A stretch of DNA of 64,000 bases from Lachnospiraceae bacterium (lineage in GTDB: Bacteria; Bacillota; Clostridia; Lachnospirales; Lachnospiraceae). The DNA lies in contig JAGBBP010000036.1 in the NCBI GenBank assembly GCA_017938405.1, positions 62,001 to 126,000 on the forward strand, written 5' to 3'. Below are positions 1 to 64,000 of this stretch, piece after piece; within the stretch, counting starts at the first letter, position 1; each line of letters begins with the position of its first letter. Made by a program: the position numbers and the translations under genes. A model generated the notes under the pieces. That model saw nothing but the letters and a program-made list of their open reading frames with translations, did not search any database and was not told the origin of the DNA.

Positions 1-108
1 AAATCCAGAAAATCATAGAAGAAGAGTACAAAAAAACAATACATAAAATTGCGCTAAACCATAGTTTAACGAAATTTAGTGCCCATAAAAAAGCAGAAAG
101 AGTGGTCT

Positions 109-2499
109 TTATCGTTTTGTTGGGTATTTCTCAAAAAGCACACACACGGAATCATAAATTGCTTCCGCAGCTTTTTTTTGGTATGATGTATCTTTTATTT
201 TTTCAAAATCACTATTGTTTGTAATAAAACCACACTCAATTAAAATAGCCGGAACCGTATTGTTGTGTACTACAACAAAATTTTCGGTTAAAACACCTCG
301 GTTCTTTGTTCCCCACGCGCTTGATAATTTATCACATACGGTAGATGCAATCACAGAACTTTTAAGCCCAGACTCCGCGGCCTTGTTATTTGCCGATGAA
401 TAATATACGCTTGTACCGTGTACCGATGCGCTGGAATTTGCGTTTACATGGAAACTGATAAAGAAATCGGCGCCTACCTTTTTTGCAAAATCAGCACGAT
501 CCTGTAAAGCAATCTTTGTATCCGTGGTTCGTGTATAATATACTTTTATATCCGAATCTTTAAAATACTCCGGCGCGTAACGATTTATTACGTTAAAATT
601 CACGTTTTTCTCTAACACATTACTCCGGGAGGTTCCAGGGTCGATTCCCCCGTGACCGGCATCCAAAACAATAATTTTATCGTAAATTTCCGGCGGATCC
701 GCAATTTCTACACCCAGTAAACCATCTGCAATTGTAATGGAATAACCTTGAATTTTAGTTGTATGAAAGGTAATTATCGTGGAATTATCCGCTACTTTAT
801 ATCCAAATTGTACATTTTTTAACGATTCAATCTGATGAAACATATCTTGTTCCGTAAAAAAAGCCATATGATTGCCCGGAATTGCAATGGTAAAACGTTT
901 GTTTTCATATTGATCAGAATCGACAAGTTTACTATAATCAATATTTTCCGGTAATGGAATCACGAAATGATTTCGTGTAAAAATAGCATTTGGATAAAGA
1001 TTGGAAAAATCCTCTTCTTTCATAAAAATATCGGTCATATCGCCGGAATTTTCCTCACTTGGAAGTCCGGAAAACTGAAGGACATCCCGATGCATTCCGG
1101 AAGCGTCTGTAAAATGAATCACACAACCGTTCGGAACTGCATAGGTATAGTAATACAACTCTTTTGTCTTAAGTAGAATCAGTTTTAAATCCTCTGTTCC
1201 ATTGATATAACAATAATTCAAAAAAGCCGCATCCGGATTATAATAAGTTCTCCGCTGAAAAGGATTTCGATACCCGAAAAACGTAATTTCAATCACATCG
1301 GATTTATCGGTAATTGTCACTTGATTTTCCTGAATTCCTTGTAAATAAAGGGCATCCGAATTCATACAAGCATACGCCGCAATTTTTTTCGGTACGGAAA
1401 TCTCCTGCTTTTCATAATAATCAATCAGCTGTTTAGGGAGCTCTTGTGTAAAAAGCACTTCACCGTAAGAAGAAGAATCCGGGATTAACAAATCCGACGT
1501 TTCGAAAAAAATATAATCGGTATCACTAAGAAGCAAATCTCCGGAAACATAGAAACCAAAATTCTCTTCATTATAAGTAACCTCATACCCCAATGCTTTA
1601 GAAACAAATTCGGCAGGAATATAGACCTGCGCTTTTGTAGCGTCCTGCGGAGTAATCAGACGCGGAACTGTTTTTAAAAGATACGGTGTATCGTTAACAT
1701 AGGCAACCGGACTATCAATTACAAGACGTATCATAGTCGCTTCTTTCTTTAACACAATCAATCCGCTTGCTTCATCGTAGGCATACGCCGCCATTCCTGT
1801 ATTCTGAAAGAATTTTTCTGCTGAAAAGAATACCGTGTCATCAAAAATGTACCCGGGAGAACCGGCAACAGATACAACCGAATGATTGAGATAAAAAAAC
1901 GGTGTAATATCAGAATAGTTTATTTTTTTCGTACCATCCAAAATATAATTCGGACGTTGTATATATGCAGTGGATTCTGCGCTGTTCCAGGTATATACGA
2001 ACCCAAAGGTTTCCGCCAAAAAACGTGTCGGAACATATAAATGCTTCTCATCGGAATCCCCAAAGGAATAAACAAAAGGAGCGTTAATCATCGTAACTTT
2101 TTTACCGTTTACTTCCGCTTCCGTATTTCCGAGAGTCATTTTAACCGTGTTTGCACCGTAATAAACAGAAAAGCTACGCAGTCCGTCTTTATAGTCGGTA
2201 GTTGCTCCAAGAGGATCTGCAAAAACTTCCCGGAACGGGCCGACCGCACCACCGTTTTGTAAAACGAGTCCCGGAAGCCCGGCGTCTATCTCTTTATCAT
2301 TTACAACATAAAAAACCGAGACTCCTGTATAGTCATAAGTATCATCTGATACATAATTATGAATTTTTAAAGTTGCAGCGTTTACCGTTTTACCGAAAAA
2401 TAATAACGAAAAAAAGGCAACACACAAAAAACAAACAGAAATTTGTCTGATATAATAGCGTTTATCTGCATCAAAATGCTTGTCATTTGTTTGAATCAT
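109..2499 (-). CDS. N-acetylmuramoyl-L-alanine amidase with copper-amine-oxidase-like N-terminal domains
   Basis: This is an exported peptidoglycan hydrolase that should cut the amide bond between MurNAc and the stem peptide. The N-terminus has a basic start and one hydrophobic segment (about residues 20-40), so it is secreted or membrane-anchored. Residues of about 135-330 resemble two copies of the copper-amine-oxidase N-terminal fold that often serves as a wall-associated module in Clostridia. The C-terminal 188 residues are an Amidase_3 domain: the zinc motif VLDAGHGGIDPG, the metal histidine in FISFHVNAN and the catalytic glutamate in ILIECGF are all present. The ATG at 2499 is preferred because AAAGGTGG lies 11 bases upstream; the open frame extends to a GTG at 2514 that overlaps that site. 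It is divergent from the ttcA-like gene. Confidence 0.9.
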   Translation of the reverse strand: MIQTNDKHFDADKRYYIRQISVCFLCVAFFSLLFFGKTVNAATLKIHNYVSDDTYDYTGVSVFYVVNDKEIDAGLPGLVLQNGGAVGPFREVFADPLGATTDYKDGLRSFSVYYGANTVKMTLGNTEAEVNGKKVTMINAPFVYSFGDSDEKHLYVPTRFLAETFGFVYTWNSAESTAYIQRPNYILDGTKKINYSDITPFFYLNHSVVSVAGSPGYIFDDTVFFSAEKFFQNTGMAAYAYDEASGLIVLKKEATMIRLVIDSPVAYVNDTPYLLKTVPRLITPQDATKAQVYIPAEFVSKALGYEVTYNEENFGFYVSGDLLLSDTDYIFFETSDLLIPDSSSYGEVLFTQELPKQLIDYYEKQEISVPKKIAAYACMNSDALYLQGIQENQVTITDKSDVIEITFFGYRNPFQRRTYYNPDAAFLNYCYINGTEDLKLILLKTKELYYYTYAVPNGCVIHFTDASGMHRDVLQFSGLPSEENSGDMTDIFMKEEDFSNLYPNAIFTRNHFVIPLPENIDYSKLVDSDQYENKRFTIAIPGNHMAFFTEQDMFHQIESLKNVQFGYKVADNSTIITFHTTKIQGYSITIADGLLGVEIADPPEIYDKIIVLDAGHGGIDPGTSRSNVLEKNVNFNVINRYAPEYFKDSDIKVYYTRTTDTKIALQDRADFAKKVGADFFISFHVNANSSASVHGTSVYYSSANNKAAESGLKSSVIASTVCDKLSSAWGTKNRGVLTENFVVVHNNTVPAILIECGFITNNSDFEKIKDTSYQKKAAEAIYDSVCVLFEKYPTKR

Positions 2500-2576
2500 C
2501 CCTGCGTGTGCCACCTTTCTGAAAAAAAATATTCACTGATATAAACTAATTTTAGATAAGAAAAGTGTTATAAATG

Positions 2577-2582
2577 TGTCAA
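2577..2582 (-). promoter_or_regulatory. -35 box of the amidase promoter
   Basis: A perfect TTGACA lies on the minus strand about 80 bases ahead of the amidase start. The -10 box is unclear: the best fit is TATCTA at 18 bases spacing, only a half match, so the assignment is tentative. Confidence 0.35.
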
Positions 2583-2604
2583 ACACGCATATCTATAAAA
2601 AAAC

Positions 2605-2633
2605 TTGTCAAAAAGCGCATGATATGGTATAGT
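2605..2633 (+). promoter_or_regulatory. Sigma-A promoter of the ttcA-like gene
   Basis: TTGTCA (2605-2610) and TATAGT (2628-2633) are separated by 17 bases and lie 60 bases upstream of the start codon at 2692. Confidence 0.65.
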
Positions 2634-2691
2634 TGTTTTGCGCAAAACACTATATCTTAGAATCTGAGGAAAAGATTGGAAAGGAAAAGTT

Positions 2692-3432
2692 ATGAAACTG
2701 CAGCAGTTATTAAGTTACACAAGAAAAGCGGTGGATGATTACCAAATGATACAGCCGGGGGATAAAATCGCGGTAGGAATCTCCGGAGGGAAAGACTCTC
2801 TCGCTCTTTTGTACGCTTTGGCAGGACTGCGACGTTTTTATCCGAATCCTTTCGAATTATATGCAATTACGGTGGATTTGGGATTTGAAGGCTTTGATTT
2901 GAGTGAAATCCGGGCGCTTTGTGAGGAACTGAACGTTCCGTATTATGTACAAAAAACCGAAATCGGAGATGTTGTATTTAATGTACGGGAAGAAAGTAAC
3001 CCATGTTCCTTATGTGCAAAACTACGTAAAGGCGCTTTTAATGATAAAGCAAAAGAACTGGGATGCAATAAATCTGCTTACGCCCACCATAAAGACGATG
3101 TAATAGAAACCATGTTACTCTCTCTTCTGTACGAAGGACGCTATAACTGCTTCTCTCCTGTTACGTACTTAGACCGCTCGGATATTACACTGATACGGCC
3201 CCTGATTTATGTAGAGGAGGCAGATATTATCGGCTTTCAGCACAAATATAACCTTCCGGTAAAAAAGAACCCATGTCCGGCAGACGGTTATACTAAGCGT
3301 GCCGATACCAAAGACCTGGTAAAGCGACTGAATGAGGAATATAAAGGCTCAAAGGAGCGGCTCTTTCATGCGATTACCGACGGAACCTTGCCGGCCTGGA
3401 AGAAAACAGAAACCGCCTCAAAAAGAAAATAA
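2692..3432 (+). CDS. ttcA: tRNA 2-thiocytidine synthetase family protein (TtcA-like)
   Basis: This is an adenylating PP-loop enzyme of the TtcA/TtuA family, which installs sulfur on tRNA bases. The PP-loop SGGKDS is at residues 31-36. Two cysteines in NPCSLC (105 and 108) and the later NPCPADG supply the cysteine set expected for an iron-sulfur cluster or sulfur carrier. At 246 residues it is slightly shorter than E. coli TtcA. GGAAAGGAAA precedes the ATG. It is a single-gene unit, with a promoter at 2605-2633 and a terminator at 3447-3496. The exact tRNA position modified cannot be read from the sequence; TtcA (C32) is the default assignment, but a related clostridial thiolase is possible. 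Confidence 0.82.
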   Translation: MKLQQLLSYTRKAVDDYQMIQPGDKIAVGISGGKDSLALLYALAGLRRFYPNPFELYAITVDLGFEGFDLSEIRALCEELNVPYYVQKTEIGDVVFNVREESNPCSLCAKLRKGAFNDKAKELGCNKSAYAHHKDDVIETMLLSLLYEGRYNCFSPVTYLDRSDITLIRPLIYVEEADIIGFQHKYNLPVKKNPCPADGYTKRADTKDLVKRLNEEYKGSKERLFHAITDGTLPAWKKTETASKRK

Positions 3433-3446
3433 AGAATCTAGCACGG

Positions 3447-3496
3447 AAAAGACACTTTATATGAAGTAACTGTATGCTTAGGACAGTGTCTTTTTT
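3447..3496. terminator. Intrinsic terminator between ttcA-like and LysM genes
   Basis: AAAAGACACT (3447-3456) pairs with AGTGTCTTTT (3485-3494) and a T run follows on the plus strand; A residues before the left arm let it act in the other direction too. The right arm overlaps the last codons of the convergent LysM gene. Confidence 0.65.
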
Positions 3497-3873
3497 ACAT
3501 AGTACTGAATCACAAGATAAGTATCCGGGTAAATGGTATCTCCATCCAAGTGATTAATCTTTTTAATGGTACGAACAAACTCCGGAATGCTTTCTTTCTC
3601 TTCACAATAGAAACGTTCTGCGATATTCCATAAAGAATCGTTCTCCGCTACGCGTACGGAAACAATACGCTTCTCATAAGAAACGGTACTCTCCGCCTCG
3701 GCTGTAACGGACGGTGCGAATAAAAGAATCGCAAGAACCGCAACTGCAATACCCAAAATTGCAATGGCTACTTTATGAAGGAGTTCTCTGCGCTTTCTGC
3801 TTCGACGTGCTGCAGAAATTGCACGATAAGAACGATACTCCGCAACAATCTCCCGATTTAAAACATTCTCCAT
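3478..3873 (-). CDS. SOS-controlled LysM membrane protein (YneA-like)
   Basis: This 131-residue protein has a basic N-terminus, one membrane segment (about residues 36-56) and a C-terminal LysM domain (about 75-128, with SLWNIAERF and the closing YPDTYLVI), which should bind cell-wall glycan outside the membrane. The layout and its position divergent from lexA match YneA of Bacillus, an SOS-induced inhibitor of cell division. The longer open frame runs upstream through the operators; the ATG at 3873 follows AGAGAGGG and is the likely start. Its promoter contains two SOS boxes, so LexA repression is strongly indicated. Division inhibition is inferred by analogy, not shown. Confidence 0.85.
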   Translation of the reverse strand: MENVLNREIVAEYRSYRAISAARRSRKRRELLHKVAIAILGIAVAVLAILLFAPSVTAEAESTVSYEKRIVSVRVAENDSLWNIAERFYCEEKESIPEFVRTIKKINHLDGDTIYPDTYLVIQYYVKKTLS

Positions 3874-3912
3874 AATAAATCCCTCTCTTTCAAAACAGCG
3901 AACAAACATTCC

Positions 3913-3926
3913 CGAACATCTGTTTA
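3913..3926. promoter_or_regulatory. SOS box 1 (LexA operator)
   Basis: CGAACATCTGTTTA fits the Firmicutes LexA site GAAC-N4-GTTC with one end position degenerate. It lies just downstream of the -10 box of the LysM gene. Confidence 0.75.
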
Positions 3927-3927
3927 T

Positions 3928-3956
3928 AATATAGCATACGAACAATTGTTTGTCAA
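3928..3956 (-). promoter_or_regulatory. Promoter of the LysM/YneA-like gene
   Basis: On the minus strand TTGACA (3951-3956) and TATATT (3928-3933) are 17 bases apart. SOS box 2 fills most of the spacer, so LexA binding would block RNA polymerase directly. Confidence 0.75.
3939..3952. promoter_or_regulatory. SOS box 2 (LexA operator)
   Basis: CGAACAATTGTTTG has GAAC-N4-GTTT symmetry and sits between the -35 and -10 boxes of the LysM-gene promoter. Confidence 0.8.
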
Positions 3957-3975
3957 TAGGTTTTTGCAAATTTTT

Positions 3976-3989
3976 CGAACAAAAGTTTG
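3976..3989. promoter_or_regulatory. SOS box 3 (LexA operator)
   Basis: CGAACAAAAGTTTG matches the LexA consensus and ends inside the -35 box of the lexA promoter (3987-3992). Confidence 0.8.
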
Positions 3990-4016
3990 ACAAACAGGTG
4001 TTTGATGTGTTATACT
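3987..4016 (+). promoter_or_regulatory. lexA promoter
   Basis: TTGACA (3987-3992) and TATACT (4011-4016) are 18 bases apart. SOS boxes 3 and 4 overlap it, consistent with autoregulation of lexA. Confidence 0.8.
3991..4004. promoter_or_regulatory. SOS box 4 (LexA operator, degenerate)
   Basis: CAAACAGGTGTTTG is a near-perfect palindrome with AAAC-N4-GTTT, one base off the usual GAAC/GTTC. It lies in the spacer of the lexA promoter, directly after box 3. Confidence 0.6.
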
Positions 4017-4066
4017 TGGTATAAGAAAACAAAATGTCTGTTTGAACTTATAAGGAGGTAACGTTT

Positions 4067-4681
4067 ATGGGTTATGGAAAAATCACTGCAAAGCAGCAGG
4101 AAATCTTAGACTTTATGAAAGAACGTATTTTAAATAAGGGATATCCGCCGGCAGTCCGGGAGATTTGTGAGGCTGTGAAGTTAAAGTCCACTTCTTCCGT
4201 ACATGCGCATTTGGAAAGTTTAGAGAAGAACGGCTACATTCGTCGTGACCCGGCAAAGCCGCGTGCTATCGAGATTGTAGACGATAATTTCAACATTACC
4301 CGTCGTGAAATGGCATATATTCCGGTGGTCGGTACGGTGACTGCGGGACAGCCTATCTTAGCCGTAGAGAATGTAGAGTCCTACTTTCCTATTCCGACGG
4401 ATTATTTGCCGAATGCGGAGACCTTTATGCTTCACGTTAAGGGTGACAGCATGATCAATGCCGGTATCTTTAACGGTGACCAGATTCTGATTAAGAAGCA
4501 GAATTATGCCAAGAACGGTGATTTTGTGGTGGCGCTCATAGAGGATTCCGTTACGGTAAAGACTTTCTATAAAGAAGACGGTTACTATCGTCTCCAGCCG
4601 GAAAACGACACCATGGACCCGATTATTGTGAATGAGGTTGAGATTTTAGGTAAGGTGATCGGATTGTTCCGGATGTTCTAG
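4067..4681 (+). CDS. lexA: LexA repressor
   Basis: SOS-response repressor and self-cleaving protease. Residues 1-70 form the winged-helix DNA-binding domain (STSSVHAHLESLEKNG recognition region). The autocleavage site is Ala93-Gly94 in VTAGQP, and the catalytic pair is Ser128 (GDSM) and Lys165 (VTVKTF). The length of 204 residues is normal for Firmicutes. AAGGAGG lies before the ATG. It is monocistronic, divergent from the LysM gene, with four SOS boxes in between and a terminator at 4747-4783. Confidence 0.97.
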   Translation: MGYGKITAKQQEILDFMKERILNKGYPPAVREICEAVKLKSTSSVHAHLESLEKNGYIRRDPAKPRAIEIVDDNFNITRREMAYIPVVGTVTAGQPILAVENVESYFPIPTDYLPNAETFMLHVKGDSMINAGIFNGDQILIKKQNYAKNGDFVVALIEDSVTVKTFYKEDGYYRLQPENDTMDPIIVNEVEILGKVIGLFRMF

Positions 4682-4746
4682 GACTTTCCGGTTCGTCCTG
4701 AATCAGCAGATTGCTTTTGAGATAAGTCAGTCAAATCAAAAAAACA

Positions 4747-4783
4747 AGGAGAAGGTTCCGTTCGGTGCCTTCTCCTGCTTTTT
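4747..4783. terminator. Bidirectional intrinsic terminator (lexA / DUF3784)
   Basis: AGGAGAAGG (4747-4755) and CCTTCTCCT (4768-4776) form a perfect 9-bp stem. T runs follow on the plus strand (lexA) and on the minus strand (end of the sdpR operon). Confidence 0.88.
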
Positions 4784-4807
4784 GCCTGTTTTGCAAAAAT
4801 GTCCACC

Positions 4808-5134
4808 TTATTTCTTACAAAAAATATTTCCCAGTATAATCCAAGCTGTGATTGTAATTAAGATCAAAGCGGCACAAATCTTTGCAACGGTATCGATAAT
4901 CTCTTCCGGACAAAATGCTTCCGTAAGTCCCATGGCAATACAAAGTGCGGTTTGAATCAACATAAGGATTCCGGCTCCGCGACACAATTTCTTTTCGTCG
5001 TACTTTTCTCTCTCTTCCTTCTTCATAGTGTTATAGCCGGCAAGTAACCAGCTTCCGTGGCCGGTACAAAGGACGATTCCCATGATAAGTAAAACTGCTG
5101 CCACACAAAAGCAACCGATGGCTGCTCCGCTCAT
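4808..5134 (-). CDS. DUF3784 family membrane protein
   Basis: A 108-residue protein with three or so hydrophobic segments (about residues 5-22, 52-70 and 83-103). The cytoplasmic piece LLAGYNTMKKEEREKYD followed by KKLCR is the signature I associate with DUF3784, a small membrane family of unknown role common in Firmicutes. A strong AGGAGGGG site precedes the ATG. It is the last gene of the sdpR-sdpI operon and ends at the terminator at 4747-4783. A link to SdpI-type immunity or envelope stress is suggested only by the neighbourhood. Confidence 0.78.
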   Translation of the reverse strand: MSGAAIGCFCVAAVLLIMGIVLCTGHGSWLLAGYNTMKKEEREKYDEKKLCRGAGILMLIQTALCIAMGLTEAFCPEEIIDTVAKICAALILITITAWIILGNIFCKK

Positions 5135-5199
5135 GTATTATCCCCTCCTTTTTTCTTGCAAAGTGTGTTTCCGAATATAATTACGAATCTTCCTTGATG

Positions 5200-6285
5200 C
5201 TATTTTGTTTTTAATAATAAGGTTTCATAGAGTTCCTTGGTTGCTGTCTCATCCTTTTTGTTTAGTACAAGAACCCGATCATCGGCACGAACGACTACAC
5301 AGGATTTACATTTGCTGTAGGAATATCTGGTGTAGGCTCCGAATTCCGAGTTATCATACTCTCCCATCAATATGGAGAAACTGCTAAAACCCATGACACG
5401 TTTTCCGACGAGGTCATTTTCGCGATATTCCACGGAATCAATTTCAGCGTAGCTCACGGTAGCATTCTCCCAGTAATTTGCCTTTATTGTAAAAGATTCT
5501 TCGTCAAAACGATATTCGATGGTTCCGGAAATAAAAATCACGGCCACTATAACCACAATGATTGCGCCCGGTACCGAAGAAGATGTAAAGGAACGATTGG
5601 CCGGTGACATCAGTCCTTTCTCTATTTTCGATACGGAGCCTTCTTTCAACTGTTTCCTATAATACAGTACAGAAAATAAGATCGGGCCTACCATCATTAT
5701 GAGAAGTATCGGCAATATTTTTGAAACAAAACCGCTCTCAAATACCATCAGAAAAAGGAACATGGTAACACTGCCCGCCACCCAAAACATTCCGGTAACA
5801 CGATGCGTTTTGCACCAGTTATCTTCGCTGTGAAGAGTCCATGGTAGTTTGATACCGATGGATTGATTCGGCTTACATTTCGGCATATAATTTCCGAGAA
5901 TAAAAAACATTGTACTAAAGATGAGTTGTGCAATGAATCCGAACCCGAAGTCTTTGCCGGTGGCTGCTTCTATTATAGTACATCCACCAATCAAGGAAAA
6001 TACCGGCAGAATTCAAAGTCCAAGACTTAGTATTTTATCGCTTTGTGTTTGGTTCTTTTCATCTTTTAAGATAAAATAGGCGCAGATCCAATGAACCGCC
6101 AGGAACAGTAATGTGGAGAAAAGGAATAAAGCAATCTTTGCATTCCAAAAACTACCGTTCAGGCTATCCGACCATTCCGAAGAAATTACTTCCGGGCAAA
6201 ACAGCCGTAACAAAACTCCTACCAGAAAAGGCAACAGTATTATAAGTGAACTAAGTATCAATGGAAGTTTGTTTTTGCGTAACAC
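5200..6285 (-). pseudogene. sdpI: SdpI-like immunity/membrane protein interrupted by an in-frame TGA
   Basis: The frame is open from a GTG at 6285 (SD GGGGGAG) to 5200 except for a single TGA at 6013-6015 (codon 91). The first 90 codons encode a DUF1648-like N-terminus; the remainder encodes the SdpI domain (FILGNYMPKCKPNQSIGIK, PWTLHSEDNW, KTHR). The C-terminal ~110 residues look like a bacterial PH-type domain after another membrane segment. The stop falls where recalled family members have tryptophan (GLW-ILPVFSL), so one change, TGG to TGA, explains it. The second half could restart at TTG 5994, but without a good ribosome site. SdpI proteins confer immunity to the SdpC toxin and sense it for SdpR. 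The call may be a true nonsense mutation, a sequencing error, or readthrough. Confidence 0.8.
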
Positions 6286-6553
6286 TTTCCTTCTCCCCCT
6301 TTAAATCCGTTATCCAAAGCATGATTTCCTCCAAAACAGAGGCATTCAACTCATAAAAAATGAATTTTCCTTCTCTGGTATCGCGAATCAGCTCCGCATC
6401 TTTTAATACCGACAAATGCCTTGAAATACTGGCTCCCGTAACCGGAAAGTGCTCCACTATCTCGCCTGCGGACATCCTGCTGTCCTTTAGCAAATGTAAA
6501 ATCTCCCGACGAATCGGATCTCCCAGTGCTTTTAATGTGGCTTGGAGTCCCAT
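6251..6553 (-). CDS. sdpR: ArsR-family repressor (SdpR-like)
   Basis: A 100-residue winged-helix protein of the ArsR/SmtB type: LKALGDPIRREILHLL, then the recognition helix in VTGASISRHLSVLKDAELI and the wing REGKFIFYEL. No metal-binding cysteine pair is visible, which fits the SdpR subgroup rather than a metal sensor. In Bacillus SdpR represses its own operon with sdpI and is sequestered at the membrane by SdpI. Here it overlaps sdpI by 35 bases and has a palindromic operator at 6573-6596 on its promoter. SD AAGGAGG precedes the ATG. Confidence 0.88.
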   Translation of the reverse strand: MGLQATLKALGDPIRREILHLLKDSRMSAGEIVEHFPVTGASISRHLSVLKDAELIRDTREGKFIFYELNASVLEEIMLWITDLKGEKESVTQKQTSIDT

Positions 6554-6572
6554 CCCGACACCTCCTTGTTTA

Positions 6573-6596
6573 ACATTTAACCTATATGTTAAATGT
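6573..6596. promoter_or_regulatory. Inverted-repeat operator of sdpR
   Basis: ACATTTAAC (6573-6581) and GTTAAATGT (6588-6596) are perfect 9-bp arms around six bases, directly downstream of the -10 box. This is where an ArsR autorepressor would bind. Confidence 0.75.
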
Positions 6597-6626
6597 AGTA
6601 TAGCATAATATGATAGTGCCTGTCAA
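6597..6626 (-). promoter_or_regulatory. sdpR operon promoter
   Basis: On the minus strand TTGACA (6621-6626) and TATACT (6597-6602) are 18 bases apart; the operator abuts the -10 box. Confidence 0.8.
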
Positions 6627-6677
6627 TCCTTTCCGGTAAAACTATCTCTATAACCTATAACACTATAGTAAACAAGG

Positions 6678-6719
6678 AAAAAGCCGTAACTACAGATATA
6701 CCATAGTTACAGCTTTTTT
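6678..6719. terminator. Intrinsic terminator after the kinase-like gene
   Basis: GTAACTA (6686-6692) and TAGTTAC (6704-6710), extended by GC pairs after one mismatch, are flanked by A and T runs, so it can work in both directions. It closes the minus-strand gene ending at 6746. Confidence 0.7.
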
Positions 6720-6745
6720 ATTAACAATAGGTGAAAATATTTTTG

Positions 6746-7561
6746 TTACAATTGCAGAATTTTCCTGATTTTATCCGTCGTCCACTTTTTCGAGTTTATT
6801 ACTACTGCCCGCTCTCCTACCACTTCCTTTACAATACGAAGTTCCAGTTCCTGACGGTGCTTAAGATGTGCAATCAAATCCTCAAAACTTTCTAAACCGT
6901 GTTTCATACCGTAAGGCGAGTTTTTCAGGTATTCTAACATCATCGGAAGCCACAGTGGCGTACCGTCTGTGTCGCTTCGTTCCTTGCTGATGATACGGAT
7001 ATTTTCTTCGATATCTTCGCTGTACAGATACAGTAATCGGAAGCTATCTTTGTCCAAAGCTGTGAAAAGTTCCCGGTAAAACTCCAGAATCTCCTCATCG
7101 CTTTTCTCATGAAATAAAATCAGATCCTCTGTAAGATTCTGCAAAAAGGAGCATTCAAACACATATCCGGTGCCTCGAAAGGCTTTGTGGCGGGAGGTAA
7201 CAATATCCTTCACTTCATCAAAAGATTTTCTTCCGTTGTAAATTTCATACTGCTCCAAATCCTTGTGAAAGCCCGGAATATCTGTAAGAATTTGCGTATA
7301 CATCACGATATAACGATTACTCTCGCGAACTGTATGTAGCTTTATTTCCTCAGAAATTGCTTCATAACGGGTCAGAACGACTTCGTACTGTTCCTCATCC
7401 AGCCACGTACACCAGGCCAGTTCTACCGGTGAATAATCGCCCTCGCGACATACTTTTAATTCCGGATATAAATTGACAAGTTCTTGTAATAACGTTGATT
7501 TTCCGGAGCCCTGTAAGCCCTCAATCCAGAAATTGATCTTCTTATTCATTGTATTTGTCAT
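6746..7561 (-). CDS. P-loop kinase-like protein of unknown function
   Basis: A 271-residue soluble protein with a clear Walker A motif, EGLQGSGKST (about residues 14-23). The overall arrangement (P-loop at the very N-terminus, DREGDYSP-like and charged helices after it) resembles nucleoside/nucleotide or small-molecule kinases that have been recruited to other substrates, but I do not recognise a characterised family. The ATG at 7561 follows AAGGAG with seven bases spacing. It seems to be transcribed alone from the promoter at 7790-7818, with a leader of about 220 bases, and ends at the terminator at 6678-6719. Confidence 0.7.
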   Translation of the reverse strand: MTNTMNKKINFWIEGLQGSGKSTLLQELVNLYPELKVCREGDYSPVELAWCTWLDEEQYEVVLTRYEAISEEIKLHTVRESNRYIVMYTQILTDIPGFHKDLEQYEIYNGRKSFDEVKDIVTSRHKAFRGTGYVFECSFLQNLTEDLILFHEKSDEEILEFYRELFTALDKDSFRLLYLYSEDIEENIRIISKERSDTDGTPLWLPMMLEYLKNSPYGMKHGLESFEDLIAHLKHRQELELRIVKEVVGERAVVINSKKWTTDKIRKILQL

Positions 7562-7861
7562 AAATATTCTCCTTTCGATACGGTTACCAAAGGATATATT
7601 CTATCAATATCTCAATTATGAAATCATTCTTTTTTGCATACAAAAAAGAGAGGTTATGAGAACATAATCCACTTTTGGCAACACGATAAACAGTATCCGC
7701 TGTCACGAAATACTGCAATAACAACATTATCATGTAAACAAAAGTAAATTATCTTCTCATCTTTTCACCTCTCTCTGTTTGATGGTTTCATTTTAGCATA
7801 ACACTGTCGAGATGTCAACGATACCGCCGGAGTGCCATGAAAATCATAATACACAGGAATC
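7562..7861. other. Gene-free 300-base region with a promoter and a three-codon ORF
   Basis: No convincing gene. On the minus strand a good promoter (7790-7818) is followed by GAGAGAGGTG and a three-codon reading frame, ATG AGA AGA TAA (7760-7749). A further 49-codon frame follows without a ribosome site. This looks like the long leader of the kinase-like gene. Confidence 0.45.
7790..7818 (-). promoter_or_regulatory. Promoter of the kinase-like gene
   Basis: Minus-strand TTGACA (7813-7818) and TAAAAT (7790-7795) are 17 bases apart, downstream of the PstS-like gene. Confidence 0.7.
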
Positions 7862-8878
7862 CTAGTGTATTCCCACATACCCCGTCTCCTCAATAATCCT
7901 CTGCCCTTCCTCGGACAAAATCCAGTCAATGAGCACAGGAATATTCTCGTTGGTATTGTCGGCACGATAGATGGCATAAAACTGTGCAATCACCGGATAG
8001 GTGCCGTTCTTGATATTTTCCGTACTTGGATATACGCCGTTTAAGGACAACATCTTAACGTTTTCGTTCCCCACCATGTCGTTCATATAGTACCGGAAGG
8101 AAAAACCAATGGAGCCGCCGGTCAGGGCAAAGGGGGATTTTCCCTTGATTTTCTGTCCCTTCATAAAGGAGTCCATGGCGCTCTGACTGCCGCTTCCCGC
8201 CAGACGGGACACCGGATTGATAATGCGGTTGACGCCGCCCACATCTTTCCAGTTGGTGTATTCTCCGGAATAAATGCTACGAATTTGCTCTACCGTAAGG
8301 TTGTCCACCGGATTGTTTTCATTAACAAAGAACACAAAGCCCTCCAGACCAATGGGTACGTAAACCAGTTCTACGCCTTTTTCCTCTGCGTACTTCTTCT
8401 GGTCTGCCGAAGGTGCTGCACAAAACAAAATGTCCGTGGTGCCGTCCACAATAGCCTCATAGCCTCTTACGGTGTTTTTGTATTGCATTTTACTGTCTTT
8501 TGCAAAGTTCTCCCCATAAAAATTATCATCAGAAAATACTCCTCCTTCAAAGGTAACGGAACCTTCCGGATATACATTGTCCACAAAGGCCGCATACACC
8601 GGCACCAGAGCCGCTGCGCCGTCCAGCACCGGCAGGTTTTCGGTTAATTTCAAAGAAGAATCGATGCGTACCAGATCAGAATCCGGATTGTGCGGCAAAT
8701 AAGCCGCCACATCAATCATTTTTGCCTGGGAAGTATCACTGAAATTGTTGGCAAGACGCCGGGTCAGAACGAAATAAATACTGAAATTAAACACAGCAAA
8801 TACCGAAACGATCAGTAATAAAACCGATAGCTGTTTCAACAACTTCATTGTTGATTGCTTCGAAGATACGCTTGCCAT
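7862..8878 (-). CDS. PstS-like substrate-binding protein, membrane-anchored
   Basis: A periplasmic-binding-protein-type fold of the PBP/phosphate-binding superfamily: an uncleaved-looking hydrophobic anchor at about residues 12-34, then VRGYEAIVDGTTDILFCAAPS, LTVEQIRSIYSGEYTNWKDVGG and RLAGSGSQSAMDSF, which are hallmark PstS-like segments. No Lys-Cys lipobox is seen. The start at 8878 (SD AAAGGAG, 11 bases) is chosen over the open frame that begins at 8974 and would run through the preceding small gene. There are no pstCAB genes nearby, so the ligand (phosphate or other) and whether it serves transport or sensing are unknown. It follows two small membrane-protein genes. Confidence 0.8.
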   Translation of the reverse strand: MASVSSKQSTMKLLKQLSVLLLIVSVFAVFNFSIYFVLTRRLANNFSDTSQAKMIDVAAYLPHNPDSDLVRIDSSLKLTENLPVLDGAAALVPVYAAFVDNVYPEGSVTFEGGVFSDDNFYGENFAKDSKMQYKNTVRGYEAIVDGTTDILFCAAPSADQKKYAEEKGVELVYVPIGLEGFVFFVNENNPVDNLTVEQIRSIYSGEYTNWKDVGGVNRIINPVSRLAGSGSQSAMDSFMKGQKIKGKSPFALTGGSIGFSFRYYMNDMVGNENVKMLSLNGVYPSTENIKNGTYPVIAQFYAIYRADNTNENIPVLIDWILSEEGQRIIEETGYVGIH

Positions 8879-8880
8879 AC

Positions 8881-9021
8881 CTACCACAGCTCCTTTCCGA
8901 TAAAATAAATAATGGAGCAATGTTGGTACGCATGGATTGCATAAATCATATGTACAATCGTCAAAATCAGACACAGGCTCACAAGAGCCAATGCCACTCT
9001 TTGAAAGATTTTGGATTTCAT
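8881..9021 (-). CDS. Small membrane protein (46 aa) before the PstS-like gene
   Basis: A 46-residue protein with one membrane span (about residues 8-28, ALALVSLCLILTIVHMIYAI) and a short tail with a histidine/cysteine pair. TAGGAGGGTG precedes the ATG at an ideal distance, and its stop lies 2 bases from the PstS-like start, so the two are translationally coupled. It may be an accessory subunit of that binding protein. No known domain is recognised. Confidence 0.68.
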   Translation of the reverse strand: MKSKIFQRVALALVSLCLILTIVHMIYAIHAYQHCSIIYFIGKELW

Positions 9022-9049
9022 AAACACCCTCCTACCGCTATTTATACGC

Positions 9050-9298
9050 TTACATGTAGGCAACTGCCATAAACATCAATGCCATAAATCCAAGTACTAC
9101 CGCTAACAAAACGCCCATAATCACAGAAGAAACGATGAAAACCTTTTTGGCCGCTTTTTTTCTTTGTTCATTGGAATCGTTCGGTTCGGCCGCATACTTT
9201 TTCTTTGCATCGAAGTAATCACAAAGACTTACAAAGAATAATACAATTGCACTAATCGGTATGATATAAATAAGTGACCTTAATAAAAATCCCCACAT
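9050..9298 (-). CDS. Small two-span membrane protein
   Basis: An 82-residue protein with hydrophobic segments at about residues 5-25 and 52-80 around a charged, cytoplasmic-looking middle (DAKKKYAAEPNDSNEQRKK). A strong AGGAGGAG precedes the ATG. It lies 28 bases before the 46-residue gene and just after rsfS, so it belongs to the same minus-strand unit. No family is recognised. Confidence 0.68.
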   Translation of the reverse strand: MWGFLLRSLIYIIPISAIVLFFVSLCDYFDAKKKYAAEPNDSNEQRKKAAKKVFIVSSVIMGVLLAVVLGFMALMFMAVAYM

Positions 9299-9337
9299 AA
9301 AAAACTCCTCCTAAAACTGTAATCCCGAACCGGTATC

Positions 9338-9691
9338 TTATAAACTCTCCGGTTCGATTGCCTTACCGTCTCTCCAAATACGCTCCAAATCATAGAACAA
9401 GCGATCCTCTCTGGAGAAAATATGGATGACTACGTCGTTAAAATCCATCAAAATCCATCCGGAGGAACGAATTCCTTCGATGCGCTCCGCATGAATCTTA
9501 TTCTTAGCCAAGGCATCAGTTACCTCATCCACCATTGCCTCTACCTGAGAAGAATTGGTGCCGTTTGCGATTACAAAGTAGTCCGAAATTACGGAAACCT
9601 CGGAAATATCAATAATCTTAATATCCTCTGCCTTCTTGTCATCCAGCGCCTTATAGGCAATTTTTACGATTTCTTTTGCTCTGTCGGTCAT
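9338..9691 (-). CDS. rsfS: Ribosomal silencing factor RsfS
   Basis: This protein binds L14 on the 50S subunit and blocks subunit joining in starved or stationary cells. The 117-residue product shows the family core: ISEVSVISDYFVIANGTNSSQVEAM is the signature region, then GWILMDFNDVVIHIF and the closing YDLERIW. The ATG at 9691 (SD GGAGGG) is chosen; the frame extends to a TTG that is part of the ribosome site. It is directly downstream of nadD-yqeK, the usual arrangement in Firmicutes. Confidence 0.95.
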   Translation of the reverse strand: MTDRAKEIVKIAYKALDDKKAEDIKIIDISEVSVISDYFVIANGTNSSQVEAMVDEVTDALAKNKIHAERIEGIRSSGWILMDFNDVVIHIFSREDRLFYDLERIWRDGKAIEPESL

Positions 9692-9706
9692 AGCATGTCC
9701 CTCCAA

Positions 9707-10900
9707 TTACTTATTTTCATATTTTATGCGGTATTCCTCAAATGTCTCCGCCGTAGTCATATCCGTTTCCTGTCCGCGACTCTCCAGATACCGCAGCGTA
9801 TTTTTTAATGCCAGATACACCGCTTTATCAATATCCTCAAAGGCAATCCGGCGAATTTCATTTAACTCCGGCTCGGTCGGCTGGGTACGGAACGGTTCCA
9901 GATAATCTGCTAAGAATACAATCTTTTCCAAATCCGTCATTCCCGGACGTCCCGTAGTATGATAGGAAATGGCAGAAAGAATTTCTCCGTCTGTAATAAA
10001 ATACTTGGTTCTTGCGTAAAAAGCTCCCAGCTTCCCATGAAGTAAAAAGCCGTTCCGACGCTCTACTTCTGTGACGGAAATCGCATATTTATCGCAATCC
10101 GCCACTAACTGCTCGTCCGGATATGCCTTGGCACAATCATGTAAAATTCCGGCAATCAGTGCACGTTCCGGGCTGTGTCCCAGAGAAACCGCATAGGCTG
10201 CCGCCAAGTGAGCCACCGCCACGGAATGCAAATAACGCTTTCCAGGTAAAATTGTCTGCATTTCTTCGTCTAAATCAGCAAAGGTGATTTTGTCATAGAG
10301 ACGATTGGTAATCAAGTACTCCCATACCGTTTCCGGTAAAAACTGTTTTACCCGTTCTTTTTCACCGGTGTAAAATGCGGTTCGGATTTCGTTGGAAGAA
10401 ATGGGATGGTCGGGAAGTATTACCGTGCCTACCTCAGCCTTCGGAAACTGTCTGCGGAGGCCTTCTGCAGCCTCGTTTACGGCCTCTGCTTCGTATCCTG
10501 CCCTACCGGCCCCCAGAAGCGCCGCAAGCTCTAAAATCCGCTCCGGGCGGCGCCAACTCTTGAATTTAATCAAAGAGTCTCCGCCTACAATGAAATAAAA
10601 CTTTACATCCGGATATGCTTTCGTTAAAAGCTCCAACGTATCTGCGGTATAGGTAAGACCCCCCCGCTTAAGTTCATAGTCGGAAACCCGGAATTTTTCG
10701 TTTTCTTTTGCAACCAGAGCCGTCATGGCAAGGCGGTGTTCTTCGGAAAGCATGGCAAAATGCGACTTGTGGGGCGGAAGTTTTGACGGCATCAGCCATA
10801 CTTCCTCCAAGTCGTATTGCTCCATTGCAGCCTGTCCTAAGGCTAAATGGCCCTTATGAATCGGGTTAAAGGTCCCCCCTAAGATTCCGATTTTCTTCAT
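9707..10900 (-). CDS. nadD: NadD-YqeK fusion: nicotinate-nucleotide adenylyltransferase plus HD hydrolase
   Basis: Residues 1-200 are NadD, which makes nicotinate adenine dinucleotide in NAD synthesis: GGTFNPIHKGHL carries the HxGH nucleotidyltransferase motif and ISSNEIR is the second signature. Residues of about 210-390 are YqeK, an HD-domain hydrolase of Ap4A-type dinucleotides: KRYLHSVAVAHLA, GILHDCAK (HD) and SYHTTGRPGM. In Bacillus the two are separate adjacent genes; here the reading frame is continuous. The ATG at 10900 follows CGGAG. It lies between yhbY and rsfS. Confidence 0.93.
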   Translation of the reverse strand: MKKIGILGGTFNPIHKGHLALGQAAMEQYDLEEVWLMPSKLPPHKSHFAMLSEEHRLAMTALVAKENEKFRVSDYELKRGGLTYTADTLELLTKAYPDVKFYFIVGGDSLIKFKSWRRPERILELAALLGAGRAGYEAEAVNEAAEGLRRQFPKAEVGTVILPDHPISSNEIRTAFYTGEKERVKQFLPETVWEYLITNRLYDKITFADLDEEMQTILPGKRYLHSVAVAHLAAAYAVSLGHSPERALIAGILHDCAKAYPDEQLVADCDKYAISVTEVERRNGFLLHGKLGAFYARTKYFITDGEILSAISYHTTGRPGMTDLEKIVFLADYLEPFRTQPTEPELNEIRRIAFEDIDKAVYLALKNTLRYLESRGQETDMTTAETFEEYRIKYENK

Positions 10901-10974
10901 ACAAGCTCCGTTTCCGTTGACTGCACAATCAACTGTTTCCAATCAGAATTTGCCTTAATCGGCAACTGTACCAA

Positions 10975-11271
10975 TCACTTCGGAAGTACAATCTTTCTCT
11001 TTTCCGGTTGTCTCGCTTCACGGTACAACACAATCTTTCTTCCGATAACCTGTACCACTTCGGAATCCGTGTTTTCACCGATGGCGTAAGCCAGTTCCTT
11101 CGGCTCATCCAGACAATTCTTTAATACATTAATCTTAATCAATTCTCTGGCTTCTAATGCCTCTTCCACACTTTCCAAATACTCTGTGGTCAAGCCTCCC
11201 TTGCCGATTTGAAATATCGGATCAATATTCATGGCAAGGCCCTTTAAATATGCTCTCTGTTTTGTAGTCAT
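10975..11271 (-). CDS. yhbY: YhbY-type RNA-binding protein (CRM domain)
   Basis: A 98-residue single CRM-domain protein that associates with pre-50S ribosomes. The hallmark is QIGKGGLTTEYLESVEEAL, with the GxxG loop, followed by IKINVLKNC and VVQVIGRKIVLYR. The second ATG (11271) is preferred because GAGGGA precedes it; the first has no ribosome site. It lies between obgE and nadD in the conserved ribosome-assembly cluster. Confidence 0.93.
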   Translation of the reverse strand: MTTKQRAYLKGLAMNIDPIFQIGKGGLTTEYLESVEEALEARELIKINVLKNCLDEPKELAYAIGENTDSEVVQVIGRKIVLYREARQPEKRKIVLPK

Positions 11272-11316
11272 AGTATCCCTCATTTATATCTGTTGAATCA
11301 CATCTATATGCAACCG

Positions 11317-12606
11317 TTATTTATAATAATCGAACTGCAGACCATACATGCGCACCGTATCGCCGTCCTGAATGCCCATAGCCTCCAGTTCTTCCAAAAT
11401 ACCGTTGTTCTTTAAGAAGTTCTGGAAGAATTCGAAGCCCTTCTCGGAATCGATATTGGTGTAGCCCAGCATCTTTTCGATACGCGGACCTTCTACCACA
11501 TACATCTTGTCCTTTTCGTCGTATTCCACCGTATACGGCTCATTCGGCAGGGTCAGATTGTCCAAAGAGAATTCCCGCTCGAACACAATCGGATCTTCCT
11601 TTGTTTCCGCTAACATCTTTGCCGCCGCATACAGAAGCTCTTTTACGCCCTTACCGCTGACTGCGGAAATGGAATAAATCGGGTAGCCTTCTTCCTTAAA
11701 AGCCTCCCGAAGCTTGTTTACCGCCTCTTCCGCTTCTTCCGGAAGCATAACATCCGTTTTATTTGCGGCGATAATTTGCGGTTTCTTCGCTAAATTCGGA
11801 TCGTAAGCTGCCAGTTCCGCATTAATCGTTTTAATATCCTCAATCGGATCGCGGCCCTCTGTGGAAGCGACATCTACCACATGGATAATCACGCGGGTAC
11901 GCTCCACATGGCGTAAAAACTCATGACCGAGACCGATGCCCTCGGAAGCACCTTCGATAAGTCCCGGAATATCCGCAATAACAAAGCCGTTGGCACCGTC
12001 CATATCCACCACGCCAAGGTTCGGGTTCAGGGTGGTAAAATGATAATTTGCAATCTTCGGCTTTGCATTGGTAACGCGGGATAAGAAGGTAGATTTTCCT
12101 ACATTCGGGAAACCGACCAAGCCTACGTCAGCAATCACCTTTAGCTCCAGAATTACGTTTAATTCCTGGGCATCCTGACCCGGCTGCGCATACTTCGGCA
12201 CCTGCATGGTTGCGGTAGCATAATGCTGATTTCCTTTGCCGCCGCGGCCGCCTCGCAAAATCACTTCACGGCGGTTTTCATGGGACATATCGGTAATGAC
12301 CTTTCCGGTCTCCTTTTCTTTGATTACGGTACCTTCCGGCACCTTTAAAATCTTATCCGCACCATTTTTGCCGGTACAACGGTTGGTTCCGCCGTTTTCG
12401 CCGTCTTCCGCACAGTACTTCCTGACAAAACGAAAATCTGCCAGCGTATTCAGTCCTTCGTCCACTTCGAAAATAATGTCGCCGCCCTTGCCGCCGTCAC
12501 CGCCGTTGGGACCGCCGGCAGCTACAAAAAGCTCACGACGGAAAGATACACTGCCGTCACCGCCCTTGCCGGAACGAATATATATTTCAGCTCTATCTGC
12601 AAACAT
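11317..12606 (-). CDS. obgE: GTPase Obg (ObgE/CgtA)
   Basis: Ribosome-associated GTPase in 50S assembly and stress signalling. The N-terminal glycine-rich Obg fold (residues 1-158, e.g. RSGKGGDGSVSFRRE) is followed by a G domain with GFPNVGKSTF (P-loop), DIPGLIEGA (G3) and NKTD (G4), and then a C-terminal OCT domain from about residue 350. The 429-residue length and domain order match Bacillus Obg. SD AGGAGG is nine bases before the ATG. A terminator-like hairpin (12619-12664) separates it from rpmA. Confidence 0.97.
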   Translation of the reverse strand: MFADRAEIYIRSGKGGDGSVSFRRELFVAAGGPNGGDGGKGGDIIFEVDEGLNTLADFRFVRKYCAEDGENGGTNRCTGKNGADKILKVPEGTVIKEKETGKVITDMSHENRREVILRGGRGGKGNQHYATATMQVPKYAQPGQDAQELNVILELKVIADVGLVGFPNVGKSTFLSRVTNAKPKIANYHFTTLNPNLGVVDMDGANGFVIADIPGLIEGASEGIGLGHEFLRHVERTRVIIHVVDVASTEGRDPIEDIKTINAELAAYDPNLAKKPQIIAANKTDVMLPEEAEEAVNKLREAFKEEGYPIYSISAVSGKGVKELLYAAAKMLAETKEDPIVFEREFSLDNLTLPNEPYTVEYDEKDKMYVVEGPRIEKMLGYTNIDSEKGFEFFQNFLKNNGILEELEAMGIQDGDTVRMYGLQFDYYK

Positions 12607-12618
12607 CTAAAACCTCCT

Positions 12619-12664
12619 GAAAAAACATAAACCCTAAATTCAAATCAAAGAATTCAGGGTTTAT
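12619..12664 (-). terminator. Intrinsic terminator/attenuator between rpmA and obgE
   Basis: ATAAACCCTAAATTC (12627-12641) pairs with GAATTCAGGGTTTAT (12650-12664) with one mismatch; on the minus strand a run of six T follows. It would end or attenuate the rplU-prp-rpmA message before obgE. Confidence 0.72.
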
Positions 12665-12685
12665 CGTGTCTCATTTCGTTAGGAC

Positions 12686-12973
12686 TTATTCAGCGTCTAC
12701 CGGATATACGGAAGCCTGCTTCTTATCGCGTCCCTTTCTCTCAAACTTTAAAACACCGTCAACCAGTGCATATAACGTATCATCGCCACCGCGACCAACG
12801 TTTACACCCGGATGAATCTTGGTACCACGCTGTCTGTAAAGAATGTTGCCGGCAAGTACGAACTGACCGTCAGCACGCTTCGCACCGAGACGCTTGGACT
12901 CGGAATCTCTGCCGTTCTTCGTGGAACCTACACCCTTTTTATGAGCGAAAAACTGAAGGTTCATCTTAAACAT
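12686..12973 (-). CDS. rpmA: Ribosomal protein L27 with cleavable N-terminus
   Basis: A 95-residue large-subunit protein whose N-terminal tail reaches the peptidyl-transferase centre. It starts [17 protein letters not shown]: the LQFF segment before Ala-His-Lys is the Firmicutes prepeptide that the protease Prp removes. The gene for Prp is immediately upstream. The start at 12973 has AAGGAGG eight bases away; the frame extends to 13006 without support. Confidence 0.97.
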
Positions 12974-12986
12974 GACCCATACCTCC

Positions 12987-13340
12987 TTATGAATTCTGAA
13001 AATCAATACGTAAATACTTTTCTCCGTACTCTTCCTGAATGCCCTGTAATCCCAAAATCAAAGATTTTAGAAGAATTATAGTCTCAGGACTTCGTTCGGA
13101 AACAATCCTGAAATCAATCAATCCTCTCTTTTCGTGCTCGTTGTAATCAAATACATCCGAGGTAAAGGAATGAATCGAATTCATGGTGTTCATTACCAGC
13201 GCCGAAACCGCCGCACATACGATATCTTTGCCTTTCTTGGCAAACCCTGCATGTCCTTCGATACGGAATCCGGTAACGGACTCTAAGTTAACTTTGACTT
13301 CTTGCTCGATTTCTTTTGCGAAAAATGTAATCGTAATCAT
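12987..13340 (-). CDS. prp: Ribosomal-processing cysteine protease Prp
   Basis: This protease removes the N-terminal prepeptide of L27 during ribosome assembly. The 117-residue product has the catalytic histidine at 30 (EGHAGFA) and the cysteine at 42 (DIVCAAVS), both with the family spacing. It sits between rplU and rpmA as in other Firmicutes. No clear ribosome site precedes its ATG, 12 bases after the rplU stop, so translation is probably coupled. Confidence 0.95.
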
Positions 13341-13352
13341 GAGAATCGAAAA

Positions 13353-13661
13353 TTAAGCGTTGATCTTGTCAATCTTAACCTTGGTGTAAGCCTGTCTGTG
13401 ACCATTCTTCTTATGGTAACCGGACTTTCTCTTGTAACGATAAACAATAACCTTCTTCGCCTTGCCTTCCTCTACTACGGTAGCGGAAACACTTGCACCG
13501 GCAACGGTCGGATTTCCTACGGAAAGGGAACCGTTATTCACAGCAAGAACACGATCAAAAGTAACCGTATTACCAGCTTCAACGCCGAGCTTCTCAACCT
13601 TAATTACGTCGCCTTCGGCAACTTTGTACTGTTTACCACCTGTTGCAATGATTGCGTACAT
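13353..13661 (-). CDS. rplU: Ribosomal protein L21
   Basis: A 102-residue 23S rRNA-binding protein. [18 protein letters not shown] at the start and [14 protein letters not shown] near the end are diagnostic. SD AGGAGG precedes the ATG at 13661. It is the first gene of the rplU-prp-rpmA unit, with a strong promoter and a leader of about 90 bases. Confidence 0.97.
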
Positions 13662-13750
13662 CTGATGGCACCTCCTATTTACAATACTCGCCAACTTTGG
13701 TGTCTGCTCCTAAAAAAAGACAGAACTTGAACCTCGTTGTGCGGCACACT
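13662..13750 (-). ncRNA. 5' leader of rplU, probable L21 leader
   Basis: The minus-strand transcript from the 13756-13784 promoter has about 90 untranslated bases with short complementary blocks (GTGTGCCGCAC near the 5' end, and CTGTC/GGAGCAGAC around a T run). Structured L21 leaders are known in Firmicutes at this position and repress the operon when L21 is in excess. I could not fold it against the family model. Confidence 0.45.
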
Positions 13751-13755
13751 AGATT

Positions 13756-13784
13756 AATATAACACGGTTCACAAGGGATGTCAA
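13756..13784 (-). promoter_or_regulatory. rplU-prp-rpmA promoter
   Basis: TTGACA (13779-13784) and TATATT (13756-13761) on the minus strand, 17 bases apart. Confidence 0.82.
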
Positions 13785-13803
13785 GCAGTTTTTTCTACAT
13801 TTT

Positions 13804-13839
13804 TACAAAAAGTAGCCCATATATTTCTACATGGGCTAC
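13804..13839 (-). terminator. Terminator of ddh
   Basis: GTAGCCCAT (13812-13820) and ATGGGCTAC (13831-13839) form a perfect 9-bp stem followed by TTTTT on the minus strand. Confidence 0.82.
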
Positions 13840-13878
13840 ACAAGTTTACATAAATATATTATTGATTCTTTTCAACAG

Positions 13879-14862
13879 TTACAGCAAACTCTTTCTTAAC
13901 TCTTCCCCGCTCTGCGGATGTAAATACGCCGGAGCAATATCAAGAACGGTCTTACAACCGAACTGTCCTTCCTTAGAAAGGCGATATGCTGCTCTTGCAT
14001 AAGCCACCAATACACTGGAGGTAAATTCCGGATTGGAGTCAAGCTGCAAACGATACTCGATGACATGGTGATTCTCGTTATTTGCGCCGGTGGTGCCGGA
14101 ACGGAATACCATACCGCCATGTGCAATGCCGCTGTGGTCGCGCTTTAACTCTTCTTCGCTAATAAAATGCACCGTAGTGTTATAGTCTGCAAAGTAATTC
14201 GGCATGGTAACAATAGCCTGCTCGATGGCTGCAAGGTCTGCGCCCTCTTCCGCTACCACAAAGCATTCTCTGGTGTGCTTCTCGCGGGTGGTAAGCTCCG
14301 GATTCTCGCCGGCACGTACACTGGCTACTGCGGCCTCTACCGGAATGGTGTACTGCTTTGCATCCTTAACGCCCGGAATACGACGGATAGCATCGGAATG
14401 CCCCTGGCTTACGCCCTTGCCCCAGAAGGTATAATCCTTGCCATTCGGTAAAACCGCCTGACCATAGCAACGATTCAAAGAAAACATTCCCGGGTCCCAG
14501 CCAACGGAAATCACACTAACCTTCTTTGCTTCCTTGCTAGCCGTATCTACGTTAGCGAAGTGCTCAGGAATACGGGCATGGGTATCAAAACTGTCAATGA
14601 CATTAAAGTACTTTGCAAACTCCGGAGTCTGCTCCGGCAAATCGTTGGCACTGCCGCCACATAACACCATAACATCAATCTGATCCTGCATCGTAACCGC
14701 ATCTTCCATTTTATAAACCGGAATCCCGGTACGGGTTTTAATTGTACTCGGGTCTCTTCTTGTAAATAATGCTACCAGCTCACAATCTTCGGTTGCATTC
14801 ACTGCTGTCTCTACTCCGCGGCCAAGGTTGCCGTAGCCTACGATTCCAATTCTAATCTTCAT
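13879..14862 (-). CDS. ddh: meso-Diaminopimelate dehydrogenase
   Basis: This NADPH-dependent enzyme interconverts tetrahydrodipicolinate and meso-DAP in one step, feeding lysine and peptidoglycan. The Rossmann motif GIVGYGNLGRGVE is at residues 6-18; DSFDTHARIPEH, SVGWDPGMFSLNR and FWGKGVSQGHSDAIRRI are family segments around the DAP site. The 327-residue length is typical. SD AGGAGG. It is monocistronic with a consensus promoter, an upstream TTGTAT-N6-ATACAA site and its own terminator. Its place between rplU and rng is unusual. Confidence 0.96.
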   Translation of the reverse strand: MKIRIGIVGYGNLGRGVETAVNATEDCELVALFTRRDPSTIKTRTGIPVYKMEDAVTMQDQIDVMVLCGGSANDLPEQTPEFAKYFNVIDSFDTHARIPEHFANVDTASKEAKKVSVISVGWDPGMFSLNRCYGQAVLPNGKDYTFWGKGVSQGHSDAIRRIPGVKDAKQYTIPVEAAVASVRAGENPELTTREKHTRECFVVAEEGADLAAIEQAIVTMPNYFADYNTTVHFISEEELKRDHSGIAHGGMVFRSGTTGANNENHHVIEYRLQLDSNPEFTSSVLVAYARAAYRLSKEGQFGCKTVLDIAPAYLHPQSGEELRKSLL

Positions 14863-14890
14863 AATCGTATCCTCCTAAAAAACTGTTCTT

Positions 14891-14919
14891 ATTATAATCC
14901 TGTCAAAAACAAATGTCAA
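14891..14919 (-). promoter_or_regulatory. ddh promoter (perfect consensus)
   Basis: TTGACA (14914-14919) and TATAAT (14891-14896), 17 bases apart, on the minus strand. Confidence 0.88.
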
Positions 14920-14924
14920 TAAAA

Positions 14925-14942
14925 TTGTATACAAGAATACAA
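14925..14942. promoter_or_regulatory. Predicted operator TTGTAT-N6-ATACAA upstream of ddh
   Basis: TTGTAT (14925-14930) and ATACAA (14937-14942) are perfect inverted half-sites, five bases upstream of the ddh -35 box. The same motif occurs at 15656-15673 and, with one mismatch, at 51459-51476. The shape resembles sites of GntR-type regulators; no such regulator is encoded in the window. Confidence 0.55.
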
Positions 14943-15002
14943 AGAATCTTATGCCACATCATAAAATGCTCCTATTTGTTTACATAATAAATGTATGGAT
15001 AA

Positions 15003-15560
15003 TTACTGGCCTTTTTCACTTCTTAATATGGAAAAATATAGCCTTCCCGTATAAGTTCCGTCCATATAAAAATAATCCCGAAGAGTACCTTCGTAGGTAA
15101 AACCGCACTTTTCAATCACACGTTTGGAAGCTGCATTGATTTCTTTGGTACAAATCTGCACTTTATGTAAATTCATTTGTTCAAAACCAAACCGAATCAC
15201 AGCCTTGGTAGCTTCAGTGGCATACCCCCTGCACTGAAAGGCAGAACCGATGCAATATTCGATTTCCGCAAAGTGATTTTTACTGTCTACGAGGAAATAT
15301 GCTATTTGACCGATGCAATCCCCTGTCTCTTTTAAAATAATTGCCCAGCGATAATAATCTTCTTTTTCATAAGAACCGATATATTTATCTAACAGTTCTC
15401 TTACCGCTTCTTTCGTCGTATAAACCGGCTCCGAATACATGGACTGTATCTTTTCATCCGCAATCCAGTGTTTCAGCATGGCAACATCATCTGTATAGGT
15501 AAAACGACGAAGCAGTAAACGGTCGGTTTCGATGGTGGATGTTCCTACGTGTGTCAGCAT
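15003..15560 (-). CDS. GNAT N-acetyltransferase (RimJ/RimL-like)
   Basis: A 185-residue acetyl-CoA-dependent acyltransferase. It opens with the RimL-type ETDRLLLRRFTYTD, has the acetyl-CoA loop in QCRGYATEATKAV and the NAASKRVIEKCGFTYEGTLRDY end typical of the family that acetylates ribosomal-protein or other N-termini. The real substrate is unknown. SD AGGAGGG before the ATG. It is a single gene with a near-consensus promoter and an operator shared with ddh. Confidence 0.88.
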   Translation of the reverse strand: MLTHVGTSTIETDRLLLRRFTYTDDVAMLKHWIADEKIQSMYSEPVYTTKEAVRELLDKYIGSYEKEDYYRWAIILKETGDCIGQIAYFLVDSKNHFAEIEYCIGSAFQCRGYATEATKAVIRFGFEQMNLHKVQICTKEINAASKRVIEKCGFTYEGTLRDYFYMDGTYTGRLYFSILRSEKGQ

Positions 15561-15587
15561 AATATCCCTCCTTTTAACAAATACAAT

Positions 15588-15605
15588 TTAAATACATGTA
15601 TACAA
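15588..15605. promoter_or_regulatory. Second, weaker operator-like site in the acetyltransferase leader
   Basis: TTAAATACATGTATACAA-type sequence keeps one good half-site (ATACAA) of the TTGTAT-N6-ATACAA motif between the -10 box and the gene. Confidence 0.3.
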
Positions 15606-15622
15606 TCTGTGCTTATGCGCTT

Positions 15623-15650
15623 ATTATAGCACTAAAATTGTATTTGTCAA
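15623..15650 (-). promoter_or_regulatory. Promoter of the acetyltransferase gene
   Basis: TTGACA (15645-15650) and TATAAT (15623-15628) on the minus strand, 16 bases apart. Confidence 0.78.
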
Positions 15651-15655
15651 TAACT

Positions 15656-15673
15656 TTGTATGCGTGTATACAA
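15656..15673. promoter_or_regulatory. Predicted operator TTGTAT-N6-ATACAA upstream of the acetyltransferase gene
   Basis: TTGTAT (15656-15661) and ATACAA (15668-15673) are perfect half-sites, again exactly five bases upstream of the -35 box, as at ddh. Confidence 0.55.
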
Positions 15674-15718
15674 TCTTTCTTAAAAAAGAATCTTCCAACT
15701 GTTTGAAGCGATACATCC

Positions 15719-16234
15719 CTATTCTTTTCCTGTTAACTTCTTGATTTCCTCTGTAATATACGCCTGTACATCCTTCTTCTCGATTCCCAGGGCAACTGCC
15801 AGTTCTCCGTATAACAAGTCCTCTGCCATCTTTAAGTATCGGTCATCCAATCCGATTACCTTCTGTCCTTTTAATTGGCGATCTTTCTTGCGTAAATACA
15901 GCGTCTTGATAATACGGACAAAGTCTTCACAGTTATTGTTTCTCATGCATTCCTTATAGGTATGTTCTCTTTGCTTTTCGTTTTCCACCCAAATCAGTTC
16001 CAAGGACGGAATCCGTGCAATCAGGTCATGCACCTCTTTCTTTGTTAATGCCTGTCGTATCACGGCTTTATGGTTATTTACAGGAATATACACCTTACTG
16101 GATTCCGAATACATCGGTTTTAAAATATAATACAAACTATCCTTCGGAATATTTGTCATATTAAGTGTTGTCACGTTTTCCACTACACAAATTCCATTAT
16201 TTCCACATACAACATAATCACCTTTTTGAAACAT
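15719..16234 (-). CDS. CarD/CdnL-family transcription regulator
   Basis: A 171-residue protein whose first ~60 residues form the CarD_CdnL_TRCF RNA-polymerase-interacting domain (GDYVVCGNNGICVVENV, YYILKPM, KVYIPV); the rest is the helical domain, with LRKKDRQLKG and a C-terminal KKLTG. Members bind the RNAP beta subunit and stabilise open complexes or set rRNA transcription. It has its own likely promoter about 115 bases upstream and a long leader holding an inverted repeat. It follows rng on the same strand. Confidence 0.88.
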   Translation of the reverse strand: MFQKGDYVVCGNNGICVVENVTTLNMTNIPKDSLYYILKPMYSESSKVYIPVNNHKAVIRQALTKKEVHDLIARIPSLELIWVENEKQREHTYKECMRNNNCEDFVRIIKTLYLRKKDRQLKGQKVIGLDDRYLKMAEDLLYGELAVALGIEKKDVQAYITEEIKKLTGKE

Positions 16235-16290
16235 TTTTTAACCTCCGATAACCTCGTCCTTAAACCATTCTTCTGTTTTAGGGTAAATTG

Positions 16291-16326
16291 AAACGCCTGT
16301 TCCTACCTGCGGCAAGAAAGGCGTTT
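16291..16326. repeat. Inverted repeat in the carD-like leader
   Basis: AAACGCCT (16291-16298) and AGGCGTTT (16319-16326) are perfect 8-bp arms. No T run follows on the minus strand, so it is not a normal terminator of rng; it may be a leader hairpin. Confidence 0.4.
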
Positions 16327-16346
16327 ACTGTTTTTATCTGTTAAAA

Positions 16347-16376
16347 AGTGTAACATAAATTTCGAAAAAATGTCAG
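16347..16376 (-). promoter_or_regulatory. Possible promoter of the carD-like gene
   Basis: CTGACA (16371-16376) and TACACT (16347-16352) on the minus strand, 18 bases apart. Confidence 0.45.
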
Positions 16377-16455
16377 CGAAAAAAACGCGAAAAATAATTT
16401 TTGTGCAAAATGCGCATGAACACTCCGCAACATTCCGAATCAAAAAGTAACATTT

Positions 16456-17637
16456 CTATACTAATATTTCGTGCAACGGCTTCTTTACCTTCTTTCTGGT
16501 TAACTCAACCAACCGTAATCCTGTCATATCCACCACATTCACCGGAATCCGGTCCTTTGCGGCCAGCTCCTTTAAAAGCTGCATCAGCCTTGTGTTGTAC
16601 TCCTCCGATTCCATATTGATAAAATCAATTAAAATCATACCGGACAGGTTTCTGAGACGAAGCTGTCGCATGCACTCTCTTGCCGCTTCTTCGTTGATTT
16701 TATAGAAGGTCTCGTCTCCCGCTTTCTTTCCGCTGATGGCCTTGCCGGTATTCACATCAATGACGGTCAGGGTTTCTGTTGGCTCGATAACAAGAGAGGC
16801 GCCGGATTTTAACCAGACATGCTTAGATAACGCCTCTTTCTCCCACTTTTGCAGGGAATACAGCGCCGCCAGAGAAAGGTTTTCATCCCGATACAACCGA
16901 AGCTTTACGGTATCTTCCGGTTGAAACTGTGCGGTGTAGTCCGAAAATGCCGCATAAATTTCGTTATCGTCGGTTACCACTTCCGAAAGTTCGTCCTGTG
17001 GTAAATCCCGCAGTAAATCGATATACCACGGAAAGCTTTGATACAGCAACGTTCCCTTGGATTTATGAACTCCGGTGGTACAGATTTCACGGTACAAAGT
17101 GACCAAGCGCTCTTCCTCTGCTTTTAACCGTTCATTCGACACATGTAGTGCATTGGTTCGAATGATTAGTCCGTAATTCTCATTTTCACAATTAGAAAAT
17201 AGGACTTTTAGCCTATTATTTTCATCTTTGTCCTTAATTTTATTGGAAATCCGTACCCCTTTCATTCCGTGTACCAGGACCAGATACTTGCCGGTAAACT
17301 GGAGTTTTCCGGTCACGGAAGGCTGTTTTGTCTTAATATCCTCCCGTTCCACCTGCACCAGTACGTAGTCTCCCATGCACAACCGGTCATTATTGGCGTG
17401 AGGTCCGAACAAATAGGAGGTCTTTTCCTTTAACGAACAGTAACACATACAGCCCTCATCGGTCTCAATGAAGGCAGCATCGATATTTTTCACAATATTG
17501 TTTACATGACCGATGTAAATATTCCCCAGGCGGGATGGTGTATCCATACGCTCCGCCGCCATCTCCAACGGCTGATTGTTCTCATCAAACAACACGGAAT
17601 ATATGTAGCGGTCTTTTTTCGTTACCACAAGGCGCAT
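16456..17637 (-). CDS. rng: Ribonuclease G/E family endoribonuclease
   Basis: Single-strand-specific endoribonuclease involved in rRNA and mRNA processing. The S1 domain is at about residues 35-120 (GNIYIGHVNNIVKNIDAAFIE), and the catalytic magnesium aspartates are in VIDVNTG and ILIDFINM. At 393 residues it is the short RNase G type without the E. coli RNase E C-terminal scaffold. SD AGGAG. It lies between the histidinol-phosphatase gene and the carD-like gene, next to the radical-SAM pair as in other Clostridia. Confidence 0.93.
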   Translation of the reverse strand: MRLVVTKKDRYIYSVLFDENNQPLEMAAERMDTPSRLGNIYIGHVNNIVKNIDAAFIETDEGCMCYCSLKEKTSYLFGPHANNDRLCMGDYVLVQVEREDIKTKQPSVTGKLQFTGKYLVLVHGMKGVRISNKIKDKDENNRLKVLFSNCENENYGLIIRTNALHVSNERLKAEEERLVTLYREICTTGVHKSKGTLLYQSFPWYIDLLRDLPQDELSEVVTDDNEIYAAFSDYTAQFQPEDTVKLRLYRDENLSLAALYSLQKWEKEALSKHVWLKSGASLVIEPTETLTVIDVNTGKAISGKKAGDETFYKINEEAARECMRQLRLRNLSGMILIDFINMESEEYNTRLMQLLKELAAKDRIPVNVVDMTGLRLVELTRKKVKKPLHEILV

Positions 17638-17657
17638 AAAGGTTCTCCTATGTTCGT

Positions 17658-18470
17658 TTATAATGTGATTTTTATAAATTTCGGCACTCGCTTCTCAAAA
17701 ACTGTAATTTCTTCAAATCCTGCATCTTTTATAATTGCAAGGGTATCTTTTATGTAGGCACCTACTTTTTCGGACTTATGTGCATCGGAGCCGATGGTGA
17801 TAATCCGTCCGCCCAATTCTTTATAGCGCCGAATAATGCTTGGATGCGGTAATACATGCCCGCCTCTGTCCATGCCGGAGGTATTTACTTCAATGCCTTT
17901 CCCTCGCTTAATAATCTCACGTAATATGGTATCCATCAATTCCGGAAACAGCTGGTACGGGAAGGAATTATCTTCATAATGGAGACCTTTTGCAATATAG
18001 CCGATGTGACTGACACAATCGTAATACGAGGTAAGCCTGTCATCCGTAACCGAATCATATACCGTTTCCAAATATCTTTTGTACGCTGTAATCTTGTCTC
18101 TACCACGCTTTGATTCCGGCACTCCGCAATCAAACCCATCAGCACAATGAGTACTCAGTAAAACAAAGTCAAAGTTCTGTTTTGCCAAAACCTCTACCGT
18201 TTCTTCCGCTGTTTCCGCAATATAACCGGCTTCGATTCCTTTTCCGATATTGATTTCGGGATACGTTTCTCTTAACCGGGAAATGGTTTCTTCCTGTCCT
18301 GCAAAATCCGGTGCACAATCATACATTTCCATATGATGTCCCAAATCCATATGTTCCGTAAAGCAAATATCCGTAACTCCCGCGGCAATTGCAGCGCGGA
18401 TTGCTTCTTCCGGTTTCATCTGTGAATCCGGTGAAAAAGATGTGTGTACATGATAATCCGGTATAATCAT
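17658..18470 (-). CDS. hisK: PHP-family histidinol-phosphatase
   Basis: This enzyme hydrolyses histidinol phosphate in histidine synthesis. It begins with the PHP metal motif DYHVHTSFSPDS; further ligands are in FTEHMDLGHH, LSTHCADGFD, NTSGMDRGG and IGSDAHKSEKVG. At 270 residues it matches the HisJ/HisK type. SD AAGGAG. There are no other his genes here, so assignment to histidine synthesis is by family only; related PHP phosphoesterases are possible. It sits between TIGR03936 and rng, 20 bases from rng. Confidence 0.88.
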   Translation of the reverse strand: MIIPDYHVHTSFSPDSQMKPEEAIRAAIAAGVTDICFTEHMDLGHHMEMYDCAPDFAGQEETISRLRETYPEINIGKGIEAGYIAETAEETVEVLAKQNFDFVLLSTHCADGFDCGVPESKRGRDKITAYKRYLETVYDSVTDDRLTSYYDCVSHIGYIAKGLHYEDNSFPYQLFPELMDTILREIIKRGKGIEVNTSGMDRGGHVLPHPSIIRRYKELGGRIITIGSDAHKSEKVGAYIKDTLAIIKDAGFEEITVFEKRVPKFIKITL

Positions 18471-18539
18471 GGCGTTATCTCCTTGTTCCTATACAACTTA
18501 TAATCCCTGTTAAAGCAGGTAAAATAGACATGTTCGGAC

Positions 18540-19361
18540 TTATAGCCGCTTTAACTCCGGATTCTCTCCCGTATACATATCCAAACGATGGATTCGAAAC
18601 TTCAGCGCCTCCGTCTCCTCACATCCCAAGAACCGTGCAAAAGCTTCCATTACTAGCTCCGGCTTAATATTATCCGCACTGCCGGCAGAAACACGCAGAA
18701 GTACGGAAAACAGGCCTTTTTCGGCACAAGTATCCTTGTATTCTGCCGCAAAGTCCGGAATCTCCGGAACTTCGTAATACTCTTTGGAATCCGAATGTTT
18801 TTCTACCGGCGGTAAGGAAGCTTCCATTCCGGCCACCGCCCCATACAAAAACGGCTTTAAATCCACGTTTGTCTCCGTATTGGACTTCTTTACCTTCTTA
18901 ACAACGGAAATACTCTCCTGCCCGTAAAAACGCGCCCAGGCCTCATTTAACTCCTCTAAGGACTTTGTCCCAAGGAAGGAATCACTTTCCTTTACCGTCA
19001 CCAGATAATCCGCCGCTGTCACCAAAGACATGGCAGTTTCCCTTTTCCGACCGTTCTCCGGTTCCGGTAAAATCCGTGCGGAAAGCACCGTAAAGCCCTC
19101 TACCATGGCGGAATTTAAGGCATCTACAATCTCTTGCGGCGTATCCTCCGCCGTAAGCTCCATATCCATATATTCGCCCTCACTGGTGATACCGACGCCG
19201 AGCGGTGACGCAAAGGACATAATCTGGTGCGGGTGAAACCCTTGGGAATAAGCAATTTTAAGCCCTGCTCTGCGTACTGCCTTCTGAAAATACCGCAGTA
19301 CATCCAGATGTCCGATAAATTTTACCGCACCGTATTTTGCAAAACGTACTCTGACATTCAT
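18540..19361 (-). CDS. TIGR03936 family (DUF2344) radical-SAM-associated protein
   Basis: A 273-residue protein with the DUF2344 start RVRFAKYGAVKFIGHLD, YFQKAVRRAGL, and YSQGFHPHQIMSFASPLGVG. The family is almost always encoded directly after the TIGR03960 radical-SAM protein, as here (18 bases apart), and is thought to act with it, perhaps in tRNA or rRNA modification; the reaction is unknown. In some organisms the two are fused. SD AAGGAG. Confidence 0.93.
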   Translation of the reverse strand: MNVRVRFAKYGAVKFIGHLDVLRYFQKAVRRAGLKIAYSQGFHPHQIMSFASPLGVGITSEGEYMDMELTAEDTPQEIVDALNSAMVEGFTVLSARILPEPENGRKRETAMSLVTAADYLVTVKESDSFLGTKSLEELNEAWARFYGQESISVVKKVKKSNTETNVDLKPFLYGAVAGMEASLPPVEKHSDSKEYYEVPEIPDFAAEYKDTCAEKGLFSVLLRVSAGSADNIKPELVMEAFARFLGCEETEALKFRIHRLDMYTGENPELKRL

Positions 19362-19379
19362 AAAATATCTCCTTATCCA

Positions 19380-21314
19380 TTAACAATCCGGAATTAATAC
19401 ATCGTTTCCAATGCTCTCGCCTGCTTCGTTACGCGGCTCATAGCATACGCCGCCGTGGAACTGAGCCGCACCGCAACCGGCACAGCCTTTCCGGCAATTC
19501 GGGGTCACAACACCCTGTTTACTCTTTTCGTATTCACGATATAAGAAATTCCTTGAAATACCCGCATCAATAAAATCCCACGGAAGCAGCTCGTCCTTGT
19601 CACGCTCTCTGGAGGTATAAAATTCCAGGGAAAGCCCTGTCTTTTCAAACTGCTTCATCCAAATGTCGTTTCTAAAATACTCGGACCAGGAATCAAACAA
19701 ACAGCCGTCTTTGTATGCACCTTCAATGAGAGCCGCGCAACGCCGGTCACCCCGGGCAAACACACCCTCTAACATGGTTACGTCCGTATCGTGCCAGTTG
19801 TATTTGATGCTCTTTGCGTTTAATTGCTCCTTAATGGCACCGGAAAGTACCTTTCTGGCTTCCATAAACTCTTCCGCAGTTGCCATGCGTACCCATTGGA
19901 ATGGGGTAAACGGCTTCGGTACGAAAAAGGAAGTACTGGTGGTAATCTGTACCTTTCCTTTCCGCTCTGACTTCGGTATGGTATCATAATATACCTTTGC
20001 AATGCTGTTAGAAAGCTCCGCAATGGCTTTAATATCCGCTTCCTGCTCTCCCGGCAGGCCCAGCATGAAATAAAGCTTTACCTTATTCCATCCGCCCTTA
20101 AAGGCTTCCGTGGCACCGGCGAGAATCACATCTTCGGTGAGCCCCTTATTAATCACATCACGCATCCGCTGACTGCCCGCTTCCGGCGCAAAGGTTAGAC
20201 TGGATTTCGTAATATCCTGCACCTTATTCATAACATCTAATGCAAAAGCATCGATTCTAAGAGACGGCAGGGAAATATTCACGCCGTCGTTCTGGAAGGT
20301 ATCGATTAAATAATATACCAGCTCCTTTAAACAGGAATAATCGCTGGAACTTAAGGAAGACAGGGAAATCTCCTCATGCCCCGTGGAACGAAGCATCTTG
20401 GTTGCCAAATCCTTTAAAAATTCTACGTTACGCTCACGAATCGGACGGTACAGCATGCCTGCCTGACAGAACCGGCAACCGCGGATACATCCGCGCTGAA
20501 TCTCCAGCACCACGCGATCCTGAATCGCACGGATAAACGGCACCAGAGGCTTTTCCGGGTAATAGGTATCGGAAAGCTCCATTTCCACCTGCTTACGGAT
20601 GGTCTTCTTCGCATGGGCATTGTTCGGTGTAAAGGAAGCCAGCGTCCCGTCTTCGTTATAAGTCACATCATAAAACTGCGGTACATACATACCCTCGATA
20701 TCCGCTACGATTTCAAGGAATTCCCGTCTGCTTCCGCCCTTTGCCTTATGTTCTTTATACTTGTCCAAAATCTCGTTATAAACGGTCTCTCCTTCACCTA
20801 AATAAAAGAAGTCAAAAAAATCCGCCAAAGGTTCCGGGTTGTACGCACACGGTCCTCCGCCGATCACAATCGGGTCCTCCTCGGTACGGTCTGTGGCATG
20901 AAGCGGAATTCCAGCAAGATCCAGAATCTGCAAAATATTTGTATAGCACATCTCGTATTGTAGCGTAATCCCAAGAAAATCAAACTCCTTTAACGGTTCC
21001 TGGGACTCTAACGCAAACAACGGAATCTGCTGTTCCCTTAAAATCTTGTCCATATCCGGCCACGGGGAATACACACGCTCACAATAGGTGTCCTCCCGCC
21101 GGTTAAACATATCATATAAAATCTGAATTCCGAGATGAGACATCCCTACTTCATACACATCCGGAAAACACATACAAAACCGGATATCCACCTCTCTCGG
21201 ATTCTTACGAACCATATTCACTTCACCGCCGATGTAGCGAGCCGGCTTATCCACCGCCATCAAAATCTCATCGGACAGGGCTAACTTACGTGTAAAGGCT
21301 ACTGTACTAGACAT
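19380..21314 (-). CDS. TIGR03960 family B12-binding-type radical SAM protein
   Basis: A 644-residue radical SAM enzyme. The N-terminal third resembles a B12-binding Rossmann domain (YEVGMSHLGIQILYDM), and the cluster motif CIRGCRFCQ (C-X3-C-X2-C) is in QRGCIRGCRFCQAGMLYR. The C-terminus has extra cysteines (NCRKGCAGCGAAQFHGGVC), possibly a second iron-sulfur or zinc site. The ATG at 21314 (SD GGAGG) is chosen over the TTG that forms the ribosome site. It is the first gene of TIGR03960-TIGR03936-hisK-rng, downstream of the large hairpin element at 21390-21620. Confidence 0.93.
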   Translation of the reverse strand: MSSTVAFTRKLALSDEILMAVDKPARYIGGEVNMVRKNPREVDIRFCMCFPDVYEVGMSHLGIQILYDMFNRREDTYCERVYSPWPDMDKILREQQIPLFALESQEPLKEFDFLGITLQYEMCYTNILQILDLAGIPLHATDRTEEDPIVIGGGPCAYNPEPLADFFDFFYLGEGETVYNEILDKYKEHKAKGGSRREFLEIVADIEGMYVPQFYDVTYNEDGTLASFTPNNAHAKKTIRKQVEMELSDTYYPEKPLVPFIRAIQDRVVLEIQRGCIRGCRFCQAGMLYRPIRERNVEFLKDLATKMLRSTGHEEISLSSLSSSDYSCLKELVYYLIDTFQNDGVNISLPSLRIDAFALDVMNKVQDITKSSLTFAPEAGSQRMRDVINKGLTEDVILAGATEAFKGGWNKVKLYFMLGLPGEQEADIKAIAELSNSIAKVYYDTIPKSERKGKVQITTSTSFFVPKPFTPFQWVRMATAEEFMEARKVLSGAIKEQLNAKSIKYNWHDTDVTMLEGVFARGDRRCAALIEGAYKDGCLFDSWSEYFRNDIWMKQFEKTGLSLEFYTSRERDKDELLPWDFIDAGISRNFLYREYEKSKQGVVTPNCRKGCAGCGAAQFHGGVCYEPRNEAGESIGNDVLIPDC

Positions 21315-21389
21315 TATTTCCTCCAAAATATGAACTCTCTTTTTCCGTCAGCACAATTTCAATTATAAATATTCATAAAATACTTTATC

Positions 21390-21620
21390 TTTTGTGCTAT
21401 ACATTTCTAATTTAGATTTCTTTCTTCTGCCCTTTCAGAAAGGTCGAAAATAGAATTATCGAAGGAAACCATAAGGAAACGTCGGTACTTGGCGAGGTGT
21501 TTTCGAGCCTAGTATCCGCTACGTTTCTGCATGAGCGAGAGCGCGTTTCCGTAGATAATTCTATTTTCCGACCGTTTGTATCGGGGAGAATAGAAATCCT
21601 GACGACAGTATAGCACAAAA
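21390..21620. repeat. Large hairpin repeat element, copy 1
   Basis: A 231-base element with terminal inverted repeats of 13 bp (TTTTGTGCTATAC at 21390-21402 and GTATAGCACAAAA at 21608-21620), imperfectly paired arms inside (GGTCG-AAAATAGAATTATC against GATAATTCTATTTTCCGACC), and a core (21462-21555) shared with copy 2 at 51663-51754. In the core, GGAAAC/GTTTCC and GAAACGT/ACGTTTC helices and the conserved single-strand-like blocks CTTGGCGAGGT, TTTCGAGCCTAGTA and GAGCGAGAGC are seen. It fills the gap between the TIGR03960 gene and the divergent zinc-ribbon gene. Open frames through it are repeats, not genes. No known RNA family was recognised. Confidence 0.8.
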
Positions 21621-21635
21621 TCCCCTTTCCGTAAA
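21607..21635 (-). promoter_or_regulatory. Possible promoter reading into hairpin copy 1 and TIGR03960
   Basis: On the minus strand TATACT (21607-21612) lies 17 bases after TTTACG (21630-21635, four of six consensus bases). If used, the element would be in the 5' leader of the radical-SAM operon. Confidence 0.35.
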
Positions 21636-21643
21636 GAATCGTA

Positions 21644-21672
21644 TTGAATTTATTCCCGAAATACGCTATACT
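21644..21672 (+). promoter_or_regulatory. Promoter of the zinc-ribbon membrane protein gene
   Basis: TTGAAT (21644-21649) and TATACT (21667-21672), 17 bases apart. Confidence 0.7.
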
Positions 21673-21735
21673 TATTTTGTATGAAAACAAAGTTTTTTGT
21701 CACAGTACAATAAAGTTATTGGAGGGTTTGTTACT

Positions 21736-22680
21736 ATGCCGTGGTGTCCGAATTGTAAAACCGAATATCGGGAAGGAATTACCGTTTGTGCCGATTGTAA
21801 AGTGGAATTGGTTGCCGAATATAAGGACGTTATCTTAAAGAATGCAACGGAACTGCTTGTAAAAGTGGATGATGAGCATAAAATGTTTATTCAAAAATTA
21901 CATGATTTTCTGGAATATTCCCAAATTCCGTCCGTTGTATTAAGCGAGCTTGAAATGACCGCGCTTTATGTTGCACCGGAGGATTACAGTAAAGCAAAAA
22001 AGTGTTTTAAAGCTTTCTATTCCGTAGAAACAGAATTGATAACACAGCGTGCGGAAGAAGCTGCATTCTTAAAAGGAGAATCCTTTGATGACTATTTCTC
22101 TGATGGAGACGATGACGAGGACATGGATGATACCGCTTCTTCCGTCTTTGCAAAAGCACATCAGAAAAATGTACGGGTTTCTGCCGATACCGGAACTACT
22201 GATGAGAAAAAATACGTCAGCGCCGTTTCGAAATATGAGGATTACCGTTCTTCCGGTTATACATTTACCGTTTTAGGCGGACTCGGTGTCGGATTTGCAT
22301 TATTGAATTTCCTTGGCGTATTTACGTTATTCGGCTCCACCTTCTCTTCCACCGTTTTATTGATTATGTTCGGCATTTTCCTTGTATTGGGTGTTTTCTC
22401 CTTTTCTAAGGCAGCCTCTTTAAAAAATGATGCGGATGTTGAAAAGCGGCTGATCGAAGAAGTGAATCTTTGGATGGAACAGCATTTTACGAAAGAAATC
22501 ATTGCTTCTTTGTCAGATACATCCGACGTGGTAGAAGGCAAAAGAACTGCAGAACTCCTCTATCTGGACAAGGTGGATCAGTTAGTGGAAATGGTACAAA
22601 ACGCATTTCCGTATTTACATGATACCCTTGCAGAGCAATTGGTTGAGGAATTCTGCAATCAAAACTCAGAAGAAATTTAA
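21736..22680 (+). CDS. Zinc-ribbon membrane protein with DUF2007-like segment
   Basis: A 314-residue protein. Residues 1-22 are a zinc ribbon (CPNCKTEYREGITVCADC). Residues of about 35-95 resemble the small DUF2007 signal-transducing fold (two strands ending LYVAPEDYSKAKKC). An acidic linker (DDYFSDGDDDEDMDD) follows, then two membrane spans at about 175-225, then a soluble helical tail. The family is unnamed; a sensory or membrane-scaffold role is a guess. The start at 21736 (SD GGAGGG) is chosen over 21697, which has none. It is convergent with the SNF2 gene 23 bases away, with no clear terminator between. Confidence 0.7.
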   Translation: MPWCPNCKTEYREGITVCADCKVELVAEYKDVILKNATELLVKVDDEHKMFIQKLHDFLEYSQIPSVVLSELEMTALYVAPEDYSKAKKCFKAFYSVETELITQRAEEAAFLKGESFDDYFSDGDDDEDMDDTASSVFAKAHQKNVRVSADTGTTDEKKYVSAVSKYEDYRSSGYTFTVLGGLGVGFALLNFLGVFTLFGSTFSSTVLLIMFGIFLVLGVFSFSKAASLKNDADVEKRLIEEVNLWMEQHFTKEIIASLSDTSDVVEGKRTAELLYLDKVDQLVEMVQNAFPYLHDTLAEQLVEEFCNQNSEEI

Positions 22681-22703
22681 TTATTCACTGATATAATATA
22701 AAC

Positions 22704-25700
22704 TTAGTTATCCGGGGCTGCAAACAGTTCCCGGATTTCTTCTTCTGTTAACTTATTTAAGAAAGTCTCCCCTTCTTCAATAACCGCATTGAATAAATCC
22801 TGTTTCTTTTGCTGCAAACGGAAAATCTTTTCTTCGATGGTTCCTTTTGTAAGAAGCTTGATAATATGCACATTCTTCTCCTGCCCGATACGATGGGCAC
22901 GGTCGGAAGCCTGGTCTTCCACGGCCGGATTCCACCAAGGGTCAAAATGAATGACCGTATCGGCGCCGGTTAAGTTAAGTCCGGTACCGCCTGCTTTTAA
23001 GGAGATTAAAAACAAATCCCCCTCTCCTCCGTTAAAACGTTTTACATATTCCTGGCGTTCCGCCGGTTTCGTTGCACCGCACAAATAAAAGAACGAAATC
23101 TCTGCTTCAATCAATGCTTCCTTTAAAATTTCGAGCATGGTAGTAAACTGGGAAAACACCAAAATCCGGTGTCCGTTTTCCCGCAGTTCGTCCATAATCT
23201 GCATAAAAAGCGATACTTTCCCGCTTCCGCCCTCGTAATTTTCCAAAAACATGCCCGGATGGCAGCATATCTGACGCAGTCTCGTTAATGCTGCCAAAAT
23301 CTGCATCCGGCTCTTTTCAAAACCTACGCGGGAAATCTCGTTGTCAATATCGTTTCTTGCCTGCTCCGCATAAGAAAGATATAATTTACGCTGTTCTTCC
23401 GAAAGTTCCGTTACCAGCTTTGTTTCAATCTTATCCGGCAGTTCCGCCAATACATCCTTTTTCATTCTTCGCAATAAAAACGGCTTAATCCGACGGCTTA
23501 AATGCTGCAACACTTCTGTCTCTCCTTTTGCCGCAGGGCGTTCGAACCGCTTTGCAAACCGGGTATAGGAAAACAAATACCCCGGCATAATAAAATCAAA
23601 GATAGACCAAAGCTCCGATAATGAATTTTCAATGGGTGTACCGGTTAAAGCAAATTTCGTCTTTGCATGCAGTTCCTTAACGGAACGGGCATTTCCTGTC
23701 ATTGCATTTTTTATAAACTGAGCCTCATCAATAAATACGGTACGGAACTGCTTGGATTCATAAGCCGGTAAATCCCTGCGAAGCAACGGATATGACGTAA
23801 TAAACAAGTCATATTCTTTCGAATCCGCAAGCATTGCACGACGCTCCTCCGGCGTTCCCTGAATGATTTTGGTCCGCAGGTGCGGCGTATAATTTTCCAC
23901 TTCATCCAGCCAGTTATAGACCAAAGAAGTCGGACATACCACCAAAAACGGCACATCGGAAAACGTTTCTTCCGAAAGGACCGATGCCATATACGTAAGG
24001 GCCTGTAACGTTTTACCAAGTCCCATATCATCCGCCAAAATACCGCCGAAACCGTTATTATCCAACATTCGCAACCAGGAAAACCCGGTTTTCTGATAAC
24101 CGCGCAACGTAGCCCGAACCGTTTCCGGAATCGGATGATTCCCGGCTTCCGGATTATGCAAACGTTCCAAAAAGGCCGAAAAATTCTCTCCCTTCGTCAC
24201 TTCAAAACCGTATTCCTGCGGAGTATTTTCCAAATAAACCGCATGACTTTTTGCAATTTTTAATACACCGTTTTTATCGAAATCCCGGTATGAAAGATTC
24301 ATATTATCCAGTAATTCTGCAGCTTTCACAAACATTTCATCCGTTAAATCCACAAAACTGCCGTCGTTTAACCTATGGTAAGACTTCTTTTGACGATACG
24401 AATGGAATATTGCCCGCAATTCTTCTCCCGATATATCCTCATATTGGAATTCCACCTGCAACAAATCCTCTCCCGGCGGCAGGGAAATCCCCATACGGGC
24501 TGTATTTTTTCTGCGTAAACGCATTTTTGCAAAAGAATCCGATGAGAACAATTCCGCATAGGCTCCAAGGTCGGAAAGACCGGTCGTAAGCAAAACATAG
24601 ATATCCTCTTCCTGTTTCATCAGAAAGAAGCCGTTGTGCGGTTCGAAACCGTAAGACATCAGCGCATTGTAAACTTCGTCCTCTTTTTCCTTTTCCCGCA
24701 CCAAAATATAACCGCCCTTCACCGACGGGGCATCAAACAGATTAAATTCATATTCGCCGTAACAGAAGGACACCGTTGCCTGTACTCCGTCATGGAACAA
24801 ATCAAAATAGATTTTCGCGGAAAACGGCAATGTCAAATAACGGTCTTGTACTTCCTCCGGGATTTCCACCTCCATGGAATCATGAATCACCGGCAATACA
24901 TACTCCAAGAAAGCGTCCCGCTCCCCTTCTTCAAACACAAGCGGCTCTTTTCCTTCTCCCAGCGTGGAATAAAACGGCAAATAAGTCTTCATAAACCGGG
25001 CATCCGGCAAATAAAGCGCGTTATCACGCAAAAGTAAAGAACCGTCCGCCGTAATCGGGACCACTTTCTCGTTTTCTTTATAGTCCATGGTAAGAAAATC
25101 GTTCTGCATTGCAATATCATATTCGATTTTCGGGTTCCCCTTTACAAAATGAATCCCCTCCAGCTCATTGCCGGATAAAATTAAAGAATAAGTAATCCCT
25201 TTGCACTGGGAAAGAATTTTTGCCAAAAGTCTCCGATTAATTTGAATTTTGGACTTCTGGAACAACTGCATACTGCCGGCCCCGTCCAATACTTCCAAAA
25301 CTTCCAGATATGCCGATAATTCCTGTAACAAACGTTCGGAAGCATGGTCAAAGCTGCTTTCCTCCGGCAAATAACAGAATTCTTTTCCTAAAATAATACT
25401 CTTATGTTCTTTATAATCCGTAAGGAAACGTTTTAACATTTGTACCCGGTATAATTTCGTACTGCCGACCCGTAGGGACAAATACACCGGATCCGTATCG
25501 GTCCGTAAAATTCCCGGAATCTCGATACAAGGTTCCACACGATACACATCTTTATCGTAATGAGGTTCTCCCGCATCCTTAAAATACTGAATCACTTTCC
25601 CTGCTCTTGCATCCGCGGAAACCGGTACCGTACCGTTTTTCTTTTCCTTTTGCTCCAGATACTGTTGTAAATACAACAAAGCGGCTACCGAATGCTTACA

Positions 25701-25940
25701 GGCACCTTTCTGGGTGTACATCGCAGGACAATTACAGGAAAATTCCACATCCTGTTCCGGTGTTTCTTCCACGGTAACACGATACTTCTGATTTCCCTGT
25801 ACGGTAAAAGTATATAGTTTCTTGTTTTTTGAGCAAGCGGCATGAATCACACGCTTTTCCTTAAAATAGGCAAGCCCGCGCTGAAATACCGCTTCATTGG
25901 CAGCAAGATTTTGAATTTTACTTCTGGAAAGACGTATCAT
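22704..25940 (-). CDS. SWIM zinc-finger SNF2-family helicase
   Basis: A 1078-residue ATP-driven DNA translocase. The SWIM zinc finger is near the N-terminus (CNCPAMYTQKGACKHSVAALL, about residues 68-90); residues of about 120-590 form the bacterial SNF2-associated region; the motor covers about 610-1060, with DDMGLGKTLQAL (Walker A), DEAQ (Walker B), LTGTPIENSLSELWSIF, and the C-lobe SQFTTMLEIL, LKAGGTGLNLTGAD and DRAHRIGQ. Such proteins may help RNA polymerase recycling or repair. SD GAGGTG. It is a single gene, divergent from the SulP gene. Confidence 0.93.
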   Translation of the reverse strand: MIRLSRSKIQNLAANEAVFQRGLAYFKEKRVIHAACSKNKKLYTFTVQGNQKYRVTVEETPEQDVEFSCNCPAMYTQKGACKHSVAALLYLQQYLEQKEKKNGTVPVSADARAGKVIQYFKDAGEPHYDKDVYRVEPCIEIPGILRTDTDPVYLSLRVGSTKLYRVQMLKRFLTDYKEHKSIILGKEFCYLPEESSFDHASERLLQELSAYLEVLEVLDGAGSMQLFQKSKIQINRRLLAKILSQCKGITYSLILSGNELEGIHFVKGNPKIEYDIAMQNDFLTMDYKENEKVVPITADGSLLLRDNALYLPDARFMKTYLPFYSTLGEGKEPLVFEEGERDAFLEYVLPVIHDSMEVEIPEEVQDRYLTLPFSAKIYFDLFHDGVQATVSFCYGEYEFNLFDAPSVKGGYILVREKEKEDEVYNALMSYGFEPHNGFFLMKQEEDIYVLLTTGLSDLGAYAELFSSDSFAKMRLRRKNTARMGISLPPGEDLLQVEFQYEDISGEELRAIFHSYRQKKSYHRLNDGSFVDLTDEMFVKAAELLDNMNLSYRDFDKNGVLKIAKSHAVYLENTPQEYGFEVTKGENFSAFLERLHNPEAGNHPIPETVRATLRGYQKTGFSWLRMLDNNGFGGILADDMGLGKTLQALTYMASVLSEETFSDVPFLVVCPTSLVYNWLDEVENYTPHLRTKIIQGTPEERRAMLADSKEYDLFITSYPLLRRDLPAYESKQFRTVFIDEAQFIKNAMTGNARSVKELHAKTKFALTGTPIENSLSELWSIFDFIMPGYLFSYTRFAKRFERPAAKGETEVLQHLSRRIKPFLLRRMKKDVLAELPDKIETKLVTELSEEQRKLYLSYAEQARNDIDNEISRVGFEKSRMQILAALTRLRQICCHPGMFLENYEGGSGKVSLFMQIMDELRENGHRILVFSQFTTMLEILKEALIEAEISFFYLCGATKPAERQEYVKRFNGGEGDLFLISLKAGGTGLNLTGADTVIHFDPWWNPAVEDQASDRAHRIGQEKNVHIIKLLTKGTIEEKIFRLQQKKQDLFNAVIEEGETFLNKLTEEEIRELFAAPDN

Positions 25941-26033
25941 AATTGCACCTCACAAAACAAGTGATTATCCGTAACAATTCATTATAGCACGGATTCGGAG
26001 AGATTTCTACTGATTTTTCCTTAAAAATTGCAC

Positions 26034-26051
26034 ATTTTACATATGTAAAAT
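26034..26051. promoter_or_regulatory. 18-bp perfect palindrome between the SNF2 and sulP genes
   Basis: ATTTTACATATGTAAAAT is fully symmetric and lies 43 bases ahead of the sulP -35 box. It resembles an operator for a dimeric repressor or activator. Confidence 0.5.
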
Positions 26052-26093
26052 CTCAGTAATATTCACTATTTCCACGAATTTATGAATTTCTAC

Positions 26094-26122
26094 TTGAATT
26101 TTAAGAAAAACAGTATTACAAT
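26094..26122 (+). promoter_or_regulatory. sulP promoter
   Basis: TTGAAT (26094-26099) and TACAAT (26117-26122), 17 bases apart. Confidence 0.65.
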
Positions 26123-26149
26123 TAAGCCCGCACAAAGGAGGATTTTATC

Positions 26150-27829
26150 ATGAAACCGAAACTGTTCAGTGTTTTGAAACACTATAATGCAAAACAATTT
26201 TTCTTAGATATGAAAGCCGGTATTATTGTTGCAATCATTGCGCTTCCGCTGTCCATCGCATTTGCACTTGGGTGCGGGGTTTCTCCGGAAAAGGGCATTT
26301 ATTCCGCAATCATTTCCGGTATTGTTGTGGCACTCCTGGGCGGAAGTCGCGTACAGATTACCGGTCCGACGGGTGCGTTTATCGTCATCACCCAATCCGT
26401 GATTGCGGGCTACGGCACCCAGGGGTTAATTATTTCCACGATTATGGCGGGGATTATGCTTGTTTTATTCGGTGTGTTCCATTTAGGAAAGCTGATTAAG
26501 TTTATTCCGTCTCCCATTACCATCGGTTTTACGGGCGGTATTGCTGTTACGATTGCCACCTTGGAAATCAAAGATTTTCTTGGCTTTGAAATCGAAAAAA
26601 TGCCCACTTCATTTCTGGGAAAATGGAGTACCTATATTGCAAATATCGAAACAATCAACTGGCAGGCTCTTGTACTCGGTCTGGTCAGCATTGTGATTCT
26701 TGTGATTTGGCCAAAAATCAATAAGACGATTCCGAATTCCTTTGTAGCACTGGTTATCGGAACCGCAGCGACATACTTTTTAAAACTGGATGTAGCTCTT
26801 CTCGGGGATATTCCAAAAACTATTTCTGTTGCAAAACTGGACGGTATCGGATTTGATGATTTATTTAATCTCATGTCTCCGGCTTTTACCATTGCGATTT
26901 TGGTTGCCATGCAGGCACTTCTTTCCGCAGTAGTAACCGACGGAATGATAAACAGTAAGCATAAGCCGAATGCAGAACTTCTCGGTCAGGGCGTGGCAAA
27001 TATTGCGCTCGGTTTGTTCGGTTGCATTCCGGCCACCGGCGGTGTTGCCCGTTCCATCGCAAATGCGAAGAACGGAGGCCGTACCCCGATTGCACTGATG
27101 TTCCACAGCCTTACCCTGCTTGTCATGTTATTGTTCGGTATGCCGTTAATCCGTCTGGTTCCGCGTCCGGTACTGGCGGCAATTCTTCTTGTTGTATCTT
27201 ACAATATGTTTAATGTAAAGGCATTCCTTGCATACCGCAAGGCTCCGAAATCCGATACCATCGTACTCATTTCCTCTTGTGTACTGACTTTTGCCTTTGA
27301 TTTGGTTATTGCCATCGAAGTGGGAATTGTACTCTCCTGCGTACTTTTTATGAAGCGCATGTCGGACGTTACCGATGTCTCCGGTTGGAAATACGTCCGC
27401 GACACCCATCTTCCGGAAGAAGAAAACGACCCGGAACATATTTCCTTAAAAGAAGTTCCGGCAGGAACGGAAGTATTTGAGGTAAACGGTCCGATGTTCT
27501 TCGGTGCGGTTGATAAATTACTCCGTTTAAAACACCAGACCATGAAAAAGGATACCAAAGTGGTAATCATCCGTATGCGCGGAGTTCCGGCCATTGATGT
27601 AACCGCTATGAATACCCTGAAGGATGTTACGAAGGATTTACAGGAATACGGTATCACGGTAATCTTATCTCATGTACTGGAACAACCGCGTTCCATTATG
27701 GAAAAAAACGATTTTATTTCCGTTATTGGTGCGGAGAACTTTTGTGAAAACATTGATGCGGCGCTTTCCCGTGCAAGCATAGTAATCTCTGCAAAACAAG
27801 CTTTGGATGAGGCTGCCGTAACCGCATAA
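26150..27829 (+). CDS. SulP/SLC26-family anion transporter with STAS domain
   Basis: A 559-residue multispan permease for inorganic anions such as sulfate or bicarbonate. About twelve or more hydrophobic segments fill residues 20-410; ALPLSIAFALGCGVSPEKG, GGSRVQITGPTGAF (the substrate-binding region) and GCIPATGGVARSIANAKNGG are family signatures. A cytoplasmic STAS domain (about 425-540) ends with VPAIDVTAMNTL and SHVLEQPRSIMEKNDFISVIG. SD AAAGGAGG. The ion carried cannot be decided; no carbonic anhydrase or sulfate-assimilation genes are nearby. Confidence 0.93.
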   Translation: MKPKLFSVLKHYNAKQFFLDMKAGIIVAIIALPLSIAFALGCGVSPEKGIYSAIISGIVVALLGGSRVQITGPTGAFIVITQSVIAGYGTQGLIISTIMAGIMLVLFGVFHLGKLIKFIPSPITIGFTGGIAVTIATLEIKDFLGFEIEKMPTSFLGKWSTYIANIETINWQALVLGLVSIVILVIWPKINKTIPNSFVALVIGTAATYFLKLDVALLGDIPKTISVAKLDGIGFDDLFNLMSPAFTIAILVAMQALLSAVVTDGMINSKHKPNAELLGQGVANIALGLFGCIPATGGVARSIANAKNGGRTPIALMFHSLTLLVMLLFGMPLIRLVPRPVLAAILLVVSYNMFNVKAFLAYRKAPKSDTIVLISSCVLTFAFDLVIAIEVGIVLSCVLFMKRMSDVTDVSGWKYVRDTHLPEEENDPEHISLKEVPAGTEVFEVNGPMFFGAVDKLLRLKHQTMKKDTKVVIIRMRGVPAIDVTAMNTLKDVTKDLQEYGITVILSHVLEQPRSIMEKNDFISVIGAENFCENIDAALSRASIVISAKQALDEAAVTA

Positions 27830-27838
27830 AAGGATTTC

Positions 27839-29215
27839 TTAGGAAACCGGCTGTTTCAGGACCCTCCCCGAAAAAAACAATTCTTTTATCTGATTAAAAT
27901 AAAATTTAAAATCTACCGGTGCCACTGCTTCTGCGGTTTGTACCGGTATTTTTTTCATACATTCCCCATCGATCGATATTAGAAGCTCTCCTACGGTTCG
28001 TCCGGCTTCCACCGGTGCGTTCAATCGATTTTCGAAAAACTCCATGTTACAGGAGACCCTTTCATCTCCGGTTCGAAGCAAACAAAACTCCTTCGCATTT
28101 TGTAACGACTCCGGAGCATAGATAAGCGAAACCGCTTCTTTTTGTCCCTTTTCTACCGGCATATGGGGAAGTTCCGGCAAATTGACGGTATTATCTAACA
28201 AAGGAAGCAATTTGAAACCATCCAGTCCGTAGTTCATTAAAAGTCTGGTATCATTCCACTTGTACGTTTTATGAGGCGGCCAGCCGCTGGCCAGCACCAC
28301 ACTGATCAAAAGCCGGTCATCCCGCTCCATGGCGCCTACAAAGCAATATCCGGCCTTTCCCGTAAAACCGGTCTTGACTCCGATGGCTCCCTCCATCATG
28401 GTCAGAAAGGCATCTTTGTTATTTACAGTAAACGTCCGGCCTTTGGTCAACTCCCGGAAGGTATGGGAAGCAGTGGTTGTAATTGCCCGGAATTCTTCCT
28501 GTTTTACCGCATAAGCCGCTATTTTTGCCAAATCGGCAGCGGTAATCCCGTGTCCGTCTGCGTCCAGACCGTTTGGTGTGACAAAATTTGCCGAATAGGC
28601 TCCCAGCGCCTTTGCCTTTGCATTCATAAGTGCCGCAAATTCTTCCACAGAACCTCCTACATGCTCCGCCAAAGCCACAGCGGTATCATTATGAGACTCC
28701 AACATGAGAGAATAACACAAATCCTTTACATAATACTGTTCTCCCGTATTCATGTTTAACTGTACATCCGGTTGCTTTGCCGCATTTTGAGATACGGTAA
28801 CAACATCCTCCGGATTGGTATGCTCCAGTACAACGAGAAGGGTCATAATCTTGGTGGTACTGGCCATCGGAAGTACTTCGTAGCCGTTTTTTTCAAATAA
28901 TACCCGTCCTGCCGTTCCGTCGTATAATACAGCGGAATAGGCATGTAGAGAACCGGCTGCCGGTGCGGAAACTTCCAAATCAGATTCCCCCGCTGTTGCT
29001 TGATTTACTGAGGACTCCTGTACTATGCTCTGCTTCGCAATAAAACTATGATATGCGGCAGAAACATGATACGTTGGTGCTTTTATCGTACTCATAACAA
29101 TCGTCAAAAGCACAAAAAAGAAACCCATCAAACGATGCGTTTCTTTTCTTCTCTGCTTGTAATACACGCTATGTAATTGTATTCTGTTTTTCTTTGCAAA
29201 CTTCCGAATATTCAT
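27839..29215 (-). CDS. dacF: D-alanyl-D-alanine carboxypeptidase (DacF-like)
   Basis: A serine DD-carboxypeptidase (S11) that trims the terminal D-Ala from peptidoglycan stem peptides. The active-site motifs are STTK (in MASTTKIMTLL), SHND (SxN) and KTGFTGKAG (KTG). It has an N-terminal membrane/signal segment (about residues 30-55) and a C-terminal domain with a final hydrophobic stretch. The ATG at 29215 (SD AAGGGGA) is chosen. It lies after scpB in the conserved scpA-scpB-dacF order and ends 10 bases from the SulP gene stop on the other strand. Confidence 0.92.
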   Translation of the reverse strand: MNIRKFAKKNRIQLHSVYYKQRRKETHRLMGFFFVLLTIVMSTIKAPTYHVSAAYHSFIAKQSIVQESSVNQATAGESDLEVSAPAAGSLHAYSAVLYDGTAGRVLFEKNGYEVLPMASTTKIMTLLVVLEHTNPEDVVTVSQNAAKQPDVQLNMNTGEQYYVKDLCYSLMLESHNDTAVALAEHVGGSVEEFAALMNAKAKALGAYSANFVTPNGLDADGHGITAADLAKIAAYAVKQEEFRAITTTASHTFRELTKGRTFTVNNKDAFLTMMEGAIGVKTGFTGKAGYCFVGAMERDDRLLISVVLASGWPPHKTYKWNDTRLLMNYGLDGFKLLPLLDNTVNLPELPHMPVEKGQKEAVSLIYAPESLQNAKEFCLLRTGDERVSCNMEFFENRLNAPVEAGRTVGELLISIDGECMKKIPVQTAEAVAPVDFKFYFNQIKELFFSGRVLKQPVS

Positions 29216-29273
29216 TGCATCCCCTTGAAAATAAGCTTTTTTCATAGGATATGCAGTCTTAAGAGAAAATAGG

Positions 29274-29843
29274 TCAAATTTCCAGGGAAAGCTGCATTTC
29301 TTCTTCCGCTTCCAGCTTGAAATCCTCCACCTTTTCCGGATTAATCACCGGCAAATCATCCAGCGAAACCAGTCCGAAACTGCGCAAGAACTCTTCCGTG
29401 GTACCGAACAAAATCGGACGGCCCGGTGCATCCAGACGGCCCACTTCCTGAATCAAATTGTATTCCAACAGCTTATTTACCGCATGGTCACAGGAAACAC
29501 CGCGGATAGCTTCGATCTCCTGACGGGTAATCGGTTGCTTGTACGCAATAATCGACAGTGTTTCCAACAAAACCTCCGTCAATACGTGCTTTTTCGGTAC
29601 ATGGGCAATCTTTATAATAGATTCATACATGGAAGATTTGGTACACATCTGAAAAGAACCGTCCAGTTCAATAATCTGAATGCCCCGGTCCTCCGCATCA
29701 TAGCGATCCATCATATTCCGCAGTACTCTGCGCACCGTGTCCTCATCATGCTCCAGAGCGGCTGCCAGACGGTCTACCTCCACCGCTTCCCCAAGGGTAA
29801 ATAAAATTGCTTCTAATTGTGCTTCTAACGCTTGTAACTCCAT
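29274..29843 (-). CDS. scpB: Segregation and condensation protein ScpB
   Basis: Kleisin-associated winged-helix subunit of the SMC-ScpAB complex, which condenses and helps segregate chromosomes. The 189-residue protein starts ELQALEAQLEAILFTLGEAV, with RQEIEAIRGVSCDHAV and VGRLDAPGRPILFGTTEEFLRSFG as signatures. The ATG at 29843 (SD GGAGGA) is chosen inside a longer frame that overlaps scpA. It is 13 bases after scpA. Confidence 0.96.
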   Translation of the reverse strand: MELQALEAQLEAILFTLGEAVEVDRLAAALEHDEDTVRRVLRNMMDRYDAEDRGIQIIELDGSFQMCTKSSMYESIIKIAHVPKKHVLTEVLLETLSIIAYKQPITRQEIEAIRGVSCDHAVNKLLEYNLIQEVGRLDAPGRPILFGTTEEFLRSFGLVSLDDLPVINPEKVEDFKLEAEEEMQLSLEI

Positions 29844-29856
29844 GGTATTCCTCCGC

Positions 29857-30636
29857 TTAGAAATCCGAATCCTCAAAATCAATAATATCATCTGCCAGGT
29901 ATTCGATTTCTATTTCATCAAAAATTTCTTCCTGCACTACGTGCATTCTTCCGATTTTCATTAATTCAAGTATACATAAAAAAGTTACGACAACATCCAT
30001 CTTGTCATATTGTTCCATCAATAACGCCCGGAAGGAAAAACGCTTATTTGCCAACGCATACGCCTGAATTTCATGCATTTTCTTTGACATGCTGACTTCT
30101 TCCTTCTCGATACGACCGAACTTGCTGCGTACCGGGTCTATTTTATCTACCTGTTTTTTCATGACCGATTCAAATATCGAATGCAACTTTTGCAGAGTCA
30201 AATCGGACAACAAAGCCTGTGTATCAATCGGCTCTTTATAATCCGCGATTTCCGGCGGTAAATTGGCTTCCTTAAACAGCACACGTCCCGCATCCAATTG
30301 ACGGTCAGAAAGCTCCAGCGACGCGTATTTATACATTTTATACTGTAATAAGCGTTCCACCAACTCCTGACGCGGATCCACCGACTCTTCCATATCCTCC
30401 GGTTCTTCCTGCGGAAGTAACATTTTGGACTTGATATTAAGGAGTGTGGCAGCCATTACAAGGAATTCACTCATGACCTCCATATCCTGCTCCTGCATCT
30501 GACGAATATAATCCATGTACTGTTCCGTAATTTCCACAATCGGAATATCGTAAATGTTTATTTTGTTTTTTTCGATGAGGTGCAACAATAAGTCAAGCGG
30601 CCCCTCAAACTTTTCCAGCGTAACGGATAAACTCAT
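29857..30636 (-). CDS. scpA: Segregation and condensation protein ScpA
   Basis: Kleisin subunit bridging SMC heads. It begins TLEKFEGPLDLLLHLIEKNKINIYDIPI, the diagnostic N-terminal helix bundle, and ends with a winged helix (VVTFLCILELMKIGRMHVVQEEIF). The length of 259 residues is normal. It is coupled to the phosphoesterase gene upstream (2-base gap) and to scpB downstream. Confidence 0.96.
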   Translation of the reverse strand: MSLSVTLEKFEGPLDLLLHLIEKNKINIYDIPIVEITEQYMDYIRQMQEQDMEVMSEFLVMAATLLNIKSKMLLPQEEPEDMEESVDPRQELVERLLQYKMYKYASLELSDRQLDAGRVLFKEANLPPEIADYKEPIDTQALLSDLTLQKLHSIFESVMKKQVDKIDPVRSKFGRIEKEEVSMSKKMHEIQAYALANKRFSFRALLMEQYDKMDVVVTFLCILELMKIGRMHVVQEEIFDEIEIEYLADDIIDFEDSDF

Positions 30637-30638
30637 AT

Positions 30639-31487
30639 CTATTTCCTCGTTTTTGTAGTAATCACACCGTATTCCACTCGGTTAAACAAGCGGGCCGGCA
30701 AGGAATGTGACCCGATTCCCGCGCTTACGACCATTGTAGAATTGCCTTCTGTATAGCACCCTCTGGTGTATTTCGGGATGTAAAGTTGTGGAGAAATGAA
30801 ACCTCCCACAACCGGCAACCGGATAATCCCGCCGTGGTTATGGCCGGAAACCACCAAAGGCGCAAGCTCCTTGTATTCCGGGAAATGGTCCGGAAAGTGT
30901 GCCAAAAGTATTGTATTCTCCGGGGTTTCTATCACAAGTTCTTCCAGTGCTTCCGCCGGTAATGCCTTGCGTTTCCATTTATAATAATACTCATGTTTTA
31001 ACGTAAGTCCCGCAAAATCGACATTCTTCCCTTGTAGAATAAGAGAAACCGTCTCGTTATCCAGAAAGAAAATTCCCATGTCTTCTACCTTTTTTTTGTA
31101 TGCGGCAAACTTTTCCGGGAAATCGGTCCGAAGCACTTCTTCATGATTCCCCATGCCGTAAACCACCGGTGCAATTTCAGTCAGCTTCTTTAAAAAAGCA
31201 GGTACACGGTCATTGGCTGTTTTCCCGTACTTACTGATCATATCTCCCGCCAGTAAAATCACATCCGGCCGTTCTGCCGTCAACCTCTGCAATACCTTTT
31301 CATTGTTACAAATCAAAGGATTACAGTGCAAATCGGAAAGTAACAGAATACGAAGTCCGGAAAGCCCTTCCGGTACTTCAACCTCATATTCCCGTCTTAC
31401 CGGAACGCCGTGCTCAACGAGCTGATACAACGTAGCCCCCAAAGCAAGTACTGCCGTTCCAAGCAGAAACAGACCGCTGTTTTTCAT
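30639..31487 (-). CDS. Metallophosphoesterase (YkuE/YaeI-like)
   Basis: A calcineurin-type phosphoesterase with an N-terminal membrane anchor (about residues 4-22). Metal-binding motifs: LSDLHCN (D-X-H), LAGDMIS (GD), GNHE, AHFPDH and SGHNHGG. Relatives such as Bacillus YkuE and E. coli YaeI (LpxH superfamily) act on membrane or nucleotide phosphates; the substrate is unknown here. SD AAGGAGG. It belongs to the pdp-dac-phosphoesterase-scpA-scpB-dacF unit. Confidence 0.9.
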   Translation of the reverse strand: MKNSGLFLLGTAVLALGATLYQLVEHGVPVRREYEVEVPEGLSGLRILLLSDLHCNPLICNNEKVLQRLTAERPDVILLAGDMISKYGKTANDRVPAFLKKLTEIAPVVYGMGNHEEVLRTDFPEKFAAYKKKVEDMGIFFLDNETVSLILQGKNVDFAGLTLKHEYYYKWKRKALPAEALEELVIETPENTILLAHFPDHFPEYKELAPLVVSGHNHGGIIRLPVVGGFISPQLYIPKYTRGCYTEGNSTMVVSAGIGSHSLPARLFNRVEYGVITTKTRK

Positions 31488-31577
31488 CCTTGTACCTCCT
31501 TGCTCTCCTCCCCGTCTCTACAAGTCAAAAAGAAGTATCCCTTCCCTTAAATATCATACTTTATTTTTCGGTTGGTG

Positions 31578-32903
31578 TCAATGAAAGTTACAGAAAAACA
31601 ATTCCATACACGTTCGGAAACCTGCCCCAAAGGTCATTTCTTTCACTTCTTCCTTACAAATAATCTCTACACTTCCTAACTCTTTCCCATTTAAACTGTA
31701 ACGATAGGTTCCGATTACGTCCCCTTTCTTTAACGGGGCTTTGATTTCCTCGCTTAAGACGATTTCCTTTTGAATGGCAGACAAGTCCTCTCCGCCGGTA
31801 AACACGCGGTAAAAGGGCTCTTTTAGGCCCACAGCCACCTTGTTTTGCTGTCCTCCCGTTACTTCTGTCTCCGTAAGCGTAAAATCCGCTCCGTCGTCCT
31901 TATAGACAGTACATTTGCTAAATCCGTAGTCCAGCAGTGCCGCCGCTTCCCGAAATCTTGTCTTAGTATCCGGTGCCGCCAAAACTACTGCCACCAGTTT
32001 CACCCCGTTCCGTTCGGCAGTTGCGGAAAGACAATATTTCGCTTCGTCGGTGGAACCGGTCTTTAAGCCCGTAATGCCGTTGTATTGCTTTAACAGTTTA
32101 TTGGTATTGGCAAGTCCAAATTCACTGGCACCGCGCCGTGTAGTATGAATGATGGTATCCATCCAGGTGGTGGTATATTTTGTAATCCAAGGATGATTTT
32201 TCATTAACTCCGCAGACATGAGTGCCACATCCCGCGCACAGGATAAGTGACCACTTACATCCAGTCCGCAACAATTGTGAAAAGTGGTATTATTCATTCC
32301 CAACGCCTTGGCTTTTGCATTCATCTGCTCCACAAATGCCCCTTCGGAACCCGCCAAATGCTCTGCCATGGCCACACAGGCATCGTTGGCGCTGGCAATA
32401 CTGATGCATTTCATCATGGTTTCCACGTTCTGGGTCTCTCCCGGTTCTAAAAACACCTGAGAACCGCCCATGGATGCGGCATATTCGCTGACCGTTACCG
32501 TGTCGGTAAGCTTAAGCTTTCCGGCATCTACCGCTTCCGCAATCAACAAAAGGGTCATAATTTTGGTAACACTGGCTATCGGACGGGTTTTGTCCGCATC
32601 TTTTTCTCCGATAACCGTTCCGGACTCCATTTCCATCACAATGACCGACTCCGAAGATATGGTAAGTCCCTCCGGTGCTGCGGTAGCAAGGCTGTCCGCG
32701 CTTATATCTCCTAATGTTTCTCCTGTTGTTACCACTGCAACATTTTCTTCCTCGGTCAGACCGCCTGCCCATGCAGCTTTCGGTAATCCCATAGGCAACA
32801 GTATTGTTTCCGCGAAAAGAAAAACAGAAAGGATACCGGCAAGTGCGCGTCCTGCCCATATCCTTTTCCCTGTTTTGTTCCGATTATTTTGTAACATCAT
32901 CAT
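31578..32903 (-). CDS. D-alanyl-D-alanine carboxypeptidase (second S11 paralogue)
   Basis: A 441-residue exported DD-carboxypeptidase: signal or anchor at about residues 15-40, then STTK-type motif in ASVTKIMTLLLIAEA (SxxK), SANDACVAMAEH (SxN) and KTGSTDEAKYC (KTG), followed by the PBP5-type C-terminal domain. It is a paralogue of the gene at 27839-29215, with which it brackets the phosphoesterase-scpA-scpB genes. The last ~12 residues lack the usual amphipathic membrane anchor. SD GAGAGG before three ATGs, of which the first is used here. Confidence 0.91.
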   Translation of the reverse strand: MMMLQNNRNKTGKRIWAGRALAGILSVFLFAETILLPMGLPKAAWAGGLTEEENVAVVTTGETLGDISADSLATAAPEGLTISSESVIVMEMESGTVIGEKDADKTRPIASVTKIMTLLLIAEAVDAGKLKLTDTVTVSEYAASMGGSQVFLEPGETQNVETMMKCISIASANDACVAMAEHLAGSEGAFVEQMNAKAKALGMNNTTFHNCCGLDVSGHLSCARDVALMSAELMKNHPWITKYTTTWMDTIIHTTRRGASEFGLANTNKLLKQYNGITGLKTGSTDEAKYCLSATAERNGVKLVAVVLAAPDTKTRFREAAALLDYGFSKCTVYKDDGADFTLTETEVTGGQQNKVAVGLKEPFYRVFTGGEDLSAIQKEIVLSEEIKAPLKKGDVIGTYRYSLNGKELGSVEIICKEEVKEMTFGAGFRTCMELFFCNFH

Positions 32904-32962
32904 TCTGTAACCTCTCCGAACGTACTCTTTCTACAAGATATTCGGAAAAGCCTAAACTATGA

Positions 32963-34270
32963 CTATTGTTCCACTACACCTAAAATATGCGGTACCGGGG
33001 TAACCGGTGTCTGTCCGATGGTCAATGCATTCTGCAATCGTTTGGTTGCCGCAGAAAGTTTTTCCTTGTCATTTGCATGAAGTACCGCAATCGTATCACC
33101 CACACGTACCTTGGCACCGATTTTCTTCTCAAATACGATACCGACGGTAAGGTCAATTTCACTCTCCTTTGTTTCTCTTCCGCCGCCCAACACAAGAGAC
33201 GTCAGGCCGATTTCTTCCGTATTCATGGCAGAAATATAACCGTCTGCCTGCGCTTTTACCTCATATATCAGATTTGCTTTCGGGAACCGGTCCGGCTCAT
33301 AAACATAACGTTTGTCGCCTCCTTGGGCCTCTACAAATTCCGCAAGTTTTAAAAGGGCTGCACCGGAACGAACCGTCTCCGCAAGAAGTTCTCTTGCTTC
33401 CGCAATCTCCTTTACACGTCCTGCACCCAGTAACATATAAGACGCCAGTGTCATGCAGGCATCGTTTAAATCTTCCGGCGCCCGGCCGTTTAACGCACCG
33501 ATTGCTTCCTTTACCTCTAAAATATTACCTACCGCAAAGCCTAACGGTTGGTTCATATCCGAAATTACCCCGTAGGTCTTTCTGCTGGCACCGTTACCGA
33601 TTTTTACCATGGTTTCCGCCAGTTTACGCGCATCCTCATAGGTTTTCATAAAGGCGCCGCTACCGGCCTTGACATCCAGTACAATCACATCGGAACCAGC
33701 CGCCAGCTTTTTGCTCATAATACTGCTGGCAATCAGAGAAAGCTGGTCCACCGTAGCGGTTACGTCCCGAAGGGCATACAACATCTTATCCGCCGGTGCC
33801 AACTCCGCCGTCTGGCCGATAATCGCCAGCTTCATCCGGTTGACATTTTCGATGAATTTCTCGTTAGAGATTGCCACGGAAAAGCCCGGAAAACTCTCCA
33901 ATTTATCAATGGTACCTCCGGTATGCCCAAGCCCACGTCCTGACATTTTTGCCACCGGAACGTCCAAAGAAGCCACCATCGGTCCTAAAATCAGGGAGGT
34001 CTTATCTCCCACGCCGCCGGTACTGTGCTTATCCGCTTTCATCCCGTGTATTGCGGATAAGTCAAGCATTTCACCGCTTTCCGCCATTGCCATGGTAAGA
34101 GAAAGGGTCTCCGCTTCGTCCATCCCCTGAAAACATACCGCCATCAAAAAAGCCGACATCTGGTAATCCGGAATCTCTCCCTTTGTATACCCGTTTACCA
34201 GAAAACGAATCTCCTCATCCGTCAAAGACTGTCCGTGTTTCTTCTTCATAATCAAATCATACATGCGCAT
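32963..34270 (-). CDS. pdp: Pyrimidine-nucleoside phosphorylase
   Basis: Phosphorolysis of uridine, thymidine and deoxyuridine to base and (deoxy)ribose-1-phosphate in nucleoside salvage. The phosphate-binding signature KADKHSTGGVGDKTSLILGP and the SGRGLGHTGGTIDKLES block are diagnostic. The 435-residue length is standard. SD AAGGAG. It is the first gene of the long minus-strand unit through dacF; the promoter was not assigned with confidence. Confidence 0.96.
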   Translation of the reverse strand: MRMYDLIMKKKHGQSLTDEEIRFLVNGYTKGEIPDYQMSAFLMAVCFQGMDEAETLSLTMAMAESGEMLDLSAIHGMKADKHSTGGVGDKTSLILGPMVASLDVPVAKMSGRGLGHTGGTIDKLESFPGFSVAISNEKFIENVNRMKLAIIGQTAELAPADKMLYALRDVTATVDQLSLIASSIMSKKLAAGSDVIVLDVKAGSGAFMKTYEDARKLAETMVKIGNGASRKTYGVISDMNQPLGFAVGNILEVKEAIGALNGRAPEDLNDACMTLASYMLLGAGRVKEIAEARELLAETVRSGAALLKLAEFVEAQGGDKRYVYEPDRFPKANLIYEVKAQADGYISAMNTEEIGLTSLVLGGGRETKESEIDLTVGIVFEKKIGAKVRVGDTIAVLHANDKEKLSAATKRLQNALTIGQTPVTPVPHILGVVEQ

Positions 34271-34390
34271 AAGTTTATCACTCCTTTTACCCGTTTCGAT
34301 TGTTTGCCCTGCAAAAGTCGTACCCGTCCGATTCGGTATCTATGTTCCATATTAGTTTACCATATCCGGAAATATTCCGCAATACGCCTA

Positions 34391-34419
34391 TTGACACTAC
34401 TGTTTTCAAGTTTTATAAT
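34391..34419 (+). promoter_or_regulatory. DAHP synthase promoter (perfect consensus)
   Basis: TTGACA (34391-34396) and TATAAT (34414-34419), 17 bases apart, 80 bases ahead of the start codon. Confidence 0.88.
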
Positions 34420-34499
34420 GTACTTTGTATGTAGAAAAATACAAATTTTATGATAAATTACATGACATACACGCAATTCCATGTCAGGAAAGGATTTTT

Positions 34500-35531
34500 A
34501 TGAGTTTTACAAAAATCAGAGAAGTAATTTCCCCGGAAGTTTTAAAGGATTTGTATCCGCTTTCCAAGGAAGCAGTCGCTGTAAAAGAAGAACGCGATGA
34601 AGAAATGAAAAAGATTCTTACCGGAGAATCCGATAAGTTTATGGTTATCATAGGGCCGTGTTCCGCCGATAACGAAACTGCCGTTCTTGACTATATTCAT
34701 CGCCTTGCCAAGGTACAGGAAAAGGTAACGGACAAGTTGTTTTTAGTTCCGCGTATTTATACCAACAAGCCGCGCACTACCGGAGAAGGTTATAAAGGAA
34801 TTGCGCATCAGCCGAATCCGGAGCAGGCTCCGAATATGCAGGAAGGCTTAATTGCGGTTCGTAAGATGCATTTACACGCAATTGAGGAAACTCATCTTAC
34901 TCCGGCGGATGAAATGCTTTATCCGGAAAACTGGCCATATCTGGATGATATCCTCTCCTACGTTGCGGTAGGTGCCCGTTCCGTTGAGGACCAGCAGCAT
35001 CGTTTGGCCGTCAGCGGTATGGATATTCCGGCCGGCATGAAGAACCCGACCAGCGGTGATTTCTCCGTTATGTTAAATTCCGTAACCGCAGCACAGCACT
35101 CTCACTCCTTCCTGTTCCGTCAATGGGAAGTACAAACCACCGGTAACCCGTATGCACATTGCATTTTGCGCGGTGCGGTAAATAAGCATGGACAGAGTCA
35201 GCCGAACTATCATTATGAAGATTTGATGCGTTTGCTAACTATGTATGAGGAGCATCCGCACTTAAAGAATCCGGCGGTTATCGTGGATGCCAACCACAAC
35301 AATTCCAATAAAAAGTTCGCAGAACAGCCACGTATCGTATCCGAGATTTTACATAGCCGTAAAGTAAATCCGGATGTTGCAAAACTTGTAAAGGGTGTTA
35401 TGGTAGAAAGCTACATCGAAGAAGGTTGTCAGAAAATCGGCGAGCATATCTACGGCAAATCCATTACCGACCCGTGTTTGGGCTGGACCGATACCGAAGA
35501 ATTATTGTATCGTATTGCTGAACGCGTATAA
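34500..35531 (+). CDS. aroF: 3-Deoxy-7-phosphoheptulonate (DAHP) synthase, class I
   Basis: First enzyme of the shikimate pathway, joining phosphoenolpyruvate and erythrose-4-phosphate. It has the AroG-type (I-alpha) signatures VIIGPCSADN, PRTTGEGYKG, the GMDIPAGMKNPTSG loop, IVDANHNNSNKK and VKGVMVESYIEEG. The length of 343 residues fits. The ATG at 34500 has GGAAAGGA; the frame extends upstream over the promoter. It is a single gene with its own promoter and terminator, inserted between the nudix-xerD and pdp-scp clusters. No T-box or trp/tyr leader is visible in its ~75-base 5' region; allosteric control is likely but unreadable. Confidence 0.94.
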   Translation: MSFTKIREVISPEVLKDLYPLSKEAVAVKEERDEEMKKILTGESDKFMVIIGPCSADNETAVLDYIHRLAKVQEKVTDKLFLVPRIYTNKPRTTGEGYKGIAHQPNPEQAPNMQEGLIAVRKMHLHAIEETHLTPADEMLYPENWPYLDDILSYVAVGARSVEDQQHRLAVSGMDIPAGMKNPTSGDFSVMLNSVTAAQHSHSFLFRQWEVQTTGNPYAHCILRGAVNKHGQSQPNYHYEDLMRLLTMYEEHPHLKNPAVIVDANHNNSNKKFAEQPRIVSEILHSRKVNPDVAKLVKGVMVESYIEEGCQKIGEHIYGKSITDPCLGWTDTEELLYRIAERV

Positions 35532-35556
35532 GTGTCGAGTTTCTCCATTAAAAGTT

Positions 35557-35586
35557 AAGTCCCACAATGTTTGTGGGACTTTTTTA
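35557..35586. terminator. Terminator of the DAHP synthase gene (shared with xerD-like gene)
   Basis: AAGTCCCACA (35557-35566) and TGTGGGACTT (35572-35581) form a 10-bp stem with T residues after it on the plus strand; it overlaps the stop codon of the convergent xerD-like gene, which it may also terminate. Confidence 0.85.
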
Positions 35587-36465
35587 TGCCCTCGGATGGG
35601 CTTTTTTATACATTTCCGGTACGGATTGCGTCTGGCGCTCGAAGTTCATGGCGGCAGACAACCGTTTCGTTCCTAAAAGCTGATGCACACCCGCATAGGA
35701 GGCACCGTTGCTCATCAAATGGTTTATCATGGAATTTCGCAGAATCCGTGGTGTAATATTCGGAAGTCCTGCCTTCTTCGTATATTCGGTAATTCGCTTA
35801 AAAAAGCCCTGTCGTGTCATTGCTTCGCCGGATTTATTATAAAATAAAAGCTCCGGGTCCGACTCCGGCTTCTTTAACGCCTCTCTTCCCCGTTCCAAAT
35901 AGGCGGAAAGTGCCTCACAGGCCGGTTGCCCCAAAGGAAGCACACGGTTTTGATCTCCTTCACTTACCATTAACACCTTAAACTTTAATTGTATCTGGTC
36001 AAGCTTTAAGGTAAGCAGGGAATTTAAATGAATGCCGGTGGCATACAAAAGCTCCAGCATTGCCCGGTCCCGTAGCCCCTTCGGTGTATCGGTTTCCGGT
36101 GCGGCAAGTAATTGTTCCAACTCTCCTACAGAAATTATCTCCTGTTGCGGTTGTTCCGCTTTCGGCGCCTTGATGCGTTCCGACGGATCTTCAAGAAGAA
36201 TACCCTTTTTGGTCAAATAATCAAAAAAACTATGAATACTGGAAATCAGTCTCACAACGGAAGACGCCTTTAAGCCTTCCCTTTCCGCAGAAAGAATAAA
36301 AGAATTCAGGTGGGTTTCCGTCACCTGTTCTACAAACACAATTCCGTTGTTTCGAAAATAGGACACCATCCGCATCAAATCCGAACGATAGGCAAGCATG
36401 GTATTTTCGGAAACCTGCTTTTTCTCTTTTCGATATTCACAAAACTTTTCAATATAAGCTTCCAT
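35584..36465 (-). CDS. xerD: XerD-like tyrosine recombinase homologue lacking catalytic residues
   Basis: At 293 residues it has the full XerD length, with the N-terminal SAM-like domain (about 1-105), the catalytic-fold domain (about 110-293) and the XerD-like C-terminal HPRA. Yet aligned to E. coli XerD by eye, five of the six catalytic positions are changed: first Arg to His146, Lys to Gln172, His to Arg240, second His to Thr266 and the nucleophile Tyr to Phe275. Only Arg243 remains (TPRILRNS). It cannot be expected to cut DNA. The frame is intact and has a good AAGGAGG, so it appears to be a maintained protein, not debris. It follows proC and nudix as xerD does in other Firmicutes. Confidence 0.85.
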   Translation of the reverse strand: MEAYIEKFCEYRKEKKQVSENTMLAYRSDLMRMVSYFRNNGIVFVEQVTETHLNSFILSAEREGLKASSVVRLISSIHSFFDYLTKKGILLEDPSERIKAPKAEQPQQEIISVGELEQLLAAPETDTPKGLRDRAMLELLYATGIHLNSLLTLKLDQIQLKFKVLMVSEGDQNRVLPLGQPACEALSAYLERGREALKKPESDPELLFYNKSGEAMTRQGFFKRITEYTKKAGLPNITPRILRNSMINHLMSNGASYAGVHQLLGTKRLSAAMNFERQTQSVPEMYKKAHPRA

Positions 36466-36490
36466 ACATGCCTCCTTTCTGCGGTTCTTC

Positions 36491-37024
36491 TTAACGACGC
36501 TTTAACTCCTGATAGGCAAACAATCCCGCCACCGTCTTGGAATCGGAAATTTCTCCTCGCATAACCTTTTCAATCAACGCTTCCAAGGAATACCGTTCGA
36601 TGGTCACATACTCGTTTTCATCAAGTTCCAACTCTGCGTATCCGGTAACCTTACCATAAAACATATGAACCTTTTCATCGTTGTATGCCGGAGACGGCTG
36701 AATCATAAGAAGTGGCTTTGCTTCCTTGCACAGGGCTCCCGTCTCTTCCCGAAGCTCCCGTACCGCCGCAGACATCGGCTCTTCACCCGGGTTGATTCCC
36801 CCGGCAGGAAGCTCTAAAATCTCACCTTCCGCACCGGGACGCCACTGACGAATCATAATAATCCTTCCGTCGGCATCTTCCGCCACCATGGCCGCCGCAC
36901 CGTTGTGGTGAATAAAATCCCAATTGGCAAAATTTCCGTTGGCAAAGGCCATGGAATCGGTATACATGGAAATCCAGGCTCCTTTATATACTAAGGAACG
37001 GTCAATACGTTTGATTTTTTCCAT
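36491..37024 (-). CDS. NUDIX hydrolase (ADP-ribose pyrophosphatase-like)
   Basis: A 177-residue hydrolase of nucleoside diphosphate derivatives. The Nudix box is complete: G-INPGE-E-PMSAAVRELREETGA (GX5EX7REUXEEXGU), with the upstream ELPAGG typical of the ADP-ribose type. SD AAGGAG. It lies directly upstream of the xerD-like gene, as nudF does in Bacillus. Confidence 0.92.
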   Translation of the reverse strand: MEKIKRIDRSLVYKGAWISMYTDSMAFANGNFANWDFIHHNGAAAMVAEDADGRIIMIRQWRPGAEGEILELPAGGINPGEEPMSAAVRELREETGALCKEAKPLLMIQPSPAYNDEKVHMFYGKVTGYAELELDENEYVTIERYSLEALIEKVMRGEISDSKTVAGLFAYQELKRR

Positions 37025-37088
37025 TTTCTGCTCCTTTTATTCGGTATTATATGTACATGCAACTGCTCCGTAATCTTTCCTGCACGTC

Positions 37089-37886
37089 CTACTTCTGCAT
37101 GGACTTTACCTTATCAAAGGTTGCAATACAAGCCTCCATCACCGCACTGCGGAAACCGTTTTCCTCCAGTGCACGAATGCCAGCAATGGTAGTTCCGCCC
37201 GGGGTACAAACGTTATCTTTAAGCTTTCCCGGGTGTTCTCCGGTTTCCAGTACCATTTTTGCGGCACCAAGCACCGTCTGGGCCGTCATTTTATAGGCAG
37301 TATCTCTCGGAATACCACAACATACCGCCGCATCCGCCATTGCCTCAATAAACACATACACAAAGGCAGAGGAACTGCCGGATGCCGGAATGGCCGCATC
37401 CTGTAAATTCTCCGGAAGCACCACATACTTACCGAAGGAATCGAAAAATTCGCCAACAAGCTTCTTTTCTTCTGCGGTAAATGCAGAACCTTCGTCATAG
37501 GTCACCGCAGACATGCCTTCTCCTACCATGGCCGGAGTATTCGGCATCACACGTACCACCTTAATCTGCCCGCCCAGAGCCTCTTTTATGTAAGAAATTG
37601 TAATACCGGCAGCCACCGTGACCACGATTGCGCCGTCCTTTACCTTTCCCTTAATCTCGGAAAGCACCGTCTCGTACACATACGGTTTAATGACCAGCAC
37701 AACCATATCCGCCTGTGTCGCCAGCGCCGCATTACTTTCACAGTACACCGCACCTGCCGCCTTGCCTCTTTCCTTGTCCGACTCACTCATACAGGTGAAA
37801 AGAACGTTTTCTCCGCCTGCCACCTTCACTGCGCCCTTTAACATCGGGTAACCCATGTTGCCCGCTCCGATAATACCGATTTTCAT
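37089..37886 (-). CDS. proC: Pyrroline-5-carboxylate reductase
   Basis: Last step of proline synthesis, NAD(P)H-dependent reduction of pyrroline-5-carboxylate. The Rossmann motif GIIGAGNMGYPMLKG is at the N-terminus, with VVRVMPNTPAMVGEGM, PASGSSSAFVYVFIEA and the C-terminal VCTPGGTTIAGIRALEENGFR. The length of 265 residues is standard. The ribosome site is weak (ACAGGT). The proBA pair lies 19 kb away at 55.1-57.5 kb. Confidence 0.95.
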   Translation of the reverse strand: MKIGIIGAGNMGYPMLKGAVKVAGGENVLFTCMSESDKERGKAAGAVYCESNAALATQADMVVLVIKPYVYETVLSEIKGKVKDGAIVVTVAAGITISYIKEALGGQIKVVRVMPNTPAMVGEGMSAVTYDEGSAFTAEEKKLVGEFFDSFGKYVVLPENLQDAAIPASGSSSAFVYVFIEAMADAAVCCGIPRDTAYKMTAQTVLGAAKMVLETGEHPGKLKDNVCTPGGTTIAGIRALEENGFRSAVMEACIATFDKVKSMQK

Positions 37887-38059
37887 AGTTTTACCTGTAT
37901 CCTCTCACTTCCCATTAGAAGCCGGATACTTTTCCTTTCTATTTTGTAGTTACAGATATTTTGTTTTTCATTATCCTAATGTATTTTGGTTGACATAAAT
38001 GTCTAGAAAAATTGTAGCACATTAGCGTTATGAAGTCAATATTTCCCATATTCGGTAAA

Positions 38060-38106
38060 AAGACAAAAGAACTGCGCATTCGCAAGCGAAAATCATAAAT
38101 GCGCAG
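38060..38106 (-). terminator. Terminator of the M56/DUF6273 gene
   Basis: CTGCGCATT (38072-38080) and AATGCGCAG (38098-38106) make a 9-bp stem, followed on the minus strand by TTCTTTTGTCTTTT. Confidence 0.68.
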
Positions 38107-38127
38107 CCCTCTTTGTTACTTTTTTTG

Positions 38128-41100
38128 CTATTTGTTTTCTGTGTCTGCCAACAAGGACAAATCTACCCAGATTGCCGGACGAACCGATACATCCTCGGAG
38201 TAATTTTCTCTTTCGCCAAGCAGAACCTTTCCGCTCTTTGTTACTACATCCGCATACATGCCGGCGTTTCCCGTTGTGCGAAGCCACCATTCCGTGGTGA
38301 TACCAGCCCACTCCGAAGATTCGTCATTACTGTATAACCATGAAGAATAAGACCTATATGCCGTCGGGATCGTAATCCGGTCGACAGCAGTTGCAAAGTA
38401 CGGTGTTCCGTCCCAGGCTTTGCCGTTCAACACTTCCTCTGCGCTGAGAAGAAATACATAATCCTCCGTTGTATCAGACATAATCCCATCCCCGTTTTCA
38501 TTCTCGGTTTTTACAATCATCGCCCGTTCCTTTGCGGAAAATGCTTTCGCATAAAAGCTTTGCTGCAACCATTCCCGCGCAAAACTATTTTCCCATGTGA
38601 CATCCTCATAAGCCCGGTCATGGTACTCTCTTACATCCAAGCCGTATCTGCTGAGAAGAAGTACCTGTTCTCCTCTGCGGTCAAGCACAAGCCATTCCAG
38701 TTCTTCGTCGCCGTTTGACCGGTCAGAATCCTGTTCGTAGGAACCGAATACAACTGAGGTTCCCACGGATGCTTTTTCTAAATCAGCGTACGGCTTTACC
38801 GCCTGCTCCTGTAAACTCCATGTCACACCGCCGTCTTCGGATAAATAACAGCTTTGTAAGGAATTACCCTTTCCTTCAAAATAGCAAACCACATGGTCCT
38901 CTGTGGGCATTCTAATGGCGATGACATCCCCTCCTGCGGTCTGAAACTCTTCCGAAACCAAATACCAGCTGTTTCCGTTATCCATACTGCGATAAACCGT
39001 ATAATAGGTACGGTTTCCAACGTTTTTCTGCGGTACAAACGCCATTCCGATGCGGTTTCCGACGCTGATTTCCAGATTCTGTTTCGGAAGACTTATTTTC
39101 TTGCCCGCAACGGTAATGGTCTCCGTAAAATCCGGCTCGTGTACATAATGTAACACTGCACAATCCTTTATGCGCTCTGCCTGTTTTTCATCCATGGATG
39201 CAAGCGGTTTTATACTTCTTCCGTCAAATTCATCCAAAGCATAGAATACGCCTTCTTCCGGGAAAATAAGCGATGTATCTTTGGTATGATTATCCTCATA
39301 AAAGGTGGAATACAGGCCTTTTTGCTTGGTAAAGCTTGTCTCGTATACATAAGCATCGTTTATGATGACATACGCATAAGGAAACAGCTTCTTTTCCATA
39401 TCAAACTCGGAAATCCAAGCCTCCAGCTTTAACACATCCCTGTAGCCGTCTTTTTCTGTATAGCCGTGTTGATAAAGCACATCGGCAATACAAGCGATAC
39501 TTTCCTTATACTCCGCAAGATTTAACTCTGTATTCTTATGATATTCCGGCTTTTTCGGGACAGGTACCTTTACGGTATCCTTGCCAAGATACGTAATTTC
39601 CCCCTCCGATAAGAACCGGTTCATAGTTTCCTGTTCCATAGGTGTAATCGTAAGGGGAGCTTCCTCGTCCATATAAACGGTTGGGGTACACAAATACCAC
39701 CGACTTGTTCCGTTTTCATCCGTTTTCAAATATACCCGTTTCATTTTGGAATCGGTGGTGCCATATACTTCAAAGTTACACTTATATTTTGTCTGCGGAT
39801 ACTCGGACGGGTACAAATAGGCCTGATGGTTTAAATATTCCAAAAAGGCTTCCTTTATTTCCTTTTCGGAATACCGTTCGACATCCGTATCCTCCGCATT
39901 CCCCAGGTTGACCCAAATTGCAGGGCGTACACCGTTACCGTAATCCACCTGAAGATCTGCCGTCACACTAAGACTGCCGTCCGGATTGATCCCTGCCACT
40001 ACCGTGTACGGCTTTTTCACCGGATAGGGATTGTTATAGGCGTCGGACGGCCGGTATTCTGTCCGGGAGGAGGCCCGTAACCAATAGCCGTAATTCGTGA
40101 AAGAACCGGTCTCTCCGTTCCGGAAAAACAAAGATTCCGAACTTCTTGCAATACGCTCCGTATCTGTTTGAAAATATCCGCCAAATATATAAGTGGTGCT
40201 TTCCGGAGCCCTTTCCGAATATGAATACGCTCCCCATAGAACATCCTCGATTGCCGGCAAAAATACCTTATCCTCCGTATAATCATATTCCGTGGACGTA
40301 TTCCAAGGATTCCATACATTTTCCAAAAGCGTCGTTGCAACCTGTTGTTTTTCTTCGGCGTTGAATGCCGTATCGTAAAATGTCCCGTTCAACCATGTAC
40401 GCAATGCACAGGTTTCCCATGTTACATCTTCCTTACGGTCATGATAGGTCATATTTTCCAACACATATTTACTGAGAAGATAGGCTTTTCCGTCCTTTAC
40501 ATCAAGAACATACCACTCAATGGGCTCCGGTCCGTCCGTTTCATCGTTATTTTGTTCATAGGAACCGAACTGCACCACATATCCCGGCTTTGCCTCCGAC
40601 AGCGCCACCAAATCCCGGAAACGTCCGTTTCTTGTAACAGGCGCAGTCTCTTCCGTCTCCTCCGTATTCTCCGTCGAAATAATCTCATATTCGGCATCCG
40701 CAAGAGAAATCCGGATTGCGGGACGGATGGCGTTTCCACCATAGCTGTGATATACCTCATCAGACAATGTTCCGTCCGGGTTCACGCGACTAACATGATG
40801 GGCGCTTAAGCCGGGCGTACGCAACAACCACGGGCTGGAAACACCCGCTTCATTTTCCTCTTCCCATGCTCCCTGCGCCTTTGCATAGGCGGTAGCGGTA
40901 ATCTTTCGTACTTTCTTTCCGTTCTCGTACTCTTTGTAATATCCCAGAAAATCAGATAACTCTTCCTTACTCAGCAAATACACTTTATCTTCGGTAACCG
41001 TTCCTCCTCCGGAAACGTAATAACGTCCGCTCGAATGATTGTCCAATCTTGTGGAAACAATCTGTTTTTGTTCCCTTTCGTTAAATGCAGTCTGATAAAA

Positions 41101-42492
41101 GGTTTCGTTCAACCAGACGCGTAAGGAACACTCTTCCCATGTCACTCCCACAGAGCCGTCTTCATGAAACGGTTTCGCATCCAGTCCGTATTTGCTGAGA
41201 AGAGTTGCTTTCCCGTCAAATACATCCACCACCAGCCACTCAATGGGTTCCGCTCCGTTTTCGGTCACATTATCCTGTTCATACGTACCGAAGGTAATGA
41301 TATCTCCTGCCTGCGGTAACTTTTTCTTTTGCATCGGGTCTGTAAGAAAACATACCGCCAATACCGTACAAAGTAATACGGAGGTAAGTATAATCCAAAA
41401 TGCCGGTTTTTTATAGTGTAATACCGACGTTATTCTTCCCTTTACCCCATTCTCGCCGAAGGCTAACGGGCAGGCGGAAATCATTCGCTTCGGTACACTG
41501 CAATTAATTAACGCCGTGGAATAATTTTTCTTATGCTCCGCTCCCAACTCCTTCATCACTTTTTCATCACAGGCATATTCGATATCCTTGCACAAAAGGA
41601 TATATGCCACCCATAAAAGCGGATGAAACCAGTAAACGGAAAGTAATAAAAATCCCAACGGCTTCCAGAGGTGGTCAAAACGCTTCAAATGGGCCCTTTC
41701 ATGGGCAAGCACATATTCCTTGTCTTCCTCTGCAATATTCGACGGTAAATAGATTTTCGGACAAATCAAGCCTAAGATAAACGGACTGTCAATACCGTCG
41801 CAAATACGAACATTTTTCGCTTCCGGCGCAGATTCTTTTACCTTCCGGTAAACCCGCAGATAGCTAAATAATATATAAAACAGCATTCCTGCGGCTCCGA
41901 CAATCCATATAACGGCTAAAATTTCATAGACGGAAATTTTTTGCCCGGCTAGCGTTGTTTCATAGACCAAGGTATAGGTATTTGTAACACCGTCTTCCGT
42001 GATTTCCTTATACGTACCGTTTGCTTTTAGTTCCTCCATAATCTCATCCGGAAGCACGGTTTCCTCCGGGGCGATTCTTTGAATGAAATAATCTGCCTCT
42101 TCGGGATTCCCTGTTTCTGCAGGCCCCGAAACAACCGATACCACAATTTTCTCCGGCTGCTTTTTCAAACCGTTTATGTATCTTTGATATTCTTCCGCAA
42201 TTTGTTTTGCTTCCTCCGGATCTGTAATTACGGAATAGTTCGAGGAATCCACGCTATCCGCCCCGCCGGTAGATACTGCTTCCCAGTGCATCGGCTTCGT
42301 ATTCGGAATCAAACTGATTCTGCTTTCCAATACCACCGGGCAAACCAGACGTACCGCTACAATCGCCCACAAAATCGGAAATAACGCTTTCGGTGCCTTC
42401 TTTTGAAACAATACACGCACCAATAAAACGGCCGGAACAATTAAGCCTGCAGTAAAACTCATATTCAAAATCTTGATAAACACTGCTCCCAT
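38128..42492 (-). CDS. BlaR1-type M56 metallopeptidase fused to three DUF6273 domains
   Basis: A 1454-residue membrane protein, far longer than typical BlaR1 (about 600). Residues 1-385 are the M56 sensor-protease: several membrane spans and the zinc motif His264-Glu265-Arg-Ala-His268 (LAHERAHLKRFDH), with YACDEKVMKELG after it. Beyond a last span (about 365-385), three copies of a DUF6273-like domain follow, at about 395-615, 640-870 and 1230-1450, each starting FG(T/S)YEQ(D/N) and containing TWE(E/T/N)-type ...WLN-TFY--AF--E--Q blocks. A linker of about 350 residues between copies 2 and 3 has no recognised fold. It overlaps neither neighbour; blaI ends three bases upstream. It is probably the sensor that triggers release of the BlaI-like repressor, with extracellular domains in place of the beta-lactam sensor. 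Confidence 0.85.
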   Translation of the reverse strand: MGAVFIKILNMSFTAGLIVPAVLLVRVLFQKKAPKALFPILWAIVAVRLVCPVVLESRISLIPNTKPMHWEAVSTGGADSVDSSNYSVITDPEEAKQIAEEYQRYINGLKKQPEKIVVSVVSGPAETGNPEEADYFIQRIAPEETVLPDEIMEELKANGTYKEITEDGVTNTYTLVYETTLAGQKISVYEILAVIWIVGAAGMLFYILFSYLRVYRKVKESAPEAKNVRICDGIDSPFILGLICPKIYLPSNIAEEDKEYVLAHERAHLKRFDHLWKPLGFLLLSVYWFHPLLWVAYILLCKDIEYACDEKVMKELGAEHKKNYSTALINCSVPKRMISACPLAFGENGVKGRITSVLHYKKPAFWIILTSVLLCTVLAVCFLTDPMQKKKLPQAGDIITFGTYEQDNVTENGAEPIEWLVVDVFDGKATLLSKYGLDAKPFHEDGSVGVTWEECSLRVWLNETFYQTAFNEREQKQIVSTRLDNHSSGRYYVSGGGTVTEDKVYLLSKEELSDFLGYYKEYENGKKVRKITATAYAKAQGAWEEENEAGVSSPWLLRTPGLSAHHVSRVNPDGTLSDEVYHSYGGNAIRPAIRISLADAEYEIISTENTEETEETAPVTRNGRFRDLVALSEAKPGYVVQFGSYEQNNDETDGPEPIEWYVLDVKDGKAYLLSKYVLENMTYHDRKEDVTWETCALRTWLNGTFYDTAFNAEEKQQVATTLLENVWNPWNTSTEYDYTEDKVFLPAIEDVLWGAYSYSERAPESTTYIFGGYFQTDTERIARSSESLFFRNGETGSFTNYGYWLRASSRTEYRPSDAYNNPYPVKKPYTVVAGINPDGSLSVTADLQVDYGNGVRPAIWVNLGNAEDTDVERYSEKEIKEAFLEYLNHQAYLYPSEYPQTKYKCNFEVYGTTDSKMKRVYLKTDENGTSRWYLCTPTVYMDEEAPLTITPMEQETMNRFLSEGEITYLGKDTVKVPVPKKPEYHKNTELNLAEYKESIACIADVLYQHGYTEKDGYRDVLKLEAWISEFDMEKKLFPYAYVIINDAYVYETSFTKQKGLYSTFYEDNHTKDTSLIFPEEGVFYALDEFDGRSIKPLASMDEKQAERIKDCAVLHYVHEPDFTETITVAGKKISLPKQNLEISVGNRIGMAFVPQKNVGNRTYYTVYRSMDNGNSWYLVSEEFQTAGGDVIAIRMPTEDHVVCYFEGKGNSLQSCYLSEDGGVTWSLQEQAVKPYADLEKASVGTSVVFGSYEQDSDRSNGDEELEWLVLDRRGEQVLLLSRYGLDVREYHDRAYEDVTWENSFAREWLQQSFYAKAFSAKERAMIVKTENENGDGIMSDTTEDYVFLLSAEEVLNGKAWDGTPYFATAVDRITIPTAYRSYSSWLYSNDESSEWAGITTEWWLRTTGNAGMYADVVTKSGKVLLGERENYSEDVSVRPAIWVDLSLLADTENK

Positions 42493-42495
42493 AGT

Positions 42496-42861
42496 CTACT
42501 CCTCCTCATATTCCGCTACCATACGCCGCAGCTCGTCAACCTCCGCTTTCGATAACTTTCCCCGTCTTTTCGTAAAAGCCGCCAAAAAAGCCGGCAGAGA
42601 CCCTGCAAAGGTGTCCTGCACAAACTGTTCGCTCTGCATGGCAAAAAACTCGTCACGCTTGATTTTTGACGTCACAATACAGTTGTTGTTTTCAAAGATT
42701 CCTTTATCACAAAGGCGTTTTAACACCGTATATGTGGTAGACTTCTTCCAATCCAGCTTTTCCTCTGCCAGCCGCACCAGTTCCCTGGAATGTACCGGCT
42801 CCGATTCCCAAATCATATCGGCAAACCTTGATTCTACCTCGCCCATTTGTAATTCTGCCAT
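42496..42861 (-). CDS. blaI: BlaI/MecI/CopY-family repressor
   Basis: A 121-residue winged-helix repressor with the family start MGEVESRFADMIWESEPVHSRELV, KKSTTYTVLKRLCDKG (recognition helix), and a dimerisation tail. It should bind the 18-bp-arm palindrome upstream and be inactivated after signalling by the partner M56 peptidase. SD GGAGGG. It is the first gene of the pair blaI-M56. Confidence 0.93.
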   Translation of the reverse strand: MAELQMGEVESRFADMIWESEPVHSRELVRLAEEKLDWKKSTTYTVLKRLCDKGIFENNNCIVTSKIKRDEFFAMQSEQFVQDTFAGSLPAFLAAFTKRRGKLSKAEVDELRRMVAEYEEE

Positions 42862-42874
42862 AAATAACCCTCCT

Positions 42875-42922
42875 CACTCGACATGATGTAGATTGTAACT
42901 CCAGTCTACATCATGTGGAGTG
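42875..42922. promoter_or_regulatory. BlaI operator: long inverted repeat
   Basis: Arms CACTCGACATGATGTAGA (42875-42892) and TCTACATCATGTGGAGTG (42905-42922) pair with one mismatch around 12 bases; ACATGATGTAGA is perfect in both. They cover the -10 box and the start of transcription, and contain the TACA-N-TGT core seen in BlaI sites. Confidence 0.7.
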
Positions 42923-42932
42923 AGATTGTCAA
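42903..42932 (-). promoter_or_regulatory. blaI promoter
   Basis: Minus-strand TTGACA (42927-42932) and TAGACT (42903-42908), 18 bases apart, embedded in the operator. Confidence 0.65.
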
Positions 42933-42981
42933 GTAGTAATTCATCTTTTTCCTAATTATTTTTTACAACAAAAAGAGCTGT

Positions 42982-43359
42982 TTACTTCAACAGCTCATCT
43001 GTCAATCGCATAATTTCCGGTGCGATTTTTTCACGCTCCTTCTTCGTCACCTTCATATACACCGGATAGGCCAGGGATAACACTATCAATCCTACCATTC
43101 CGATGATAATCCCCGGTACAAACCACACATTTTGCCACACCAGCACACAGCACATTCCTACACCGAGAATCAAAGTGCCGATGACGCCCAACACAATCGA
43201 CAACATCGTTCCTTTCTTTACCGCACTCTCGTCCAACCGGCGCAAATACGCCATTTTATCTTCCTGCGGAGCTTCGTATTTACTACGAATCCGCTTAATT
43301 TCTTCCTGCTGTTTTGCGGAATAAGAATACTGAAATCCTTCCGTTTGTTTCTGTTCCAT
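42982..43359 (-). CDS. Small two-span membrane protein, paralogue of the 49.7-kb gene
   Basis: A 125-residue protein with an N-terminal charged helix (IRSKYEAP), a conserved LRRLDESAVKK segment and two membrane spans (about residues 50-75 and 80-103), ending EKIAPEIMRLTDELL. The protein at 49655-50020 shares IRS-Y, L-ELD--VK, two GxxIGxGMS-like spans, PG--IG--GL, YP-Y and EI--L-D-L in the same order. Function unknown; members are sometimes labelled dihydropteridine reductase, with no visible basis. It is the last gene of the two-component operon. The second ATG (43359) has better ribosome-site spacing. Confidence 0.75.
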   Translation of the reverse strand: MEQKQTEGFQYSYSAKQQEEIKRIRSKYEAPQEDKMAYLRRLDESAVKKGTMLSIVLGVIGTLILGVGMCCVLVWQNVWFVPGIIIGMVGLIVLSLAYPVYMKVTKKEREKIAPEIMRLTDELLK

Positions 43360-43365
43360 CCTCAT

Positions 43366-44295
43366 TTACTCCTTATTTTCTTTCCTTCGTATTGTTTTCA
43401 TTTCCTTTGCGGACCGGACAATCATAAAGCTTGACATGAGAACCACTGCCACGCTGACGCCTCCGCCGGTAGCCGCAATCAGTATCCGCTTTTCAATCTC
43501 TGCCATTCCGGCACCGAATTCCGAAAGCATAGCGGTTTCCAAAGAAAGCATGGAGACCAACGCCGCCGATAAGGCAATAATTTTTGCCGTTAACATCACC
43601 GGACTGTTATATTTTCGGTATTTGACTACATTTACAATGGCATATACCGTAATGTAGAACGTGTACAGTGCCACCACATAAATCAGGATTCCGTGATAAA
43701 AGAATCCTTTTTCCTCAAACAATATCATTAAAACCGCTCCGGAAAGCACAATGTTCACTAACAATAAAATTGAGGAGCAAAGAATAGCCCTATGCAGTTC
43801 TCCCCTGCGATTACTTCCGATTTCATGCTTCGCCTTGTACCTTAGCAATAAAAAGCGCATTAAAGCCAGAATGCCGTAATACACCGCTAAAATCACGAAC
43901 CACATGGAATCATATAAAAAGAACATAACTGTATTGACTGCCACATACAGTATGTTGACCGCCAGCGTGGCATACAAAGAAAGCTGATTTTTAAATACGG
44001 CGTCTGTCATGTAACGGTTACCGTACTCCGTACCGGAAAACCAATCCTTGGCACGCTTCCACTGTTTCGGAAGCGTGGTGCTGCAAGCGATGGCAAGCAC
44101 CGAAACCGTATAAAAGGATATCACATACACCACGTAGGCTACCGGATGGGTTTCCATATGCTTTACAAATACAGAAACCAGAGCTGCGGCACATACGACA
44201 GTCAACAGTAAAATCAGCCAAACCGGCGGAAACAGTAAGTTCTTCCACAGTATCTTCTCTTCTTTTTTCTCGTTATTTCTATGTTTCATAATCAT
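43366..44295 (-). CDS. Polytopic membrane protein of unknown function
   Basis: A 309-residue protein with about eight hydrophobic segments from residue 20 to 295 and no enzymatic motif I recognise. It overlaps the histidine-kinase stop by four bases (ATGA), has a second ATG two codons in, and is followed at once by the small two-span gene, so it is part of the response regulator-kinase operon. It may be the output or input partner of that system. No family is recognised. Confidence 0.7.
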   Translation of the reverse strand: MIMKHRNNEKKEEKILWKNLLFPPVWLILLLTVVCAAALVSVFVKHMETHPVAYVVYVISFYTVSVLAIACSTTLPKQWKRAKDWFSGTEYGNRYMTDAVFKNQLSLYATLAVNILYVAVNTVMFFLYDSMWFVILAVYYGILALMRFLLLRYKAKHEIGSNRRGELHRAILCSSILLLVNIVLSGAVLMILFEEKGFFYHGILIYVVALYTFYITVYAIVNVVKYRKYNSPVMLTAKIIALSAALVSMLSLETAMLSEFGAGMAEIEKRILIAATGGGVSVAVVLMSSFMIVRSAKEMKTIRRKENKE

Positions 44296-45365
44296 CCCTT
44301 CGGTATCTTTACTGTAAATTCGGTGCCCTGTCCCGGTATGCTGTCCACCCGGATTTCTCCCTGCATAATGTCAATGACACGTTTCACAAGGGCAAGACCG
44401 AGGCCGTTTCCTTCCGTGGCATGGGACGTATCCCCTTGATAAAACTTATCAAAAATATGAGCCCCCACTTCCGGGGACATACCGCAACCGGTATCCGCCA
44501 CCGTGACGATGGCGTGATGTTCCGTTGTTTTCAGTTTCAAAATCACCGTTCCACCGTCCCCGGTAAACTTAAAGGCATTGGACAACAGATTGTTCCATAC
44601 CAGTGTAAGCAGCTCCTCATCCGCAGTTACGATAACACCGTCTTCTAAGTCTGTATCGATTTCGATATTCCGACGTTCCCAGACATCCTCAAACTGAAGC
44701 AGGCATTCACATAACTGTTCACTTAAATCGTATTCCGTAGCCTTCGGATAAATTTGCTGATTTTCCAAACGGTTCAGTTTTAGCATATTGGTCATCATAT
44801 TTGCCAAACGCCTTGCTCCATCGGTAACGCCCTTTGCATATTCCAGCCGCTTTTCCTCGGTCAATCCCGGAGTCTGTAACAGTGTCCCAAAATTTTGCAT
44901 TACGGCAAGCGGCGTTTTCATTTCATGAGATACGTTGGCAACAAAATCCGTCCGCAGGGTTTCCACACCGGACAGTTCCTCGGCCATCTGATTAAAGCAA
45001 CGAATGATTTCGTTAAATCCTTCATTTGCCGTAATTTCTTTGAACTGCTCAATACGCACGGTGAAGTCTCCCTGCATCATCTGTTCCGCAGCTTTCGTAA
45101 TTCGGCGTACCGGGCGGTCTACCGTAATCTTTCGCCGTATGACGTCAATCACGGCAAATAGAATACTCAGTGCCACCACATTTACAAAGGTCAATTTCGC
45201 CGCGGTACTGATGTTTTCACTGGTTAATTCCAATCCCATATTTCCGGACATAGTTCGGATAAATAACATCAGACAACAAGTAATCGGGAAAGCTATCACA
45301 AGGAAGAACAACGTATAACGACTCACTGCCTTTAAGATTTTAGGGATGCGTTTTTCATTCTTCAC
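44292..45365 (-). CDS. Sensor histidine kinase
   Basis: A 357-residue membrane kinase: two spans (about residues 14-36 and 50-70) with a very short outside loop, a HAMP domain, HisKA with the phospho-acceptor in FVANVSHEMKTPL, and an ATPase domain with LWNNLLSNAFKF (N box), DTGCGM (G1) and GNGLGLALVKR (G2). The short outside loop suggests it senses the membrane or a partner such as the downstream polytopic protein. It overlaps the response-regulator stop by four bases. Confidence 0.93.
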   Translation of the reverse strand: MKNEKRIPKILKAVSRYTLFFLVIAFPITCCLMLFIRTMSGNMGLELTSENISTAAKLTFVNVVALSILFAVIDVIRRKITVDRPVRRITKAAEQMMQGDFTVRIEQFKEITANEGFNEIIRCFNQMAEELSGVETLRTDFVANVSHEMKTPLAVMQNFGTLLQTPGLTEEKRLEYAKGVTDGARRLANMMTNMLKLNRLENQQIYPKATEYDLSEQLCECLLQFEDVWERRNIEIDTDLEDGVIVTADEELLTLVWNNLLSNAFKFTGDGGTVILKLKTTEHHAIVTVADTGCGMSPEVGAHIFDKFYQGDTSHATEGNGLGLALVKRVIDIMQGEIRVDSIPGQGTEFTVKIPKG

Positions 45366-46033
45366 TTTATCACCGCCTTATACCCGAGACCATGTACCGT
45401 TACAATCTCAAAATCCTCACAATCAGCCAGCTTTCCCCGAAGCTTTGTCATGTACACATCCACTGCCCGTGGCGTTGTCTCCGTGTCTACATCCCAAAAC
45501 TCGTCCATCAGTTGCATTCTTGTAAAGGTCTTTTTCGGGTAAGACAATAATTTATATAAAATACTGAATTCCCGGTTTGTCATCGGTATCTCTTCTTCGT
45601 TTAAATATGCCGTATGCTCGTCCGCATCCATGACAAAGCTTCCGATTTCAAGCTTACGGCTGGCCGCAATTTTCGCCCGGCGAAGTAACGCTCCGATACG
45701 AAGAAACAGCTCATCCAAATCAATGGGTTTTACCATATAGTCGTCTACGCCGATGCGGAAGCCCCGCTGTTTTGACGCCATATCGTCTCTGGCGGTCATA
45801 AACAGAATCGGAATGTTCTCGTTCTGGGTTCGGACAGTTCTGGCAAATTCAAATCCGTCTGTTCCCGGCATCATAATATCCGAAATAATCAAATCAAACA
45901 TCGTCTCATACAACGCATCATAGGCCTCGTTGGCATTTAAGCATCCTACTGCCTCATAACCGCTGTGATTTAAAAACGAGCACACCGTCTTATTTAAATC
46001 CTTATCATCCTCAACTACCAAAATCTTAAACAT
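45362..46033 (-). CDS. OmpR/PhoB-family response regulator
   Basis: A 223-residue regulator with receiver domain (VVEDDKDLN acidic pocket, phospho-acceptor Asp in LIISDIMMPGTDG, conserved Lys in DDYMVKPI) and a winged-helix DNA-binding domain (about 130-223; MTNREFSILYKLL, TPRAVDVYMTKLRGKL). SD GGAGGAG before ATG 46033. It starts the operon regulator-kinase-membrane protein-small membrane protein. Confidence 0.94.
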   Translation of the reverse strand: MFKILVVEDDKDLNKTVCSFLNHSGYEAVGCLNANEAYDALYETMFDLIISDIMMPGTDGFEFARTVRTQNENIPILFMTARDDMASKQRGFRIGVDDYMVKPIDLDELFLRIGALLRRAKIAASRKLEIGSFVMDADEHTAYLNEEEIPMTNREFSILYKLLSYPKKTFTRMQLMDEFWDVDTETTPRAVDVYMTKLRGKLADCEDFEIVTVHGLGYKAVIK

Positions 46034-46115
46034 GAACACTCCTCCGTTTCTATAGGATTCCTACCAACAGAATACCACAGAAATGTTAAAGTTTTGTTTC
46101 TGTTTTTGATATTTT

Positions 46116-47681
46116 TTACAGCATCGGAGCAAAAATCCGTACTACCGCGCAAATAAAACGCTGTAAAAGATTAGTTTTTAACATTTTCGGTGTCACTTCG
46201 ATGCATTTAGTAAGTGTCTCTTCCATATCTGCTTTCAGAGATTTTAATGCATCACAACGGTACATCCACACCCCGTTTTCGAAATGATGCACCAGACTTC
46301 GGTAATCTAAATTAATGGTTCCGATCATGGCATAGGCATCATCCGCCAAATAGCTCTTTGCATGCAAAAAGCCCGGCTCATATTCATATATCTTTACCCC
46401 TGCCGCCATTAAACGAGGATAAAAGCTTCTTGTCATGGCAAATACCAGTTTTTTGTCCGGCACATGAGGCACCATAATTCGTACATCCACACCCCGCAGT
46501 GCCGCATTTTCAAAATCGGTACACAAATCATTGTCAATAATAAGATAAGGGGACGTCATCCATGCATACTCTGTTGCACCGGAAAGTAAATTCTGAATCA
46601 CGCTCTTTCCGACTCTTCTCTCGTAAATCGGATGAGGGCCATCTCCGAACGGAATCAGATACCCCGGTTCCGAAATCTCCGACTGCACCGGGTACAAATC
46701 TTCTCTTACAGGCGGCAATTTCCGTACATTGATACCAAAATCCACAAGAAACAGCTTCGTCAACTCCCATACCGCCTCACCTTCCAGGCGAATTGCGGTG
46801 TCTTTCCAGTGGCCGTGTTTTACAATTTCGTTAATGTATTCATCTGCAAGATTAATTCCGCCGGTATACCCTGTTTTTCCGTCAATCACCAAGATTTTGC
46901 GATGGCTGCGGTTGTTAAACTCACTATCTGCCTGACCTCGCAACCTTGAAAACGGGGTCGCCTCAATGCCATATCTACGCAAAATTTTATGATAATCCCC
47001 CGGCAAGGTCATCATACAGCCGATATCGTCATACAACACTTTGACTTCCACTCCAGCAGCAGCCTTTTTCTTTAAAATATCTAAAATGGAATTCCAGAAC
47101 TTTCCTTCTTCCACAATAAAATATTCCATATAGATAAATTTTTCTGCCGTTTCCAAGTCGGTAATCATACGCCGGAACATGTCTTCTCCCAGCGGAAAAT
47201 ATTCCTGTTTCGTATCGGCAAACAAGTGGGTATCCGCAATGTTACAAAGCATTTTTGCCTGTGTGGCAGCCGTAGGGTTTTCTTTATGAAGCTTTGCAAA
47301 TAATTCACTGTCGTCCTGTTTGTATGTATGTCGCCTCATTTCGGTTAACCGCTTCACAAACTTTCTCTGTAATTTTCTGGAGTAGAACATAAAATAAAGC
47401 ATAAATCCCGCAACCGGAACAATTAATACGACCAACAGCCACGGTACTTTATAATCCGGGTTGTCATCGGATGCAATAATCCGAATCACACAAAAGATTT
47501 CCGTTGCCCATGCCGCCAGATAAAAATACGGAACATAATAACACAATGCCGCCACAATTCCAATGACAGCCAGTACCTCAAATAACGTAATAAATACTGC
47601 AATAATGTACCGGACCGGAATATAGTTAATTTCACGTTCCACTTTCTTTTGGTTTACATCATATGTAATTGTTTTCTTCAT
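46116..47681 (-). CDS. cls: Cardiolipin synthase
   Basis: Phospholipase-D-type enzyme joining two phosphatidylglycerols. Two N-terminal membrane spans (about 30-75) precede two HKD motifs, SHRKILVIDGKTGYTGGIN and LHAKSYLADDAYAMIGTINLD. The length of 521 residues is typical. The ATG at 47681 with GAGGTG is preferred to the GTG at 47693. It is probably a single gene. Confidence 0.94.
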   Translation of the reverse strand: MKKTITYDVNQKKVEREINYIPVRYIIAVFITLFEVLAVIGIVAALCYYVPYFYLAAWATEIFCVIRIIASDDNPDYKVPWLLVVLIVPVAGFMLYFMFYSRKLQRKFVKRLTEMRRHTYKQDDSELFAKLHKENPTAATQAKMLCNIADTHLFADTKQEYFPLGEDMFRRMITDLETAEKFIYMEYFIVEEGKFWNSILDILKKKAAAGVEVKVLYDDIGCMMTLPGDYHKILRRYGIEATPFSRLRGQADSEFNNRSHRKILVIDGKTGYTGGINLADEYINEIVKHGHWKDTAIRLEGEAVWELTKLFLVDFGINVRKLPPVREDLYPVQSEISEPGYLIPFGDGPHPIYERRVGKSVIQNLLSGATEYAWMTSPYLIIDNDLCTDFENAALRGVDVRIMVPHVPDKKLVFAMTRSFYPRLMAAGVKIYEYEPGFLHAKSYLADDAYAMIGTINLDYRSLVHHFENGVWMYRCDALKSLKADMEETLTKCIEVTPKMLKTNLLQRFICAVVRIFAPML

Positions 47682-47705
47682 ACCGCACCTCACAAATCCG
47701 ACAAT

Positions 47706-47731
47706 AGCGAGATGCCTTCTGACACCTCGCT
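47706..47731. repeat. Inverted repeat downstream of the 72-aa gene
   Basis: AGCGAG (47706-47711) and CTCGCT (47726-47731) frame 14 bases; G-T pairs can extend the stem. It may be a weak terminator for the 47803 gene, but no T run follows. Confidence 0.35.
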
Positions 47732-47802
47732 GATTGGTCTGACTGAATCGTTCCTTTATTTTGGGTCTTGTTTTCCATCGATGATTCTGTCACCTTATGC
47801 TC

Positions 47803-48021
47803 TTACTTTTCTCCGGAAAGTCTCTTCTTCGCTTCTTCTACGGTTTCACCTTCTTTGGTAAAAAGCTTTTCGACACACTTATCGGTTACCTTATTGAATC
47901 CGTCCACAGCACTCTTTTCGATTTTCTTATAACCGGATACCACACCGTTCTCAATCTTCTTATACCCATCCACTACTGCATCTGCGATTTTTTCATTTGC
48001 TTCTACAAACTTATTAGCCAT
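47803..48021 (-). CDS. Small soluble protein with DGYKKIE repeats
   Basis: A 72-residue hydrophilic, probably coiled protein. A unit of about 11 residues is repeated three times (VVDGYKKIENG, VVSGYKKIEKS, AVDGFNKVTDK), then a conserved-looking end, FTKEGETVEEAKKRL. There is no membrane segment. The ATG at 48021 has AAGGAG eight bases away. Its promoter block (48047-48124) is almost identical to that of the 49655 gene. Similar small proteins are common in Lachnospiraceae, as I recall; function unknown. Confidence 0.75.
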   Translation of the reverse strand: MANKFVEANEKIADAVVDGYKKIENGVVSGYKKIEKSAVDGFNKVTDKCVEKLFTKEGETVEEAKKRLSGEK

Positions 48022-48046
48022 TTTACTTTTCTCCTTTTCTTTTTTA

Positions 48047-48124
48047 TTGTTTTGTTTCATTTGATGAGTTCATGTTAACGAAGGATTGTTGGAAAAAAAT
48101 TTAAAAATTGTTTCTGAAATATTA
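48047..48124 (-). promoter_or_regulatory. Conserved promoter block, copy A (72-aa gene)
   Basis: About 78 bases aligned with 50062-50140: shared TTTCAGAAACA, CCAACAA, CGTTA and ATGAACTCATCAAATGAAAC (minus strand). No TTGACA/TATAAT pair; a AAAT..N..CGTTA arrangement recalls ECF-sigma promoters. Confidence 0.6.
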
Positions 48125-48146
48125 ATATTAAAATTTCCTATAAAGT

Positions 48147-48183
48147 ACAAAAACCGGTGTCTGCTTTCCATGCAAACACCGGT
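48147..48183 (-). terminator. Terminator of the chemoreceptor gene
   Basis: ACCGGTGT (48153-48160) and ACACCGGT (48176-48183) form a perfect 8-bp stem; on the minus strand TTTTTG follows. Confidence 0.8.
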
Positions 48184-48206
48184 CTTTCTGTGATTCGTCT
48201 TTTCTG

Positions 48207-49508
48207 TTATACAATAATTTTTTCTTTAATGGAGTCCTCACTGAACTCTTTGATGTACCCAATCAGTTCCTCAGAAACATTTACAACTACCTCGGTTGCA
48301 CGGTTGCATTCGTTTACAATCTGTCTGAATTCTTCCATGTTTTCCGTTGTAACTTCAGCACTCTGTGCATTTTGCTGTGCAGCAGTTGCCAGCTCATCAA
48401 TACCGGTTTCAATCACGGTCTTATGTACATTCAAATCATCTACTTCACCGGTAATCTCTTTTATGGAAGAACTTACTTTTTCGATTTCCTGATTGAGCGA
48501 TCCGAAAATTTCTTCCGTTTCCCGTATCTTTTCATTCTGCTTTAAAAATGCTTCCGACACTTCCTTTGTAATCTCTACACTGACTGCGGAATTTTCCAAA
48601 AGTGCCGCTACCACAGCCTCAATCTGCTGTGTAGATTCCCTGGACTGGTCCGCCAGCGCACGAATCTCGTCCGCAACAACCGCAAACCCCTTTCCGTGTT
48701 CTCCTGCTCTTGCTGCTTCAATACTTGCATTTAACGCAAGGAGGTTTGTCTGTCCGGATATGCCGGCAATAATCTCTGTTGCCGTACGAATCTTCTGTGC
48801 GGACTCATTGGTGAGTTCAGTCTGCTGCCTTACATTTTCCACGGACTCACTGCTCTTTTGGCTAATGGAAACAAGCTCACCTAAAATCTTCTCCACCGCT
48901 TCATCATACTGTTTCATGATTCCGGCACTTTCCGCCAAAGATTCTACATTTACCGAAATTTTCTCAATAGCAACACTGATGGCATTGATTTTATCCTTCA
49001 TATCCGAAGTCCGGTCAGCCTGTAATGTGGTATTGGACGCAATGGTATCCACTTCCTCTCCGGTCTGCTCTACCGCTTGTTCCATACTGTTAAAGATATC
49101 GGTAAAACTTTTTGACACTTCACTAAGTTCCCCGGACGCGGTACGAATGCCGGTGATTACAGTACCGATGGAAGAAAACATATCCTGGATGTAACGTGCC
49201 ATTTCACCGATTTCATCATTTCTTTGTGCCAGTTTATCTGCTCCCTTATCAAGCTTCTCGTCTGTCGAATCTTTCAGTCCGCTGAAAATCTGAACAAATT
49301 TCCCCACAATAAAGCGAACCACCATAAAAATACCGCCTAAGATAAACAAAAGCACGCCAACGATAGATATCGAAGCCAGTGTTGAATTTATCGTACCCTT
49401 TTCCACTAACTTTAAAATAAAGATGACCCAACCTACAATCGCAAGAAAACATACGGACATTCCTAAAATCAGTTTCCGAAGCAACGTTTTTTTCTTCTTT
49501 ACATCCAT
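48207..49508 (-). CDS. Methyl-accepting chemotaxis protein without large sensor domain
   Basis: A 433-residue receptor. Two membrane spans (about residues 10-32 and 40-62) are separated by under ten residues, so there is no outside ligand domain. A HAMP-like linker leads to a long coiled-coil signalling domain with the hairpin tip [35 protein letters not shown]. It should couple to CheA/CheW; no che genes are in the window. SD GGAGG. It may sense a membrane or cytoplasmic signal. Single gene. Confidence 0.92.
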
Positions 49509-49580
49509 AACTTTATCCTCCGTTTTATATGATTACCTATTTCTAGTAATTATTATAGCAGATTTCTTTTAAAATGCCAT

Positions 49581-49620
49581 AAAAACTTTCGAAAATCAGC
49601 TTGTTTTTCGAAAGTTTTTA
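49581..49620. terminator. Bidirectional terminator after the 121-aa gene
   Basis: ACTTTCGAAAA (49585-49595) and TTTTCGAAAGT (49605-49615) form an 11-bp stem with T runs on both strands. Confidence 0.85.
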
Positions 49621-49654
49621 TAAAAATATATAAATCTTCTATCAATTTATTTCT

Positions 49655-50020
49655 TTACTCTTCCATCAGTTTATCACTAAGCTTAATAATCTCTTCCGCA
49701 TACTTTTCCTTACGGGAGCCAAGAATCTTCTTATACAGCGGATAATTGATAAGTGTCACTGCTAAACCGATGACTCCGATTACCACTCCGGGAATCATGG
49801 CATCTCCCATACCGAGAGTCTCACCCAAGTCTGTCATTACAAGGCTCATACCGCTTCCCATAATGATTGCACCGATGCTACCAAACACATACGCAAATAC
49901 ATTTGCCGGTGCCTTTACCTTCTTGTCCAGTTCCTTTAACTCGTCAAGTTTCGTGCTTTCCTTCTCCGTATACTGGCTGCGAATCTTCTGTACCAAAAAC
50001 TCCTGATCATTCTTGTTCAT
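49655..50020 (-). CDS. Small two-span membrane protein, paralogue of the 43.0-kb gene
   Basis: A 121-residue protein: charged N-terminus (FLVQKIRSQYTEK, LDELKELDKKVK), two spans (about residues 42-62 and 73-95), and EEIIKLSDKLMEE at the end. It is the same family as the protein at 42982-43359. Function unknown. SD GGAGG. It has its own conserved promoter block (50062-50140) shared with the 72-residue gene and a strong terminator. Confidence 0.78.
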   Translation of the reverse strand: MNKNDQEFLVQKIRSQYTEKESTKLDELKELDKKVKAPANVFAYVFGSIGAIIMGSGMSLVMTDLGETLGMGDAMIPGVVIGVIGLAVTLINYPLYKKILGSRKEKYAEEIIKLSDKLMEE

Positions 50021-50061
50021 TTTTTTGTCCTCCGTTTGTGTTTTTTCTTTTTGTTTACTTG

Positions 50062-50140
50062 TTGCTTTGTTTCATTTGATGAGTTCATTCTAACGGGGAT
50101 TTGTTGGGGAAAGTTTTAAGAAATGTTTCTGAAATATTAA
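50062..50140 (-). promoter_or_regulatory. Conserved promoter block, copy B (121-aa gene)
   Basis: See the block at 48047-48124; about 80 percent identity by eye over 78 bases between two otherwise unrelated genes. Confidence 0.6.
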
Positions 50141-50166
50141 AAATGCGAATGTTTTTGTTTTTCCAA

Positions 50167-50211
50167 AGAAAAAAGCCCCGGACATTTACATTTTGTAAAA
50201 GCCCGAGGCTT
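50167..50211 (-). terminator. Terminator of the aminotransferase gene
   Basis: AAGCCCCGG (50173-50181) and CCCGAGGCTT (50202-50211) pair with one G-U; a T run follows on the minus strand. Confidence 0.78.
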
Positions 50212-50227
50212 ACGATTCCAAACAGTA

Positions 50228-51427
50228 TTACTCTACATCCTTAATAAACTGCTCAATACGATCCAAGCCCTTCTTAATCTGGCCCATGGAAATCGCATAA
50301 GACAAACGGATGTGGTCATCAAAACCGAAGTCCGCACACGGAATAACCGCGGTCATGTAGTCCTCAATGAGAATCTTTGCAAGCTTGCCTACATCGCCGA
50401 TTTTCTCACCCTTGTAGGATTTAAGAAGAAGCTTACTTACATCTACGAATACATAGAACGCACCCAGCGGCTTTAAGGCATCCACCAAATCCATCTTGGA
50501 CACGCGCTCGTACATGTAAATACGACGCTTATCGAACTCCTTGTTCATCTCCTGTACCGTATCCTGCGGTCCTAAAAGTGCCTCTACGGTTGCCTTCTGT
50601 GCAATGGAGTTCGGGTTGGAGGTCTGATGGCTCTGTACACTACCCATGAGCTTTGCAATCTCAGCAGAGGAACCGGTGTAACCGATTCTCCAACCGGTCA
50701 TAGCGTAGCTCTTTGCTACACCGCTACAGGTAATGGTTCTCTTATAAATCTCCTCGTTTAAGGAAGCGATGCTGACAGCCTCGTATCCCTCGTAAATAAG
50801 GTTTTCATACATTTCGTCCGCTACACAGTAGATGTCCTTCTCAACAATAACCTTCGCAAGTGCTTCCAACTCCTCACGGGTATAAATCATACCGGTCGGG
50901 TTGTTCGGGGTGTTAAGTACTACTGCCTTGGTGTTCTCGGTGCATGCGGCAGCCAGCTGCTCCGCGGTCATCTTGTAGCCCTGCTCCTTCCCGCAACGAA
51001 CAATCACCGGTACACCGTCCGCCAGACGAACGATTTCCGGATAGCTTAACCAGAACGGTGCCGGGATAATTACCTCATCCCCCGGATTTAAAATAGCAGA
51101 AAAAATATTGGTTAAAGAATGCTTACCTCCGTTACTAACCACAATCTGATTCGGCTCATAATGAAGTTTATTAAAAGTCTCGAACTTCTTGCAGATTGCC
51201 TGCTTTAACTCTACCGTACCTGCAGCCGGGGTATACTTGGTAAAACCGGCATGAATCGCATGAATTGCAGCATCACAGATATTCTCCGGGGTATTGAAAT
51301 CCGGCTCACCTGCGCCGAATCCTACAACATCCAGGCCCTTTGCCTTTAATTCATTTGCCTTTGCGGTAATTGCAAGTGTAGAGGAAGGCTTTACAGCCTG
51401 CGCTTTTCTAGATAACGTAAGTGCCAT
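50228..51427 (-). CDS. aspB: Pyridoxal-phosphate aminotransferase (aspartate aminotransferase type)
   Basis: A class I fold aminotransferase, probably aspartate/oxaloacetate. The 399-residue protein carries GFGAGEPDFNTPENI, VLNTPNNPTGMIYTREEL, the PLP lysine in SGVAKSYAMTGWRIGYT, and the terminal arginine region HIRLSYA. The length and SGVAKSYAMTGWR match the I-gamma (AspB) subgroup. SD GGAGAG. It has its own promoter, with a TTGTAT-N6-ATACAA-type operator in the leader, and its own terminator. Confidence 0.92.
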   Translation of the reverse strand: MALTLSRKAQAVKPSSTLAITAKANELKAKGLDVVGFGAGEPDFNTPENICDAAIHAIHAGFTKYTPAAGTVELKQAICKKFETFNKLHYEPNQIVVSNGGKHSLTNIFSAILNPGDEVIIPAPFWLSYPEIVRLADGVPVIVRCGKEQGYKMTAEQLAAACTENTKAVVLNTPNNPTGMIYTREELEALAKVIVEKDIYCVADEMYENLIYEGYEAVSIASLNEEIYKRTITCSGVAKSYAMTGWRIGYTGSSAEIAKLMGSVQSHQTSNPNSIAQKATVEALLGPQDTVQEMNKEFDKRRIYMYERVSKMDLVDALKPLGAFYVFVDVSKLLLKSYKGEKIGDVGKLAKILIEDYMTAVIPCADFGFDDHIRLSYAISMGQIKKGLDRIEQFIKDVE

Positions 51428-51458
51428 ATCTTATCTCTCCTTCAAAGTACTGTGCAAA

Positions 51459-51476
51459 ATGTATCATTGTATACAA
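51459..51476. promoter_or_regulatory. Predicted operator in the aminotransferase leader
   Basis: ATGTAT (51459-51464) and ATACAA (51471-51476) match the TTGTAT-N6-ATACAA motif of ddh and the acetyltransferase with one mismatch. Here it lies about 20 bases downstream of the -10 box, a repressing position. Confidence 0.5.
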
Positions 51477-51497
51477 TCGCACAGAGTATTCTAATGT

Positions 51498-51526
51498 ATT
51501 GTAATATATGATAAGAAAAATTGCAA
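51498..51526 (-). promoter_or_regulatory. Aminotransferase promoter
   Basis: Minus-strand TTGCAA (51521-51526) and TACAAT (51498-51503), 17 bases apart. Confidence 0.62.
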
Positions 51527-51607
51527 GTGTTATTTTGTAAAACTGGAAATCTTTTCTTTCAAAGGGCCAAACGCAGAAAATGCACATCATTTTTATTTGC
51601 ATCAAGG

Positions 51608-51802
51608 CCTCCTCCTAGCGGTTCTTTAGTTGTCGAAAAAAAGGGCACTGTCACCATTCTAAAAAGAACCTTAAAGCAACGTCAGCACTTGGCGAGGTAG
51701 TTTCGAGCCTAGTACTGCTACGTTGCTGCAAGAGCGAGAGCGGGTTCTTGTAGAATGGTAACAGTGCTCCTTTTGGACGACTTTAGAACCGTTTGGAGGA
51801 GG
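51608..51802. repeat. Large hairpin repeat element, copy 2
   Basis: A 195-base element. Outer arms pair over nearly 50 positions with few interruptions (CCTCCTCC at 51608-51615 with GGAGGAGG at 51795-51802, then CGGTTCT/AGAACCG, CACTGT/ACAGTG, ACCATTCTA/TAGAATGGT). The core at 51663-51754 matches copy 1 (21462-21555) at about 80 percent. Helices GAACC/GGTTC and GCAACGT/ACGTTGC replace GGAAAC/GTTTCC and GAAACGT/ACGTTTC of copy 1, that is, both strands change together. It lies between the rny terminator and the aminotransferase promoter. Confidence 0.8.
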
Positions 51803-51811
51803 AATAGACAC

Positions 51812-51848
51812 TAAAAAAGGGCCGCGCATTTCTGCGTCAGCCCTTCTT
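51812..51848 (-). terminator. Terminator of rny
   Basis: AAGGGC and GCCCTT arms with an inner CGCA/TGCG stem, followed by TTTTTT on the minus strand. Confidence 0.8.
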
Positions 51849-51854
51849 CTGTCA

Positions 51855-53414
51855 TTACTTCGCGTAATCCGTAGCCTTTGTCTCACGAACCACGTTAATC
51901 TTAATCTGTCCCGGATATTCCAGTTCAGATTCAATCTTTTTCGATAAGTCACGAGCGAGTAATACTAAATCGTCATCGGATACCTGTTCCGGTACTACCA
52001 TGACACGTACTTCTCTACCTGCCTGAATTGCAAAGGACTTATCTACCCCCTTAAAGCTGTTGGCAATATCTTCTAATTGTTTCAATCTGTTGGTGTACGC
52101 TTCAAGCGTCTCACGTCTTGCGCCCGGACGGGCTGCGGAAATCGTATCGGCTGCTTGTACAATACATGCAACCAAAGTCTGCGGTTCTACATCACCGTGG
52201 TGAGATTCTACCGCATTAATCACATTTGCGGACTCCTTGTACTTACGGCACAAATCCACACCGATCTGTACATGAGTACCTTCCATTTCATGGTCAACGG
52301 ACTTACCGATATCATGCAGTAAACCTGCACGCTTCGCAAGTCTGGTATCAACACCGATTTCACCGGCAATGAGACCGGATAAAATCGCAACTTCAATGGA
52401 GTGCTTTAATGCATTCTGACCGTAACTTGTACGGAACTTCATACGACCAAGGAGTTTAATTAACTCCGGATGGATGCCGTGTACGCCAACTTCCAAAGCG
52501 GCGGATTCACCTTCTTCGCGAATCATGGTATCCACTTCCTTCTGCGCCTTCTCTACCATCTCCTCGATTCTAGCCGGATGAATACGGCCGTCAATAATGA
52601 GCTTTTCAAGCGCAATTCTTGCAACCTCTCTCCGAATCGGATCGAACCCGGAAAGCACGACTGCCTCCGGAGTATCGTCAATGATAAGTTCCACGCCTGT
52701 TAAGGTTTCTAATGTACGGATATTACGGCCTTCACGACCGATAATACGTCCCTTCATTTCGTCGTTCGGTAACGGAACAACGGAAATGGTAGATTCTGCC
52801 ACATGGTCAGCCGCACACTTCTGAATCGCGGTTACGACGTATTCCTTCGCCTTCTTGTCCGCTTCTTCCTTTGCACGGGATTCCATTTCCTTAATCATAA
52901 GGGCAGTCTCATGCTTTACATCTTCCTCAACAGATTTAATAAGATATTCCTTTGCTTGTTCGGAGGTTAATCCGGAAATCTTTTCAAGCTCATGAAGCTG
53001 CTTCTGGTGGAATTCTTCCATCTCTTCTTTGAGTTTATCCAGTTCTGCTTCCTTGAGGCTTAACTTACTCTCCTTCTTTTCCAGTGCGGTAGCCTTCTTA
53101 TCAACGGCTTCTTCCTTTGACAAGACACGCTGCTCATAGCGATGTAATTCGGCACGCTGTTCCTTCGCTTCCTTCTCAAGTTCATTCTGAGCTTTCAGCT
53201 TTTCTTCCTTAATTTCCAGCGTTGCTTCCTTTTTCATGGTCTCAGCCGCTTTTAAAGCTTCGTTCTTTATGTCCCTTGCCATGCTCTCTGCCGAACCAAT
53301 TTTCGCTTCCACAAACTTCTTGCGGAACCCGATTGCCAAAAACCAGCAAATAATACCGGCTAAAACTGCAGCTCCCACGCAGGCAATAATCAGCACATAT
53401 AACTCTACCTTCAC
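51855..53414 (-). CDS. rny: Ribonuclease Y
   Basis: Membrane-bound endoribonuclease that starts mRNA turnover in Firmicutes. Order: N-terminal membrane anchor (about residues 4-26), a long charged coiled coil (30-190), KH domain (about 205-270; [16 protein letters not shown]) and HD domain (about 335-430; [25 protein letters not shown]). The likely start is GTG 53414, eight bases after AGGAGG; the frame also has a GTG at 53423 inside the ribosome site. Length of 519 residues is normal. Confidence 0.96.
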
Positions 53415-53464
53415 GGAAAACACCTCCTTTATTCAATTTTCATTGTACATAATACAACATAATA

Positions 53465-53493
53465 ATTTTATACTTTTTTAAACTTTATGTCAA
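53465..53493 (-). promoter_or_regulatory. rny promoter
   Basis: TTGACA (53488-53493) and TAAAAT (53465-53470) on the minus strand, 17 bases apart. Confidence 0.75.
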
Positions 53494-53544
53494 GTGTTAC
53501 ATGAATTGATTTTAATTTTTCGAATAATTTTTTCAACTTTGACA

Positions 53545-54987
53545 TTATTCTACAAGATTCCCCATGTAGTAAAAGCCTTTGCATTCCGCAAGCTTTACTT
53601 TTACAAGTTTACCGACAAACGACACATCTCCCGGAAAATGTACCAAAAGATTATTGCTTAGACGACCGGTTAAAAGTGAAGTATCCTGAGCGTTCTGCTC
53701 TTCTACCAATACTTCTGCTACTTCTCCCGTATGACGGGCGGTAAGCTTTGCGGACTGTTCCGATACAAGAGCCAGCAAACGGTTAAACCGCTCCTTTGCC
53801 ACCTCATCGGTTACCTGATTCTCCATGGAAGCTGCCGGTGTGCCGGTACGTTTGGAGTATAAAAAGGTATAGGCGGAATCAAAGCCGGCTTTTGCAACCA
53901 CATCTAACGTGTCACGGAAGTCTTCTTCCGTCTCTCCCGGAAACCCGACAATGATGTCTGTTGTCAGGGAAATCTCCGGCATGGCGGTCTTGATTTTATC
54001 TACCAATGCAAGATAATCGTCCTTCGTGTACTTTCGGTTCATACGACGCAAAATCTCCGTACTACCGGACTGCATCGGCAAATGCAGATGACGACAAATC
54101 TTTTGGGAATTCTTCATTACCTCGATTAATTCATCGGATAAATCCTTCGGATGAGAAGTCATAAAGCGAATCCGCTCAATGCCGTCCACTTTTTCCACTT
54201 CCCTAAGAAGTTCGGCAAAGCTCATGGGCGTCTCTAACGTCTTTCCGTAGGAATTTACATTCTGGCCCAGAAGCATCACCTCTACAATACCCTCGGATGC
54301 CAGTTTCTTTACCTCCGCAATAATATCCTCCGGTTTCCGGGAACGTTCTCTGCCTCTTACATACGGCACAATACAGTAGCTGCAGAAATTGTTACAACCG
54401 TACATAATATTGACACCGGCCTTAAAACCGTACTTATGCTCACTTGGTAAATCCTCCACAATCTTGTCCGTACCGTCCAAAATTTCAAATACCCGTTTTT
54501 CTCCGGATACCTTTCGCCAGATGAGTTCCGCCAGCATGTAAATATTATGGGTACCGAATACAATATCTACGAACCGGTAACTTTTCTTAATCTTTTCGAT
54601 CACATGAGGTTCCTGCATCATACAACCGCACAGTGCAATCCGCATCTCCGGGTTCTTCTGCTTTAAATTGCCCAAATAACCGATGCGTCCGTACACCTTC
54701 GTATTGGCATTTTCACGTACGGTACAAGTATTATACAGTACGAAATCCGCCTGTTCGGAGTCCACCGGCACATAACCCGCGGTCTCTAAAATGCCCGCCA
54801 GCTTCTCGGAATCCTTGGCATTCATCTGACAACCGAAGGTTTCGATGTGGTAGGTCAGCTTTCTTCCAAGCTCGGCAGATTTCTTTTCGTTGTGCTCCCG
54901 CAACAAATCCATAAAATAAAACTGTCTGGCAGGCTCCATGGTCGGGGCTTGTATTTTCTGATTCGTGGTATTCATTCTTTTCGTCAT
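53545..54987 (-). CDS. miaB: tRNA-i6A37 methylthiotransferase MiaB
   Basis: Radical SAM enzyme that adds a methylthio group to isopentenyl-adenosine 37 of tRNAs. Domains: UPF0004 (FGCQMNAKDSEKLAG, TCTVRENANTKVYG, ALCGCMMQEPHV) for the auxiliary cluster, radical SAM core with YGCNNFCSYCIVPYVRGRERSR (C-X3-C-X2-C), and C-terminal TRAM. The ~45-residue N-terminal extension before YHIETFGCQMN is usual in Clostridia. The first ATG directly abuts AGAGGA; the ATG at 54975 is an alternative. Confidence 0.95.
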   Translation of the reverse strand: MTKRMNTTNQKIQAPTMEPARQFYFMDLLREHNEKKSAELGRKLTYHIETFGCQMNAKDSEKLAGILETAGYVPVDSEQADFVLYNTCTVRENANTKVYGRIGYLGNLKQKNPEMRIALCGCMMQEPHVIEKIKKSYRFVDIVFGTHNIYMLAELIWRKVSGEKRVFEILDGTDKIVEDLPSEHKYGFKAGVNIMYGCNNFCSYCIVPYVRGRERSRKPEDIIAEVKKLASEGIVEVMLLGQNVNSYGKTLETPMSFAELLREVEKVDGIERIRFMTSHPKDLSDELIEVMKNSQKICRHLHLPMQSGSTEILRRMNRKYTKDDYLALVDKIKTAMPEISLTTDIIVGFPGETEEDFRDTLDVVAKAGFDSAYTFLYSKRTGTPAASMENQVTDEVAKERFNRLLALVSEQSAKLTARHTGEVAEVLVEEQNAQDTSLLTGRLSNNLLVHFPGDVSFVGKLVKVKLAECKGFYYMGNLVE

Positions 54988-55003
54988 TCCTCTCTATAAC
55001 CTA

Positions 55004-55062
55004 CAAAATTCGGGGTAAAGCCATCTTCCTTTCAACAAAAAAGATATCCTCTTTCCCCGAAT
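55004..55062 (-). terminator. Probable terminator between proA and miaB
   Basis: ATTCGGGG (55008-55015, extended by TAAAG) pairs with CTTTCCCCGAAT (55051-55062); TTTTG follows on the minus strand. Confidence 0.58.
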
Positions 55063-55111
55063 CTGTTTTCATGTGATAGAAAAAACAAACTCCTATCACG
55101 CAAACTTCTAT

Positions 55112-56356
55112 TTATCTCACTTGTCCGCTACCAAATATAATGTACTTGGTCGTGGTCAATGCTTCCAATCCCATCGGTCCTCTTGCATGAAGCTTCTGGG
55201 TACTGATACCGATTTCCGCACCGAACCCGAACTCCTCGCCGTCGGTAAAACGGGTGGAGGCATTCACATACACAGCAGCCGCATCGATTTCGTTTAAAAA
55301 CTTCATAGACGCTTCGTAATTATCCGTCACAATAGCCTCGGAATGTCCGGTGTTGTACTTGTTAATGTGGGCAATGGCCTCTTCGATGGAATCCACGGTT
55401 TTTACGGAAATCAAACGGTCTAAGTATTCCTTGCCGAAATCCTCTTCCGTTGCAATTTCACACTCCGGACAAACCGCCTTCGCACGTTCGTCCGCACGGA
55501 ATACCACATTCTTTGCAGTAAGGCGCTCGTATACAAGTGGCATAAACTGATCTAACACCGCAGAGTGAATCACCAGAGACTCGCAGGCATTGCAAACGCC
55601 GAGACGCTGGGTCTTTGCATTATCGATGATGTTCAGTGCCATTTCAAAATCTGCGTCTTTATCTACGTATACGTGGCAGTTACCGGTACCGGTTTCAATC
55701 ACCGGAATGGTACTGTTTTGCACCACGGAAGAAATAAGGCCTGCGCCGCCTCGCGGAATTAAAACATCCACATACTGATTCAGCTTCATAAATCTGGTTG
55801 CGGTCTCTCTACTGGTATCCGTTAAAAGCTGTACCGCATCCGGGGTAATTCCGCAAGCGGTAAGTGCTTCACGAATCACTTTCACTATAACAATATTGGA
55901 ATGGATACAATCGCTGCCGCCCCGCAAAATCACCGCATTTCCGGTCTTAAAGCAAAGTCCGAATACATCCGAAGTAACATTCGGACGAGACTCATAAATC
56001 ACACCCACCACACCAAGCGGCACGCGTTTTTTTCCAACCATCAGTCCGTTGGGACGCTGGTCCATGGAAAGCACGCTTCCGATCGGGTCCGGTAAGGATG
56101 CCACCTTCCGAAGGCCGTCTGCCAAAGATTCAATACGGGCTGTGGTCAGTGTCAGACGGTCCAGTAACCCTTCCGACATACCGTTGGACTTTGCAGCCTC
56201 CACATCTACCTGGTTTCCTGCTAATATCTCAGCCGCATTGGCGCAAAGTGCATCCGCCACGGCACATAATGTCTCATTCTTCTTTGTCTGTCCCAAGAGT
56301 CCCAAAGAAACCTTCGCTTCTTTTGCTCTTTGTCCGATAATATCTAAAGCTTCCAT
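55112..56356 (-). CDS. proA: Gamma-glutamyl phosphate reductase
   Basis: Second step of proline synthesis, NADPH reduction of glutamyl-5-phosphate to the semialdehyde. Signatures include [42 protein letters not shown], the catalytic cysteine in [10 protein letters not shown], and [26 protein letters not shown]. The length of 414 residues is standard. It follows proB and the DUF896 gene. Confidence 0.97.
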
Positions 56357-56423
56357 ATTCTTTCCCCCTAAACATGCTCTATGTTTTTCTGAATTATAAT
56401 ACTGATTTTCGTTAAATTCACTT

Positions 56424-56636
56424 CTAGTTTTTCAGATTTCTTTTGGGGTTTGTCACCGTTCCGTCCGCCTCCAATATGGACACATTATCTAAAGTCGCCC
56501 GAAGATTTTCACGGAAAGAACGCACATAATCCGCACGCAACACCTTCTGTTCTTCCTTTTCCGCCTCCGTCAGACCTTCTGCCTTTGCTTTATGGTATAA
56601 CTCATTGATTCTAGCAATTTTTTCATCCATGGTCAT
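56424..56636 (-). CDS. DUF896 family protein (YnzC-like)
   Basis: A 70-residue helical protein: [24 protein letters not shown] and [20 protein letters not shown] are the DUF896 signature. YnzC-type proteins are small two-helix proteins; one relative in Bacillus is SOS-linked, but the function is unsettled. It lies between proB (5-base gap) and proA. SD GGAGG. Confidence 0.93.
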
Positions 56637-56641
56637 GGAAG

Positions 56642-57487
56642 TTACGCCTCCTGTCCTTTTAAATAATCCGTCAAATGAAAATGTGGAATTTTATGGGCAA
56701 GGAACAAGGTTCCCGTCGGTTCCCCTTTTAAAATACGACGGATATTCTCTACATCGTTTCCGTTGGTAATTACCATATCCGCACCGGAATCCGCCGCAAT
56801 ACGTGCTGCGGAAATCTTCGTCTTCATACCACCGGTACCAAAGGTAGTGCCGGCACCCTTTCCCATACTTATGTATTCCTCCGTAAGTTCCGGAACCAAA
56901 TCAATAAACTTCGCCTCCGGATTTTTTCGCGGATCATCGGTATACAGTCCGTCGATATCAGACAGTAAAATCAACAAATCCGCATGAATGAGCGCCGCTA
57001 CGATGGCAGACAGGGTATCGTTATCGCCCACTGCCAATTCATCGGTGGAGATGGTATCGTTTTCGTTTACAATCGGAATCACACCCAGCTCGTTCAGCTT
57101 TTCAAAGGTGTTTCTTGCATTTTGGCGGCTGGTATCGTCAATCATGGTATATTTTGTCATCAAAATCTGCGCCGCATTTTGGTGATACTCGGAAAACAGC
57201 TTCTGATATACGGTCATGAGGCTGGCCTGGCCGATAGCCGCACATGCCTGCTTTTCGGAGGTTTCTGTCGGTTTATGCTGTAACCCCAGCGCCTTTCTGC
57301 CCACCGCAATAGCACCGGAGGACACCAGAACCACTTCCTTCCCACTGTTACGAAGGTCGGTAAGTAAACGTACCAAGCGCTCCATTTTCTCTAAATTTAA
57401 ATTTCCGGTCTCTTCATGCGTCAAGGAAGAAGAACCTATTTTAATGACAATTCTCTTTTTATCCTTTAAGGCTTCTCTGTAATCCAT
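56642..57487 (-). CDS. proB: Glutamate 5-kinase, short form without PUA domain
   Basis: First step of proline synthesis. The amino-acid-kinase fold shows KIGSSSLTH, SSGAIAVGRKALG, VNENDTISTDEL, GDNDTLSAIVA and LSDIDGLYTDDPR. At 281 residues it stops before the C-terminal PUA domain that E. coli ProB has, as in other short clostridial forms. SD AAAGGAAA. First gene of proB-DUF896-proA; feedback inhibition by proline is expected. Confidence 0.95.
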   Translation of the reverse strand: MDYREALKDKKRIVIKIGSSSLTHEETGNLNLEKMERLVRLLTDLRNSGKEVVLVSSGAIAVGRKALGLQHKPTETSEKQACAAIGQASLMTVYQKLFSEYHQNAAQILMTKYTMIDDTSRQNARNTFEKLNELGVIPIVNENDTISTDELAVGDNDTLSAIVAALIHADLLILLSDIDGLYTDDPRKNPEAKFIDLVPELTEEYISMGKGAGTTFGTGGMKTKISAARIAADSGADMVITNGNDVENIRRILKGEPTGTLFLAHKIPHFHLTDYLKGQEA

Positions 57488-57528
57488 TTTGTTTTTCCTT
57501 TCTTCACCCTACAACTACCTGTATGGTA

Positions 57529-59133
57529 TCAAACACTTCCCGGTCGATACCGTTCCGCGATTTTTTCATATACCTTTATTCCGTCTACCGCAGCGGATAC
57601 AATACCGCCTGCATAGCCTGCGCCTTCCCCGCAAGGATAAAGCCCTTCGATTGCGGACATCAATGTCTCGTCCCGTTCAATCCGGACCGGGGAAGAAGTT
57701 CTGGCCTCCACACCGAGCAGTACCGCTTCTTCATCCGCAAAGCCCTTGATTTTTTTATCAAAGGCAGAAATACCGTCAATCAGACTTTCTGTAATAAAGG
57801 AAGGCAAACAATCTTCTAAGGAAGTCAGTTTATAAGCTCCTTTGGTATTCGGAATAATATGACCTATTGTAACAGAAGATTTGTGATTTAACAAGTCCCC
57901 AAAAAGCTGAACCGGAATTTTTCCGTCACCGGCACGATAAGCCGCCGCTTCCAGTCTTCTTTGGAACTCTACACCGGCCAGCACATCTTCCGTATCTCCG
58001 CCGAAATCTTCCGGAGTTACCGTGACTATCATGGCACTGTTGGCATTCCGCTCGTCTCTGGCGTGGTTACTCATACCGTTTACCGTCAATCTTCCCGGCT
58101 CTGAGGAAGCATTTACCACAAATCCCCCCGGACACATACAGAAAGAATACACCCCTCTGCCGTTTTCGGCTGTATGAGTCAGCTTATAGTCCGCCGCAGG
58201 CAATTGATCTGCTGCATCGCCGTACTGAGCCCGGTTAATCAGCTCCTGTTCGTGTTCGATACGCACCCCCACCGCAAAGGCCTTTTTTGACATTGGGACA
58301 GAATGCTTCTTTAACATGGCAAAGGTATCTCTGGCACTGTGTCCGATGGCAAGCACCGCCACCTCACAGGGAAGAAACTCTTCTCCCAACCAGACACCGG
58401 TAAGCCTATTCTTTTCAATTTCCAAATCCGTAACCTTCGCATGGAACCGGACTTTTCCGCCGAGACGAATCAGTTCCTTACGCATATTTACAATGACATC
58501 CCGCAAACAATCGGTACCGATATGAGGTTTGTTCAGATATGTAATCTCCTCCGGGGCACCGAATGCGGTAAAGGTCTCAAGTACCGAACGAATACGCCCG
58601 GTGGTCTCCTTCACCATAGTATTTAATTTACCGTCGGAAAAGGTGCCTGCACCGCCTTCGCCGAACTGTACATTGGTCTCCGAATCCAGAGTTCCGTCCT
58701 TCCAGAACGCATCGACGATACCGACACGTTCCTCAACGGATGCGCCACGTTCCAAAAGAATCGGTGCATACCCGGTAAGTGCCAGACGATATGCACAAAA
58801 AAGTCCTGCCGGGCCCGCTCCGATAACTACCGGGCGATGGGATAAACTTTCCTTACCGGACGGTACATGGGTATACACCACACGCTCCGCCTTTACCGCT
58901 ATCTGAGGCTTTACACGACGAAGCACTTTCTCTTCCAGTTCCTTCGTGCGAAGTTCTGCCTCGCATACGTAGGAATAATGAATATCCTCCTTTTTCCGCG
59001 CATCCAAAGAACGCTTCACCGGGCGAAGTTCCGTAATATCTTCCGGCTTTACCGTTAAAAGTTTTGCCGCCTTTTTTATTAAATCTTCTTTTTTATGTTC
59101 AATGCTTAGTTTCAACTGTTGAATGCGAAGCAT
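57529..59133 (-). CDS. FAD-dependent dehydrogenase (COG2509-like)
   Basis: A 534-residue flavoprotein: an N-terminal ~85-residue domain (IEHKKEDLIKKAAKLL and ELRPVKRSLDARKKEDI), then the Rossmann motif VIGAGPAGLFCAYRLALTG, GEGGAGTFSDGKLN and a C-terminal YPCGEGAGYAGGIVSAAVDG FAD-binding end. Substrate unknown. SD GGAGGAA. Its first 35 bases overlap the end of the preceding HI0933-type gene, so the two are co-translated. Confidence 0.9.
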   Translation of the reverse strand: MLRIQQLKLSIEHKKEDLIKKAAKLLTVKPEDITELRPVKRSLDARKKEDIHYSYVCEAELRTKELEEKVLRRVKPQIAVKAERVVYTHVPSGKESLSHRPVVIGAGPAGLFCAYRLALTGYAPILLERGASVEERVGIVDAFWKDGTLDSETNVQFGEGGAGTFSDGKLNTMVKETTGRIRSVLETFTAFGAPEEITYLNKPHIGTDCLRDVIVNMRKELIRLGGKVRFHAKVTDLEIEKNRLTGVWLGEEFLPCEVAVLAIGHSARDTFAMLKKHSVPMSKKAFAVGVRIEHEQELINRAQYGDAADQLPAADYKLTHTAENGRGVYSFCMCPGGFVVNASSEPGRLTVNGMSNHARDERNANSAMIVTVTPEDFGGDTEDVLAGVEFQRRLEAAAYRAGDGKIPVQLFGDLLNHKSSVTIGHIIPNTKGAYKLTSLEDCLPSFITESLIDGISAFDKKIKGFADEEAVLLGVEARTSSPVRIERDETLMSAIEGLYPCGEGAGYAGGIVSAAVDGIKVYEKIAERYRPGSV

Positions 59134-60412
59134 ACGTTCCTCCGATTTTCTTTCCGGCTGCCGCGCCGCTGCTCCAAGCCCATTGCAGGTTGTAGCCGCC
59201 GCAGGTACCGTCGATGTCTGCCAGTTCTCCGGTAATAAATAGTCCGGAAACCAGCTTTGACTCCATAGATTCCGTCAGTTCCGTAAGGGGAACTCCGCCG
59301 GTACAAGCCTGCGCCTGTTCGAATCCGTTGGTGTCCGTTATCTTTACCGTAAAATGTTTTACTATCTCTGCCAAAGCCGACGCTTCCTTTTTCCCGTAGG
59401 CACCTGCCTTTTTCGTCGGCTCCAGTCCGCACTGCTGTAACATCACATAATTTAATTTATGATTACACAATCCGGCTAACGCCTCTTCTGCGGTATTGTC
59501 CTTCATCAGACGGAATCTGCGGGCAATCTCCTGTGCAAGCGCCCCTTCCTCCAATGCAGGAAATAAATCAAGCTCCGCCGTCACGTTTTTCTTCTCATAT
59601 AAGGCTACGGAAGCATACCGGCTCACCTGCATCACCGGGATTCCGGAAATGCCGTACGCCGCAAACAAAAGCTCTCCTTCTTCTGCATAAATATCCTTTC
59701 CGATATGAAGGGTCACCCGTCCGTCGGTCCGCACACCGGCCAGGGTCTTAAAAAACTTTCCTTCTGCCTTTAACTGTACAATCGCCGGCAATGGCGGAAT
59801 CACCGTATGCCCGAAGCTTTTTGCAAAGGGATAGCCGCTTCCGTCGGAACCATGGGCCGGAGAAGCTTTTCCGCCGGTGGCAAGTACCAGGCTTTTTCCG
59901 AAAAATTTCCCATTATCGGTTTCAACAACAAAAATACCGGCATTTTCCGTGCAACTCTCTCTTGTCTCGGCATGCGCTGTGCCTTTGCTGCTTTTTTGCT
60001 CTTTATACACTCTGCTTACCTTTACTCCGGTCAAACACTCCACACCAAGCCGTCTTGCCTCCCGCGAAAGACTTTCCGCCACGGAGGCTGCCTGCTCGGA
60101 AGCCGGATAAAAATAACCGTTACGCTCCTTGGGGTACACACCGATTTCTTTAAAAAATGCCAGCGTATCTTCCAAATCAAACGAACGCAAAACAGGTTCC
60201 GCTAACGAGAAATCACTTCCTCTGAAATAGGATGCCTGCCAGTCTTTATTCGTAAAATTGCATTTACCATTGCCGGTAGCATAAATCTTTTTGCAAAGCT
60301 TTTCTTTTTGCTCCAATACCAGTACCGAACAGCCCATACGTGCTGCAAATACGGCTGCCGTAAGCCCCGATGCCCCGCCGCCGACCACAACGGTATCAAA
60401 CTCTTTTTTCAT
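59099..60412 (-). CDS. HI0933/YhiN-family flavoprotein
   Basis: A 437-residue FAD-binding protein with VVVGGGASGLTAAVFAARMG at the start, ATGNGKCNFTN, FYPASEQAASV, LATGGKASPAHGSDGSGY and the closing GELADIDGTCGGYNLQWAWSSG. The family includes proteins with weak aminoacetone-oxidase annotations, but the true reaction is not settled. SD GAGGAG. It overlaps the next flavoprotein gene by 35 bases. Confidence 0.92.
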   Translation of the reverse strand: MKKEFDTVVVGGGASGLTAAVFAARMGCSVLVLEQKEKLCKKIYATGNGKCNFTNKDWQASYFRGSDFSLAEPVLRSFDLEDTLAFFKEIGVYPKERNGYFYPASEQAASVAESLSREARRLGVECLTGVKVSRVYKEQKSSKGTAHAETRESCTENAGIFVVETDNGKFFGKSLVLATGGKASPAHGSDGSGYPFAKSFGHTVIPPLPAIVQLKAEGKFFKTLAGVRTDGRVTLHIGKDIYAEEGELLFAAYGISGIPVMQVSRYASVALYEKKNVTAELDLFPALEEGALAQEIARRFRLMKDNTAEEALAGLCNHKLNYVMLQQCGLEPTKKAGAYGKKEASALAEIVKHFTVKITDTNGFEQAQACTGGVPLTELTESMESKLVSGLFITGELADIDGTCGGYNLQWAWSSGAAAGKKIGGTYASHSTVETKH

Positions 60413-60440
60413 CCGTAATTCTCCTCGTATCTTATTCCTC

Positions 60441-61154
60441 TTAACTGGAGAATCCCTCCAATATCGAGTACAATTCCTCTCTGTCTTTTACATAAATCCC
60501 TTCCACAAGAGCTACCCGGTCTTCCTCTGCCAAATCCACTGCCGGAATATGCGTATATTCGTACACGGATTCCAAATCACTGTAATATACCGTCACCATT
60601 CCTTTGGTAATATTGATAAAAAATTTGTATGGCACCTTTGAAATATCATAGGTCTTCCGAAGTACCACTTTGTCTTCCGAAAAAGATATAATATCATAAG
60701 CCTGCAGCCCTGCTTCATATTCCGCCAGAGAAAGATTTTCCATATACTCCTTCACATAGGCGGATAATTCTTCCTTTGTCATTCCGATTAAAAATCCCGG
60801 TGGAATTTTTGCTACGGATTCCAATTGATTTGTAGTCAAATCATAGGTTTCTTCAATATAAGAGACCGACGGAAGTACCGTATTTTTCGGTCCCAATCCC
60901 GCCGCAATAACTTCCGACAATTCTTCCTGCTTTTCCCGCGCCGCCTCCGCTTCCGCTTCTTTTAAGGCTAAACGGTTTAACAGGGACTTATTTTCTTCAC
61001 TTATACGCAAAAGCTCGGAATATAAACTGTTTTCCTGTTCCTTTGCTGTTTTATTAAAATCTTTTAATGCACTTTTGTAACTGGTATAATAACAAACACA
61101 AAATAAAAGACTGAGTACGGCAAAACCACCGAAATATAAAGCTATTTTTTTCAC
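60441..61154 (-). CDS. BofC-like membrane-anchored protein
   Basis: A 237-residue protein with one N-terminal span (about 2-24), a coiled-coil stretch (about 35-80, ending EELSEVIA) and a C-terminal domain with two repeated ~70-residue parts that resemble BofC (LAEYEAGLQAYDIISFSED, VLRKTYDI, then GIYVKDREELYSILEG). BofC helps control sigma-K checkpoint proteolysis in spore formers; here only the fold resemblance is claimed. The likely start is GTG 61154, eight bases from AGGAGG; no catalytic motif is seen. Confidence 0.65.
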   Translation of the reverse strand: MKKIALYFGGFAVLSLLFCVCYYTSYKSALKDFNKTAKEQENSLYSELLRISEENKSLLNRLALKEAEAEAAREKQEELSEVIAAGLGPKNTVLPSVSYIEETYDLTTNQLESVAKIPPGFLIGMTKEELSAYVKEYMENLSLAEYEAGLQAYDIISFSEDKVVLRKTYDISKVPYKFFINITKGMVTVYYSDLESVYEYTHIPAVDLAEEDRVALVEGIYVKDREELYSILEGFSS

Positions 61155-61209
61155 GGAATACACCTCCTGTTACGAAGTGTTCCCGCATATTCCGGAGTTA
61201 TTCACCGAT

Positions 61210-62853
61210 TTACATCAAACGAAACTTCTTTGCCATACGGACTAAGAATGCGCCCTTCGGCATATCCAGTAACTCCTCTTCCGTTATCGCACGGAATAAA
61301 ATTAACATAATAAAATATACGACCATCGCCAGGAAAATCGAACTGCACAAAGAAATTGCGACACTCTTTGATACATAAAATAATCCCCGATAGGAAAGAT
61401 ACGCCAATACTGCCATAAATACGGTACATAAACCGATACGAAGAAAGGTACGGTCCACCTCCTGCACATACCCCAGTTCCTTTCGAAGGGTACGCCAGTT
61501 TAAGACACTGATAACAAGCGGGAAAATCATATTACCCACAACAAGGGAATAAACTCCAAGCGGTGTAAATAACAATAATATCACATCTAACACCAAATAA
61601 ACCGCCAGAGAAATTACACCGTGAATCACCGGCACACGCATACGGTTCACACCCTGTAAAATACTGTTGGTAGCAGTGGAGTAAGCAAAAAAGATAACCG
61701 ATGCCGCACCGATGTACATCATCCGTGAAGTCATGGTAAGCGCTTCTCCTGTGTCCCCGAATACAAACTGCATAATCGGAGCAGCCAGTACCGCCATTCC
61801 TGCGGCACACGGAAACGCAATCATCATATTTAATTTTATCGCCTGTGCAATTCGTCCGTGCAACAATTCCTTTTGCTTCAGTGTAAACGCCTGCACAACA
61901 CTCGGCAAGGTTGCCATACCGATGGATGACGCCACCGCAATCGGCACATTGGTCATCAATCGGTATTTTCCGGAATATCTGCCGAACATGGTACGACGTA
62001 CCAATTCATCCACACCTTTGTAATCAAAAATCTGATTCAGCAATACACTATCCAAAAAGCTGCTGATGGAGTATACCGTCTGGTTTAAAATAATCGGAAT
62101 CGTCGTTAAAAATAACACCTTCAATAAAAATGCCCGGTCCTCATAAGCTCCGATTTGATCTCTTTTTACGCGTTTTTTTAAGAACGGATAATATCCGAAA
62201 AATACAAATAACAAAAATACAAGGGCCACTAACGCACCGGAAAGAGTACCTAACGTTCCGCCTGCCGCACCGTAGGCGGAAATCTGTTCGGAAGCACTGA
62301 AATAACCGATTAACATCTTTGCTGCCACAACACTGACTACCGCATTGACAATCTGCTCCAGAATCTGGGATACCGAAGTCGGAATTACGGTGTGCTTTCC
62401 CTGAAAGAAGCCGCGAATTACACCCATAATCGAAAATACAAAGATGGTCGGAGCAAGTACTTTTAACGGAATTGCCGTACTCAGATCTGCTTCCTTAAAA
62501 ACAAATTCCGCAATAAAATCCGCACCCACAAATAATAAAAGAGAAGCCACAAAACCCAGCAGACCGGAAAAAAGCAGACCGGTTTGCAACAAATGAAAAG
62601 AATTGCTGTATTCCTTTTTGTCCTCCCGCTCGGAAATCAGTTTGGAAATTGCCGTCGGAATGCTGTAGGTGGATAACAAAAGCGCAATATTATACACTTC
62701 AAAGGCATTGGAATATGCCCCGAGGCCGTCGTCCCCTATGGTATTCGCAAGCGGAATCCGGTATACCAACCCGATCAAACGTACAATGACCGAAGCTGCC
62801 GCCAAAATAATTCCCTGGGTTATAAAACTGGTTTTTGTCTCTCTGTCTTTCAT
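61210..62853 (-). CDS. spoVB: Polysaccharide flippase (SpoVB/MurJ-like, MATE superfamily)
   Basis: A 547-residue protein with about 14 membrane spans. It starts TQGIILAAASVIVRLIGLVYRIPLAN, typical of the SpoVB/YtgP group that moves lipid-linked wall precursors; GVIRGFFQGKHTVIPTSVSQILEQIVN is a second family mark. SD GGAG. It is upstream of the BofC-like gene. Whether it serves spores or vegetative wall synthesis cannot be told here. Confidence 0.9.
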   Translation of the reverse strand: MKDRETKTSFITQGIILAAASVIVRLIGLVYRIPLANTIGDDGLGAYSNAFEVYNIALLLSTYSIPTAISKLISEREDKKEYSNSFHLLQTGLLFSGLLGFVASLLLFVGADFIAEFVFKEADLSTAIPLKVLAPTIFVFSIMGVIRGFFQGKHTVIPTSVSQILEQIVNAVVSVVAAKMLIGYFSASEQISAYGAAGGTLGTLSGALVALVFLLFVFFGYYPFLKKRVKRDQIGAYEDRAFLLKVLFLTTIPIILNQTVYSISSFLDSVLLNQIFDYKGVDELVRRTMFGRYSGKYRLMTNVPIAVASSIGMATLPSVVQAFTLKQKELLHGRIAQAIKLNMMIAFPCAAGMAVLAAPIMQFVFGDTGEALTMTSRMMYIGAASVIFFAYSTATNSILQGVNRMRVPVIHGVISLAVYLVLDVILLLFTPLGVYSLVVGNMIFPLVISVLNWRTLRKELGYVQEVDRTFLRIGLCTVFMAVLAYLSYRGLFYVSKSVAISLCSSIFLAMVVYFIMLILFRAITEEELLDMPKGAFLVRMAKKFRLM

Positions 62854-62865
62854 AATTAAGCTCCG

Positions 62866-63363
62866 TTATCGATAAAGTTTCAACGCATCCATAATACCAC
62901 GTTGTTTTTCTTCCATTACTGCACGCTCTTCTTCCTCCATGTGGTCAAACCCGCACAAATGCAGAATACTGTGAGCAAGTAAAAAACCAAGTTCCCGTTC
63001 GGCCGAATGTCCATATTCTTCCGCTTGGGAAAGTACACGTTCCACGGAAATCACAATATCTCCCAACATTAATTCACCTGTATCCGGATGAAACACTTCC
63101 GGTTGTTCCTCTTCCAAATCATCAAACACGCCCGGCACCGGATATTCTCCCAGCGGGAAAGACAACACATCCGTAGGTGCATCGATTTCCCTGTTTTCCC
63201 GATTGATTTCCCGAATAGAAGCATTGTCCGTAAACAACACATTTACTTCCGCTTCATAGGGACATTCTATATAATCCAGTGCCCCGTTAATTACACGCTC
63301 GGTCAATGCAATATAATCAAAAGAAAACGGTATCTTTGTCTCTTCTTCTACATGAATCGTCAA
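62866..63363 (-). CDS. ybeY: Endoribonuclease YbeY
   Basis: A 165-residue metal-dependent RNase of 16S rRNA 3'-end maturation. The zinc motif is H-SILH-LCGFD-H (LLAHSILHLCGFDHM), with DVLSFPLGEYP and LGDIVIS before it. The start is a TTG at 63363, seven bases from AGGAGG; its first base lies within the last codons of the PgpH-like gene (4-base overlap). Confidence 0.95.
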   Translation of the reverse strand: MTIHVEEETKIPFSFDYIALTERVINGALDYIECPYEAEVNVLFTDNASIREINRENREIDAPTDVLSFPLGEYPVPGVFDDLEEEQPEVFHPDTGELMLGDIVISVERVLSQAEEYGHSAERELGFLLAHSILHLCGFDHMEEEERAVMEEKQRGIMDALKLYR

Positions 63364-64000
63364 AACATATCCTCCTTCATCACTTCAATCATTGCATTAC
63401 GAATCACTGACAAATCCTTTGCCGTTAAACCGCTTTGGCTCAAATCGCCTTTCGCAAGTCGTAAGTTTAATGCCCGGTCAATAACCTTTGACACTAAAAT
63501 CTTACCCTTTTGGGTCTTTCTTAAATGTTCGCACATGCCGCAAATATTATCCGTCAAAAGAACTAGAGCGGCTTCCTTCGACCTTGGCTTGTCCCCGTCT
63601 ACCGTATGCTCCCGCAACACCGACACCAACGGACTCGGAAACTCGTTGTTTTCCGCAATTGTAAGCGTATTTTCCAGAGACTTGGCTCCCTGAAGTCGTC
63701 CGATTTCATGATAGTATCCGCCACACATTGTAAGTAACGCGTTCACATCCTCCATTTGTCTTGCAACTTCCGATGCAAAAAATGCCACCCTGCGTACGTG
63801 CAGAAATGCCTTCGGATATTTTTGCGCAAATTCTACTAATAACGGTGCTTCCTCGGAAGAAAGCGCCTCCAATTTTGCATTATTATCCTCTGAAAGTGTA
63901 TTCCATCCTGCCATATCATCCGCCGAAAAAACGTAAGCATTCCCGTAAGCCGACGGCATCTCATACTCCGCCTCATCGGTTACCATATATTCCGAACCGT
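63360..64000 (-). CDS. pgpH: PgpH/YqfF-like HD-domain protein, 3' part, divergent HD
   Basis: The frame is open to the window edge, so this is the C-terminal part of a larger gene. It resembles the HD domain of the 7TM-HD protein PgpH, a c-di-AMP phosphodiesterase, which normally precedes ybeY. The first-motif histidine (FLHVRRVAFFA) and YHEIGR (for YHDIGK) are visible, so the metal Asp is replaced by Glu; later REHTVDGD replaces the QHHGT block. The domain may be inactive or of altered specificity. The N-terminal membrane part is outside the window. Confidence 0.72.
   Translation of the reverse strand, partial: GSEYMVTDEAEYEMPSAYGNAYVFSADDMAGWNTLSEDNNAKLEALSSEEAPLLVEFAQKYPKAFLHVRRVAFFASEVARQMEDVNALLTMCGGYYHEIGRLQGAKSLENTLTIAENNEFPSPLVSVLREHTVDGDKPRSKEAALVLLTDNICGMCEHLRKTQKGKILVSKVIDRALNLRLAKGDLSQSGLTAKDLSVIRNAMIEVMKEDMF

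Follow-up and report, generated by a model that had tools for sequence, protein, structure and literature searches.

A widespread, apparently undescribed hairpin family with a conserved folded core in Lachnospiraceae, best read as MITE-like mobile DNA

The window copy and its conserved fold

The window, the whole stretch of 64,000 nucleotides that was analysed, starts at C34:62001 of a Lachnospiraceae genome (G000). It carries a minus-strand operon of TIGR03960, TIGR03936 and rng-like genes with a sigma-70-type promoter (TTTACG-17-TATACT, extended -10) at 21607..21635 on the minus strand. A hairpin element (copy 1) lies at 21390..21620 and was assigned to the plus strand by its GNRA mini-hairpin. 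Copy 2 lies at about 51608..51802 on the plus strand, just downstream of the RNase Y gene (rny, 51855-53423, minus strand). A covariance model, R1, was built from 11 cores and matched the core of copy 1 at 21454..21563 on the plus strand (G000:C34:83454-83563) with 111.4 bits; the core of copy 2 was matched at 51654..51761, also on the plus strand, with 122.2 bits.

A preliminary description of copy 1 had claimed 13-bp perfect ends, imperfect self-complementary arms and a core common to a second locus; every feature that it named was present and the observation as a whole was confirmed. The ends are located at 21390..21402 (left outer arm TTTTGTGCTATAC, plus strand) and 21608..21620 (right outer arm, minus strand). 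Between them a further pair of 24-nt arms, 92% complementary, forms a locus-specific inner stem, with the 5' strand at 21446..21469 and the 3' strand at 21545..21568 of the plus strand. The sequence CTTGGCGAGGT..TTTCGAGCCTAGTA was found at 21488 and 51688 with 2 mismatches (0 expected in shuffles), and the block GAGCGAGAGC, described as invariant, at 21533 and again at 51732. The conserved P3 region, CTTGGC-GA..TCGA-GCCTAG with its conserved T.T mismatch and tandem G.A, occupies 21488..21514, and the mini-hairpin GC-GAGA-GC occupies 21533..21542, both on the plus strand. Folded as RNA, the 231-nt element reached -94.2 kcal/mol (z -9.35); folded as DNA it reached -53.8 (z -8.73). In neither case did any of 200 shuffles do as well. 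The earlier view of a structured element rather than a gene was right, and true compensatory changes are seen in its pairs.

Folded on one strand, the core of about 90 nt consists of the GNRA mini-hairpin and a long helix that is interrupted by a T.T mismatch, tandem G.A and a bulge of 2 nt. Covariation within the genome was counted over the 12 copies with an intact core (L013 left out) from a first alignment made with MAFFT and not fitted to the structure; 95.7% of cells were paired and 15 of 33 pairs had changed on both sides. Among 97 distinct copies from many genera, double changes affected 31 of 33 pairs and 96% of cells were paired; the latter value is biased upward, since this alignment had been fitted to the structure. 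Control structures slid by 1-3 columns were 34-47% paired in the same 97 copies. The mini-hairpin has two pairs that change together; its loop is GNRA in nearly all of the 97 copies, with a purine at the third loop position almost without exception, a preference that would suit RNA as well. Compensatory base-pair changes as expected of a new structured RNA, the absence of which had been named beforehand as an argument against one, were found in both sets, and the conserved fold of the core is real. In copies L148-L155 of genome G296 an extra apical hairpin (AGCGAATT..AATTCGCT) replaces the short P3 loop.

Pairing was compared with that of SRP RNA from 30 genomes of the family, in which the variable pairs were G.T in 15.4% and A.C in 0.6% of cells. 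The corresponding values for the core were 1.6% and 1.3%, with most A.C confined to one column. G.T pairs were therefore about tenfold rarer in the core than in the SRP RNA of Lachnospiraceae, well below the G.U frequency usual for RNA, although the comparison is only approximate since the SRP control structure was an RNAalifold prediction and was not fitted. Outside the one column the core held 49 G.T and 13 A.C, so one folded strand is favoured in the core, be it RNA or single-stranded DNA. The arms held 103 G.T and 129 A.C over all loci, and 22 and 23, respectively, as single changes in a young family of genome G007, and thus gave no sign of RNA-level selection. The long arms behave as DNA palindromes without strand asymmetry.

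Distribution, gene context and mobility

A genome-wide BLAST search with the element returned 13 copies, with similarity limited to the core of about 90 nt (80-91% identical). Both copies noted in the preliminary description are real, but the genome total is 13. Outside the core each of the 13 has its own arms, which are nearly always base-paired; one copy (L009) has lost one side of the element and another (L013) has a second repeat inserted in its core. With the covariance model, 0 to 28 copies per genome were found in ten genomes of the genus. The core was present in 123 of 299 Lachnospiraceae genomes, with 1 to 43 copies each, so the further copies in related genomes that had been proposed as a test exist. 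In a sample of the phylum it was present in 5 of 399 genomes, four of them Lachnospiraceae and one outside the family. No Rfam family matched the element at gathering or relaxed thresholds, in agreement with the earlier remark that no known RNA family was recognised. Phage and plasmid collections held no match to the element, and viral contigs held none to a strict core pattern; a looser pattern gave 11 chance matches in viral contigs, which were rejected by the covariance model. No description of the hairpin was found in a search of a literature library that covers a minority of subscription papers. The hairpin family is real and widespread, and apparently undescribed so far.

All four gene arrangements were found around the core, which has no fixed strand relative to a gene. 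In tandem contexts 28 cores were antisense and 9 sense; 39 of 57 loci had the 3' end of a gene to the right of the core. Nine of the 13 genome copies (L001, L002 and L005-L011) are beside or near translation or RNA-metabolism genes, namely metG, pheS, typA, pnp, rimM/khpA, rpmG-secE (rpmG identified by eye), rpsJ, rny and the rng operon. No excess of such neighbours was seen at 28 loci of other genera, so the association may reflect retention beside conserved genes rather than function. A neutral mobile element accounts for neither the antisense bias nor the translation and RNA-gene neighbours. Replication-strand bias in G186 (21 vs 15) was not significant, and the skew of this genome has more than two switch points.

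Genome G007 contains 21 near-identical copies of 193 bp with common ends (GTAACAGTTCAGCC..GGCTGAACTGTTAC) and unrelated flanks, several of them with 8-bp target duplications. Duplications of 8 bp were also found in G276, from another genus (CACAATTA, TAATAATC and TTTTCCAT), and the young copies of both genomes have GTAACAG..CTGTTAC ends. Of 19 candidate end pairings, which include some non-elements, 8 agreed at 7 or more of 8 bases; mismatched pairings did so in 4 of 342 cases. One-ended GTAACAG sites were also seen in G007, at least some of which proved to be truncated copies. Different ends (AGGTAATTGCGAAAC) were found in G196, with a perfect 14-bp duplication at one copy, and an additional end type (GGAAATCAATTTTCAG) occurs on the same core in G276. 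Within the genus, L012 and L082 hold a 215-bp element that is 95% alike in sequence, with flanks that are not shared. Several properties of MITEs are present: the element is short (193-231 bp) and has no protein-coding gene, terminal inverted repeats are common to the copies of the young families of G007, G276 and G196, and target duplications are of fixed length, 8 bp with GTAACAG ends and 14 bp in G196. The arms of the window copy are common to no other copy, and no target duplication was recognisable beside it. The element is best read as mobile DNA of a known class, MITE-like.

No protein recurred beside the copies as a cis-encoded partner, and searches for a parent transposase or for an autonomous insertion sequence with matching ends returned none. 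IS66 had been hinted at by the GTAA ends and 8-bp duplications and was rejected as the mover, with no PF03050 (IS66) gene in four genomes. A 1.84-kb "autonomous" candidate in G276 was resolved into an IS4 element nested in a core, plus an element pair flanking a PHP gene. An IS4 element nested in a core was the only transposase seen. At L332 (375-1691) an IS4-family insertion sequence with ends ATGCCATTAAGTTAAG lies within an element core, with an apparent 11-bp duplication, GCACTTACGCA.

Stem evolution and the window site

Over 68 distinct loci, arm complementarity was locus-specific and had faded at a distance of about 125-145 nt from the core. At orthologous sites in the genus, identity was 0.88-0.97 in the core vs 0.29-0.86 in the arms. 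In the L002 group every orthologue retains its own helix variant, so simple gene conversion between copies fails to explain the conservation of the core. Divergence in the young G007 family was 4.6-6.7% in the arms and 1.2% in the core. The arms of this family held 10 paired double changes vs 1 unpaired, with about two doubles of any kind expected, and its founder, compared with single copies, has a perfected stretch beside the core in which CGT has become paired TTT. Template switching is a described process by which an inverted copy can arise and a stem can be repaired in a single event (PMC8794818); the paired double changes and the perfected founder stretch fit such a process. The stem differs at every site, apparently because it has been rewritten by backward copying of neighbouring host DNA. 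L007 and L012 also showed inverted similarity that extends into host terminators, as did L008 on visual inspection.

The repeat inserted in the core of L013 was found inside the cores of L045 and L056 as well, and orthologues at the same sites are without it. This second dispersed repeat of about 80 nt (CTCCGYRGGATGCGCACTCGCGC..GTCGCAAGCGAC..GTTTCGCAAGCGAAAC, with GCAA loops) is present in 10 of 10 genomes of the genus and matches no Rfam family. It is nested in element cores at L013/L176, L177, L178, L179 and L195, and stands alone, after a hairpin and shortly before a start codon, at L186, L187, L190, L193 and L200. Inverted pairs of cores about 95-500 nt apart (L094, L163, L167, L208, L209 and L210) could be inverted duplications of the whole element via the same copying process.

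G000 and G004 carry the element at the window site; in six of eight congeners (G001, G003, G005, G006, G007 and G008) the site is empty. Empty sites keep the operon promoter region, and with it the bases that make up the element's right 13-bp end; the left 13-bp end is present at filled sites only and is an inverted copy of the -10 region of the native promoter. On its left side the orthologous copy in the sister genome G004 carries the promoter in inverted form, from -35 to beyond -10; its left arm scored 37 against the inverted promoter flank of element-free G001, with a null maximum of 26 (0 of 500 shuffles). The window copy gave an exact 13-bp inverted promoter match against element-free G005, which 0 of 500 shuffles reached, and a weaker match against the other congeners. 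Judged from these alignments, the 13-bp ends of the window copy are the native promoter and its inverted copy, not functional RNA ends.

The minus-strand promoter suspected in the preliminary description matches the consensus and is conserved in congeners without the element. With it the TIGR03960-rng operon would have the element in its leader, as had been proposed; the element is mobile and six congeners have an empty site, so its presence in the leader is not conserved. The insertion at this site would have come to lie between the operon and its native promoter. Since the element parts the promoter from the TIGR03960 start codon, the leader of the operon transcript would be rich in hairpins and measure about 300 nt; it would exceed the leader of element-free congeners by approximately one element length. 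A conserved leader function was refuted, the element being neither conserved at the operon nor fixed in strand; a local effect on TIGR03960-rng expression is possible.

Interpretation and known systems

The element is probably a mobile, MITE-like hairpin that keeps its folded core conserved and has its stem extended and repaired by fold-back template switching. Transposases would act in trans to move it. During replication fold-back, template switching at the hairpin would copy one side onto the other, and such copying would extend and repair the stem and could yield new terminal repeats. The core may be retained through some factor that recognises the folded single strand, DNA being more likely than RNA. 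A further and rather doubtful proposal is a stem-swapping mobile element of a new kind, with a core that is tied to no single transposase and moves with several unrelated transposition systems, because fold-back copying rewrites the stem and takes up new terminal repeats and host promoters.

Several observations would also suit a structured RNA of a new class, regulatory or acting in trans, that is carried by mobile copies, with the plus strand transcribed, the fold selected as RNA and the long stem serving as an RNase III-like processing helix. The GNRA rule is obeyed in nearly all of the 97 mini-hairpins and their closing pairs co-change, core pairs outside one column include more G.T than A.C, the core is conserved at orthologous loci by translation and RNA-metabolism genes, and the RNA fold is strong. 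This reading is nevertheless unlikely, given the roughly tenfold scarcity of G.U-type pairs relative to the SRP RNA of the family, the lack of strand asymmetry in the arms, the absence of a fixed orientation or gene and the antisense bias in tandem contexts.

The core might instead be an insertion unit that targets the tips of pre-existing host hairpins, for example terminators, so that the arms are target halves. Locus-specific arms, several of which overlap terminators, and the preference of gene 3' ends for one side agree with this, but empty alleles of the window site hold only the right half (the promoter) and not the left, and the arms travel with the core in G007 and G276; such targeting is improbable. 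A cis-regulatory leader of the TIGR03960-rng operon, riboswitch-like or an attenuator, is hardly credible. The operon transcript would indeed contain the element, given the conserved minus-strand promoter at its edge, but six of the eight congeners have an empty site with the promoter kept, the folded strand with the GNRA loops is the opposite strand, and elsewhere the element is found in either orientation and also downstream of genes.

If a MITE-like hairpin with a rewritten stem is the true explanation, a small mobile element can escape reliance on one transposase, and such elements can duplicate host promoters in inverted form. Template switching could then also leave DNA with covariation that merely looks compensatory, and RNA discovery that relies on covariation should take this as a warning. 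The hundreds of copies across a dominant gut family, at sites that are occupied in some genomes and vacant in others, form a catalogue in which these proposals are testable.

Integron attC sites and IS200/IS605 ends are folded single-strand substrates, and a conserved fold with mismatches and bulges and a variable stem sequence is found in them as in the element. The element is like the structured RNAs of Rfam in its covariation, GNRA mini-hairpin and tandem G.A; unlike them it matches no family, has few G.U pairs and has mobile copies. Bacterial MITEs include RUP, Correia/NEMIS and ERIC (reviewed in PMC2229807). The element resembles these in being short, non-coding and intergenic, in its strong hairpin, and in the terminal inverted repeats and target duplications of its amplified families. 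It differs in a core that is conserved independently of the terminal repeats and common to copies with differing ends and duplication lengths, in a stem private to each locus, and in having no known parent insertion sequence. A core independent of its ends is not known from any described family, and neither are private, host-derived stems. Hairpins shaped by template switching (PMC8794818; quasipalindrome mutations, PMC7202029) share with the element the inverted copies of neighbouring DNA, the paired multi-base changes and the few G.U intermediates; those are single genes or sites, whereas here a dispersed mobile family is involved and a host promoter has been copied.
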